Part shown: positions 1 through 35,434 of the stretch, one piece after another
How positions within the stretch are numbered: position 1 is the first letter of the stretch
How the letters are laid out: each line of letters begins with the position of its first letter
Assembly: GCA_947166655.1 (NCBI GenBank)
Contig: CAMVFC010000024.1
Coordinates: 1-35,434 of the forward strand
Reading direction: 5' to 3'
DNA from: an uncultured Prevotellaceae bacterium
GTDB lineage: Bacteria; Bacteroidota; Bacteroidia; Bacteroidales; Bacteroidaceae
Length of the DNA stretch: 35,434 nucleotides
Program-made: the position numbers and the translations under genes
The notes under the pieces: model-generated
Database searches by the model: none
Told to the model about the DNA's origin: nothing
What the model saw: the letters and a program-made list of their open reading frames with translations, nothing else

Positions 1-60
1 CTCGAACCCAAGACCCACAGCTTAGAAGGCTGTTGCTCTATCCAGCTGAGCTACGAGACC
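1..60 (-). tRNA. tRNA-Arg (anticodon TCT), 3' end cut by the window edge
   Basis: Read on the minus strand, the sequence starts with acceptor strand GGTCTCG, then TA, a GCTC/GAGC D stem, and an anticodon stem ACAGC/GCTGT around the loop CTTCTAA, which gives anticodon TCT (Arg, AGA codons). The T arm begins with GGGTTCGAG and then runs off the left edge, so the 3' half of the T arm and acceptor are missing. Confidence 0.93.
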
Positions 61-149
61 AACCTATTTATACGCGTAAGCGTGAGAAGCAATTCCCTTT
101 TTTACGGGATAATTCTTTTCAGTCTTCGGCTTACATCGCTAAGCGGGCG

Positions 150-176
150 CAAAGTTACGCATTTTTCTGGAAACAA
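150..176 (-). promoter_or_regulatory. Putative Bacteroidota promoter for tRNA-Arg
   Basis: The minus strand carries TAACTTTG at 150-157, matching the -7 consensus TAnnTTTG. A TTG lies at 174-176, 16 bases upstream, which is slightly short for the -33 element. Predicted transcription would begin about 80 bases before the tRNA. The rest of 61-198 holds nothing else I recognise. Confidence 0.5.
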
Positions 177-198
177 CGTGCACCGAAGGAAGATTTTT

Positions 199-1716
199 TT
201 ACTGATGTTCCTTTCGAAGGAGGTCGTTGACCGTCTTGACGGGGTTGAAAGTTTCCAAGGGTACCTGCACGAAAAGCGTGTTCCAATCGGACATGGCTCC
301 GTTCCACAAGCCCGGCAGTTCGAGGGCCTTCAATTCCTTGCCGCCTTTACTCTTGGAAGAGATGAAACCAGTGGCGGGATCGACATAGCGGGGGAGGTCG
401 AAGCGTCGGCCCTGATAGTCGCGGATGGCGCAGACGAGGTCAACGGGATTGAAGTGGGTGCCGCTCTTGAACATGGCCATGTAGGCAGGATTGTGGCTGT
501 CGATCTGTGAGCTCTCGAGAATCTGAGGGCTGACGCTGTCGTCGGGATTGAAGGCGAGGAAGGGGCCGCCGCCAGGCTCGCCAACGTTCTTCACCATGCC
601 GCAGACACGGATGGGGCGGTTCAGCTTCTTGTGGAGCACCGCTGCCTGCTGGTCGGAGGACATGTCGGTCAGGCCCGGCACTTCGCAGCAGAGGTCTTCA
701 CGTAAGAAACGGCACATCTCCTGCAAATCAGCCTGCCCGTAAGTGCCGCTGTCGAGACGGTGCAGATAGTCAAAGCATTGACGCTGAAGGGTGACAAGTG
801 CGCCGGCAATGATCTGCTTCCAAAGGGTGGTAGCGGGTTTCAGGCGATCGGGGACGACATTATCAATGTTCTTGATGAAAACGATGTCGCTGTCCAGGTC
901 GCCCAGGTTCTGGATAAGGGCTCCGTGTCCGCCCGGACGGAAGAGCAGACTGCCATCATCGTTGCGGAAGGGCTCGTTGTCCTGAGTGGCAGCAATGGTG
1001 TCGGTGGAAGGCTTCTGTTCGCTGAAAGAGACGTGGTAGTGAATGCCGAACTTCTCCTCGTAGAAGGGCAGTACACGTGCGACAAGTTCTTCGAAGAGTT
1101 TACGATGTTCGGCGGAGACGGTAAAATGTACGTCGGCCACGCCTCCGCTGGTGGCGTAGAGGGCTGCTTCGACGAGATGTTCTTCGAGGGGGGTGCGTGT
1201 GGAGTCGTCGTAGGCATGGAACTGCAGCAACCCTTTCGGTAGCTGACCATAGTTCAGCCCCTCCTCGTCGAGCATGGCGCTGACAACGTCCTTATAGCGA
1301 CCCTCGTCGATGAGAGCATCGGTGCCGGCACCATAGAGCACCTGACAGGCATCGTCCAGGGCTGGGAAGAAAGCGAAGTCGTGCAGGCGGTCGAAGTAGG
1401 TCTTCTCGAAGTCAGAAGCAGGGGTTTCATGGTCACCGTCGCGGAACTCGAACATATTCTTAAACATACGCGAAGCGGCACCGCTGGCGGGGACGAACTT
1501 CGTGATGTGATGGCCTTCAGCCTTATAGGCTTCCCAAGCCTTTACCAGGGCCTGACACTCAGCATCGGAGGGAGCGGAGATGCCGTTGTCTATCGCAGCA
1601 GCTGCACGGAGACGAAGGTAGGGAAATCCTTCACGGAACTGCGCCAATTGCTGTTCAACCTGAGTTTCTGTAATTCCACGTGCGGATAGCTGTTTCTTGT
1701 CTTCTTTTGTTAACAT
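199..1716 (-). CDS. DUF4301 family protein
   Basis: 505-residue cytosolic protein with no signal peptide or membrane segment. I recognise the Bacteroidota family DUF4301 from the N-terminal 'FVPASGAASRMFK' (about residues 74-86) and the central 'RPGGHGALIQNLGDLD' followed by 'FIKNIDNVVPD'. The Gly-rich first motif and the acidic 'LGDLDSD' stretch resemble nucleotide-sugar pyrophosphorylases, so a nucleotidyltransferase-like fold is a reasonable guess, but no reaction is known to me. ATG at 1716 is well placed behind a TTG-N19-TActTTTG promoter. It diverges from relA across a 128-bp gap and appears to be monocistronic, converging on nothing: the next gene downstream is tRNA-Arg on the same strand. 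Confidence 0.85.
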   Translation of the reverse strand: MLTKEDKKQLSARGITETQVEQQLAQFREGFPYLRLRAAAAIDNGISAPSDAECQALVKAWEAYKAEGHHITKFVPASGAASRMFKNMFEFRDGDHETPASDFEKTYFDRLHDFAFFPALDDACQVLYGAGTDALIDEGRYKDVVSAMLDEEGLNYGQLPKGLLQFHAYDDSTRTPLEEHLVEAALYATSGGVADVHFTVSAEHRKLFEELVARVLPFYEEKFGIHYHVSFSEQKPSTDTIAATQDNEPFRNDDGSLLFRPGGHGALIQNLGDLDSDIVFIKNIDNVVPDRLKPATTLWKQIIAGALVTLQRQCFDYLHRLDSGTYGQADLQEMCRFLREDLCCEVPGLTDMSSDQQAAVLHKKLNRPIRVCGMVKNVGEPGGGPFLAFNPDDSVSPQILESSQIDSHNPAYMAMFKSGTHFNPVDLVCAIRDYQGRRFDLPRYVDPATGFISSKSKGGKELKALELPGLWNGAMSDWNTLFVQVPLETFNPVKTVNDLLRKEHQ

Positions 1717-1754
1717 AGCTCTCTTTTTTATGTTATTTAGTTCAAAATGCAGCT

Positions 1755-1784
1755 CAAAAGTAGTAAAAAAGGTTGAAAGAGCAA
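1755..1784 (-). promoter_or_regulatory. Promoter for the DUF4301 gene
   Basis: Minus-strand TACTTTTG at 1755-1762 matches TAnnTTTG, and TTG at 1782-1784 lies 19 bases upstream, the normal -33 spacing for the Bacteroidota primary sigma factor. It places the RNA start about 30 bases before the ATG at 1716. Confidence 0.7.
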
Positions 1785-1805
1785 CTATAATTCAAGGAAA
1801 ATCGT

Positions 1806-1813
1806 TACCTTCG
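1806..1813 (+). promoter_or_regulatory. -7 promoter element upstream of relA
   Basis: TACCTTCG is one base off TAnnTTTG. No TTG is found at the expected -33 distance, so this would be a weak or activated promoter. Its position means the ATG at 1815 would fall at or before the RNA start, which is why the ATG at 1845 is preferred for relA. Confidence 0.45.
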
Positions 1814-1844
1814 CATGGTTTTCTTAACGAAACAGACGTTTTTT

Positions 1845-4058
1845 ATGACCTATGAAATAGAACTCACGGCCTCGGAACGTACCGAACTGACCAGCTTGCA
1901 CCGTCAGCTGTCGCAGTTGGCCAGTTCGGGGCTTCGTGACGACGATTATAATAAGGTTAAGAGCTATCTGACCCGTGGCGCACAGACGCGGGCCATGCAG
2001 CGTGACCTCTTCGGTCTGCACCCACTGCTGAACGATCTGAAGACAGCAATTATCGTGGCAACGGAGATTGGCATGTCTCGAGGGTCCATTCTGGGTGTCC
2101 TGCTGAACGGATTGGTGATTTCGGGCGATGTGACACTGGACGAGATTCGTCATGACTTCGGCGACGACGTGGCACTCATCATTCGAGGGCTGCTCCGCAT
2201 TCATGAGCTTTATGAGAAGAACCCCGTCGTAGAGAGCGAGAATTTCCGTCAGTTGCTCCTGTCGTTCGCAGAGGATATGCGCGTCATCCTCATCGTCATT
2301 GCCTCGCGCGTATGCATTATGCGTCAGATAAAGGATGTGGAGAACGACGAGGCTCGCAGACGCATGTCCATGGAAGCCGCTTATCTGTATGCACCGCTGG
2401 CACACAAGCTGGGCCTGTACAAGCTGAAATCCGAGCTGGAGGACCTCTCGCTGAAGTATCTGGAGCACGATGCTTACTACCATATCAAAGAAAAGTTGAA
2501 CGCGACGAAGAAGAGCCGCGACGCCTACATAGAACGTTTTATCGGCCCTATAGATGAGAAACTTAAAGCTGCAGGATTAAAGTTCCACATGAAAGGCCGT
2601 ACGAAGTCGATTCACAGCATTTGGCAGAAGATGAAGAAACAGCGTTGCCCTTTCGAAGGGGTGTACGACCTGTTTGCCATCCGCATCATTCTCGACGCTC
2701 CTCCTGAACGTGAGAAGCAGGACTGCTGGCAGGTGTTCTCTATCATCACGGACATGTACCAACCTAATCCCAAGCGTATGCGCGACTGGCTCTCCATACC
2801 GAAGTCCAACGGCTATGAGAGCCTGCACATCACCGTCCTCGGCCCCGAACAGAAATGGGTGGAGGTGCAGATTCGCACGGAACGCATGGACGAGATTGCT
2901 GAGCGGGGCCTGGCTGCCCATTGGCGCTACAAAGGTATCAAAGGTGGTGAAGCCTCTGTGGAGACCTGGCTTCAAAGCATTCGGAATGCCCTGGAGGCAG
3001 GCGACGACATGCAGCTGATGGATCAGTTCAAGATGGACTTGTACGAGGACGAAGTCTTCGTGTTCACACCTCATGGCGACCTCTTCAAGCTGCCACAAGG
3101 AGCTACGGTGCTGGACTTTGCCTATGCGATTCACACGAAAATAGGTAACCACTGCACCGGCGGACGCATTGGAGGTAAGATGGTTACGCTGCGTCAGGTG
3201 CTGCAGAGCGGAGATCAAGTTGAGATTCTGACGCATAACAACCAGGTGCCCAAGCAAGACTGGCTGAATGTTGCCAAGACCAGTCGCGCACGCTCTAAGA
3301 TACGTCAGGCGCTGAAGGAGATGGCTGCCACGCAGGCGGCCTTTGCCAAGGAAGAGTTGGAGCGGAAATTCAAGAACCGCAAGATTGACATCGACGAGGC
3401 GACACTTATGCACGTGATGACCCGCCTGGGTTATCGTGTCGTCACCGATTTCTATAAGGCACTGGCCGAGGGGACATTGGAAATCAACCAGGTACTCGAC
3501 ACCTATGTTCAGCAACAGCGCTACGACCGGGGCGAGCTGGTGCAGCAACCCAGCCAGAGCGCCGAAGCCTACGCCCTGAAGAATGGCGCTGAAACGAGTA
3601 CACCGGCCAAAAGTGATGTCCTTGTCATTGACCAGAACCTCAGTGGCATCGACTACTCTCTGGCCCGCTGCTGTTCGCCTGTCTATGGTGACGAGGTCTT
3701 CGGTTTCCTGACGGCAGGCGGAGGCATCAAGATTCACCGCTGCAACTGTCCGAATGCTCCGGCTCTGAGGCAACGCTACGGCTACCGCATCATCGATGCG
3801 CGCTGGGCCGGTAAGGGTGCCAGCCAGTATGCCATTACCCTCCGCGTCGTAGGACAGGACGACCTTGGCATTGTTAACAATATCACCAGCATCATCTCGA
3901 AAGATGAGAAACTCCTGCTGCGGAGCATTAGCATCGATTCCCATGACGGATTGTTCAGCGGCACACTGACGATTATGCTGGAGGACAACAACCGATTGAA
4001 GCAGCTGATTCAGAAGCTGGAAAACGTGCGCGGCGTAAAGGCCGTGACAAGATTATAA
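1845..4058 (+). CDS. relA: RelA-type (p)ppGpp synthetase with degenerate hydrolase domain
   Basis: Long RelA/SpoT homologue (737 aa from ATG 1845) that makes the alarmone (p)ppGpp from ATP and GTP/GDP. Domains in order: HD-like domain (about 40-200), synthetase (about 245-360; 'GRTKSIHSIW', 'PKSNGYESLH', 'EVQIRT' with the catalytic Glu near 340), TGS (about 402-465; 'DEVFVFTPHGDLFKLP'), conserved-cysteine region ('LARCCSPVYGDE', about 607-618) and C-terminal ACT (about 662-737). The hydrolase site is broken: the usual LLHDvvEDT reads 'LLNGLVISGDVT', and LADRxxNM reads 'IASRVCIMR', so the HD pair, the ED pair and the metal-binding Asp are all lost. Hence synthetase-only in prediction. The track start at 1815 lies at the -7 element and is rejected. 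The MORN gene follows after 10 bp, probably co-transcribed. Confidence 0.93.
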   Translation: MTYEIELTASERTELTSLHRQLSQLASSGLRDDDYNKVKSYLTRGAQTRAMQRDLFGLHPLLNDLKTAIIVATEIGMSRGSILGVLLNGLVISGDVTLDEIRHDFGDDVALIIRGLLRIHELYEKNPVVESENFRQLLLSFAEDMRVILIVIASRVCIMRQIKDVENDEARRRMSMEAAYLYAPLAHKLGLYKLKSELEDLSLKYLEHDAYYHIKEKLNATKKSRDAYIERFIGPIDEKLKAAGLKFHMKGRTKSIHSIWQKMKKQRCPFEGVYDLFAIRIILDAPPEREKQDCWQVFSIITDMYQPNPKRMRDWLSIPKSNGYESLHITVLGPEQKWVEVQIRTERMDEIAERGLAAHWRYKGIKGGEASVETWLQSIRNALEAGDDMQLMDQFKMDLYEDEVFVFTPHGDLFKLPQGATVLDFAYAIHTKIGNHCTGGRIGGKMVTLRQVLQSGDQVEILTHNNQVPKQDWLNVAKTSRARSKIRQALKEMAATQAAFAKEELERKFKNRKIDIDEATLMHVMTRLGYRVVTDFYKALAEGTLEINQVLDTYVQQQRYDRGELVQQPSQSAEAYALKNGAETSTPAKSDVLVIDQNLSGIDYSLARCCSPVYGDEVFGFLTAGGGIKIHRCNCPNAPALRQRYGYRIIDARWAGKGASQYAITLRVVGQDDLGIVNNITSIISKDEKLLLRSISIDSHDGLFSGTLTIMLEDNNRLKQLIQKLENVRGVKAVTRL

Positions 4059-4068
4059 AGCAGACAAC

Positions 4069-5190
4069 ATGCAGAAAACAAATATCATACTACTATACCT
4101 CATGTTCTTCGCCTTCGGCGACGTACCCCTTCATGCACAGCAACTGACTTTGGGCGTGTACAAGTTCAAGGACGGCAGCGAATACCAGGGCGAACTGATC
4201 AAGGGAAAACCCAACGGCAAGGGACGGACGGTCTTTCCTTCGGGTGACGTTTATGAGGGTGACTATGTTAAAGGCAAACGCCAGGGATATGGTACATACA
4301 GTTTCGTAGACGGCGAACGCTACGAAGGGGAATGGTTCCAGGATCAGCAACACGGCACGGGGACGTTCTATTTTAAAAATAACAATAGGTACGTAGGGAA
4401 GTGGTACCGAGACTTCCAGCACGGAGAAGGCATCCTATATTATTATAATGGAGACCGATACGAAGGATCATGGGAAGAAGATAAACGCACGGGCCAGGGA
4501 ACTTATACCTTTGCCCGCGGCGACTACTATCGCGGTGAATGGAAGAACGACCAACGCGATGGGACAGGAACCTTCGTTTGGGCTAATGGCGAGAGGTATG
4601 ATGGCCAGTGGCGCAACGGAAAGATGAATGGGCAGGGCACCTATATGTATGCCAACGGCGACGTCTACCGCGGCCATTTCGTTAACGATTCGCTCGAAGG
4701 CCGTGGTATCTACACCTTCAACAACGGAGACCGCTATGAGGGGCAATACCGCCGGAGTCAGCGTGAGGGAGAAGGTATCTTCGTCTATGCCAATGGTAAC
4801 AAGTATGTCGGACAGTTTAAGGCGGGCCTGAAGCATGGGGTCGGAACTTTCACTTCGGCACAAGGCGCGTCCTATGCAGGACAGTGGCGCAACGACATTA
4901 AGCATGGACGCGGAAAGTACATCTGGAGCAACGGTGATGTTTACGACGGAGAATGGAAAAACGGAATGATGGACGGCGTAGGCATCCTGCGGCAAAGCGA
5001 CGGCACAAAGTTCAAAGGTACCTTCTCGCAGGGCGAGAAAAACGGCATGTGCATCATGGAAACACCTGACGGGATTCGTTTCGAGGGCTCATTCCGGAAT
5101 AATGAACGCGACGGAGATTTCGTGGAAAAAGACAAAAGCGGCAAAGTTCTCCGGAGGGGGCATTACACGCGAGGGCAACTGGATAAATAA
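4069..5190 (+). CDS. Secreted MORN-repeat protein
   Basis: 373 residues. Residues 1-23 form a Sec signal peptide with likely cleavage after 'VPLHA'. The rest is almost entirely MORN repeats of about 23 residues (YxGxWxxGxxxGxGxxxxxxG); I count 14, from 'YQGELIKGKPNGKG' to 'FEGSFRNNERDG', ending in a short Lys/Arg-rich tail. MORN repeats form an extended beta-hairpin rod that binds proteins or lipids. There is no toxin, kinase or other catalytic domain, so it is probably a periplasmic or surface scaffold. It begins 10 bp after relA on the same strand, so transcription from the relA promoter is likely; a direct link to the stringent response is only inference. Confidence 0.9.
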   Translation: MQKTNIILLYLMFFAFGDVPLHAQQLTLGVYKFKDGSEYQGELIKGKPNGKGRTVFPSGDVYEGDYVKGKRQGYGTYSFVDGERYEGEWFQDQQHGTGTFYFKNNNRYVGKWYRDFQHGEGILYYYNGDRYEGSWEEDKRTGQGTYTFARGDYYRGEWKNDQRDGTGTFVWANGERYDGQWRNGKMNGQGTYMYANGDVYRGHFVNDSLEGRGIYTFNNGDRYEGQYRRSQREGEGIFVYANGNKYVGQFKAGLKHGVGTFTSAQGASYAGQWRNDIKHGRGKYIWSNGDVYDGEWKNGMMDGVGILRQSDGTKFKGTFSQGEKNGMCIMETPDGIRFEGSFRNNERDGDFVEKDKSGKVLRRGHYTRGQLDK

Positions 5191-5286
5191 ACATCAGCGG
5201 ACCCTATTTGGCCTTCTCGGGACAGTTCTTTGACCGAAAGGGTGGGATTCCTGTTGAAGAAGAGCATTTTTTCTGGCAAATATTTC

Positions 5287-5314
5287 TTTGATTCATAAGT
5301 TTTGTGTATCTTTG
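5287..5314 (+). promoter_or_regulatory. Promoter for the YhcH-glgB pair
   Basis: TATCTTTG at 5307-5314 is a perfect -7 match; TTTG at 5287-5290 sits 16 bases upstream, slightly short. The predicted RNA start, about 5321, lies after the track ORF start at 5302, supporting the ATG at 5347. Confidence 0.65.
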
Positions 5315-5346
5315 TGGCCGTTAAAAACATAGTTATCATATCAGAA

Positions 5347-5811
5347 ATGATTATCGATTCTATTGAAAATTTGGGCCGCTATGCATCGCTCAATCCACGT
5401 TTCGCTACAGTAGCGGAGTTCTTACGAGAGAATGATTTGTCTAAGCTTACTGTTGGAAAACATACCATACAGGGTGATGACATATTTGTAAATATCCAGG
5501 ATGCACCCGTCAAGAGTCGCCTTCAAGCACGTTTTGAGACTCATTGCAATATGGTGGACATCCAAATTCCTATCTCTGCAGAAGAAGATCACGGGTGGAC
5601 CCCTCGGAAGGACCTTCCCGAGGCAGCGTACGATGCAGCCAAAGACATGACGTTGCACGACCCTGCGGATAATGCTTCGCCAGAGACGCTGGCTTCTACT
5701 TATTTTACACTTCGCCCAGGCCAGTTTGCTATCTATTTCCCTACAGATGGCCATGCACCGGCTGTCACGCCGACAGGTCTGCGTAAAGCTATTTTCAAAG
5801 TAAGGAACTAA
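5347..5811 (+). CDS. YhcH/YjgK/YiaL family (DUF386) protein
   Basis: 154 residues from ATG 5347, the usual length for this family (cupin-like beta barrel). Family signs are the opening 'MIIDSIENLGRYASLNPRF', the central 'FETHCNMVDIQIPISAEE' and the C-terminal 'LRPGQFAIYFPTDGHAPAV', where the His residues would bind metal. E. coli relatives YhcH and YiaL sit in sialic acid and sugar catabolism loci and are thought to act on sugar anomers or epimers; the exact reaction is uncertain. The gene is 12 bp ahead of glgB and almost certainly shares its transcript, which suggests sugar or glycogen metabolism. The track start 5302 precedes the predicted RNA start and is not used. Confidence 0.88.
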   Translation: MIIDSIENLGRYASLNPRFATVAEFLRENDLSKLTVGKHTIQGDDIFVNIQDAPVKSRLQARFETHCNMVDIQIPISAEEDHGWTPRKDLPEAAYDAAKDMTLHDPADNASPETLASTYFTLRPGQFAIYFPTDGHAPAVTPTGLRKAIFKVRN

Positions 5812-5823
5812 CACACGTTATAC

Positions 5824-7959
5824 ATGGCTAAGAAAACAACGTCTACAACAGCTGAAACGAAAAAAACGCCCAGCAAAAAGACAACGACCAAGGCCACCAA
5901 GAAAGTTAGTAAGACTGCGACGGCCAAGACCCCGGTTCCGTCGCAGTTGAAGCTTGTGCGCAACGATGAATGGCTAGCTCCCTTCGAGCCCGCCATTGTA
6001 GGGCGTCACCAGCACGTTCTTGACAAAATGGCCGAACTCACGAATGGTGGCAAACAGAAACTTTCCGACTTCGCTACTGGCTATTTATACTTCGGTCTGC
6101 ATCGCGAAGAGAAGAAATGGGTACTGAGAGAATGGGCTCCGAACGCTACAGAGATTTATGTCATCGGTGACTTCAACGACTGGAAGGAAGAGAATGCCTA
6201 TGCCATGAAGCGTCTTGTACGCAGCAACGGCACCTGGGAAATCAAGCTTCCTGCCAAGGCCATGAAGCACGGACAGCTTTTCAAACTCTCTGTCCATTGG
6301 GACGGCGGACAGGGCGAACGCATACCCGCCTGGGCTACGCGAGTCGTGCAAGACGATCAGACCAAGATATTCTCGGCACAGGTATGGTGTCCGGAGGAAC
6401 CTTACAGCTGGAAGGTGCAGAAGTTCAAGCCTAATACCTCTCCGCTGCTCATCTACGAATGCCATATTGGTATGGCACAGGATAAGGAGGGCATTGGCAC
6501 GTACGATGAATTTCGAGAGAACATCCTGCCGCGCATCAAGAAAGATGGCTACAACTGCATTCAGATTATGGCCATTCAAGAACATCCTTATTATGGATCC
6601 TTCGGTTACCATGTGAGCAGTTTCTTTGCTGCCAGCTCACGTTTCGGTACGCCCGAGCAGTTGAAAGCTCTCATTGATGCTGCCCATGAGATGGGTATTG
6701 CTGTCATAATGGATATCGTTCACAGCCATGCCGTCAAGAATGAAAACGAGGGTTTAGGCAACTTTGCAGGCGATCCCAACCAGTATTTCTATGCAGGCAG
6801 TCGGCGCGAACATCCCGCATGGGACAGTCTGTGCTTCGACTATGGTAAGAACGAGGTACTTCACTTCCTGCTTTCCAATTGCAAGTTCTGGCTTGAAGAA
6901 TATCATTTTGACGGCTTCCGCTTCGACGGCGTCACTTCAATGCTGTACTACAGCCATGGACTGGGGGACAATTTTACGGGCTACGGTGACTACTATAATG
7001 GCAACGAAGATGACAATGCCATCGCCTACCTGACGCTTTCCAACCTGTTGATCCACGAAGTAAATCCCAAGGCGATTACCATAGCCGAGGAAGTATCGGG
7101 TATGCCAGGCTTGGCAGCTCCCTTCAAGGACGGTGGCTATGGATTCGATTATCGCATGGCCATGAATGTGCCCGACTATTGGATTAAGATTATCAAGGAA
7201 CTCCGCGATGAGGACTGGAAGCCGACATCCATGTTCTGGGAGGTGAAAAACCGTCGTGCCGACGAGAAGACAATCAGCTACTGCGAGAGTCACGACCAGG
7301 CACTCGTCGGAGACAAGACCATTATCTTCCGCCTGATTGATGCCGACATGTATTGGCACTTCAAGAAAGGCGATGAGAACTATAATGTCGAGCGCGGTAT
7401 CGCTCTCCATAAGATGATTCGTCTGCTCACAGCTTCCACAATCAATGGTGGTTATCTTAACTTCATGGGTAATGAATGGGGACACCCGGAATGGATTGAC
7501 TTCCCGCGCCCAGGCAATGGATGGAGCTACAAGTACGCACGTCGTCAATGGAATCTGGTGGACAACAAAGATCTTTGTTTCCACTATCTCGGTGATTTCG
7601 ACCAGCAGATGCTCAAGGTGCTGAAGTCGCAGAAGGATATTCAAAAGACGCCCGTGGTCGAGATCATGGCTAACGATGGCGACCAAGTGCTGGCTTATCA
7701 GCGTGGCGACCTGCTGTTTGTCTTCAACTTCTCCTATAATCGCAGCTATATCGGTTATGGCTTCATGGTTCGCCAAGGAGCCTACAACGTCTTGCTGAAC
7801 ACTGATGATACTGCATTTGGCGGTCATGGTCTGAATGACGATAGTGTGCGCCACTTCACCAACTATGACGCGCAGCTTGCGCGCGAAAATAAAGGTTGGC
7901 TGAAGCTCTATCTACCAGCACGTTCTGCACTCGTCCTCGCTCGTACGATAGAGGATTGA
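5824..7959 (+). CDS. glgB: 1,4-alpha-glucan (glycogen) branching enzyme, GH13
   Basis: 711-residue cytosolic enzyme that cuts alpha-1,4 glucan chains and reattaches them by alpha-1,6 bonds. After a 40-residue Lys/Thr/Ala-rich tail come a CBM48 domain (about 85-190, 'LREWAPNATEIYVIGDFNDW'), the GH13 barrel and a C-terminal beta domain. Catalytic regions are intact: 'DIVHSH' (297-302), 'GFRFDGV' with nucleophile Asp368, 'IAEEVSG' with acid/base Glu422, and 'ESHDQ' (His490-Asp491). The spacing and 'GNEDDNAIAYLTLSN' loop look like the eukaryote-type GH13_8 branch, not E. coli GlgB (GH13_9). The basic tail resembles histone H1-like sequence and is not part of the catalytic fold. Second gene in the YhcH operon. 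Confidence 0.95.
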   Translation: MAKKTTSTTAETKKTPSKKTTTKATKKVSKTATAKTPVPSQLKLVRNDEWLAPFEPAIVGRHQHVLDKMAELTNGGKQKLSDFATGYLYFGLHREEKKWVLREWAPNATEIYVIGDFNDWKEENAYAMKRLVRSNGTWEIKLPAKAMKHGQLFKLSVHWDGGQGERIPAWATRVVQDDQTKIFSAQVWCPEEPYSWKVQKFKPNTSPLLIYECHIGMAQDKEGIGTYDEFRENILPRIKKDGYNCIQIMAIQEHPYYGSFGYHVSSFFAASSRFGTPEQLKALIDAAHEMGIAVIMDIVHSHAVKNENEGLGNFAGDPNQYFYAGSRREHPAWDSLCFDYGKNEVLHFLLSNCKFWLEEYHFDGFRFDGVTSMLYYSHGLGDNFTGYGDYYNGNEDDNAIAYLTLSNLLIHEVNPKAITIAEEVSGMPGLAAPFKDGGYGFDYRMAMNVPDYWIKIIKELRDEDWKPTSMFWEVKNRRADEKTISYCESHDQALVGDKTIIFRLIDADMYWHFKKGDENYNVERGIALHKMIRLLTASTINGGYLNFMGNEWGHPEWIDFPRPGNGWSYKYARRQWNLVDNKDLCFHYLGDFDQQMLKVLKSQKDIQKTPVVEIMANDGDQVLAYQRGDLLFVFNFSYNRSYIGYGFMVRQGAYNVLLNTDDTAFGGHGLNDDSVRHFTNYDAQLARENKGWLKLYLPARSALVLARTIED

Positions 7960-8019
7960 TTCAGGACAAAATCGCCTAACATATTCCATACTCCCATATT
8001 CTTTAGGGATTTTCCCATG

Positions 8020-8060
8020 CCCCTTTAGGCGTTTCCTCTTGCAGGTCTCGGCTAAAGGGG
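8020..8060. promoter_or_regulatory. Inverted repeat overlapping the promoter of the 8117 gene
   Basis: CCCCTTTAGGCG (8020-8031) and CGGCTAAAGGGG (8049-8060) form arms with 11 of 12 positions complementary and a 17-base loop. They flank the -33 TTG at 8039-8041 and end two bases before the -7 box. It could be an operator dyad for the downstream gene or a weak glgB terminator; no T tract follows. Confidence 0.45.
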
Positions 8061-8069
8061 CTACCTTTG
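8039..8069 (+). promoter_or_regulatory. Promoter for the secreted Ser/Arg-rich protein gene
   Basis: TTG at 8039-8041, 20-base spacer, then TACCTTTG at 8062-8069: a full match to the Bacteroidota consensus. The RNA start would be about 40 bases before the ATG at 8117. Confidence 0.75.
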
Positions 8070-8116
8070 CACCGTCGAAACAAAGCATTGTATAACCCTA
8101 AACATCGAATAGCATT

Positions 8117-9163
8117 ATGAAAAAGTTGATTGTTTCCCTCGTTATCACTCTTGCAGCATTCTGCAATGTTTGTGCCATGAGCTATCCCGAAGCCGCAGAG
8201 CAAGCTCGTTACCTCACCGATAAGATGGCCTACGAGCTCAATCTCAACGAACAGCAATACAACGATTGCTACGAGATCAACCTGGACTATCTTCTCAGCG
8301 TAGAGACGGCCGATGATGCCTTTGGCAATTACTTGGCTTACCGCAATGCTGACCTGCGTCACATCCTGCTCGACTGGCAGTTCACGCTCTTTGCCGCCAC
8401 CGACTATTTCTTCCATCCGCTCTACTGGCGTGCCGGGGCTTGGTATTATCCTGTCTATCGCCGCTATGCTCCCGACTATTTCTACTACAGCCATCCCACA
8501 GTGTACTGGTCGTACCGTGGCGGTCACGGACGTTTCCACTATCAGAACGGCTACTATCTCTCCCGTCGTCCCCAGTGGCGTGGTGGCTTCCGTGGACACG
8601 ACCGCTCGCCCGTCGTATTCCATGAGTCACATCATGGTAGACATTACGACAACTATCGCGGTCACGGTTCCGATAGCTATCGTAGTCGCTCCGACAATAA
8701 CCGCGGAGGTGGGTATCGTATCGAAAGCAGTGGACGCAGCGGACGTTCTTCGAATCCTGGTTCAGGCTATCAGCACCCAAGCTCTACACGCACAACGGTA
8801 CATAGCAGCGCTTCGTCCGATTTCGGTTCCGGGTCTGGTCGTTCATATTCTATTGGCGAAGGACGTTCCTACTCTGTTGGTTCCAGCCGCTCTTCCTCCA
8901 TGGGCTCCAGCCGTTCTTCCTCCGCAGCTTATGACCGCTCTTCCTCCATGGGCTCCAGCCGTTCTTCCTCCGCAGCTTATGACCGTTCTTCCTCCATGGG
9001 CTCCAGCCGTTCTTCCATGGGTTCAGGTCGTTCCTCCTCTGTAGGCGCGAGCCGCTCACAGAGCATGAGTTCACGAGGCGGGGCAGCCACACGCAGTGCA
9101 AGTCCTTCGGGCTCTTCCGCAGGAAGCAGTAGCCGTGGTGGCAGTCGCCGAGGCGGACGTTAA
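8117..9163 (+). CDS. Secreted Tyr/Arg- then Ser/Arg-rich repeat protein, unknown function
   Basis: 348 residues. Residues 1-20 are a signal peptide ('MKKLIVSLVITLAAFCNVCA'). Residues about 22-95 look folded and helical ('AEQARYLTDKMAYELNLNEQQYNDCYEINLDYL'), followed by an aromatic and Arg-rich segment (about 100-170, 'WRAGAWYYPVYRRYAPDYFYY') and a long low-complexity tail of Ser, Arg and Gly with imperfect copies of 'SSSMGSSRSSSAAYDR'. The tail is strongly cationic. The first half resembles short Bacteroidota envelope proteins of unknown role; I do not recognise a domain. A cell-surface or outer-membrane-associated role is inferred from the signal and composition. It has its own promoter and ends exactly where the convergent GNAT gene ends. 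Confidence 0.8.
   Translation: MKKLIVSLVITLAAFCNVCAMSYPEAAEQARYLTDKMAYELNLNEQQYNDCYEINLDYLLSVETADDAFGNYLAYRNADLRHILLDWQFTLFAATDYFFHPLYWRAGAWYYPVYRRYAPDYFYYSHPTVYWSYRGGHGRFHYQNGYYLSRRPQWRGGFRGHDRSPVVFHESHHGRHYDNYRGHGSDSYRSRSDNNRGGGYRIESSGRSGRSSNPGSGYQHPSSTRTTVHSSASSDFGSGSGRSYSIGEGRSYSVGSSRSSSMGSSRSSSAAYDRSSSMGSSRSSSAAYDRSSSMGSSRSSMGSGRSSSVGASRSQSMSSRGGAATRSASPSGSSAGSSSRGGSRRGGR
8887..9017 (+). repeat. 48-bp in-frame tandem repeat, about 2.7 copies
   Basis: Units begin at 8887, 8935 and 8983, each starting CCGYTCTTCCTCCATGGGCT. Copies 1 and 2 are nearly identical, which suggests recent duplication or slippage. The period of 16 codons keeps the reading frame, so copy-number change would lengthen or shorten the tail without breaking the protein. 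Confidence 0.9.
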
Positions 9164-9742
9164 TCAGCAAAAAGAAGAGTTATCTGTAGATAGTATTTTC
9201 TGCCAGACGGTAGCAGAAACGTATTGATTGGAACGCTTAATCCAATCTTTCAAAGGAGTAGAAGGCACGAAGCCCCGCTGTCTGAAGAGTCGGATGGCGG
9301 GGTTATTATCATCTGCTACGATGGCATAAAGCTGATGTAGCATGAGTCGATGCGCATATTCTTCCAGGGCTTTGAGTGCACGTTGGCCATGGCCTTGATG
9401 TAGAGACTGTGGTAATACCACAATCCCGACTTCTGCCCTTTGGTGCTGAGGGTCAAAATGTGTCAAGTCACACAAGGCATGTGGCGTGCCGTTCGCTTCG
9501 GCGACGAGACGTACCTCACCGTCTTGAAACAAATCGTACTTCGCTTCAGCGATGTATTGGCGTAGGACATAACGCGAATAGGGGACTGTCGTCGCTGCAT
9601 GTTGCCAGAGCGTCATATCATTCTCAATGGCGTAAAGAAGTTCCAGGTCTTCCGGCTCTAAAGCACGCAGGCGGAAATCTGTATTGGAAGTTGGTATCCC
9701 TTGAGATGAAGGGATAGAAGTATTTTCAGTGGAAGGTCGCAT
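9164..9742 (-). CDS. GNAT family N-acetyltransferase
   Basis: 192 residues from ATG 9742. This is a single GNAT domain, transferring an acetyl group from acetyl-CoA to an unknown amine. Motif A is visible as 'EVGIVVLPQSLHQGHGQRAL' and motif B as 'YAIVADDNNPAIRLFRQRGFV', giving a RimJ/RimL/SpeG-like layout. The track start at 9784 is a TTG deep in the preceding gene; the ATG at 9742 still overlaps the glycosyltransferase stop by 17 bases, so translation is probably coupled. Last gene of the recR operon, ending with zero gap against the convergent gene. The substrate cannot be read from sequence. Confidence 0.85.
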   Translation of the reverse strand: MRPSTENTSIPSSQGIPTSNTDFRLRALEPEDLELLYAIENDMTLWQHAATTVPYSRYVLRQYIAEAKYDLFQDGEVRLVAEANGTPHALCDLTHFDPQHQRAEVGIVVLPQSLHQGHGQRALKALEEYAHRLMLHQLYAIVADDNNPAIRLFRQRGFVPSTPLKDWIKRSNQYVSATVWQKILSTDNSSFC

Positions 9743-10940
9743 GTGGAAGAATGAGCGTTTGCGTTTTCGTATTGAATGTGCCAATGTTCACCAAGTGTCC
9801 CCTCTTGGAGAGTTGACTCATGCAAATCAAAATGTCAGAATAACCATTCACTTCAGGGTCGGTCTGGAAAACGAGGAACCGAGGCGTGCATCCGTCAGCA
9901 AAGGCCTGAAGGATATCGTCTGTAGGCTCCAACTGCTGAAGAGGCTCTAAGCCGGCACACTCCATCAGCGGGTATGCAGCAGCCCAGGCTGTATAGGTAC
10001 CTACGAAAGCCACTTTCTCCTTGACTTCGGGTGGAAGGTCGCCTTCATGCCCCAACTGATAGAAGAAAATGCGCAATCGACGGGTAAAACGTTGAAGATT
10101 CTGTCGAAGCAGTTCCCACGCCCCTAAGGCGGCTACGCCAACGCCCACCACAATGTTCGCTATGCGATAACGCCGCGCAAAGTGCTTACGGAAGAATATA
10201 AGCATTGCGTTGTAGAAGTTGTGGACATAGCGGAAACTTGTTTTCTGTGTGCTCTCGCCCTTATAGTGAAGCAAGCGAAAAGGCACATACCAGTTCTGCC
10301 ATCCTCCTTGCAGAATGCGGTAAGAGAGGTCGACATCCTCGCCATACATAAAGAAGTCTTCGTCGAGCAGTCCCACCTGATCCAAGGCTTCTCGGCGCAG
10401 CATCATAAAAGCACCTGAAATGACTTCTATGCGATTAGGCTCATTCTCGTTCAAATATCGCATATAGTATCGTCCGAAGCGACGACTTGTCGGATAGCGG
10501 TGAGCCAGACCTACTATCTTATAGAAAGAGGTGAGTGGGGTAGGCAGTCCCCGACGCGACTCAAAGGCAAACGATCCGTCACGGTTAAGCATCTGAGCCC
10601 CGAGGGCACCAGCTTCTGGGTGACTATCCATGAAGTCGACACATCCTGCGAGTGTATCCTCGCCCACAATGGTATCGGGATTCAAGAGTAAGACATACTC
10701 ACCCTGTGAGAGGCGGATAGCCAGGTTGTTTGCCCGGGAGAAACCCACATTCTCCTCATTCTGAATAAAATGAACCTGTGGGTACAAGCGTTGTGCATAG
10801 GCCACAGAATCGTCTGTAGAGGCATTGTCAACAACCCAGATGTCCGCCTCCATTCCATTGATGGCTCGAAGGACACTATCAAGACATTGTACAAGATAGT
10901 GACAGACATTATAGTTGACTATGACGACGCTAAGTTTCAT
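9726..10940 (-). CDS. Glycosyltransferase family 2 (WbbL-like) with C-terminal extension
   Basis: 404 residues. The GT2 domain covers about 1-260: 'SVVIVNYN' at the start, 'VVDNASTDDS' for nucleotide binding, 'LLLNPDT' as the DxD-equivalent, and 'FFMYGEDVDLSYRILQGGW' as the acceptor/catalytic motif typical of rhamnosyltransferase-like enzymes of polysaccharide synthesis. A hydrophobic segment near 263-280 ('IANIVVGVGVAALGAWELL') could anchor it to the inner face of the membrane. The last 100 or so residues ('DLPPEVKEKVAFVG' onward) are not part of a normal GT2 and I do not recognise them. It starts inside an ATGA overlap with the upstream membrane protein gene, implying coupled translation. 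Confidence 0.88.
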   Translation of the reverse strand: MKLSVVIVNYNVCHYLVQCLDSVLRAINGMEADIWVVDNASTDDSVAYAQRLYPQVHFIQNEENVGFSRANNLAIRLSQGEYVLLLNPDTIVGEDTLAGCVDFMDSHPEAGALGAQMLNRDGSFAFESRRGLPTPLTSFYKIVGLAHRYPTSRRFGRYYMRYLNENEPNRIEVISGAFMMLRREALDQVGLLDEDFFMYGEDVDLSYRILQGGWQNWYVPFRLLHYKGESTQKTSFRYVHNFYNAMLIFFRKHFARRYRIANIVVGVGVAALGAWELLRQNLQRFTRRLRIFFYQLGHEGDLPPEVKEKVAFVGTYTAWAAAYPLMECAGLEPLQQLEPTDDILQAFADGCTPRFLVFQTDPEVNGYSDILICMSQLSKRGHLVNIGTFNTKTQTLILPHATFH

Positions 10941-11377
10941 GCCTCTTCCTGATCATATATGAGTTCGCGTTCCTGCCGCATTCGTCCGTCGCTGGGCCAT
11001 ACGAAGCAGAAAGCGACGAGAACGATGAGAGCAAGATAGCCACAAGTGGGTTCGAATTCGAGGAGATAGTATGCAAGTGTATTGTAAAACAACGGAACCG
11101 CAAGTATTGCTATGCGAATAATACTCCAACGGCAGTACTCCTGTTCAGACAACTGAATACGCCGTTTCACAAAGGAAAGTTTCATCATCTTCAAGGCAAA
11201 AGGGATGATACCGATAGTTAGCACGATGCCAACCATTTGCATGCAATAGGTCACTAACGCGTCGCTACCCGACAGACTGTCCAGCTCGACCAAGCCCGAT
11301 TCGAAAATAATGGCAACAAGTATTGGTGCAAGAATTTCAGCAGCGAAGAATAAGCGTAGAATTTTTGTTGTATTCAT
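10937..11377 (-). CDS. Small multi-pass membrane protein, unknown function
   Basis: 146 residues from ATG 11377 (the track start 11386 is TTG). Four hydrophobic segments are visible: about 7-25, 40-60 ('MVGIVLTIGIIPFALKMM'), 83-104 ('IIRIAILAVPLFYNTLAYYLL') and 110-127 ('GYLALIVLVAFCFVW'). A charged tail follows ('DGRMRQERELIYDQEEA'). No family is recognised. Its stop overlaps the start of the glycosyltransferase gene (ATGA), and recR lies 28 bp upstream, so it is the second gene of a recR operon. A role next to the membrane-linked glycosyltransferase is only suggested by position. Confidence 0.82.
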   Translation of the reverse strand: MNTTKILRLFFAAEILAPILVAIIFESGLVELDSLSGSDALVTYCMQMVGIVLTIGIIPFALKMMKLSFVKRRIQLSEQEYCRWSIIRIAILAVPLFYNTLAYYLLEFEPTCGYLALIVLVAFCFVWPSDGRMRQERELIYDQEEA

Positions 11378-11405
11378 AAGAATCAATAGTTACCTATTTA
11401 TATAT

Positions 11406-12011
11406 TTAAGCTTTGAATGGTTTCCTGTCGACGATGCTTCGACCGAGGGTCACTTCGTCCGTATAGTGAAGTTGGTCGTTTTGGGCGACACCACGGGCAA
11501 GTGTTGTTACGTTGACGGGTGTTGCAGCGAGCTTTCGATAGATATAGAACGAAGTGGTGTCACCCTCCATCGTGGGACTCAGGGCAAGAATCACCTCACC
11601 AATGCCTCCTGCCTTCACACGTTCTACGAGACTTTCCACCTCGAGATCCTGAGGACCTATGCCGTCCATGGGAGAAATCACCCCTCCAAGGACGTGATAA
11701 GTACCCCGATACTGGTGGGTAGCTTCTATCGCCATAACATCTTGTATCGTCTCGACGACACACACTGTCGCATGGTCACGGGCAGGATTGGCACAGATGC
11801 TACAGGTCTCCTCGTCTGAAATATTATGGCAGACGTGGCAGTAGCGGACGTTCTTTACCAGTTCGGAGAGGCTATCTGCAAATGCTACAACGTCCTGTTG
11901 CTCGCGACGCAACAAGTGCAGAACGAGTCGCATCGCTGTTTTCCGTCCGATACCTGGCAGTTGGGCGAAGTGACCTACTGCACGCTCGAGATGTACTGAA
12001 GGAATCTCCAT
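11406..12011 (-). CDS. recR: Recombination protein RecR
   Basis: 201 residues, the normal length. RecR works with RecO (and RecF) to load RecA at single-strand gaps. Features in order: helix-hairpin-helix '[17 protein letters not shown]' (about 18-34), a four-Cys zinc finger '[16 protein letters not shown]' (about 58-73), a Toprim domain starting '[14 protein letters not shown]' with '[16 protein letters not shown]', and a C-terminal '[23 protein letters not shown]'. First protein gene of an operon with a membrane protein, a GT2 and a GNAT. Transcription probably begins at the promoter in front of tRNA-Pro, so a tRNA and recR may share a primary transcript. Confidence 0.96.
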
Positions 12012-12035
12012 GATGGTTCCATTGCTTCAAATAAT

Positions 12036-12081
12036 CAGCCGCAGACCGCCGAACGATGTGATTCAGACGAGCCTGCGGCTG
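12036..12081 (-). terminator. Hairpin between tRNA-Pro and recR
   Basis: CAGCCGCAG (12036-12044) and CTGCGGCTG (12073-12081) are perfectly complementary 9-base arms around a 28-base loop. On the minus strand it follows tRNA-Pro directly and ends 25 bases before recR. There is no T tract, so it may be a partial terminator, processing signal or attenuator. Confidence 0.5.
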
Positions 12082-12090
12082 GCATTTCCG

Positions 12091-12163
12091 TCGGGGCGAC
12101 CCGACTCGAACGGGCGACCGCCTGGTCCCAAACCAGGAGCGCTACCAACTGCGCTACACCCCG
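12091..12163 (-). tRNA. tRNA-Pro (anticodon TGG)
   Basis: 73 bases on the minus strand. The acceptor CGGGGTG pairs with CGCCCCG (one G-U), discriminator base A; the D stem is GCGC/GCGC, and the anticodon stem CCTGG/CCAGG surrounds the loop TTTGGGA, so the anticodon is TGG. The T arm is CCCGT-TCGAGTC-GGG. The 3' CCA is not encoded. Confidence 0.95.
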
Positions 12164-12173
12164 GAAACGGGTG

Positions 12174-12205
12174 CAAAGGTACTGCTTTCTTCCGACTCTG
12201 CCAAA
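12174..12205 (-). promoter_or_regulatory. Promoter for tRNA-Pro and probably the recR operon
   Basis: Minus strand TTTG (12202-12205), a 20-base spacer and TACCTTTG (12174-12181) give a perfect consensus promoter. The RNA start would be only a few bases before the tRNA 5' end at 12163. Confidence 0.8.
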
Positions 12206-12238
12206 TTTTGTGGCAAATAAATGTACGCAGAAGATGAG

Positions 12239-13663
12239 TTACACTGCAGGAGTCGGCGTTGATTCTGTGGCTGCAGCGTCGCTACTTCCCGGCTTGCGGT
12301 GTTTCTTGCCGCCGCGGTGGTTACGCTTGCGCTTTGCGGGAGAGGGTGAGGAAGCGCCCTCAACGGATGGCGAAGGTGCAGCTGCTTCCTTATCTTTGTT
12401 GCTCTGGTTGTGGTTACCGCGTCCTTTGCTGCCATGCCCTTTACCGCGCCCCTTGCCATTCCGATTGCGACCATGGCCTCGACTATTGTTGCGGAAACTG
12501 TTGCCCCGACCTGTGTAAGCGGGTGTTTCGCCGAGTTCCTCCGGTACGACCTCTTTGGGTACTTCTTTTTCCAGAAAGCGCTCAATGTCTGCAAATAAGG
12601 GCTGATCTTTCTCGGATACAAGAGTGACGGCTCGACCGTCACGTCCGGCTCTGGCTGTACGCCCGATGCGGTGCACATAGTCCTCCTCGTCGTGAGGGAC
12701 ATCGTAGTTGATGACCAGTTGTATGTCGTCAATATCAATGCCGCGTGCAACGATATCAGTGGCCACAAGGATATCAATCTGTCCTGTCTTGAAACGATAC
12801 ATCACATCGTCACGCTGTTCTTGCAGCAGGTCGGAATGCATCGCTTCGGCATTATAGCCCTTTCGTTTGAGCGTAATGGCAACATCTTTCGTGTGTACCT
12901 TCTTGCCTACAAAGACAATGACGCGTTCGGGCTTGCGCTCTTTGAAGAGATGTTCTATGATACGCATTTTCTGCGCTTCATAACAGATATAAGCACTCTG
13001 ACTGATACCTTCGGCAGGTTTGTTCAGCGCTATCTTCACTTCCACAGGGTCGGTGAGGATGGTCTTTGCGAGCTCGACTATCTTATCCGGCATTGTTGCC
13101 GAGAACATGATGGTTTGTCGCTGCTTAGGCAAGAAACTGACAATTTGCATGATGTCGTCAGAGAAGCCCATATCGAGCATACGGTCGGCCTCGTCGAGAA
13201 TGAAGAAGCTGACGCGTGAGAGGTCGATATTGCCGAGGCTGAGGTGACTGATGAGTCTGCCTGGTGTAGCAATTACGACGTCGGCACCGAGTTGTAATCC
13301 GCGCTTCTCCTGCTCGTATCGTATGCCATCGTTGCCTCCGTAGACAGCAACACTTGAGATGCCATCGAGGTAATAGGCGAAGCCTTGCATGGCTTGGTCG
13401 ATCTGCTGAGCCAGTTCACGTGTTGGCGACATGATAATGCAGTTGATGGCATCGGCAGGGTAGCCACCATCGCGAAGTTGCGAGAGAACAGGCAACAGAT
13501 AGGCTGCAGTTTTTCCTGTACCTGTTTGAGCTACACCGATGAGGTCTCGTCCTTCCAGCAGTGGGGGGATGGCTTGCTCCTGGATGGGGGTGCATTCTGT
13601 GAAATTCATGTCATCGAGTGCATCGAGAACATCGTAGTTGAGGTCTAATTCTTCAAATTGCAT
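12239..13663 (-). CDS. DEAD-box ATP-dependent RNA helicase (RhlE-like)
   Basis: 474 residues. It unwinds RNA duplexes with ATP, probably in ribosome assembly, RNA decay or cold adaptation. Motifs in order: Q motif 'FTECTPIQEQAIP', I 'AQTGTGKT' (45-52), Ia 'PTRELAQQ', 'TPGR', II 'DEAD', III 'SAT', then in the second RecA domain 'VATDIVARGIDI' and VI 'HRIGRTARAGR'. After residue about 375 comes a low-complexity basic tail rich in Gly, Arg, Asn and Lys ('GRNRNGKGRGKGHG'), an RNA-binding extension common in Bacteroidota RhlE-type helicases. Last gene of the lon-tgt-lptF/G operon, 21 bp after the preceding stop. Confidence 0.95.
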   Translation of the reverse strand: MQFEELDLNYDVLDALDDMNFTECTPIQEQAIPPLLEGRDLIGVAQTGTGKTAAYLLPVLSQLRDGGYPADAINCIIMSPTRELAQQIDQAMQGFAYYLDGISSVAVYGGNDGIRYEQEKRGLQLGADVVIATPGRLISHLSLGNIDLSRVSFFILDEADRMLDMGFSDDIMQIVSFLPKQRQTIMFSATMPDKIVELAKTILTDPVEVKIALNKPAEGISQSAYICYEAQKMRIIEHLFKERKPERVIVFVGKKVHTKDVAITLKRKGYNAEAMHSDLLQEQRDDVMYRFKTGQIDILVATDIVARGIDIDDIQLVINYDVPHDEEDYVHRIGRTARAGRDGRAVTLVSEKDQPLFADIERFLEKEVPKEVVPEELGETPAYTGRGNSFRNNSRGHGRNRNGKGRGKGHGSKGRGNHNQSNKDKEAAAPSPSVEGASSPSPAKRKRNHRGGKKHRKPGSSDAAATESTPTPAV

Positions 13664-13684
13664 ATCAAGTAGGGGTATTTTATG

Positions 13685-14881
13685 CTATCGTATAGAGCGC
13701 CTGTAGAGGACTATTGCGATGATGGTGAATGAGAGGTTGGGCACCCAGGCAGCCAGCATGGGAGGCCAGTTGCTGTTGATGGCGAAGGTGGAGGAGATGG
13801 TCTGCACCATAATATAGGCAGCTGTGAGTCCGAGTCCCAAGCCAAGCGAACCGCCCATACCTCCCTTTCGTTTGCGGAAGGAGAGGAAGAGCCCGATGGC
13901 CGACAGGATGAAGGCAGCAAAGGGGTCGGCAAAACGTTTGTGATATTCCACCTGATAGACTTTCACATTTCCAGAACCGCGCAACCGCTGTCGGTCGATG
14001 TAGTCGAGCAGCTCGCTGTTGGTGAGGGCTTGTTGCTGATTTTTCATGGCGATGAAGTCCTTGGGCTCCATGTAGATGACGCTGTCAACGATGTTCAGTC
14101 TGGTGATGTGCTCACGCAAACCGCGCAATGTTCGTATGCGGACATCGTAGAGGCGCCAATGATATCGTTCGTCAGCCAGGGTATCGTACTGGATACGTTG
14201 TGCCGTGAGATGGCTCACGAGACTTTTGTTCTGGAACTTATCGAGCGAGAAGCGATATCCGCTCTTTCGGTCGCCATCGAAATGGTCAACATAGGCAATG
14301 ACACCTGTATCCACCTGCAGCTGAATGTGGTCGGCCATCTGAGGTCGGCGACGACTCTTGTAGCGTAACTCGAAGTCGATGCGTTTGGCCGAGCCGCGGG
14401 GAATGACTTCCGTACCTAAATAAAAGCTCAACGCAGCGATGAGCGCAGAGGATAGCATGTAGGGACGGAGCAGTCGGCCAATACTCATTCCTGTGGACAT
14501 CATCGCTATAATCTCACTGCCATCAGCCAGCTTGGAGGTGAAGAAGATGACGGCTATGAAGACAAAGAGTGCCGAGAAGAGGTTGCTGTAGAAGGGAATG
14601 AAATTGAGGTAATAGTTCACCAGTCCCATCCATGGGGCGTGGTTCATGGTAAACTTGTCTGAGTTCTCGGAGAAATCGAAGACGACTGCGATGGAGATGA
14701 TGAGAAGAATAGAAAAGAAGTAGGTCCCGAGGAACTTGGCCATGATGTAGCGGTCGAGCCTCGAGAACAGATTACGACGCAGGAAACGGAGGAAAGGAAG
14801 GCCTTCGTTAGTCCGCTGCTTCTCTTGCTCTGCGGAAGGAAGGGGAGTCGTATGTTCTTTTTCGATAGTCTTCTGGTTCAT
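13685..14881 (-). CDS. LptF/LptG family LPS export permease (YjgP/YjgQ)
   Basis: 398 residues from ATG 14881 (track start 14887 is TTG). Inner-membrane subunit of the LPS transporter LptB2FG, which extracts LPS and passes it to the LptC/LptA bridge. Six membrane segments are expected and visible: three N-terminal ('FLGTYFFSILLIISIAVVFDF', 'LFSALFVFIAVIFF', 'MLSSALIAALSFYLG') and three C-terminal ('FAAFILSAIGLFLSF', 'LGLGLGLTAAYIMVQ', 'LSFTIIAIVLY'), separated by a periplasmic beta-jellyroll of about 170 residues. 'SEIIAMMSTGMS' is the conserved coupling-helix region. An extended Gln/Glu/Lys-rich N-terminus of about 40 residues precedes the first membrane segment. I cannot say F or G by eye. 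7-13 bp behind tgt. Confidence 0.9.
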   Translation of the reverse strand: MNQKTIEKEHTTPLPSAEQEKQRTNEGLPFLRFLRRNLFSRLDRYIMAKFLGTYFFSILLIISIAVVFDFSENSDKFTMNHAPWMGLVNYYLNFIPFYSNLFSALFVFIAVIFFTSKLADGSEIIAMMSTGMSIGRLLRPYMLSSALIAALSFYLGTEVIPRGSAKRIDFELRYKSRRRPQMADHIQLQVDTGVIAYVDHFDGDRKSGYRFSLDKFQNKSLVSHLTAQRIQYDTLADERYHWRLYDVRIRTLRGLREHITRLNIVDSVIYMEPKDFIAMKNQQQALTNSELLDYIDRQRLRGSGNVKVYQVEYHKRFADPFAAFILSAIGLFLSFRKRKGGMGGSLGLGLGLTAAYIMVQTISSTFAINSNWPPMLAAWVPNLSFTIIAIVLYRRSIR

Positions 14882-14894
14882 AATCAAAAATCTT

Positions 14895-16025
14895 CTACAA
14901 CCTTCTGCTCAGTCGAGGCACCATCTGCTCCTTCCATGCCTTGAAGTCGCCTTGAATGATATGTTGACGAGCCTCTCGCACCAGCCGGAGGTAGAAGGCG
15001 AGGTTATGAATGCTGCCTATTTGCAGGGCCAGCAACTCCTGTGCTTTGTATAGGTGATGCAGGTAGGCACGTGTATAGGTCGTGTCGACGTAGCTGGTGC
15101 CGTCGGGATCGATGGGGGAGAAGTCCGTAGCCCACTTGACGTTGCGCATGTTCATGGTGCCTTCAGAGGTGAACAGCATCGCATTGCGCCCGTTACGCGT
15201 AGGCATGACACAGTCGAACATATCGACACCGCGTTCAATGGCTTCGAGCAGGTTGACGGGCGTACCGACACCCATCAGGTAGCGCGGACGGTCTTCGGGC
15301 AGGATGCCGTTGACGAGTTCAATCATCTCGTACATCACCTCAGCAGGTTCGCCTACAGCCAGGCCGCCGATAGCATAGCCTTCGGCATTCTTCGAGGCAC
15401 AGAATTCAGCGCTCTCTGTGCGCAGGTCGCGGTAGGTGCATCCCTGCACAATAGGGAACAGGCTCTGGTGGTAGCCATATTTGGGTTCTGTCTCGTTGAA
15501 GCGTTGAATACAGCGATCCAGCCAATGGTGGGTCAGCGTAAGGCTTTTGCGAGCATAGTCATAGGGAGCTGTTCCCGGCGGGCACTCGTCGAATGCCATC
15601 ATGATGTCGGCTCCGATGCTACGCTCAATGTCCATCACTTTCTCCGGCGTAAAGAAATGCTTGCTGCCATCAATGTGACTGCGGAACTCGCATCCCTCTT
15701 CACGCAACTTTCGGATCCCTGTGAGCGAGAACACCTGAAAGCCGCCGGAGTCGGTCAGCATGGGGCGGTCAAAGCCGTTGAAACGATGCAGGCCTCCTGC
15801 TGCTTCCAACACGGATGTTCCTGGACGCAGATAGAGATGATAAGTGTTGCCAAGGATGATCTCGGCATTGATATCCTCCTTCAAGTCGCGAAGCTGCACA
15901 CCCTTGACCGATCCCACTGTGCCCACAGGCATAAAGATGGGAGTGTGTATCTGTCCGTGGTCTGTCTGTATGAGTCCTGCGCGGGCTTTGGACTGTGAAT
16001 CTGTATGTTGCAGCGTGAATGTCAT
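14895..16025 (-). CDS. tgt: tRNA-guanine transglycosylase (queuine tRNA-ribosyltransferase)
   Basis: 376 residues. It exchanges guanine 34 for a 7-deazaguanine (preQ1 in most bacteria) in tRNAs Asp, Asn, His and Tyr. Visible: 'TDSGGFQVFSL' (Asp92), the base-recognition loop 'GGLAVGEP' of bacterial type, and the nucleophile in 'FDCVMPTRNGRN' (Asp271). Odd point: the structural zinc site CxCxxC of characterised enzymes is absent. In the aligned stretch 'IDPDGTSYVDTTYTRAYLHH' the three Cys are Gly309, Ser311 and Asp314, while the fourth ligand His340 ('SIHNL') remains. The catalytic core is complete, so it is probably active without zinc or with an altered site. Start ATG overlaps the lon stop (ATGA). 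Confidence 0.95.
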   Translation of the reverse strand: MTFTLQHTDSQSKARAGLIQTDHGQIHTPIFMPVGTVGSVKGVQLRDLKEDINAEIILGNTYHLYLRPGTSVLEAAGGLHRFNGFDRPMLTDSGGFQVFSLTGIRKLREEGCEFRSHIDGSKHFFTPEKVMDIERSIGADIMMAFDECPPGTAPYDYARKSLTLTHHWLDRCIQRFNETEPKYGYHQSLFPIVQGCTYRDLRTESAEFCASKNAEGYAIGGLAVGEPAEVMYEMIELVNGILPEDRPRYLMGVGTPVNLLEAIERGVDMFDCVMPTRNGRNAMLFTSEGTMNMRNVKWATDFSPIDPDGTSYVDTTYTRAYLHHLYKAQELLALQIGSIHNLAFYLRLVREARQHIIQGDFKAWKEQMVPRLSRRL

Positions 16026-18478
16026 GATTTCTTCTCCTCTTCGTCTTCCAGGATAAAGTGAATAGGCTTGTCCACCTTGCTGTCCAGCAAAGCGAAGTCG
16101 ATGACATCGCTGATGGTCTCGACATAGTGGAAATTCAGACCGCGGAGGTACAACTCATCGATCTCTTCAATGTCCTTACGATTATCTTCGCAGAGTACGA
16201 TATTCTTTATGCCAGCGCGCTTGGCAGCCAGGATTTTCTCCTTGATGCCTCCCACGGGAAGTACCTTGCCGCGCAGAGTAATCTCACCGGTCATGGCCAG
16301 ACTGTCGCGCACTTTGCGCTGCGTCAGGGCGGAGACGAGACTCGTGGCCATCGTGACACCTGCCGAGGGACCATCTTTGGGAACAGCTCCTTCGGGCACG
16401 TGAATATGGATGTTGTAATGATCGAAGATGCGCATGTCAACGCCGAGCGTCTCGGCATGTGCTTTGATGTATTCCAATGCCAGCACAGCACTCTCTTTCA
16501 TCACATCGCCCAAATTGCCCGTGAGCGTTAGTTTCTGACCTTTTCCACGACTGAGGCTGGTCTCGATAAAGAGAATCTCGCCGCCCACACTGGTCCAAGC
16601 CAACCCTGTGACGACGCCTGCAAAAGCATTGCCTTGATAACTGTCGCGCAGGTATTTGGGCTTGCCGAGGATGGACTCGATGTCGGCTGATGTAATTCGC
16701 AGCGCGGGGAACTCGCCGTTGCGCTCGAAATGTAGCACCATCTTGCGGAAGAAGCGATCCAGTTCTTTCTCCAATCCGCGGACACCGCTCTCGCGGGTGT
16801 AGCGTTCAATGAGGAATTCTAAGGCGTTCTTCTGAAAACGCAGTTCTTTTTTATCCTTAATGCCGCAACGTTCCATCACACGTGGAATAAGATGCCTACG
16901 GGCGATTTCCACTTTCTCTTCGGTGATGTAGCCATTCACTTCGATGAGTTCCATGCGGTCCAGCAACGGGCGAGGAATAGCTCCGACGTTGTTGGCTGTG
17001 GCTATAAACATCACTTGCGAGAGGTCGAAATCCACGTCAAGGAAATTATCGTGGAAGGCGGTGTTCTGTTCGGGGTCGAGCACCTCCAGGAGGGCACTGG
17101 CGGGATCGCCATTGTGGGTATTCTCCGTAATCTTGTCGATTTCATCGAGCACGAACACGGGATTCGATGTGCCTGCTTTAATCAGGCTCTTGATGATTCT
17201 ACCAGGCATAGCACCTATGTAAGTGCGACGGTGTCCGCGAATCTCAGCTTCGTCGTGCAGACCTCCGAGTGATGCCCGCACATACTTACGTTTCAGGGCT
17301 TCGGCGATGCTTCGGCAGAGCGATGTTTTTCCTACGCCCGGAGGTCCATACAGGCAAATGATAGCCGAGCGCTGTTTGCCTCCATGCATCTGCCGTACGG
17401 CGAGGTGTTCGAGGATGCGTTCCTTAACATCTTTCAAGCCATAATGGTCGCGCCGCAGCACTCGCTCGGCATTCTGTAGACTAAGGTTATCCTCCGTCAC
17501 GATGCCCCAAGGCAGTTGAACCATCGTCTCCAGATAGTTGTACTGCACCTGATAATCGGGCGACTGCGGATTAAGACGGTCCAACTTCTCCAACTCATGT
17601 TTGAACATGCTGTCCACCTCCTCCGGCCATTTCAGTTTGGAGGCCATATCGCGGAGTTTTGCTGTATCTCCGTCGGTGGAGTTACCGAGCTGTTGCCGAA
17701 TGTTGTTCAATTGTTGCTGCAGATAGTACTCGCGCTGCTGATTGTCGATGTCGGCCTGCGTCTTCGTGTGAAGTTCATGGCGGATGCGGGCAAACTGCAT
17801 CTCACGGGCGATGAACTTCAGGAGCTTCGTTCCGCGCGAAAGCGGACTCAAGTCTTCCAACAGCATGATGCGGTTGGAAACCTCCGTGGGGAAATTCGAA
17901 CAGGCGAAGTTGATGAAGAACTGCATCGAGAACGCATTGTTGACGGCCACAGACACCTCAACGCCCAGTTGGTCGTCCAGCTGGATGTACTCCAACAAAC
18001 GGTCACGCACGGTCTGGCGCAGGATTTCGTAGGTGTGATCTACAGTCTCTTCAATGCGTTCGTGCAGGCGCTTGACATGGGCATAAAGCATCCCATCCAC
18101 CCGATCGATATGCTCCAACCGGATGGGGGAGAGACCCTGCACGATTGCAGTAATCGTGTCATCAGGCATTTCGAAGATACGCACCACACGTGCAGCCACG
18201 CCAATAGAGAAGAAATCCTTGGGGGACGGCACTTCAAGTTCGGGCTTCACCTGCGTGCCCGTAGCCAGGACAGTCCCACGCGCAAATGCATCACGTACGA
18301 GGTCGACAGACGATGAGCGGCGGATGGATATCGGCGCGATGACACCAGGGAATAGGACGAGGTCACGCAGCGGCAACACACTCAATATGTTGTCGAACTT
18401 CGCAGAGTAGATATCCTTTGCTTCACCGTCGAATTCGGCGACGAAAGAAAAGGGATTCGTGTTTGATTCTATATCCAT
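16022..18478 (-). CDS. lon: ATP-dependent protease Lon (endopeptidase La)
   Basis: 818 residues from ATG 18478. Hexameric cytosolic AAA+ serine protease degrading misfolded and regulatory proteins. LON substrate-binding domain at the N-terminus ('[18 protein letters not shown]'), coiled coil before the AAA module, Walker A 'GPPGVGKTS' (about 378-386), Walker B 'VFVLDEIDK', sensor region 'FIATANN', and the C-terminal protease with Ser in 'DGPSAGVTM' (about 705) and Lys in 'GGIKEK'. The track's GTG start at 18538 lies upstream of a perfect -7 box at 18507-18514, so the ATG at 18478 is used. It heads an operon with tgt, lptF/G and a helicase, with the first two overlapping by 4 bases. Confidence 0.96.
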
Positions 18479-18506
18479 TATAATACTGTTCTCTGATAAA
18501 AGCGTG

Positions 18507-18514
18507 CAAAGATA
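18507..18514 (-). promoter_or_regulatory. -7 promoter element for the lon operon
   Basis: Minus-strand TATCTTTG is a perfect TAnnTTTG match, about 30 bases before the lon ATG. No TTG is seen at the usual -33 distance (the region reads GAGTGGGG), so an activator or alternative sigma factor may help, as expected for a stress protease. Confidence 0.65.
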
Positions 18515-18589
18515 CGTAAAAAAAGTGGATTGCCCCACTCTTTACCTCTCTTTTTTCATTTATCTGCTGAATATGAGAGCTGTTTCACT

Positions 18590-18699
18590 CTTATAGGCCA
18601 CTGAAATAAGTCTTATAGGTGATTCCATTTTCCATTATGGATAATTCCTTTTACCCTTATAGGTAATTCCTTTTACCCTTATACGCAACGCATATTTAC
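18590..18699. repeat. 22-bp tandem array upstream of lon (about 5 units)
   Basis: Units begin at 18590, 18612, 18634, 18656 and 18678, exactly 22 bases apart. Most start CTTATAGG; units 2-4 continue as variants of TAATTCCTTTTACC. Units 3 and 4, and 2 and 4, share 19 of 22 bases; units 1 and 5 keep only the CTTATA head. It lies 75-190 bases upstream of the lon -7 box. Two helical turns per unit would place sites on one face of the DNA. Confidence 0.85.
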
Positions 18700-18725
18700 A
18701 AACAATGCAATATATATACAAATAA

Positions 18726-18771
18726 GGCCGCACGTATATACGTCTTTGCAGATTCGTATATACGTGTGGCC
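18726..18771 (-). terminator. Strong hairpin after the SPFH gene, candidate terminator
   Basis: GGCCGCACGTATATACG (18726-18742) and CGTATATACGTGTGGCC (18755-18771) form 17-base arms with one G-U/A-C position around a 12-base loop. On the minus strand it follows the SPFH gene and precedes the lon promoter. The sequence after it is AT-rich (TTATTTGTATATATATTG) but lacks a pure T run. Together with the 22-bp array it fills the 344-bp gap 18479-18822. Confidence 0.65.
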
Positions 18772-18822
18772 CTGAGGGTATGGACGTGGTGAGAAGCGTG
18801 TCCTCACGCTGTTGCTCTTGAC

Positions 18823-19761
18823 TTATATGCTTCCGGTGTTGACGACGGGCTGGGCGTTGTCTTCACCACAAAGAACCACCAAAAGGTTCGATACCATCTG
18901 CGCTTTGCGATCGTCGTCCAGATGCACGATGTCTTGTGCGCTGAGCTGATCGAGCGCCATCTTTACCATCGAGACGGCCCCCTCGACGATCTTCTCGCGG
19001 GCAGCGATGATGGCTGTTGCCTGCTGGCGGCGCAGCATGACGGCAGCAATCTCGGGCGCATAGGCAAGATAGTTGATGCGAGCTTCCACGACTTCGATGC
19101 CGGCCATGGCGAGACGTTCGTTCAGTTTCTGCTCCAGTTGGTCGTTGATCTCTTCGCCGCCACTGCGCAGGGTCATGTCGGACGAACGCGATTCGGTATC
19201 GTCGTAGGCATACTGTCCGGCTACCTGACGAAGGGCAGCGTCGCTCTGCACACGCACAAAGCGCTCGAAGGCTGCCATCATTGACTTCACGTCAGTGCCC
19301 ACTTGTGCATTGTTAGAGGCCATCGTCTGAGAGTCGATCTCAAAGAGGGCTTTGTAAGTGTCTTTCAGACGCCAGACGAGCACGAGGCCGATCATCACAG
19401 GGTTTCCTTCCTTGTCATTGACCTTAATGGGTTCGGCGTCGAGGTTACGGGCACGCAGCGAAAGTTTTTTCGTGGTGGTGAAGGGGTTAATCCAGAAATA
19501 ACCTGTGCGGGTGAACGTTCCGACGTACTTTCCAAAAAACATCACGACGCGTGCCTCACCGGGTTCGAGCATTATGAAACCAGCCCAGAGGATGGCGGAG
19601 AAAAGAAAAACTGCAGCACTGGCGACGCCGAACTGCCAGCTTTCATAGTCGATACACAAAACCAGGAGAGCGATGGCACCGATGGAGAGTGCCAGATTCA
19701 AGAACAGCATAGCAAAACCGTTCAACGTTGTCCCTTTGTAAGAAATTTCTTTGTTTTCCAT
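18823..19761 (-). CDS. SPFH/Band 7 domain membrane protein (stomatin/prohibitin-like)
   Basis: 312 residues from ATG 19761 (track start 19773 is GTG). Two N-terminal hydrophobic segments (about 14-38 and 45-64) lead into an SPFH domain: '[29 protein letters not shown]' (about 66-94), '[20 protein letters not shown]', and the C-terminal '[44 protein letters not shown]' helix. Such proteins assemble into ring or microdomain scaffolds at the membrane and often regulate proteases. It lies on the same strand just upstream of lon, but a strong hairpin separates them. 70 bp downstream of the DUF6250-like gene with no clear promoter between. Confidence 0.9.
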
Positions 19762-19831
19762 AATGATATACACTTTTTAGAGATTGTTTTGCTTGTAGAT
19801 GACAGGAAAAACTGAGAAGTAACCCTTTCCC

Positions 19832-20596
19832 TTATAATCTTTTTATTCGGAAAGCAGTGAGCCGAGTGTGGCTCCATGTGGTACGGAAGGCAAACCATCC
19901 GCGTAGAAGTGGCTGCGGATCGAAATAATCCACGAGATTTTCTCCGTCGATGCTGTAGCGCACGCGGGCACCTTCGCCCTCTGGCGTCACTTCGATGCGA
20001 ATGTCGTACCAATGATTGGGACGTAGCAGATGGGGCGTGTCGGTGAACTCGCACAGGATGGCCGGACGATGTTCAGGGTCGGTAATCGCCAGTGTGTCAC
20101 CGTCGTATCGGCGGAAACGTGTAGTGGAATTGTAGTTTCCCCCATAACCCAGATAGTAACATTGCAGGCGATAACTCTCGACGAAACGTCCACCACGTTG
20201 AATAATGCCGCGCAGGGGAGACTGTTGCGACAGTCGTTGTTCGGCATTTGCTTCAGTGGCGGAGGCACTCGCTTGCTTAGCCATCCAGAAACAATTCAGG
20301 TCTGACAGGCGATCGTAGGGGCCGCCCTTGTCGACGACACAGGCCCGATACTCAATGACGCAAGGTGCTTCGATGATTTCGTCCCACCAAAGCGAGAGTC
20401 CCTTTGGGGAAGTGATGTCCAGCGTGTCGTTTCTTTCCAGAATACGTGTCTGCGGAGATTCGGCCTCGATACGCCAGTGTGTGCTGCGTGCTGCAATCTC
20501 CGTACACACCATCAGACTCATCATGAGAAGCATCGCTTGACAAGTTTGTCTGCATGAGTTTTTCCTTAACGAGTTATGTTTGTGCGGTGTCGTCAT
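19832..20596 (-). CDS. Secreted DUF6250-like (jelly-roll) protein
   Basis: 254 residues with an N-terminal basic stretch and hydrophobic core ('QAMLLMMSLMVCTEIAARS', about 20-38), read as a signal peptide. The remainder matches what I know of DUF6250 proteins of Bacteroidota: 'LDITSPKGLSLWWDEIIEAPCVIEYRACVVDKGGPYDRLSDLNCFWMA', 'LQCYYLGYGGNYNSTTRFRRYDGD' and 'RPNHWYDIRIEVTPEGEGARVRYSIDGENLVDYFDP'. The pattern fits a concanavalin-like beta sandwich, as in carbohydrate-binding or polysaccharide-lyase accessory proteins (YesU-like). Substrate unknown; no polysaccharide utilization genes adjoin it. It starts 21 bp after the TrmN6-like gene. Confidence 0.75.
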   Translation of the reverse strand: MTTPHKHNSLRKNSCRQTCQAMLLMMSLMVCTEIAARSTHWRIEAESPQTRILERNDTLDITSPKGLSLWWDEIIEAPCVIEYRACVVDKGGPYDRLSDLNCFWMAKQASASATEANAEQRLSQQSPLRGIIQRGGRFVESYRLQCYYLGYGGNYNSTTRFRRYDGDTLAITDPEHRPAILCEFTDTPHLLRPNHWYDIRIEVTPEGEGARVRYSIDGENLVDYFDPQPLLRGWFAFRTTWSHTRLTAFRIKRL

Positions 20597-20617
20597 ATTG
20601 TTTCCAAATAGGATAGG

Positions 20618-21331
20618 TTAAAGATAGAAGTCGCGAGTAAGATTCGTGTAGGCAGACGAACGCGCGCCATTTTCCATGAGGACAAGCGTCTCTTCTTCCA
20701 AGTGGAAAGGCATCGAGGGAGCTTTGACAAAGTGTCCGAGGATGCGCTTGGGCGGCTTGGCAGGCGTGGTACGAACATAGCAGAGGCGAGTCAGCACCAA
20801 GTCTTTGGCAAACGCTTCGCTGCGAAAGTCATCCAGAGCCGATGTGGGTAGAATGACGCTGAGCGAACCGTCGGCCTGCAGGAGTTTTGAAGCATTTGCC
20901 ACAAGGGTGGGGAAGGGGAGCGACTGCTCATGGCGGGCTGCTGAGCGTGCCTGATCGGGCGGCAGCAACGATTCGGTAAAGAAAGGCGGGTTACAGATGA
21001 CGGTAGTGTATTGTGCTGCGTCAGACGTAACAAACGAATTGAAATCCGCCTGAGCGATAGAGATACGGCTGGAAAAAGGAGAGGCAGCTACGTTCTCGTT
21101 TGCCTGCATGACAGCTTCGCCATCGATGTCAATACCCACGACCTCCACTTGCGGTGCTCGCTGAGCCACCATCAGAGCGATGAGTCCCGTGCCGGTGCCT
21201 ACGTCAAGGACAAGGCCCGATGAGGGCAGAGGTGCCCAGGCCCCAAGCAGCACGCCGTCTGTGCCCACCTTCATTGCACAGCGGTCGTGCCAGATGGTGA
21301 ACTGTCGGAAACGAAAATTGGGCGTGCTCAT
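20618..21331 (-). CDS. tRNA1(Val) adenine-37 N6-methyltransferase-like (TrmN6/YfiC)
   Basis: 237 residues from ATG 21331 (track start 21361 is TTG). Class I SAM-dependent methyltransferase: SAM loop 'VLDVGTGTGLIALMVAQR' (about 41-58), acidic 'VVGIDID' and the N6-adenine signature 'CNPPFF' (about 108-113). The opening 'FRFRQFTIWHDRCAMKVGTDGVLLGAW' is the typical TrmN6/YfiC N-terminus. It probably methylates A37 of tRNA-Val, though substrate cannot be proven from sequence. 31 bp after the large amidase-like gene, 21 bp before the DUF6250 gene. Confidence 0.88.
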   Translation of the reverse strand: MSTPNFRFRQFTIWHDRCAMKVGTDGVLLGAWAPLPSSGLVLDVGTGTGLIALMVAQRAPQVEVVGIDIDGEAVMQANENVAASPFSSRISIAQADFNSFVTSDAAQYTTVICNPPFFTESLLPPDQARSAARHEQSLPFPTLVANASKLLQADGSLSVILPTSALDDFRSEAFAKDLVLTRLCYVRTTPAKPPKRILGHFVKAPSMPFHLEEETLVLMENGARSSAYTNLTRDFYL

Positions 21332-21362
21332 AAAGATTATTGTAGGGTTAGTGGCAATCAAC

Positions 21363-24323
21363 TTATTGCGGCATCAGGAAATCGAGGAATCCCTGCCATA
21401 GCTGAGCCCGGATGGAGGCATCGGTGATGGCTTCCATTGGGAATCCCAGCGCAAGTGAGCTGTAGTCGCGACCCTGATAAGCAACTGCGGCCGCATGATT
21501 GTCCGGTGCATAAACCAGCGGACAGAACGCTTCCTGCGTGGGTGCCAGACAGTCGAGCGACGGGATGAGCGGGTAAGCCTGTCCGGGATAGCGGAAATAG
21601 TCGAAGAAAAGGCCCATACCGGAAATGCCTGTCGTGACGCTGGAGGGAAGACTCCCAACGAAGTCATATTTCAGCACCGAGCGGGTGAAAGAGCGTCCCT
21701 CGTTGTCGCTCATGTCGGAGCCGATGTATGCTCCGCTGACCAGGAGACTGCCGCCTCGTCCTGTATGCTGGCTGAGCAGCTGCATCATCTGAGGTGTGAA
21801 GGCAGCAGCACGGCGAAGACTGTAGCCATCGTTCTTCTGCATACCGAGCACGAGGTCTATCATCCGATAGGCTGATGCGACAGGCAGACGCGATATCACA
21901 CTCTTGTAAGGTACAGCAGACATCGTCTCTGCAGTGCCAGAGCTGATGACAATAGCACCGTTAGAGGCTGCGATGAGATCGGCGGCATGACGCGAACTCC
22001 AATCATGAGTATTACCGCGGAGCAGGATACCCTGCAGCTCGGTGGTGCTATAGCCCAGCCCCGCAGGTCCTTCACGACCGATTTGTGTGCGGTCGAAGTT
22101 CACCTGACGTCCACAATAGCCAGGCATGACCGCCATGGGCACACCAGGGTCTCCGTCGAAATCGAAGCCTTGAACAGAATCGTTGTCAATGGGACGTGGA
22201 CCTGCCATACGGCTGAAAGCGTCCAGTACAAGCACAGAACGTGTCGTCGGCGTCGTTGATGCAGGGAAATAGGCGCAGACCTCCGTAGAGAGTAAACTCT
22301 GACCGCCATCATTGGCGGCTGCAATGCGGAAACGATGGAGCACGCCCGGAGTCGCATTGTCGAGGGTGTAATCGTCACCTCGCACAGAGGTGCCATTGTC
22401 AAAGTCCATATCACCTTCAGCATGATAGATGATGAAACGCTCCGGACGTGCTGTTGATTCGAGAGGATCATTGACCGTCTGCCAAGTAACGAGAATGCGC
22501 TGATGCTGTGGGTCGACGATGGCTGAAGGGGCAGCCACAGGAAGAGGCTGAACCACGGGCGGACGTTCGTCATGTACATCATGCAGGAAACGCAGTACTC
22601 CTTTATATACTGCACGTGCCACTGTGAACTTGAACGCAGGGTCGTGTGTCAGTCGCATGTCGGGGAAGTTCTGATGCGACAGCATCTCAAGGATAGCCGA
22701 GGGCATCTCGGGCAGGCGTGTCTCGGAGTAGTTGCGGTCGTAGAGAGAACGTCTATTCCATTCTCCATAGCTTTGACAAAGGTCGGCATTCAACTGCGTA
22801 AGCAGCAGATCAGCAAAGTCTCGTGAAGTAAGGCGACTGAGTCCAGTGGGTAGCAGGCGATCATTGAAATCCGACGTATAGATACTGAGCGAGCCTATGT
22901 GTCCGTCTTCACGGGAAGCACCTGCATCAGTGTGCAGGGCGAGGCTCAGTTCGATGGGCACATGCAGACCGGAATCGGAAGGCACATAAGGTGATCCGCC
23001 AGCCAGATGGTTTGTCATAAGCGAACGAGCATTGATATCCTCGGCATAGTCGTTCTCAGAATTCTTGTTGCCATAAACCCAGTAAGGAGCCCCCTGCCAT
23101 TGGGTTCCGTAACGTGCTCCTTCGAGGAAACGCGGCAGTCCGCTCACCGTCTCTCCGCCTACAGGGCCACGGGCGATATTGCCCATACCGCCACCAAAAC
23201 GCACTGCATCGGCTGTGATGTGTCCTCGCTGTTCGCTCACATTGCTTAGGACGACAGCATTCTGCGGCGTGCAGCCGGCCGCGAAATCGAATGTCCCCAG
23301 ATAGACCCATGTGCCGCCACCCATCTGCTGGTTAACCCGGAACTGACTCTTGCGACCGCGATGATAGACGGTGTAGGTGGCATCGCTGACGCTCGTTGGC
23401 AAAGTCGTATAAGCGACGTAGACGGCATAACGACCATCGGCAGGGATGTTGGGCATCCAGGTGGCTGTTGCTGCTTGGCTACGGCGTGTTTGAGAAGGAA
23501 TAACACGTGTGGTACCTTCTGTAAAGGGTGCCTCGCGATCGTGATAGACAGAGCGGAAATGGGCAAAACCTGGGCCGCCGTGATTCCAATGATGCTGCGT
23601 CGATGCTTCCTGATAGATGCCGTCCTGCTGGGGTGTGTCGTTGTCGACGATGACCTCGTTCACTTGCCAGTCGCGCTCACGGGGACTATAAAGGATAGCA
23701 CCAGCATTCTCCAACATCGGCATCAGATAGGGTACAACGATGGTCTGAGAGAGAAGGTCCTCAGTCGTACAGAAAAGCTGCGGGCGCTGCCAGCGCCATC
23801 CTTCTTTTGTGGAATAATAACGTCCGTGACTCGCCCACAGACTGATATGGCGGTTCTCGAGACCTTGATGGACATTGTAAGCACGGTCGAGGGGGGCTAC
23901 CCAGGGAGCACCATGATAGCGGATGTTTTTCCACGTACGCTGTTGAGGTGTCTCGCTGCCTTCGCCCTGATAGACGAGGTCTTCGATGCGTACTCCTTTT
24001 GTCGTGACTTCCAGACGGTAGTGACGATATTCCTTTGGCATGTGGACGCGAAGGCTGTCGTGAAAGTCGGCGACACGCTTGTGGTCCCAGGGTTGGAACG
24101 TGAATTTCTCGCTTAAATCGAGAGCGATACGTCGATTGGCATCGTCTATTTTGAGGCTCTCAATGCGCCCTGCGTCACGTGATGGCACACTGAGCTGATA
24201 AGATGCTACGAACTCTGCCAGCGGTGCCTGCAGAGGGTGTTGTGCTTTTGCATGGCGGGGACGTTTGGCAAATGAAAAGGTTCCTACCGCAAGCAGGAAC
24301 CCGAGAAGAAGTACTCTCTTCAT
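21363..24323 (-). CDS. Large secreted amidase_3-like / golvesin-domain / FnIII protein
   Basis: 986 residues with signal peptide (1-19, 'LLLGFLLAVGTFSFA'). Segments in order: N-terminal region; 'HISLWASHGRYY' (His166) opening an amidase_3-like catalytic half; an inserted golvesin C-terminal-like beta domain (about 285-378, 'PADGRYAVYVAYTTLPTSVSDATYTVYHRG'); the second half of the amidase domain with 'LALHTDAGAS' (His464) and 'PSAILEMLSH' (Glu546); a fibronectin III domain (about 590-690); and a C-terminal alpha/beta region of about 300 residues ('SVLVLDAFSRMAGP', 'AIVISSGTAETMS', 'GGSLLVSGAYIGSD') that looks like a class I glutamine-amidotransferase-type fold. Relatives are often auto-annotated 'xanthan lyase', which the motifs do not support. 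Likely acts on peptidoglycan amide bonds in the periplasm; inferred, not shown. Confidence 0.8.
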   Translation of the reverse strand: MKRVLLLGFLLAVGTFSFAKRPRHAKAQHPLQAPLAEFVASYQLSVPSRDAGRIESLKIDDANRRIALDLSEKFTFQPWDHKRVADFHDSLRVHMPKEYRHYRLEVTTKGVRIEDLVYQGEGSETPQQRTWKNIRYHGAPWVAPLDRAYNVHQGLENRHISLWASHGRYYSTKEGWRWQRPQLFCTTEDLLSQTIVVPYLMPMLENAGAILYSPRERDWQVNEVIVDNDTPQQDGIYQEASTQHHWNHGGPGFAHFRSVYHDREAPFTEGTTRVIPSQTRRSQAATATWMPNIPADGRYAVYVAYTTLPTSVSDATYTVYHRGRKSQFRVNQQMGGGTWVYLGTFDFAAGCTPQNAVVLSNVSEQRGHITADAVRFGGGMGNIARGPVGGETVSGLPRFLEGARYGTQWQGAPYWVYGNKNSENDYAEDINARSLMTNHLAGGSPYVPSDSGLHVPIELSLALHTDAGASREDGHIGSLSIYTSDFNDRLLPTGLSRLTSRDFADLLLTQLNADLCQSYGEWNRRSLYDRNYSETRLPEMPSAILEMLSHQNFPDMRLTHDPAFKFTVARAVYKGVLRFLHDVHDERPPVVQPLPVAAPSAIVDPQHQRILVTWQTVNDPLESTARPERFIIYHAEGDMDFDNGTSVRGDDYTLDNATPGVLHRFRIAAANDGGQSLLSTEVCAYFPASTTPTTRSVLVLDAFSRMAGPRPIDNDSVQGFDFDGDPGVPMAVMPGYCGRQVNFDRTQIGREGPAGLGYSTTELQGILLRGNTHDWSSRHAADLIAASNGAIVISSGTAETMSAVPYKSVISRLPVASAYRMIDLVLGMQKNDGYSLRRAAAFTPQMMQLLSQHTGRGGSLLVSGAYIGSDMSDNEGRSFTRSVLKYDFVGSLPSSVTTGISGMGLFFDYFRYPGQAYPLIPSLDCLAPTQEAFCPLVYAPDNHAAAVAYQGRDYSSLALGFPMEAITDASIRAQLWQGFLDFLMPQ

Positions 24324-24331
24324 AGTGTTTT

Positions 24332-24883
24332 TTAAGTGTTGGGTATCAAGAAATTTTGTGGATGTTTGCCCGTGAAGGGACGAAAATACTGTTGTATCTC
24401 GGACATCTGACGATCAGCATCGCCATCTGGAACGATGCTCTTCGTGCAAACGATTCGTTTCTTTCCATAATCTAAGGCGAAAAGCAGAATCGGCAGTTCT
24501 GCTTTAAGGGCGATGTAGTAGAACCCTCGTTTCCACTCTGCTACAGGTTTGCGTGTCCCTTCCGGTGTAATGCACAGTGCAAAAGTCTCACTGCGTCTGG
24601 CTGCCTCTGCCATTTGGTCGGTAAGGCTCGTATGACGGCTGCGGACGACAGGGATGCCACCTAAGTGGCGGAAAAGAGGGCCAAGCGGCCAGAAAAACCA
24701 TTCCTTCTTCATCATGAATTGGCAGTGGAATCCTTCCGCGCGGCTGTACAATTGACCCATTAAGAAGTCCCAATTACTCGTATGGGGGGCCAGGGCGATG
24801 ATGTATTTCTGAGGGCGACGCACGGTGACTTCCGTGTGCCATCCCATCAGACGATAGAGAATAAAGCGGGCAAGGCGACTCAT
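24332..24883 (-). CDS. PlsC-like 1-acyl-glycerol-3-phosphate acyltransferase family protein
   Basis: 183 residues from ATG 24883 (track start 24886 is TTG). Carries the acyltransferase motif HxxxxD as 'HTSNWD', 'GGIPVVRS' (motif III region) and 'PEGTR' (motif for the phosphate of the acceptor). It is shorter than typical PlsC and belongs to the compact Bacteroidota type. It would move an acyl chain to lysophosphatidic acid or a related acceptor at the inner membrane. 8 bp after the small conserved gene and 8 bp before the large secreted protein gene, so all three are one transcript. Confidence 0.88.
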   Translation of the reverse strand: MSRLARFILYRLMGWHTEVTVRRPQKYIIALAPHTSNWDFLMGQLYSRAEGFHCQFMMKKEWFFWPLGPLFRHLGGIPVVRSRHTSLTDQMAEAARRSETFALCITPEGTRKPVAEWKRGFYYIALKAELPILLFALDYGKKRIVCTKSIVPDGDADRQMSEIQQYFRPFTGKHPQNFLIPNT

Positions 24884-24891
24884 CAATGTTG

Positions 24892-25158
24892 TTAAACCAG
24901 ATGGAATATATGATCAATAATCTGATTAGTACACACGGAAAGGTCGTCCTCCAGCTGCGTGAAGAAAGGTTTCACCTGACGCTTGTCGACATGACTGATA
25001 CGGCTAATGAAATCGTCTTCCATCAGTAGGATGCTTCCTACCACATTTTCTAAATCTGCTTGCGGGATGTTAGGATGAGCCTGTTGAACGGCGAGACACT
25101 CGGCTAAAAGGTCTGCGCAGACGAAGCTGATTTGCTTCTTGAGATGTCTTCTTTTCAT
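24892..25158 (-). CDS. Small conserved Bacteroidota protein, unknown function
   Basis: 88 residues, soluble, predicted mostly helical: 'MKRRHLKKQISFVCADLLAECLAV' opens with a basic patch and an amphipathic helix, followed by 'DLENVVGSILLMEDDFISRISH'. It has two conserved-looking Cys and no signal peptide. I recall similar short proteins ('...RKKINYVCSELFAECVA...' type) across Bacteroidales, but no function. It heads the six-gene run and lies about 90 bases downstream of a -7-like element at 25254-25261. Confidence 0.8.
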   Translation of the reverse strand: MKRRHLKKQISFVCADLLAECLAVQQAHPNIPQADLENVVGSILLMEDDFISRISHVDKRQVKPFFTQLEDDLSVCTNQIIDHIFHLV

Positions 25159-25253
25159 AGGTGTTAGGGCGTTTATTCAGTTAATAATAGGCTTATATAC
25201 AATATTTCCGCTGCTAATTTACGGCTTTCTGCGGACCTGTGCAAACAAATTCG

Positions 25254-25261
25254 CAAATTTA
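25254..25261 (-). promoter_or_regulatory. Candidate -7 element for the 24892-25158 gene and the run behind it
   Basis: Minus-strand TAAATTTG fits TAnnTTTG. The nearest TTG (25276-25278) is only 14 bases upstream, too close for a standard promoter, so confidence is limited. Confidence 0.4.
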
Positions 25262-25361
25262 CGCTTTTTTAACGACAAGTTACTGTTCTTGAATTGACAT
25301 TCTTCCGTCTTGTGCCCTTTTTCACAATGATTGCTGTCCGCTAATTGATTGGCTCGAAATG

Positions 25362-25401
25362 AAATGAGGCTGAATCCCTCGCTTGAACTTCAACCTCATT
25401 T
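25362..25401 (-). terminator. Hairpin downstream of nhaD
   Basis: AAATGAGGCTGAA (25362-25374) and TTCAACCTCATTT (25389-25401) pair at 12 of 13 positions as DNA; in minus-strand RNA the odd position is a G-U pair, so it is more stable there, in the direction of nhaD transcription. It sits 124 bases after the nhaD stop. No T tract follows. Confidence 0.5.
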
Positions 25402-25525
25402 GTTAACCATGTTTTTTACACAAAAGCTCTATAAATGACAGTGTGTTTTATTCTACAAGTGTAAAGAGAATACTTTATAAGGATTGGGGAATAGTAGCGG
25501 GACTGTATGCTACTTAGATGACGCT

Positions 25526-26938
25526 TCAGCGGAGCCAAAAATCCACGAGGAAATAAACACCGAGGCCCAGCAACCAGCCTACTAAGACCTTCGGCAGGAT
25601 GTGGCGTGCATACCACAAGATGGTGACATCCTCGGCCTTCATGAGCGTATAACCGGCGACATTGCCAATGGGCAGCAGGCAGCCGGCCACGCAACCACTA
25701 TAAATAATAAGGTGCCAGTATTGTCCATTCTGAAGGAAAGCAGCGGCGTACTCAGGATTAAGGGCGGCAGTAAGCTCGCTTGGAGCATCGGCGACGGGAT
25801 AGATGTTGATGCCTGTGAGCACAAGTGCGATGTTGTCCAGTACTGCACTAATGGCACCAAGTGCAACACTCATGATGTAAATATTGTGGATCCATTCGTC
25901 ACACCACAGCGAGATGCTATGCATCACACCTGTCTCGATAAGCAAAGCCACACAGAGGAAGATACCTGTAAAATAAAGAATCATCTGAATGCTGGTGGCT
26001 TCGAGCTGAAGGTCGTCGTGTCCATCGACAGGCTGGCTGGAACGAATGCGCCGCAGGTTCATCAGTTCGTGCAGCACCCAGAGTACACCAAGCACGCAGA
26101 GTGCGCCGAGGAAGGGAGGCAGCAAGGTGATGCGGTGAAACGTGGGGATGAACCAAAGGCCTCCGAGGCCGACAATGAGCAGCAGGGCCCTCTGCCAGAC
26201 CTGCAGGCGCGCAGTGTCTCCCCGGTAATTTGCCGTGGGGCGGACAAGTTCGATGTGTTCGGGGAGCGAACGTGCGATAAGTGCGGTGGGCAGGGCGGTA
26301 GCCACCAGTGCCGGCAGGATGAGGGCTGCCGAAAAATCGGTAGGAGTGACAGCCCCTTTGCTCCATACGACAAGCGATGTCAGGTCGCCAATGACAGTGG
26401 TGGCGCCTCCGCAGTTGGCTGCGATGACGATAGCCGACCCTATCCACATGCGCCAACGTTGGTGCTGCACGACACGACGGAGAATCATCAGCATCAGCAC
26501 CGTCGTCGTCAGGTTATCCAGATTGATTGAGATGAGGGCTGTGAACCCCACGAGTGTCCATAACAGAACACGGCTGTCATGCGAACGTGCCGCATTGGCG
26601 ATGAAATCGAAACAGCCGTCACTGTGGAGCACTGAAACGATGTTCATCGTAGCCAACACATAGAGCACGATAGCACATAAATCAGCCCCATAACGAATAA
26701 AGACGTGGCTGGCGATGTATTGCTTTACAAGTTCTACTGTCTGCGACGCTCCGCCGGCAAAGTTCGCAAAGTCATCGCCATGAATGTGGAGTACGAAATC
26801 TGTACCGGCACAGACATAGAGCACCCATCCTACGACAGCAGCAAAGACGGCCGTCGTAGCTTTATTGATATGTGTAATATGCTCGGTCGCTATCAGCACG
26901 TAGCCGATGAGTATGAGCGAGAGAATGGCTATTGTCAT
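25526..26938 (-). CDS. nhaD: NhaD-type Na+/H+ antiporter
   Basis: 470 residues with 11-12 hydrophobic segments spread over the whole length. Inner-membrane exchanger that exports Na+ for H+. Family signs: 'IATEHITHINKATTAVFAAV' at the N-terminus, 'LISINLDNLTTTVLMLMIL' (about 135-153), 'VIAANCGGATTVIGDLTSLVVW' (about 171-192) and 'AVLDNIALVLTGINIYP' in the second half, the duplicated intramembrane Asp-Asn and Thr motifs of ion-transporter superfamily members. Single gene with its own promoter, divergent from the tRNA-Gly/rarA unit. ATG at 26938 lies about 20 bases behind the predicted RNA start. Confidence 0.92.
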   Translation of the reverse strand: MTIAILSLILIGYVLIATEHITHINKATTAVFAAVVGWVLYVCAGTDFVLHIHGDDFANFAGGASQTVELVKQYIASHVFIRYGADLCAIVLYVLATMNIVSVLHSDGCFDFIANAARSHDSRVLLWTLVGFTALISINLDNLTTTVLMLMILRRVVQHQRWRMWIGSAIVIAANCGGATTVIGDLTSLVVWSKGAVTPTDFSAALILPALVATALPTALIARSLPEHIELVRPTANYRGDTARLQVWQRALLLIVGLGGLWFIPTFHRITLLPPFLGALCVLGVLWVLHELMNLRRIRSSQPVDGHDDLQLEATSIQMILYFTGIFLCVALLIETGVMHSISLWCDEWIHNIYIMSVALGAISAVLDNIALVLTGINIYPVADAPSELTAALNPEYAAAFLQNGQYWHLIIYSGCVAGCLLPIGNVAGYTLMKAEDVTILWYARHILPKVLVGWLLGLGVYFLVDFWLR

Positions 26939-26964
26939 GGCGCTGTTCTTAATGTTTCAGCGGA

Positions 26965-26972
26965 CAAAGATA
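26965..26972 (-). promoter_or_regulatory. -7 promoter element for nhaD
   Basis: Minus-strand TATCTTTG, a perfect match to TAnnTTTG, placed about 27 bases before the nhaD ATG. No TTG is found at the expected -33 spacing. Confidence 0.6.
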
Positions 26973-27032
26973 GAATAAATATGTCGTTTATCCACCTTTC
27001 CGAGTGGGGAAAATCACTTTTTCGGGCAGAAA

Positions 27033-27064
27033 TTTGCTAAATTGCAAGCTTTAGCCTATCTTTG
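27033..27064 (+). promoter_or_regulatory. Promoter for tRNA-Gly and rarA
   Basis: TTTG (27033-27036), a 20-base spacer and TATCTTTG (27057-27064) match the Bacteroidota consensus exactly. The tRNA begins 25 bases later. Confidence 0.8.
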
Positions 27065-27088
27065 CACCGCATTTCTGAGGTTATAAAT

Positions 27089-27161
27089 GCGATAGTAGCT
27101 CAGTTGGTAGAGCATTGGCTTCCCAAGCCGAGGGTCGCGGGTTCGAGTCCCGTCTATCGCT
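27089..27161 (+). tRNA. tRNA-Gly (anticodon CCC)
   Basis: 73 bases. Acceptor GCGATAG pairs with CTATCGC, discriminator T; D stem GCTC/GAGC; anticodon stem TTGGC/GCCGA around the loop TTCCCAA, anticodon CCC; T stem GCGGG/CCCGT with the loop TTCGAGT. CCA is not encoded. rarA starts 21 bases after it, probably from the same promoter. Confidence 0.95.
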
Positions 27162-27182
27162 CTTCTCCCTTTTCTTTCTGAT

Positions 27183-28454
27183 ATGAAGCCATTAGCAGAA
27201 CGGATGCGCCCTACAACGCTCGACGGCTATGTAGGGCAGCAGCATTTGGTGGGTCCGAATGCGGTCCTACGCCGCATGATTGAGAGTGGGCGTGTGTCGT
27301 CATTTATCCTATGGGGACCTCCCGGTGTAGGAAAAACGACGTTGGCACAGATCATTGCGCATACACTTGAAACGCCGTTCTACACGCTTTCTGCCGTGAC
27401 CAGCGGTGTGAAGGATGTGCGCGAGGTCATAGACCGTGCCAAGGGAGCACGTTTTTTCCAGACAAACAGTCCGATTCTTTTCATCGACGAGATCCACCGT
27501 TTCTCCAAATCGCAGCAGGATTCCTTGCTCGGAGCAGTGGAACAGGGCGTGGTCACGCTGATAGGTGCCACTACCGAGAATCCCTCCTTTGAGGTCATTC
27601 GCCCGCTGCTCTCGCGCTGTGCAGTCTACGTGCTGAAGCCCCTGGATCGTGACGACCTGCTCGGCCTGGCACACAGAGCCTTGAAAGAGGACGTCGTGCT
27701 AAAGGAAAGAGAGATAGAGCTGAAGGAGACACAAGCCCTGTTGCGTTTCTCCGGCGGCGATGCCCGTAAGTTGCTGAACACGTTGGAATTGGTTACCGAG
27801 GATGTGGCAGAGGGCGAACGTCTCATCGTCACAGACGAACTTGTGACGGAGCGTCTGCAGCAGAATCCCATGGCTTACGACAAGGACGGCGAGATGCACT
27901 ACGACATCATCTCGGCCTTCATCAAGAGTATTCGGGGCAGTGACCCCGACGGTGCCATCTATTGGCTGGCGCGAATGGTAGAAGGTGGTGAGGACCCTGC
28001 TTTCATAGCTCGTCGTCTGGTCATTTCGGCATCCGAGGACATTGGTCTGGCCAACCCGAATGCGCTCTTACTGGCCAACGCCGCCTTTGATGCTGTGCAG
28101 AAATTAGGTTGGCCGGAGGGTCGCATACCTTTGGCCGAAGCGACCGTGTATCTGGCGACCTCGCCGAAGAGCAATTCGGCGTACATGGCCGTGAACGATG
28201 CCATCAGCTACGTCCGCCAAACGGGCAACCTGCCCGTGCCCCTGCACCTGCGTAATGCGCCGACATCGCTGATGGAACAGCTAGGCTACGGCAAGGACTA
28301 TAAATATGCACACGACTATGAGAATCATTTCGTTGAGCAGCAGTTCTTGCCCGATGGCGTGGACGCGCGCTTCTGGCATCCTCAGGACAGCCCCGCTGAA
28401 GCACGACTGCATGAACGAATGGTGCAGCTTTGGGGAGAGAGGTTTTCGAAGTGA
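27183..28454 (+). CDS. rarA: Replication-associated recombination protein A (RarA/MgsA)
   Basis: 423 residues. AAA+ ATPase of the clamp-loader group that acts at stalled forks and single-strand DNA ends. Visible: '[22 protein letters not shown]' at the N-terminus, Walker A 'GPPGVGKTT' (45-53), Walker B '[18 protein letters not shown]', sensor 1 '[12 protein letters not shown]', sensor 2 '[12 protein letters not shown]', then the helical oligomerisation region '[33 protein letters not shown]' and the C-terminal '[18 protein letters not shown]'. It is complete and of usual length. It shares a promoter with tRNA-Gly and converges on the 28546 glycosyltransferase. Confidence 0.96.
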
Positions 28455-28462
28455 AAATAAGA

Positions 28463-28543
28463 AATGAACGGACTCTCCCCCGAACGGCTCCAGCCGGAAC
28501 ACTCATTTCCAGCGGGAGTCGTTCGGGGGAGCGTCCGTTCATT
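28463..28543. repeat. Long palindromic repeat between rarA and the glycosyltransferase (bidirectional terminator-like)
   Basis: The 23-base arms 28463-28485 (containing GAACGGACTCTCCCCCGAAC) and 28521-28543 are complementary at 22 of 23 positions, with a 35-base loop that holds a smaller hairpin (CGGCT-CC-AGCCG). It fills the gap between two convergent genes. About 36 bases from 28470 on also occur, with three differences, on the minus strand at 35281-35316, so this is a member of a dispersed family. Confidence 0.85.
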
Positions 28544-28545
28544 CT

Positions 28546-29424
28546 TCACTTTTCTTCGAGCGAAGCGTAATAGCCCAGCTTGTACCATTGAAACAGCAAC
28601 AGACTGGGGTGACGGCTGAGCAGGTTGCGGCGCACGAGGGAGCGGGTGAGTCGGTGAATGAGGGCGACAACTCCCGTGAGGTGCCATCTCCTAATTCGCT
28701 CGGCAAAGGTCGTCACGCGACTGTGCGTGCCTATCTTGCCCTCAATCTTCTTGAGTGTGTGTAACCCCGTTTCTACTTTCTTCAGGTACTCGGCATTCGT
28801 ATCCAGACCGACATGCACGAGCGGATTGTCAATGTGCAGGATGGCGATGCCGTGCTGCTCCAGCTGTTTGCCGAAGAGGGTGTCCTCGTAGCCATATTCC
28901 GTGCAGTCTTCATCGAAACGTATCTGCATAAAGACATCGCGCCGCACCAGCAGATTGAAAGTGGAGAGTTGACTGTAGGGGGCTCGTTGTCGGATGTCGG
29001 CGCCACGCTGGCGGTCGGCTCGCCGTTCGTACTTGTAGCGTAGCGTGGCTTCTGGATTAGGATTCGTGTCAGGATGGCGTAGTCCGCCACATACCACAGG
29101 CGCCTGCGCCGCCGCACGCTGATAGGCCATCAGCGAGAAGTCGTCCTCGACACGCGCATCGCAGTCCACTATCAGCAGCCATTCGCCGCGTGCCGTGTCG
29201 GCCATCCGGTTCAGGTTGCGAGCACGCCCGATGTTCCTTTCGACTCGCAGCACCCGCACCTTCGGCATGACTTCCACAGCCGACAACCAGTCGTTCGCCC
29301 GCGTCGAAGCATCGTCTCCGATGATGATTTCCGTGTCGAAGGGCGACCCGTCGGCCAGGGCGCAGAACGCCTGCACAAGCGCGCGCGCATCATAATTAAA
29401 GGTAGGGATGAGGATTGAGAGCAT
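28546..29424 (-). CDS. Glycosyltransferase family 2
   Basis: 292 residues from ATG 29424 ('MLSILIPTFNYD'). GT2 fold: 'SILIPTFNY' opening, 'IIIGDDAST' for nucleotide-sugar binding, 'LLIVDCDARVEDDF' supplying the DxD metal motif (DCDA), and 'TEYGYEDTLFGKQLEQHG' as the ED catalytic motif. It has no membrane segment. Substrate unknown; no polysaccharide cluster adjoins it. The track start 29478 would add 18 residues made only of His, Ser, Phe and Ile that come from translating the ATGAATG-type repeat, so it is rejected. Confidence 0.9.
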   Translation of the reverse strand: MLSILIPTFNYDARALVQAFCALADGSPFDTEIIIGDDASTRANDWLSAVEVMPKVRVLRVERNIGRARNLNRMADTARGEWLLIVDCDARVEDDFSLMAYQRAAAQAPVVCGGLRHPDTNPNPEATLRYKYERRADRQRGADIRQRAPYSQLSTFNLLVRRDVFMQIRFDEDCTEYGYEDTLFGKQLEQHGIAILHIDNPLVHVGLDTNAEYLKKVETGLHTLKKIEGKIGTHSRVTTFAERIRRWHLTGVVALIHRLTRSLVRRNLLSRHPSLLLFQWYKLGYYASLEEK

Positions 29425-29486
29425 AATGATGAATGACGAATGATGAATGATGAATGACGAGTGCGAATGATGAATCATTCATCATT
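29425..29486. repeat. Simple ATGAATGA/ATGATGAATG repeat ending in a perfect palindrome
   Basis: About 60 bases made of ATGAATGACGA and ATGATGAATG units. The right part, AATGATGAAT-C-ATTCATCATT (29466-29486), is a perfect palindrome around one base. It spans the gap from the nucleoside-hydrolase gene's stop to the glycosyltransferase start. Confidence 0.85.
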
Positions 29487-30540
29487 TTACATAAGCGTTA
29501 CACTTTCTGATTTTCTCCAGCATCGCCGCGTTCCACGCCGCATCGCCGGGCAGCTGGTAGCGGCAGTTTCCCGTAGCCGAGGGTGTAAAAACGGTTTCGG
29601 CATTCGGCGTGAGGCTGACGGTGCCGCGGTCAGAGATGGAAAAAGCCGCGTCGCCCTCTACGGCATGGATGACGGTCAGCGGATCCCACATCTTCTGTCC
29701 CGTGTTGCAGTTGCATGTCATGTAGACCTGCTTGATGGGGTGCACATCCGTCCACGTGATGTCACCTAAGACCTCTTCAGGCCTGTATTCTATCTCCTGT
29801 CCCACCTCCATCGGCGAGAACAGCATGTCGACGTCCTGCGGCCATAGGCGGAACAGGGTCTGTGCGAACGAGATGCCCTGCTTGAAGTTGAAGTCCGGTT
29901 CTGTCGCCTCGTCGAACACGCCCGCCATCAGGTACAGACACTTCACCTTCTGCCGCACCAGTTCCACACCGCTCAGCGGCGATATCTCGTCGGCTTCGGA
30001 AACTAACAGTCCTGTCAGTGCCGTCACGAAGCCGACAGAGCAGATGCTTACGGAGTGGTCGGGCTGTGCGGCCAGCAGTCGGCGGTACAGCTGCCAGCCG
30101 TCGGGCAGAGTAGAATAGTCGTCTATCGTGCGGCAGAACATTGGCTGCCCGTCGGAGGTGGTGTAGGAGGATAGCGCCTTGTAGTCAATCCACACCTTGG
30201 GCTGGCTGATGCCCTGTCGCACCAGTCCGATAGGCACGTCGCCGCGGCCGAAATAGGTGCTCATCACGTCAGCGACGGCAGCGCAGTCCTCGCCCTCGCG
30301 GTCCACCACCACGCCCAGCAGGCGGCATCGCCCTTCACGCTCATATTGGTAGAGCATCTCCATGGCAAAGAGGTCGTCGGTCGAGGAGCCGATGTCGGTA
30401 TCGAGTATGATAAGAGGGGTGTCCGTGTATACATTGTTATCGCCTTTGGCGGGAAAGTCCTCGTCGCAGCACGACGTTATCCACATCGTGGCACAAAGGA
30501 TCAGGGCGGCTGCCATCAGCCAGCGTCTCGTTCGTAGCAT
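29482..30540 (-). CDS. Nucleoside hydrolase-like lipoprotein
   Basis: 352 residues from ATG 30540. The N-terminus 'RRWLMAAALILCATMWITSC' is a lipoprotein signal with the acylated Cys at 24, so it is anchored in an envelope membrane. The body is an inosine/uridine-preferring nucleoside hydrolase domain, which splits ribonucleosides to base and ribose: 'IILDTDIGSSTDDLFAMEML' carries the Asp cluster for Ca2+, in the longer form (two extra residues) seen in Bacteroidota, and 'VYMTCNCNTGQKMWDPLTVIHAV' supplies the C-terminal Asp region. The track start at 30681 falls in the -33 element and is rejected. It probably salvages nucleosides outside the cytoplasm. Ends inside the edge of the simple repeat. 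Confidence 0.85.
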   Translation of the reverse strand: MLRTRRWLMAAALILCATMWITSCCDEDFPAKGDNNVYTDTPLIILDTDIGSSTDDLFAMEMLYQYEREGRCRLLGVVVDREGEDCAAVADVMSTYFGRGDVPIGLVRQGISQPKVWIDYKALSSYTTSDGQPMFCRTIDDYSTLPDGWQLYRRLLAAQPDHSVSICSVGFVTALTGLLVSEADEISPLSGVELVRQKVKCLYLMAGVFDEATEPDFNFKQGISFAQTLFRLWPQDVDMLFSPMEVGQEIEYRPEEVLGDITWTDVHPIKQVYMTCNCNTGQKMWDPLTVIHAVEGDAAFSISDRGTVSLTPNAETVFTPSATGNCRYQLPGDAAWNAAMLEKIRKCNAYVK

Positions 30541-30650
30541 GTTTTTGGGGATATGTTTAATCAGCGTAATCTGTGGTACAGGAGAACTTGCGAAAGTTAT
30601 TTTATTCTTTTCTATTCTGGTGCCGTCCAACCTCATGCCAGTCGGCGATG

Positions 30651-30682
30651 CAAAGATAACACATTTGCCGCGAGTTTGCAAA
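30651..30682 (-). promoter_or_regulatory. Promoter for the nucleoside hydrolase gene
   Basis: Minus-strand TTTG (30679-30682), 20-base spacer, TATCTTTG (30651-30658): perfect consensus. The RNA start would lie about 100 bases before the ATG at 30540, leaving a noticeable untranslated leader. Confidence 0.8.
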
Positions 30683-30731
30683 TCTTTTGTCAGAAAAAAT
30701 CGCTCTGCCCGTACATTGCTCTACGAAGGAA

Positions 30732-30808
30732 GTCACACAGTAAGGGACACAGCAAGCGCAGGACCTTCTCTCCGTCGCTTACCGTGGTTTCTTCGCTTAC
30801 TGTGTGAC
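30732..30808. repeat. Nested inverted repeat in the 30541-30923 gap
   Basis: GTCACACAGTAAG (30732-30744) and CTTACTGTGTGAC (30796-30808) are perfect 13-base arms. Inside, AAGCG (30754-30758) pairs with CGCTT (30776-30780), and TCGCTTACCGTG / TCGCTTACTGTG form a direct repeat 19 bases apart. It follows the flavodoxin gene on the minus strand, so it may end that operon, though there is no T tract. Apart from this and the promoter at 30651-30682 I see nothing in the gap. Confidence 0.65.
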
Positions 30809-30923
30809 CTCTCCCTTTTTGAGGGACGACGGCCTGCCCATCATGGCAGCCTCCCTCCACTTGTCCCGAAAGGAACCGTCAAGCCGTCACTTGCTTTTCG
30901 CAAGGGAGTTGTTTATTAATAGG

Positions 30924-31997
30924 CTACGGGACAATAATCATCTTTTTTCCGTCTTTGACAATGATTCCTTTCTGACCGTTACCAACCTTCATCCCATTCA
31001 TGGCATATCCGTGGGGAGCCTCGCCCGCAGAGACGGTCTTCATGGGATGTACGCCAGAGGTGCCTCCGTCGACTTCTACGCGGATGCTTCCCGTGAGGTT
31101 GCGGATATTATCGGTACCCTGCGTGGCCTGACCGAGAATATAGAGTCCACTGTAGCGACTAGCTGCACCGTAGTACAGCACGACGTTTCCCCAGGGCGAG
31201 AACAGCGCCAGCGTCCCGACCGGACAGTCCCCCTCGATACAGTCGGCATCATAGCTGACAGCCGTAGGAGTATAGAAGATCTTCTCGTTGTTTCCGTAGT
31301 CCTCCACCTTCACATCCAGGGGAAGCATCTGATAGAGCGACTTGGCGGCAGTGGTCTCGTTTAACGCGAAGACGACGGTGTTCGTGCCATCGGAAACCCG
31401 TATCTTCATCCCATCCGTGGCACCCTTGTCCGTAAAGTTGATTTTTTGCAGCCATTCGCTGATGAGCGAGGCCGCATTGCCGACCTGCGAGGAGCGAATC
31501 CACAGGCTCTGACCGTAGTAGACTCCGTCGGGAACCTGTCGGTGGCAGTCTGTTTCCACGCCGCTGATGCCGCTGCTGGCACTCGAAACGATCAGTCCGA
31601 TGTTCTTGCCGGCCATCTGAGCGCCGTAGTTGAACAGGAAGGTCTGCATCGGGGCTGCCATTTGGCTCCACCACAGCGGAGTGACGACGATGATGTTCTG
31701 ATAGTCGCTCAGCGAGATGTTGATGGGGTCGATGGCGGGGTAGCTCGCGGCATCGTTGGGGTTCGCCTTGATGGCATTGAGCAGTTGCTTGCCGAGCGCA
31801 TAGTTGTTCGCCTCGTAGCGCAGGCCTTTCTCTGCGGGCTGAATCTCCAGCACGTCGGCCGTCATCTGATTTGTTAGTGCATGGGTGATGGCCTTGCAGT
31901 TGCCCGTGTAGCTGTAGTAGACCACCAGCGTCTTTGCCTGAAGCGCCGCAAGGAAGGCGTTCAGCAGCAGGGCGATGAATAGGAGTGTTTTCTTCAT
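30924..31997 (-). CDS. Exported flavodoxin-cyclophilin-like fusion protein
   Basis: 357 residues from ATG 31997 (track start 32009 is GTG). Residues 1-21 are a Sec signal ('LLFIALLLNAFLAALQA'). Residues about 22-185 are a flavodoxin_4-type domain with the FMN phosphate loop 'YYSYTGNCKAIT' and 'VVTPLWWSQMAAPMQTFL'. Residues about 200-315 are a cyclophilin-like beta barrel ('MKIRVSDGTNTVVFALNETTAAKSL', 'GTLALFSPWGNVVLYYG'). The tail 'GYAMNGMKVGNGQKGIIVKDGKK' resembles C-terminal segments common on secreted Prevotella/Bacteroides proteins. A flavodoxin outside the cytoplasm is unusual: FMN would have to be taken up in the periplasm or carried through. Last gene of a three-gene operon, 16 bp behind the cupin-CMD gene. 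Confidence 0.85.
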   Translation of the reverse strand: MKKTLLFIALLLNAFLAALQAKTLVVYYSYTGNCKAITHALTNQMTADVLEIQPAEKGLRYEANNYALGKQLLNAIKANPNDAASYPAIDPINISLSDYQNIIVVTPLWWSQMAAPMQTFLFNYGAQMAGKNIGLIVSSASSGISGVETDCHRQVPDGVYYGQSLWIRSSQVGNAASLISEWLQKINFTDKGATDGMKIRVSDGTNTVVFALNETTAAKSLYQMLPLDVKVEDYGNNEKIFYTPTAVSYDADCIEGDCPVGTLALFSPWGNVVLYYGAASRYSGLYILGQATQGTDNIRNLTGSIRVEVDGGTSGVHPMKTVSAGEAPHGYAMNGMKVGNGQKGIIVKDGKKMIIVP

Positions 31998-32013
31998 AGT
32001 TGCAGTCACAATT

Positions 32014-33270
32014 TTATTTGTTAGTCTCTACGCTTCGAATGCAACTGAGGGCATTGAGCGTGCGGGGATAGCCGATGAACGGAAGGTTGGAAGAGATGAC
32101 AGCGATGAGCATGTCCTTGTCGTTGCCCACGTGGTAATTGCCGGCGATGTGCCCTTTGAGCTGTGGCTCGCATCCGCCCTGGGCGACAAGGAAACAGAAG
32201 GTGATCAGTTCGCGCATCTTTAGGTCAAGACCCGTGCGGGTGTAGTAATCGCCGAAGCAGTTGTCGGCCAGCCAGTGGTTAATGTGTCGGCTATCCTCCG
32301 GTCCCGACTTCCAGAAGTCACGCATCCCCTCGCCGAAGCAGCCTACCTGCGCCTCGGTGCCGGCCCCGCGGCGGGTGGCCAGGGTGGTGGTCTGCTGCGA
32401 AGCCAGGGGCAGGGCGATGCCACGGGCTGTAAAAACATCGTTGGTGGCAGTCAGGAATGGTCGGACACGCCCCATGCCCAGATAGGCCGTGGCCTGATAG
32501 ACGATTTCCTTCACCTCAACGGGTGTCACGCCCTTGTCTAACGCTTCAGGCAGCAGGTCGCGGTATTCGTCAATGCTCTGACAGCCTAACAGCGTGGCCA
32601 GATAGCCGATATAGCGGGTGCGGTCGTCGAGGCGGGTCTTCACCTGTTCCGCCACCTCGCCGAAGGCAAAGGCTTCGAATCGCTGAAGGTATTCCGCATC
32701 GGCGACGCTGAGCATCGCACTGCTGGCGGGCAGCTTGTCGTACTCCGCATCCGCGACCGCTTCCAGCCACTCGTTGGAAGCGCCCTCTTCGACCTTAGTC
32801 ATATAGGTGAGGTGCTGCATCCACGAGTCCTTGGCGGCTCCGTGCCAGTGCTTCGCCTCGGCAGGGATGGCAACCACTACGCCCGGGCGCAGCACCACAG
32901 GCTCCTTGCCCTCCTCGACGTACCAGCCGCAGCCTGCCACGCAAACGAGCACCTGCACCGACTTGTGGTGGATGTGCCAGTTGTTGCGGCAGCGCGGCTC
33001 GAAGGTCACGTTCACGGGGCCGCCGTTCTCGGCATCGAGCGGGGCCAGATAGCTGTTGCCGATAAAGTACTGAGCATACGCCGTGTTCAGCTCGCCCTTA
33101 GGCCATACGCTGAAATCTACGTTGCAAAAAGTTTCTTCGTTACCTCGCCAGGGCATAGCGCCTGTTTTCTGCTCTTCTGGCTGATTTAGTTCATTCTCTT
33201 TCATGTTGTCTTGTGCATTTATCTGCGCCACTGCCAGGAGCAGCGCAATGACAGTCGTTATTATTCTCAT
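32014..33270 (-). CDS. Exported cupin plus carboxymuconolactone decarboxylase (CMD) family protein
   Basis: 418 residues with signal peptide (1-19, 'IITTVIALLLAVAQINA'). A cupin barrel covers about 60-155, with metal ligands in 'NNWHIHHKS' (His99, 101, 102) and 'AKHWHGA' (His141, 143). Two CMD-type helical domains follow, about 190-280 ('YIGYLATLLGCQSIDEY', 'VEVKEIVYQATAYLGMGRV') and about 330-405 ('KMRELITFCFLVAQGGCEPQLKGHI'). The second keeps one Cys and the His but not an AhpD-type CxxC. Such fusions are linked to aromatic or quinone-like substrates, but the reaction is unknown here. 3 bp behind the amidohydrolase, 16 bp ahead of the flavodoxin. Confidence 0.87.
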   Translation of the reverse strand: MRIITTVIALLLAVAQINAQDNMKENELNQPEEQKTGAMPWRGNEETFCNVDFSVWPKGELNTAYAQYFIGNSYLAPLDAENGGPVNVTFEPRCRNNWHIHHKSVQVLVCVAGCGWYVEEGKEPVVLRPGVVVAIPAEAKHWHGAAKDSWMQHLTYMTKVEEGASNEWLEAVADAEYDKLPASSAMLSVADAEYLQRFEAFAFGEVAEQVKTRLDDRTRYIGYLATLLGCQSIDEYRDLLPEALDKGVTPVEVKEIVYQATAYLGMGRVRPFLTATNDVFTARGIALPLASQQTTTLATRRGAGTEAQVGCFGEGMRDFWKSGPEDSRHINHWLADNCFGDYYTRTGLDLKMRELITFCFLVAQGGCEPQLKGHIAGNYHVGNDKDMLIAVISSNLPFIGYPRTLNALSCIRSVETNK

Positions 33271-33273
33271 CTG

Positions 33274-34683
33274 TTATCTCTGTTTCTTGAATATCATGTT
33301 CATGGCTGCGGGGTCGAGCGGCTGCATGGTGGGCAGTCGAAGGCTTTTCACCATGTGCATCGTACCCTGTTTATACTTCTGGAAATGTTCGGTCTTCAGA
33401 TGCTGCTGATAAGCTTCCTCGGAAGCATAAATCTCGAGGATGCGAATCTGAGTGGAGTCCTCGGCGCTCTGCATGGGGAAGAGGCAGACGACGCCCGGCT
33501 CACGCTCCACGCTCTGGCGGTCCACCTCGTTGGCAAAGGACAGATATTCTTCCAGATACTGCGGATACACTTCTATCTCAGCCAGGCGACAAAGAAGTGT
33601 CCCGGCAGACTCACCCCCGACGTTATCCGATATCAACTTCTCCGCGTTCTTGTACAGAATCATCTCCTTGAAAGGTGAGAGGTCGGGTTCAGTCGAAAGA
33701 TACTGCTTCATGCGCTGCAAACCCTGGGTGAGCACCTGCGGAGACACATAGGGATAATCGGAACCATAGAGCAGATGGTCGGGCGTAGTGATGGTAAGCA
33801 GCATGCGGATGACTTCGGGCGAGTGTGCACCGGCGAGGTCATAGTATAGCGCAGCAAGATTCTTCTCCCAATCTATTTCACCTACCATACCGTTCTTTTG
33901 CATCACTGCGGCCAGAGATTTCATCCGAGGCACGGCCAGCGGCAGATAGGCTCCGCAATGGGGCACCACCACCTTTACATTCGGATAGCGCGCCAGCACG
34001 TTGCGCGAAATCATGTTCGCGACGGCGCGCGTGGTCTCCGAGAGATATTCCTGCATAGCCAGTGGCGTCTGTCGCATCACCTGACGGTTGACAGGTTCTG
34101 GCCGGTGGGGATGCAGTATCACCATCGCCCTACGCGCATTGAGCACCGAGAAGAGCGTGTCCAGTTCCGGCGCGCCGAGATACTGCCCGTCGGCGTAGAC
34201 TTCGTCCGTCACGTCCCGCCCATTCCGTCGAGCTTGTCGGCTCACGCAGCTCCGAACGTTCGTAGCCAGTTTGATGCCGTCGGCCTTCAGCGTGTCAAGC
34301 GCATAGACGGCCTCGCGGATGGCAGCATCGACATCGGGCAGCGGCAAGGAGGCGCAGAACAGGAATCGCCCCGGATGCTCCTGCTTCAGCTTTGCGGCGG
34401 CCTCGTTGGTGCGCCTCACGACTTCTGCAGATGACGGCTGCGGAGCCGCCAGCGTCAGCACCGATGTCTCGATGCCCGCTTCGTCCATCCAGCGCAGATG
34501 CGCCTCCGCATCATACTTCGGTAAGGGGAAACCCTCGTCCATCAGCCGCCCCTCGCCATCGAGAGCCGACAGGAACTCTGGAGTGATGATGTGGCTGTGC
34601 ATGTCTATCACGCCCTGAGCTTTCGCATCAGTCCCTGCCATCAGCGGCAACAGCAACAGTGGTAAATAGTTGTGGCGTATCAT
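33274..34683 (-). CDS. Exported amidohydrolase (ACMSD-like) with C-terminal ABM monooxygenase-like domain
   Basis: 469 residues from ATG 34683; the track start at 34728 is a GTG inside the -7 box. Signal peptide about 1-22 ('YLPLLLLPLMAGTDAKA'). The TIM-barrel metal hydrolase of the amidohydrolase-2/ACMSD group covers about 24-345: 'IDMHSHI' gives the HxH pair (His29, His31), 'MVILHPHRPE' and 'VVPHCGAYLP' the further His, and 'LLYGSDYPYV' the Asp. About residues 360-469 form an antibiotic-biosynthesis-monooxygenase (ABM) ferredoxin-like domain ('RLAEIEVYPQYLEEYLSFANEVD', 'IRILEIYASEEAYQQHLKTEHF'). ACMSD-like enzymes decarboxylate or hydrolyse aromatic-derived acids; ABM domains oxidise polycyclic phenols without cofactor. 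First gene of the exported three-gene operon. Confidence 0.87.
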   Translation of the reverse strand: MIRHNYLPLLLLPLMAGTDAKAQGVIDMHSHIITPEFLSALDGEGRLMDEGFPLPKYDAEAHLRWMDEAGIETSVLTLAAPQPSSAEVVRRTNEAAAKLKQEHPGRFLFCASLPLPDVDAAIREAVYALDTLKADGIKLATNVRSCVSRQARRNGRDVTDEVYADGQYLGAPELDTLFSVLNARRAMVILHPHRPEPVNRQVMRQTPLAMQEYLSETTRAVANMISRNVLARYPNVKVVVPHCGAYLPLAVPRMKSLAAVMQKNGMVGEIDWEKNLAALYYDLAGAHSPEVIRMLLTITTPDHLLYGSDYPYVSPQVLTQGLQRMKQYLSTEPDLSPFKEMILYKNAEKLISDNVGGESAGTLLCRLAEIEVYPQYLEEYLSFANEVDRQSVEREPGVVCLFPMQSAEDSTQIRILEIYASEEAYQQHLKTEHFQKYKQGTMHMVKSLRLPTMQPLDPAAMNMIFKKQR

Positions 34684-34727
34684 TCTTCGTAAACGATTTA
34701 AGATGTCATTTTTTATATTAGACGGCA

Positions 34728-34735
34728 CAAAGATA
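34728..34735 (-). promoter_or_regulatory. -7 promoter element for the exported three-gene operon
   Basis: Minus-strand TATCTTTG, a perfect TAnnTTTG match about 45 bases before the ATG at 34683. The nearest upstream TTG on that strand is 27 bases away, too far, so the promoter may need an activator. Confidence 0.6.
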
Positions 34736-34887
34736 CTGCAGATTTCCTGTTTGCATGTTAATCAAATCACGGATTGTTCAACCAAAATCACTGAATCTGA
34801 TCTAATGTACGAGCGAAGCAGACGTGCGGGAATTCAAAAACAGAGGGCATAATTAGACACATGAGACGAAGGGGATTGACAAAAGAA

Positions 34888-34919
34888 AAACTGCGACGAG
34901 GTGTCGCAGTTTCTTTTTG
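34888..34919 (-). terminator. Intrinsic terminator, best read on the minus strand
   Basis: AAACTGCGAC (34888-34897) and GTCGCAGTTT (34903-34912) are perfect 10-base arms with a 5-base loop. On the minus strand it is followed by TTTTCTTTTG, a U tract; on the plus strand by CTTTTTG, so it can work both ways. On the minus strand it ends the transcript of the 34989-35114 peptide ORF and shields the amidohydrolase promoter. Confidence 0.85.
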
Positions 34920-34936
34920 CATAGCATTTACCCCAA

Positions 34937-34976
34937 CCCTCCCCATCGCTTGCTGCCAGCATACCGATGGGGAGGG
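34937..34976. repeat. Perfect 12-bp inverted repeat
   Basis: CCCTCCCCATCG (34937-34948) and CGATGGGGAGGG (34965-34976) around a 16-base loop. It lies just past the stop of the small peptide ORF and just before the intrinsic terminator. Confidence 0.85.
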
Positions 34977-34988
34977 GCACTATTGACG

Positions 34989-35114
34989 TTATTCCCACTC
35001 GTCCCACTCCACTTCGCCGCGACCGCGGACACGGGCAGGGCCGCTGCCAACACCACCGTAACCGATGTCGGCATTGCCGTCGACATTACTTACAGTGCAG
35101 AGCAAGGTGAGCAT
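34989..35114 (-). CDS. Short Gly-rich peptide with acidic Trp C-terminus, possibly 5'-truncated
   Basis: 41 codons from ATG 35114 to TAA, too short for the ORF track. It reads 'MLTLLCTVSNVDGNADIGY' then 'GGVGSGPARVRGRGEVEW' and ends 'DEWE'. This pattern (a short hydrophobic head, an 'xDIGYGGxGxGPARV' middle and a W-D-E-W end) resembles short peptides I have seen in Prevotella and related genomes, which normally carry 15-25 more N-terminal residues beginning Met-Lys-Lys. Here the frame upstream stays open for only eight codons and meets TAA inside the palindromic repeat, so the original start may have been replaced by that element. Third codon positions are rich in G/C as in neighbouring genes, and two hairpins including a good terminator follow on the same strand. 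Function unknown; expression unproven. Confidence 0.5.
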   Translation of the reverse strand: MLTLLCTVSNVDGNADIGYGGVGSGPARVRGRGEVEWDEWE

Positions 35115-35126
35115 TAGAAATGTTCG

Positions 35127-35344
35127 AAGAACCGCAGATTAAACAGATTCCGGACTCTCCCCCCCGCCCTCCCTAAAGGGAGGGAGCAGTTACTTGTAAA
35201 AACAGAGGACGTGGTAATCCTGCTCTTGTTTGGTAACCGCTCCCTCCCTTTAGGGTGCGAGGAAGACGGGACTGAGTGTTCCGTCTGGACTCGTTCGGGG
35301 GAGAGTCCAGGGAGAGTCCGGAATCTGTTTAATCTGTGGTTCTT
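35127..35344. mobile_element. 218-bp nested palindromic element (MITE-like)
   Basis: Outer arms 35127-35160 and 35311-35344 are inverted copies with 33 of 34 bases matching (both contain CAGATTAAACAGATTCCGGA). Inner arms 35171-35193 and 35233-35255 match at 22 of 23 bases. Further hairpins are CCCTCCCT-AA-AGGGAGGG (35168-35185) and CTGGACTC/GAGTCCAG (35285-35310). No ORF or transposase. I see no clear target-site duplication. One inner segment is shared with the 28463-28543 palindrome. Confidence 0.7.
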
Positions 35345-35347
35345 TGT

Positions 35348-35434
35348 CACTTTTGCGCAAAACTCTTGGCACTTTTCGTGAAAACTCTTGACACTTTTGG
35401 TCAAAACCCTTGGCAGTTTCGGTCGAAACCCTTA
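35348..35434. repeat. 22-bp tandem array running off the right edge (4 units visible)
   Basis: Units begin at 35348, 35370, 35392 and 35414, exactly 22 bases apart, each reading roughly CACTTTT-nnnn-AAAACYCTTGR. The core of each unit is itself a short palindrome (TTTTGCGCAAAA, TTTTCGTGAAAA, TTTTGGTCAAAA, TTTCGGTCGAAA). The fourth unit is cut by the window end, so the total number is unknown. Confidence 0.9.

Follow-up and report, generated by a model that had tools for sequence, protein, structure and literature searches.

The window, that is, the whole stretch of DNA analyzed, is an entire contig of 35,434 bp from a 2.9-Mb metagenome assembly that is 82% complete. The nearest relatives of its genes belong to Prevotellaceae, many of them of rumen origin. 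On the minus strand it carries three consecutive open reading frames, here called A, B, and C, which with their widest starts span positions 33,274–34,728, 32,014–33,270, and 30,924–32,009, respectively. As a previous sequence-only reading of this DNA had reported, A and B are separated by 3 bp, and B and C by 16 bp, the latter when C is started at ATG 31,997; its domain assignments for all three products also held, with Pfam matches above curated cut-offs. That reading had further proposed one shared -7 box. A motif scan does place a Bacteroidetes -7 box (TATCTTTG) upstream of A (34,728–34,735, minus strand), but the motif is common by chance (18 occurrences of TAnnTTTG in the window versus 11.3 expected), and no -33 TTTG was seen at the usual spacing from it. 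Because this box overlaps GTG 34,728, the most likely start of A is ATG 34,683, which agrees with its homologs; the GTG was therefore rejected. For C, GTG 32,009 was likewise rejected in favor of ATG 31,997. A second -7 box (30,651–30,658) precedes the neighboring nucleoside-hydrolase-like gene, and therefore the transcription unit probably ends with C. The product of this neighbor (29,482–30,681) matches IU_nuc_hydro with 32.6 bits, just under the cut-off of 34.2. Promoter and terminator scans of the window were at chance level, and an Rfam scan returned tRNAs only. Close to the contig end lie nested inverted repeats (35,127–35,344 and 35,164–35,262) around CTCCCTTTAGGGAGGG; a similar sequence is apparently translated in an ORF of contig C12 of the same genome, which suggests a dispersed intergenic repeat. 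The inverted repeats are followed by three head-to-tail copies of a 22-bp unit (TTGnCACTTTTnnnnAAAACyC; 35,344–35,409).

From its ORF and Pfam matches, A (33,274–34,683, minus strand, as are all features below; 469 residues from ATG 34,683) is predicted to be an exported Amidohydro_2 protein, with the ACMSD-type metal hydrolase/decarboxylase fold, fused to an ABM domain. Homolog alignment and rule-based calls place a Sec signal peptide at residues 1–22 (34,618–34,683), with the sequence MIRHNYLPLLLLPLMAGTDAKA, cleavage at AKA/Q, and QG following; the residues at the cleavage site, A22 and Q23, are invariant in 15 homologs. The Amidohydro_2 domain (33,634–34,608; 101.7 bits) has 2f6k as its best solved relative. 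The ABM domain (33,370–33,588; 48.6 bits) matches 3kkf and is missing from the A homologs at loci L036, L041, and L042. Also invariant in 15 homologs are H29, H31, H191, H242, and D309 (HxH, H, H, D), which we take to be the metal ligands of the ACMSD group. A thus shares conserved ligands with the ACMSD/resorcylate decarboxylase group of Amidohydro_2 (4ign, 2dvt) and with 2f6k, but differs from them in being exported and fused to ABM.

The ORF, Pfam matches, and relatives of B (32,014–33,270; 418 residues) identify it as an exported fusion of a Mn-type cupin with a double CMD domain. Comparison with homologs gives a Sec signal peptide at residues 1–19 (33,214–33,270) with cleavage at INA/Q. 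In the cupin domain (Cupin_2, 27.9 bits; 32,827–33,009), H99, H102, Q106, and H141 are invariant in 18 homologs. Pfam CMD matches twice (75.3 bits), in a first domain with approximate ends (32,461–32,697) and in a second (32,041–32,277) in which E368, Q370, and H374 are invariant. The catalytic CxxC pair is absent from both, and AhpD peroxidase chemistry was rejected for B on this ground. The solved relatives are 2f4p and hydroxynitrile lyases for the cupin, and 4g9q and 2af7 as the closest for CMD. B has in common with the Mn-dependent (R)-hydroxynitrile lyase cupins (4uxa, 4bif, 8oz8; 31%–32% identity) the fold and the His/Gln ligand pattern; unlike them, it has a one-residue insertion in the HxH motif, is exported, is fused to CMD, and falls under the family cut-off (100.6 of 140 bits for the (R)-mandelonitrile lyase equivalog NF049940). 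Its score is also below the NCBIfam equivalog cut-off for PcaC, 4-carboxymuconolactone decarboxylase (44 of 155.7 bits). Elsewhere in the genome, contig C11 encodes an unexported CMD paralog (L221:9590-10180) that is 56% identical to exported CMD proteins from clusters of relatives, and therefore the same enzyme type would occur in two compartments.

Flavodoxins are textbook cytosolic electron carriers. C (30,924–31,997; 357 residues from ATG 31,997) is, by ORF, Pfam, alignment, and AlphaFold model, a predicted exported flavodoxin-cyclophilin-like protein with a short C-terminal tail of the type IX secretion system (T9SS) kind. A rule-based call and alignment place its Sec signal peptide at residues 1–21 (31,935–31,997), with cleavage at LQA/K. 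It is followed by a Flavodoxin_4 domain of FMN fold (31,503–31,934; 51 bits, cut-off 24), the sole match to this family in the genome; the best fold matches include the FMN-bound 3klb and 3edo. The cyclophilin part (31,071–31,388) is recognized by homology to Cyclophil_like2 (82.9 bits) and by a TM1367-like fold retrieved in the fold search, and its PPIase activity is putative. The AlphaFold models (mean pLDDT 72.7 and 68.9, with shallow alignments) are used here for fold-level statements. In the model of C, a linker and short strands make up the end, the same arrangement as described for short T9SS C-terminal domains (CTDs) (PMC11969387).

To ask how general these signals are, we called genes in 41 loci (the window and 40 related regions), clustered their products, and predicted signal peptides with a simple home-made rule rather than SignalP. 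Of 105 proteins belonging to the exported families, 99 had a signal: flavodoxins (32/33), amidohydrolases (25/27), CMD proteins with or without cupin (17/18), alpha/beta hydrolases (10/10), ABM proteins (6/7), and cupins (3/4). Among the regulators and NAD(P)H enzymes encoded in these clusters, signals were called in 5 of 84 (AraC 0/20, Fe-ADH 0/11, AKR 1/21, FMN_red 3/14, Flavin_Reduct 1/9), and shuffled controls gave zero to one call per family. The few Bacteroidales proteins labeled as having no signal are calling errors (L047) or truncations (L043). In Bacteroidetes, Gln is found at position +1 after signal peptidase I (SPI) cleavage (PMC5837995); among SPI calls, 22 of 23 amidohydrolases and all 17 CMD proteins follow this rule, as do A and B themselves, whereas C has Lys at +1. 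The Sec signals that the sequence-only reading had noticed on each product (AKA/Q, INA/Q, and LQA/K) are thus conserved in homologs, and at L041, where the A-B-C order recurs, every gene carries one; that reading had named the same order without signals as the finding that would speak against export, and L041 shows the opposite. That the predicted export of A, B, and C, whose enzyme types usually stay in the cytoplasm, is real and family-specific is well supported. In a tree of CMD proteins, the exported Bacteroidales sequences cluster together, separately from the cytosolic proteins of Bacillota; there is a second deep Bacteroidales group, again exported, and two Desulfovibrio proteins with twin-arginine (Tat) signals fall among the Bacillota ones (L078:7866-8738 and L092:5234-6112). 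By this tree, the predicted export of CMD proteins has more than one origin. An aldo/keto reductase at L078 (6698-7837) also bears a Tat signal, and the FMN_red proteins at L187:12267, L188:12775, and L182:18205 begin with Tat-like signals of the RR or R type, which sets them apart from their cytosolic relatives.

What is new here is the T9SS short-CTD tail on the flavodoxin-cyclophilin protein C, which the sequence-only reading had overlooked. The tail, GVHPMKTVSAGEAPHGYAMNGMKVGNGQKGIIVKDGKKMIIVP (30,927–31,055), comprises 43 residues counted from the inferred cut, and was delimited with a tail HMM, alignment, and comparison with published short CTDs. Long flavodoxin-cyclophilin proteins from T9SS-bearing genomes have a common C-terminal pattern, YxLNGQxVxNPxKGIYIKNGKKVxL. 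The HMM, built from 13 tails of C and its homologs, matches C with an E-value of 8.9e-13, a value that is partly circular since C is in the HMM; the other matches and the correlation with Sov described below are not. In the genome from which the window derives, the HMM hits 45 places at E <= 0.01, of which C is one and about 44 are others; among the first 30, every match with a readable ORF end runs up to the stop codon. The same genome encodes Sov/SprA, PorU (980 bits), and PorV (425 bits). Across 24 genomes, a small sample of mutually related relatives, the tail is present in 17 of 18 that have Sov and in none of six that lack it; the one Sov-positive genome without a tail above threshold is G007. 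We found 18 flavodoxin-family proteins with the tail, most of them flavodoxin-cyclophilin fusions. In the Sov-negative genome G054, the fusion protein stops at the point where the tail would begin; the copy of G097 has no tail either.

The tail of C resembles the short sorting domains described for T9SS cargo of P. intermedia, which have 40–55 residues, three strands, and Ile at +2 of the cleavage site (PMC11969387). As with that cargo, C combines an N-terminal Sec signal and a terminal tail of this length with PorV, PorU, and Sov in the genome; it differs in having Val at +2 of a cleavage site inferred from sequence, where its homolog at L192 and many others have Ile. The main text of that study makes no mention of flavodoxin or cyclophilin. 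The curated T9SS type A sorting domains TIGR04183 and PF18962 have no match in C, and TIGR04183 is above its cut-off in flavodoxin-only relatives (L255, L257, L198, and L182). One of these, the flavodoxin at L182:5594-6391, is a single exception in that it has the TIGR04183 domain although no Sov/SprA was found in its genome, G112. Copies in Sov-negative genomes are lipoproteins whose Cys is followed by acidic residues (CEDDEP, CSPDEDE), which resemble, in a loose comparison, surface export signals (PMC5080379). Several flavodoxin-cyclophilin homologs (L210, L172, L176, and others) seemingly have a lipobox in addition to a T9SS tail, and such a twofold address is unusual. An extracytoplasmic flavodoxin in a Bacteroidetes, as we propose for C, has a possible counterpart in an outer-membrane-vesicle flavodoxin of Tannerella forsythia (21.1 kDa, predicted to be periplasmic, location P; PMC4604654). 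Literature searches on this gene set, on exported flavodoxins, on T9SS flavodoxin cargo, and on flavin electron transfer in Prevotella yielded no account of the system or of a flavodoxin carried by T9SS. The tail alters the earlier proposal that the three proteins constitute a periplasmic pathway: A and B are probably periplasmic, as that proposal had it, but C is more likely located on the cell surface.

The association of these genes goes beyond chance. Of 301 genomes of the family, 51 have A and 54 have C, and 29 have both, against nine expected; in 22 of the latter, A-like and C-like genes lie at most 10 kb apart (0.2 expected by chance). The claim that the three genes form a complete set was too strong. 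The full A-B-C order was found only once more (L041, whose A is without ABM), and otherwise we observed A-B pairs (L035, L036, L038, L042, L044, and L060) or B-C pairs (L032 and L003). In other relatives, pieces of A, B, and C sit in larger clusters together with a divergent AraC regulator, aldo/keto reductases, Fe-ADH, FMN and flavin reductases, and lipoprotein alpha/beta hydrolases, with gene order and content differing between loci. No regulator or cytosolic partner genes were found near the operon in the window, and the AraC homolog encoded by the same genome (contig C12) has no cluster genes adjoining it. The same families also come close together in Bacillota, in cytosolic cupin/double-CMD/flavodoxin/AKR groups (L059, L067, L073, and L100) whose CMD part is 60%–68% identical; there they are separate proteins without signals, whereas here cupin and two CMD domains are fused and exported. 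The E. coli YqhC-YqhD/DkgA aldehyde-response regulon (compare PMC8262776) likewise joins an AraC regulator with Fe-ADH and aldo/keto reductases. The likeness is by gene families only; the exported hydrolase, cupin, CMD, and flavodoxin are additional to that regulon, and the operon in the window has no adjoining AraC gene. In relatives, the exported enzymes would be backed by the cytosolic NAD(P)H enzymes (AKR, Fe-ADH, flavin and FMN reductases). This juxtaposition, together with the divergent AraC regulator, gives the clusters the look of a two-compartment electrophile/redox response, and the wider cluster (AraC, AKR, Fe-ADH, flavin reductase) has more the appearance of a module for electrophile/redox response than of a catabolic pathway.

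Taking together the domains, signals, tail, T9SS genes, and gene clustering, all of which can be read in the DNA itself, we suggest that the three genes are transcribed as one unit and encode an enzyme module of the envelope with C on the surface and a role in electrophile/redox chemistry; we put the probability of this at roughly 60%. Sec would carry A, B, and C over the inner membrane. A, with its metal-dependent amidohydrolase/decarboxylase fold and ABM, and B, with its Mn-type cupin and PcaC-like double CMD, lack any additional address and would most likely stay as soluble periplasmic enzymes. C would proceed to the surface by T9SS: PorV probably recognizes its 43-residue tail, the PorU sortase probably cleaves it, and the resulting mature flavodoxin would probably be anchored to surface LPS. 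The probable substrates that the three jointly convert at the envelope are reactive carbonyl-, quinone-, or aromatic-derived compounds. From these features we infer the final location, FMN loading, substrate, regulation, and chemistry of the module, the last putatively detoxification of reactive carbonyls or quinones. Points that count against this reading are the simple signal rule, the Lys after the signal cleavage site of C and the Val at +2 of its tail site, the missing TIGR04183 and PF18962 matches to that tail, the homologs with a lipobox as well as a tail, the exceptions G007 and G112, and surroundings of the operon that supply neither regulator nor cytosolic partners.

Other explanations account for parts of these data. 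We consider it unlikely, yet the best placed of them, that the genes form an operon for stress caused by oxidants from host or diet, such as HOCl and peroxides, with the CMD domains acting as AhpD-like peroxidases. AraC regulators do flank the clusters of relatives, and there are precedents in the AraC-family RclR of P. aeruginosa, which controls the putative peroxiredoxin RclX, and in a CMD gene of Burkholderia induced by HOCl (PMC7464077). Against this, both CMD domains of B are devoid of the AhpD CxxC pair, and a thiol partner system was not seen nearby.

The sequence-only reading had favored a periplasmic pathway for an aromatic or quinone-like compound. Export of all three proteins agrees with it, and in its explicit form the three would be soluble periplasmic enzymes of one catabolic route for such a compound from diet or host, the tail of C having no sorting function. 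The families are those of aromatic-acid pathways (CMD and the relatives of ACMSD and resorcylate decarboxylase), and relatives have exported ABM and dienelactone-hydrolase-like lipoproteins. However, the C-type tail tracks T9SS across genomes, B is far under the PcaC cut-off and also below that of mandelonitrile lyase, no ring-cleaving or upstream catabolic enzyme appears among the recurring cluster genes, and content varies by locus, unlike a fixed pathway. We regard this route as improbable. Equally improbable, in our estimate, is that the module makes or recycles a redox mediator, with the surface flavodoxin as electron donor for quinones, humics, metals, or similar acceptors outside the cell. 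The nearest solved relatives of C bind FMN, and, depending on the lineage, the protein appears to be directed to the surface either by a T9SS tail or by the acidic start of a lipoprotein; the weak points are the electron donor that a surface flavodoxin would need (a multiheme cytochrome or similar) and the lack of extracellular NAD(P)H. Finally, the signals could be weak or the starts misplaced and the proteins cytosolic redox enzymes, like the Bacillota relatives of the CMD part and the unexported paralog on contig C11, but this is very improbable given that the signals of A are conserved, with A/Q cleavage invariant over 15 loci, that partner families are nearly devoid of signals, and that lipoprotein, Sec, and Tat versions occur among relatives.

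Returning to the envelope module, a broader and more tentative proposal is that Bacteroidales place a flavodoxin, often with a cyclophilin-like domain, outside the cell by a short T9SS tail, by a type A T9SS tail, or, in species lacking T9SS, by an acidic surface-lipoprotein signal. There it might act as a surface redox enzyme or electron carrier along with periplasmic enzymes of the same operon, and would constitute a new extracytoplasmic flavin system; we find this possible, if rather doubtful. If true, Bacteroidales would run flavin-based redox reactions extracellularly, at the site where oxidants, quinones, and plant phenolics are encountered in gut or rumen, and would do so with a conserved surface flavodoxin that is inherited together with exported decarboxylase-, cupin-, and CMD-type enzymes. 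Such a flavodoxin would also widen the cargo range of T9SS to a redox protein. The wider cluster is a concrete candidate for the means by which these bacteria deal with reactive electrophiles ahead of their entry into the cell.

Follow-up and report, generated by a model that had tools for sequence, protein, structure and literature searches.

A 41-codon open reading frame at a Prevotellaceae contig end, best read as the fused remnant of a companion-peptide gene from tail-bearing surface-protein loci

Near the end of a contig from an uncultured Prevotellaceae bacterium, an open reading frame (ORF) of 41 codons, stop codon included, occupies positions 34989-35114 of the minus strand (translation MLTLLCTVSNVDGNADIGYGGVGSGPARVRGRGEVEWDEWE) and raises the question of whether it is a very short gene or what is left of a longer one. 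The window, the whole stretch of 35,434 nucleotides analysed, is identical with the contig (C24). A sequence-only reading had located the ORF exactly and offered both answers: a very short peptide gene, or the remnant of a longer Prevotella-type short peptide whose N-terminus had been displaced by a repeat. Our joint reading, that the ORF is a dead remnant and that the intact family from which it derives consists of cargo-matched cytosolic partners of surface proteins, is one that we consider rather likely.

Homologues of the 41 residues do exist elsewhere. A protein search of the genus matched the ORF in 67 of 139 genomes at E ≤ 1, with best values of 2e-11 (G100), 3e-11 (G103) and 5e-11 (G089), and a profile built from the relatives recovered it in turn (E = 2.4e-14, profile positions 21-59 of 60, window positions 34992-35102). 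Matches of this strength are not due to chance and, judged by them, the ORF is real and has true homologues over most of its length. Profile match and DNA alignment together place the peptide-family core at 34992-35096 (minus strand), with its nearest relatives in the same three genomes. The family members matched are complete genes of 55-70 codons, most of which begin, about 20 residues further upstream, with the Met-Lys-Lys start that had been anticipated; the idea of a longer ancestral peptide is thereby borne out. The last ~33 codons of the ORF form part of this family. Its core pattern YGGGGxGxARVR..W[DE][DE]W is present in the window copy, whereas the N-terminal pattern MKKxYxxPxxxVVxLQ is not: the first ~20 residues of the family are missing and signal-peptide sequence stands in their place, so that the window copy is a remnant rather than an intact member. 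Over 31 codons, dN/dS against the two nearest relatives is 0.26 and 0.31, small-sample support that suggests a coding ancestry.

The intact peptides, of 55-70 amino acids, follow the pattern MKKxYxxPxxxVVxLQxxxIICxS...GNxxxxYGGGGSGPARVR...WDDW. A family profile made from 27 relatives found members in 123 of 139 genomes (species) of the genus, in 189 of 399 genomes of the taxonomic family and in 18 of 30 genera; single genomes hold up to 15 copies, and the window's own genome has 13 at E ≤ 0.01. Named carriers are mostly uncultured Bacteroidales, Prevotellaceae and Prevotella metagenome-assembled genomes, several of them carrying rumen or reticulum in their names. For close pairs of copies dN/dS is below 1 in nearly all cases and mostly 0.2-0.7; the family is therefore protein-coding. 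By inspection the peptides have no evident signal peptide. Scans against Pfam, NCBIfam and PHROGs returned no match, nor did a profile search of the PDB. AlphaFold predicts the peptide alone to be unfolded (mean pLDDT 60.6), and the model thus lends no structural support for binding.

Upstream of the ATG, the frame of the ORF reads ..TAA TCT GCG GTT CTT CGA ACA TTT CTA ATG. The TAA at 35139-35141 closes it, with no alternative start codon between, and lies, as had been noted before, inside a palindromic element. This repeat of about 220 bp (35122-35346) cuts off the 5' end of the ORF. Its edge ..GGTTCTTCGAACA was found again in L002, L003 and other copies, followed by different sequence, and a 301-bp query that takes in part of it hit the genome 60 times, several hits lying close to contig ends. 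Copies of the repeat measure ~100-220 bp, with a core CCCTCCCTAAAGGGAGGGAGC...GCTCCCTCCCTTTAGGGAGGG and arms ACAGATTAAACAGATTCCGGACTCTCC; further ones include L002, L003, L004, L005, L006, L007, L008 and L153. The close relatives G130 and G100 lack the palindrome at this place; there the peptide gene is preceded, at 13-16 bp, by the stop codon of the gene before it. Beyond the repeat, at 35344-35433, a tandem array of about four copies of a 22-bp unit (TTGGCACTTTTGGTCAAAACCC) forms the very end of the contig, which breaks off within it, 90 bp past the repeat; similar sequence adjoins repeat copy L004. Because the contig ends in this array, the true region upstream of the ORF lies outside the assembly.

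On the 3' side, the hairpin and intrinsic terminator reported earlier are present on the same strand. The first, a GC-rich hairpin of 12 pairs at about 34936-34976 (CCCCTCCCCATC...GATGGGGAGGG), is common in sequence to the window copy and the relatives' peptide genes; the second, a terminator-like hairpin with a T tail (34886-34914), is shared by several relatives. The pair has a folding energy of -51.3 kcal/mol (z = -5.98, 0 of 200 shuffles). An Rfam scan of 34700-35434 gave sub-threshold chance matches only.

Between the repeat and the peptide core lie 27 nucleotides (35095-35121, minus strand, ATTTCTAATGCTCACCTTGCTCTGCAC) that supply the ATG now used and match the start of surface-protein genes bearing a C-terminal tail. 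The stretch is identical at 25 of 27 positions in G130:C41 and at 24 of 27 in G087 (L044), the next-best matches covering ≤15 nt. In G130:C41 the matched stretch holds the codons of MRIKQLFLMLALLCTIVQGAWA, and both matches sit in the signal-peptide start, at the 5' end of a very large tail-bearing gene with a family peptide downstream. The uncollapsed order in G130:C41 is MRIKQLFLMLALLCTIVQGAWA... (a frame of 2367 codons) ...WYTLDGRKLQGKPTQRGIYINNGKKTIIK, stop, 16 bp, MKKTYLQPTMMVVRLQQ.... In the window ORF the signal-peptide fragment and the peptide core agree in reading frame. At the DNA level, relatives align well with the window copy beginning at about TCTGCAC..TGTAAGT, across the entire core and across both 3' hairpins, and poorly further upstream. 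That ATGCTCACC might instead correspond to ATGCTGCAG, the codons for VVMLQHQ in the family itself, was considered and rejected, the ungapped 25/27 match to the signal peptide being far better. Since the fragment sits between repeat and core, at least two joins are needed. The repeat by itself did not displace the N-terminus, and on this point the earlier proposal was wrong or incomplete.

These alignments make a deletion scar, in which a signal peptide is joined to a peptide core and the palindromic repeat cuts the 5' side, the best reading of the ORF. The ancestor would have consisted of two genes, one for a large exported surface protein and, behind it, one for a ~60-residue companion peptide. 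A deletion would have brought the first signal-peptide codons of the surface protein directly before the final ~33 codons of the peptide gene, with the frame preserved; the join may be placed at a shared TCTGCAC or at TGT. The repeat would have joined the 5' side afterwards or simultaneously, taking away the promoter and the start codon. We infer this deletion origin from the sequence, no intact allele of the same locus having been seen.

Two other readings of the ORF have to be weighed at this point. The join may be an assembly error, since it sits among repeats close to the contig end; the end within a tandem array and the state of the genome, an incomplete draft of 140 contigs, speak for such a chimeric artefact. 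Against it, the joins share few identical bases, presumably below an assembler's k-mer length, the core runs unbroken into the correct 3' hairpins, and damaged copies occur in other genomes (G100:C48:5611 lacks the MKK start and L211 is frameshifted), which makes decay of family genes ordinary. We regard an artefact as unlikely. The other reading, that the ORF in its present form works as a short peptide gene, could draw on its open frame, on the low dN/dS of its core and on the retained terminator. However, no TANNTTTG promoter motif was found on the minus strand between the ORF and the contig end, no Shine-Dalgarno sequence precedes the ORF, the conserved N-terminal part is missing, the start codon is borrowed from another gene, and dN/dS integrates time before the truncation. 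The very short peptide gene is disfavoured by these observations, and we hold it to be very improbable. As far as the sequence allows a judgement, the ORF is probably not expressed and is most likely a nonfunctional remnant.

The intact family members have a recurrent place in their genomes. Peptide genes usually lie 10-240 bp behind genes whose products end in ..VRAFVLNFGDDEATGI..(W)YTLDGRKLxGKPTxxGIYINNGKKVVIK, a tail in which the third position from the end also varies (KKVxIK). Such a gene lies just upstream on the same strand in 41 of 62 family copies; many of the others have no usable upstream sequence or a tail gene that is apparently frameshifted or broken. In a set of named genomes that partly overlaps the 62, the count is 22 of 32. 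Conversely, a tail profile (A2) located tails at 92 places of the own genome, and a small M..K.Y..P peptide gene lies behind 20 of 28 tail genes examined there. These 28 were the highest-scoring of the 92, and tails linked to a peptide had served to build the profile; for both reasons the true fraction among all 92 is probably lower. As a control, loci of the same genome have a peptide behind 24 of 33 tail genes versus 4 of 71 other genes; some of these loci had been selected for holding peptides, and of the four non-tail cases two are family peptides whose preceding gene has a diverged or different end. The window copy itself is not directly behind a tail gene, only the 27-nt signal-peptide fragment and the repeat preceding it before the contig end. 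Elsewhere in the window, a flavodoxin-like ORF (30924-32009, minus strand) carries a weak tail (MNGMKVGNGQKGIIVKDGKKMIIVP, E = 4.2e-6) and has no family peptide behind it.

Where the two genes are separated by ≤30 bp, a Shine-Dalgarno-like motif precedes 25 of 34 peptide starts versus 5 of 208 starts of long ORFs at the same loci, a sign that the two genes are translated in a coupled manner from one mRNA. Tail and peptide also vary together: distances between tails correlate with distances between peptides over 20 pairs of the own genome (Mantel r = 0.47, 0 of 2000 permutations) and over 58 pairs (r = 0.45, 0 of 500), a signal that joint duplication, rather than contact, could equally produce. 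Beyond the tail, the upstream proteins are diverse and include GLUG repeats, an M6 peptidase plus endonuclease I, DUF285 and InlB-type repeats; the shared tail is thus their common factor. These associations suggest that intact peptide genes and tail genes form an undescribed module of a protein plus a companion peptide. No description of it was found in the open-licence literature or in the protein libraries searched.

It could be argued that the peptide is a by-product and that what is conserved is the 3' end of the mRNA for the surface protein, where a reinitiation ORF plus hairpins would stabilise or terminate the transcript or would offer a patch of homology through which surface-protein genes undergo gene conversion with one another. 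The 3' hairpins are indeed common at the DNA level to distant copies, and it is in the tail and the 3' end that proteins of otherwise different make-up agree. Yet amino-acid motifs are kept despite synonymous change, and the downstream sequences differ in many copies, and we judge this explanation quite unlikely.

In position, in motif and in the machinery present in the genome, the tail looks like a Type A sorting tail of type IX secretion. It shares with Type A tails its place at the extreme C-terminus, the pattern ..Y.L.GR......G.YI..GKKV.+K and a genome that encodes SprA, the type IX translocon; the upstream surface proteins, by inspection, have a Sec-type signal peptide, as Type A cargo does. 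SprA_N (PF14349) was found in 52 of 61 genomes of the genus, the own genome included (E = 1.2e-222). Across the taxonomic family, SprA is present in 177 of 189 peptide-positive versus 127 of 210 peptide-negative genomes (Fisher p = 7.5e-16, genomes counted without regard to phylogeny), and 12 peptide-positive genomes, G100 among them, have no SprA match. G100 (the RUG13359 genome) is rated 100% complete and holds 9 peptide copies. The tails differ from established Type A tails in matching no type IX model in Pfam or NCBIfam scans up to E = 10, where only the unrelated DUF7631 appeared, at 0.057. The type IX Type A C-terminal domain is represented by NCBIfam TIGR04183 and by gingipain tails. 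Compared with solved structures, the tail profile matched an arabinanase tail (4kca, E = 4.9e-9) and 7jvi (E = 1e-4), while gingipain tails were reached at E = 0.36 and 0.63. AlphaFold modelled only the last ~30 residues of the tail well, so that a fold search with that model, which gave no significant hit, was uninformative. Because the curated models miss the tail and the gingipain tails score so weakly, we term it T9SS-like.

In the mechanism that we propose, the peptide gene would be co-transcribed with, and often translationally coupled to, the preceding gene of a tail-bearing surface protein. The cargo-matched peptide, remaining in the cytosol, would bind the tail or the nascent cargo and keep it competent for Sec and type IX export, and such a partnership would lead tail and peptide to diverge together. 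The analysis shows that the genes are adjacent, that Shine-Dalgarno motifs are enriched, that the peptide co-varies with the tail and co-occurs with SprA, and that it is under purifying selection; co-transcription, binding, chaperone action and the use of the type IX route by the tails are what we infer. A partner role is the simplest and most likely reading of a peptide that has no evident signal peptide, is predicted to be unfolded alone, appears to be translated next to its cargo and co-varies with the tail. In its general form, the proposal that, in Prevotella and related genera, many type IX-like surface proteins have a dedicated, co-evolving cytosolic partner of ~60 residues made from the same mRNA is put forward tentatively.

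The main rival of the cytosolic partner holds that the intact peptides are precursors of exported, perhaps modified peptides, each with a leader conserved at the N-terminus and, C-terminal to it, a variable core that a processing exporter would release, and merely sharing a transcript with the surface protein. Such an architecture would fit the peptides' predicted disorder, their numbers in each genome (up to 15 matches) and their pattern of conservation, the N-terminal ~24 residues (M-K-x-x-Y-x-x-P...S) being best conserved and the remainder varying strongly among paralogues. But the C-terminus is likewise conserved (A-R/V-K plus a Trp/acidic end), NCBIfam, a library expected to include curated precursor families, gave no match, and neither the recurrent tail on the preceding gene nor the tracking of tail type by peptide type is explained. 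We consider precursors possible, if somewhat unlikely.

For the cytosolic partner, the closest precedent in logic is the Type B cargo of type IX secretion, which is encoded with a downstream PorP/SprF-like shuttle gene, as in sprB-sprF of Flavobacterium johnsoniae (PMC12618676). In both cases a gene directly downstream of the cargo gene is matched to a particular cargo tail. SprF-like shuttles work after translocation, at the outer membrane (PMC12618676), whereas the partner here has 55-70 residues and no evident signal peptide, and the tails are more Type A-like; Pfam and NCBIfam scans of the peptides gave no match to the PorP/SprF family. A term search of a review of type IX effectors (PMC10202324) did not find a downstream companion peptide. 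The family resembles other unannotated small proteins of gut Bacteroidales in being short, multi-copy and without an assigned function, but differs from them in its fixed place behind tail-bearing genes.

The fragment in the window is debris, but it led to a conserved two-gene module that curated protein libraries have overlooked, probably owing to the shortness and variability of its second gene. Dedicated partner peptides, if they exist, would add a new layer of cargo handling to the type IX route and, as partners of cargo, would offer a handle on the export of Prevotella's many large surface proteins. A second peptide subtype was also observed in the own genome (L170-L198). Its C-terminus is either VKE...SYNVWDDDWSN or a short hydrophobic stretch such as VKESIFSTLMP, and the tails that accompany it are of the IFNLAGQRVQKAQRGLYIQNGKKVLVK type.
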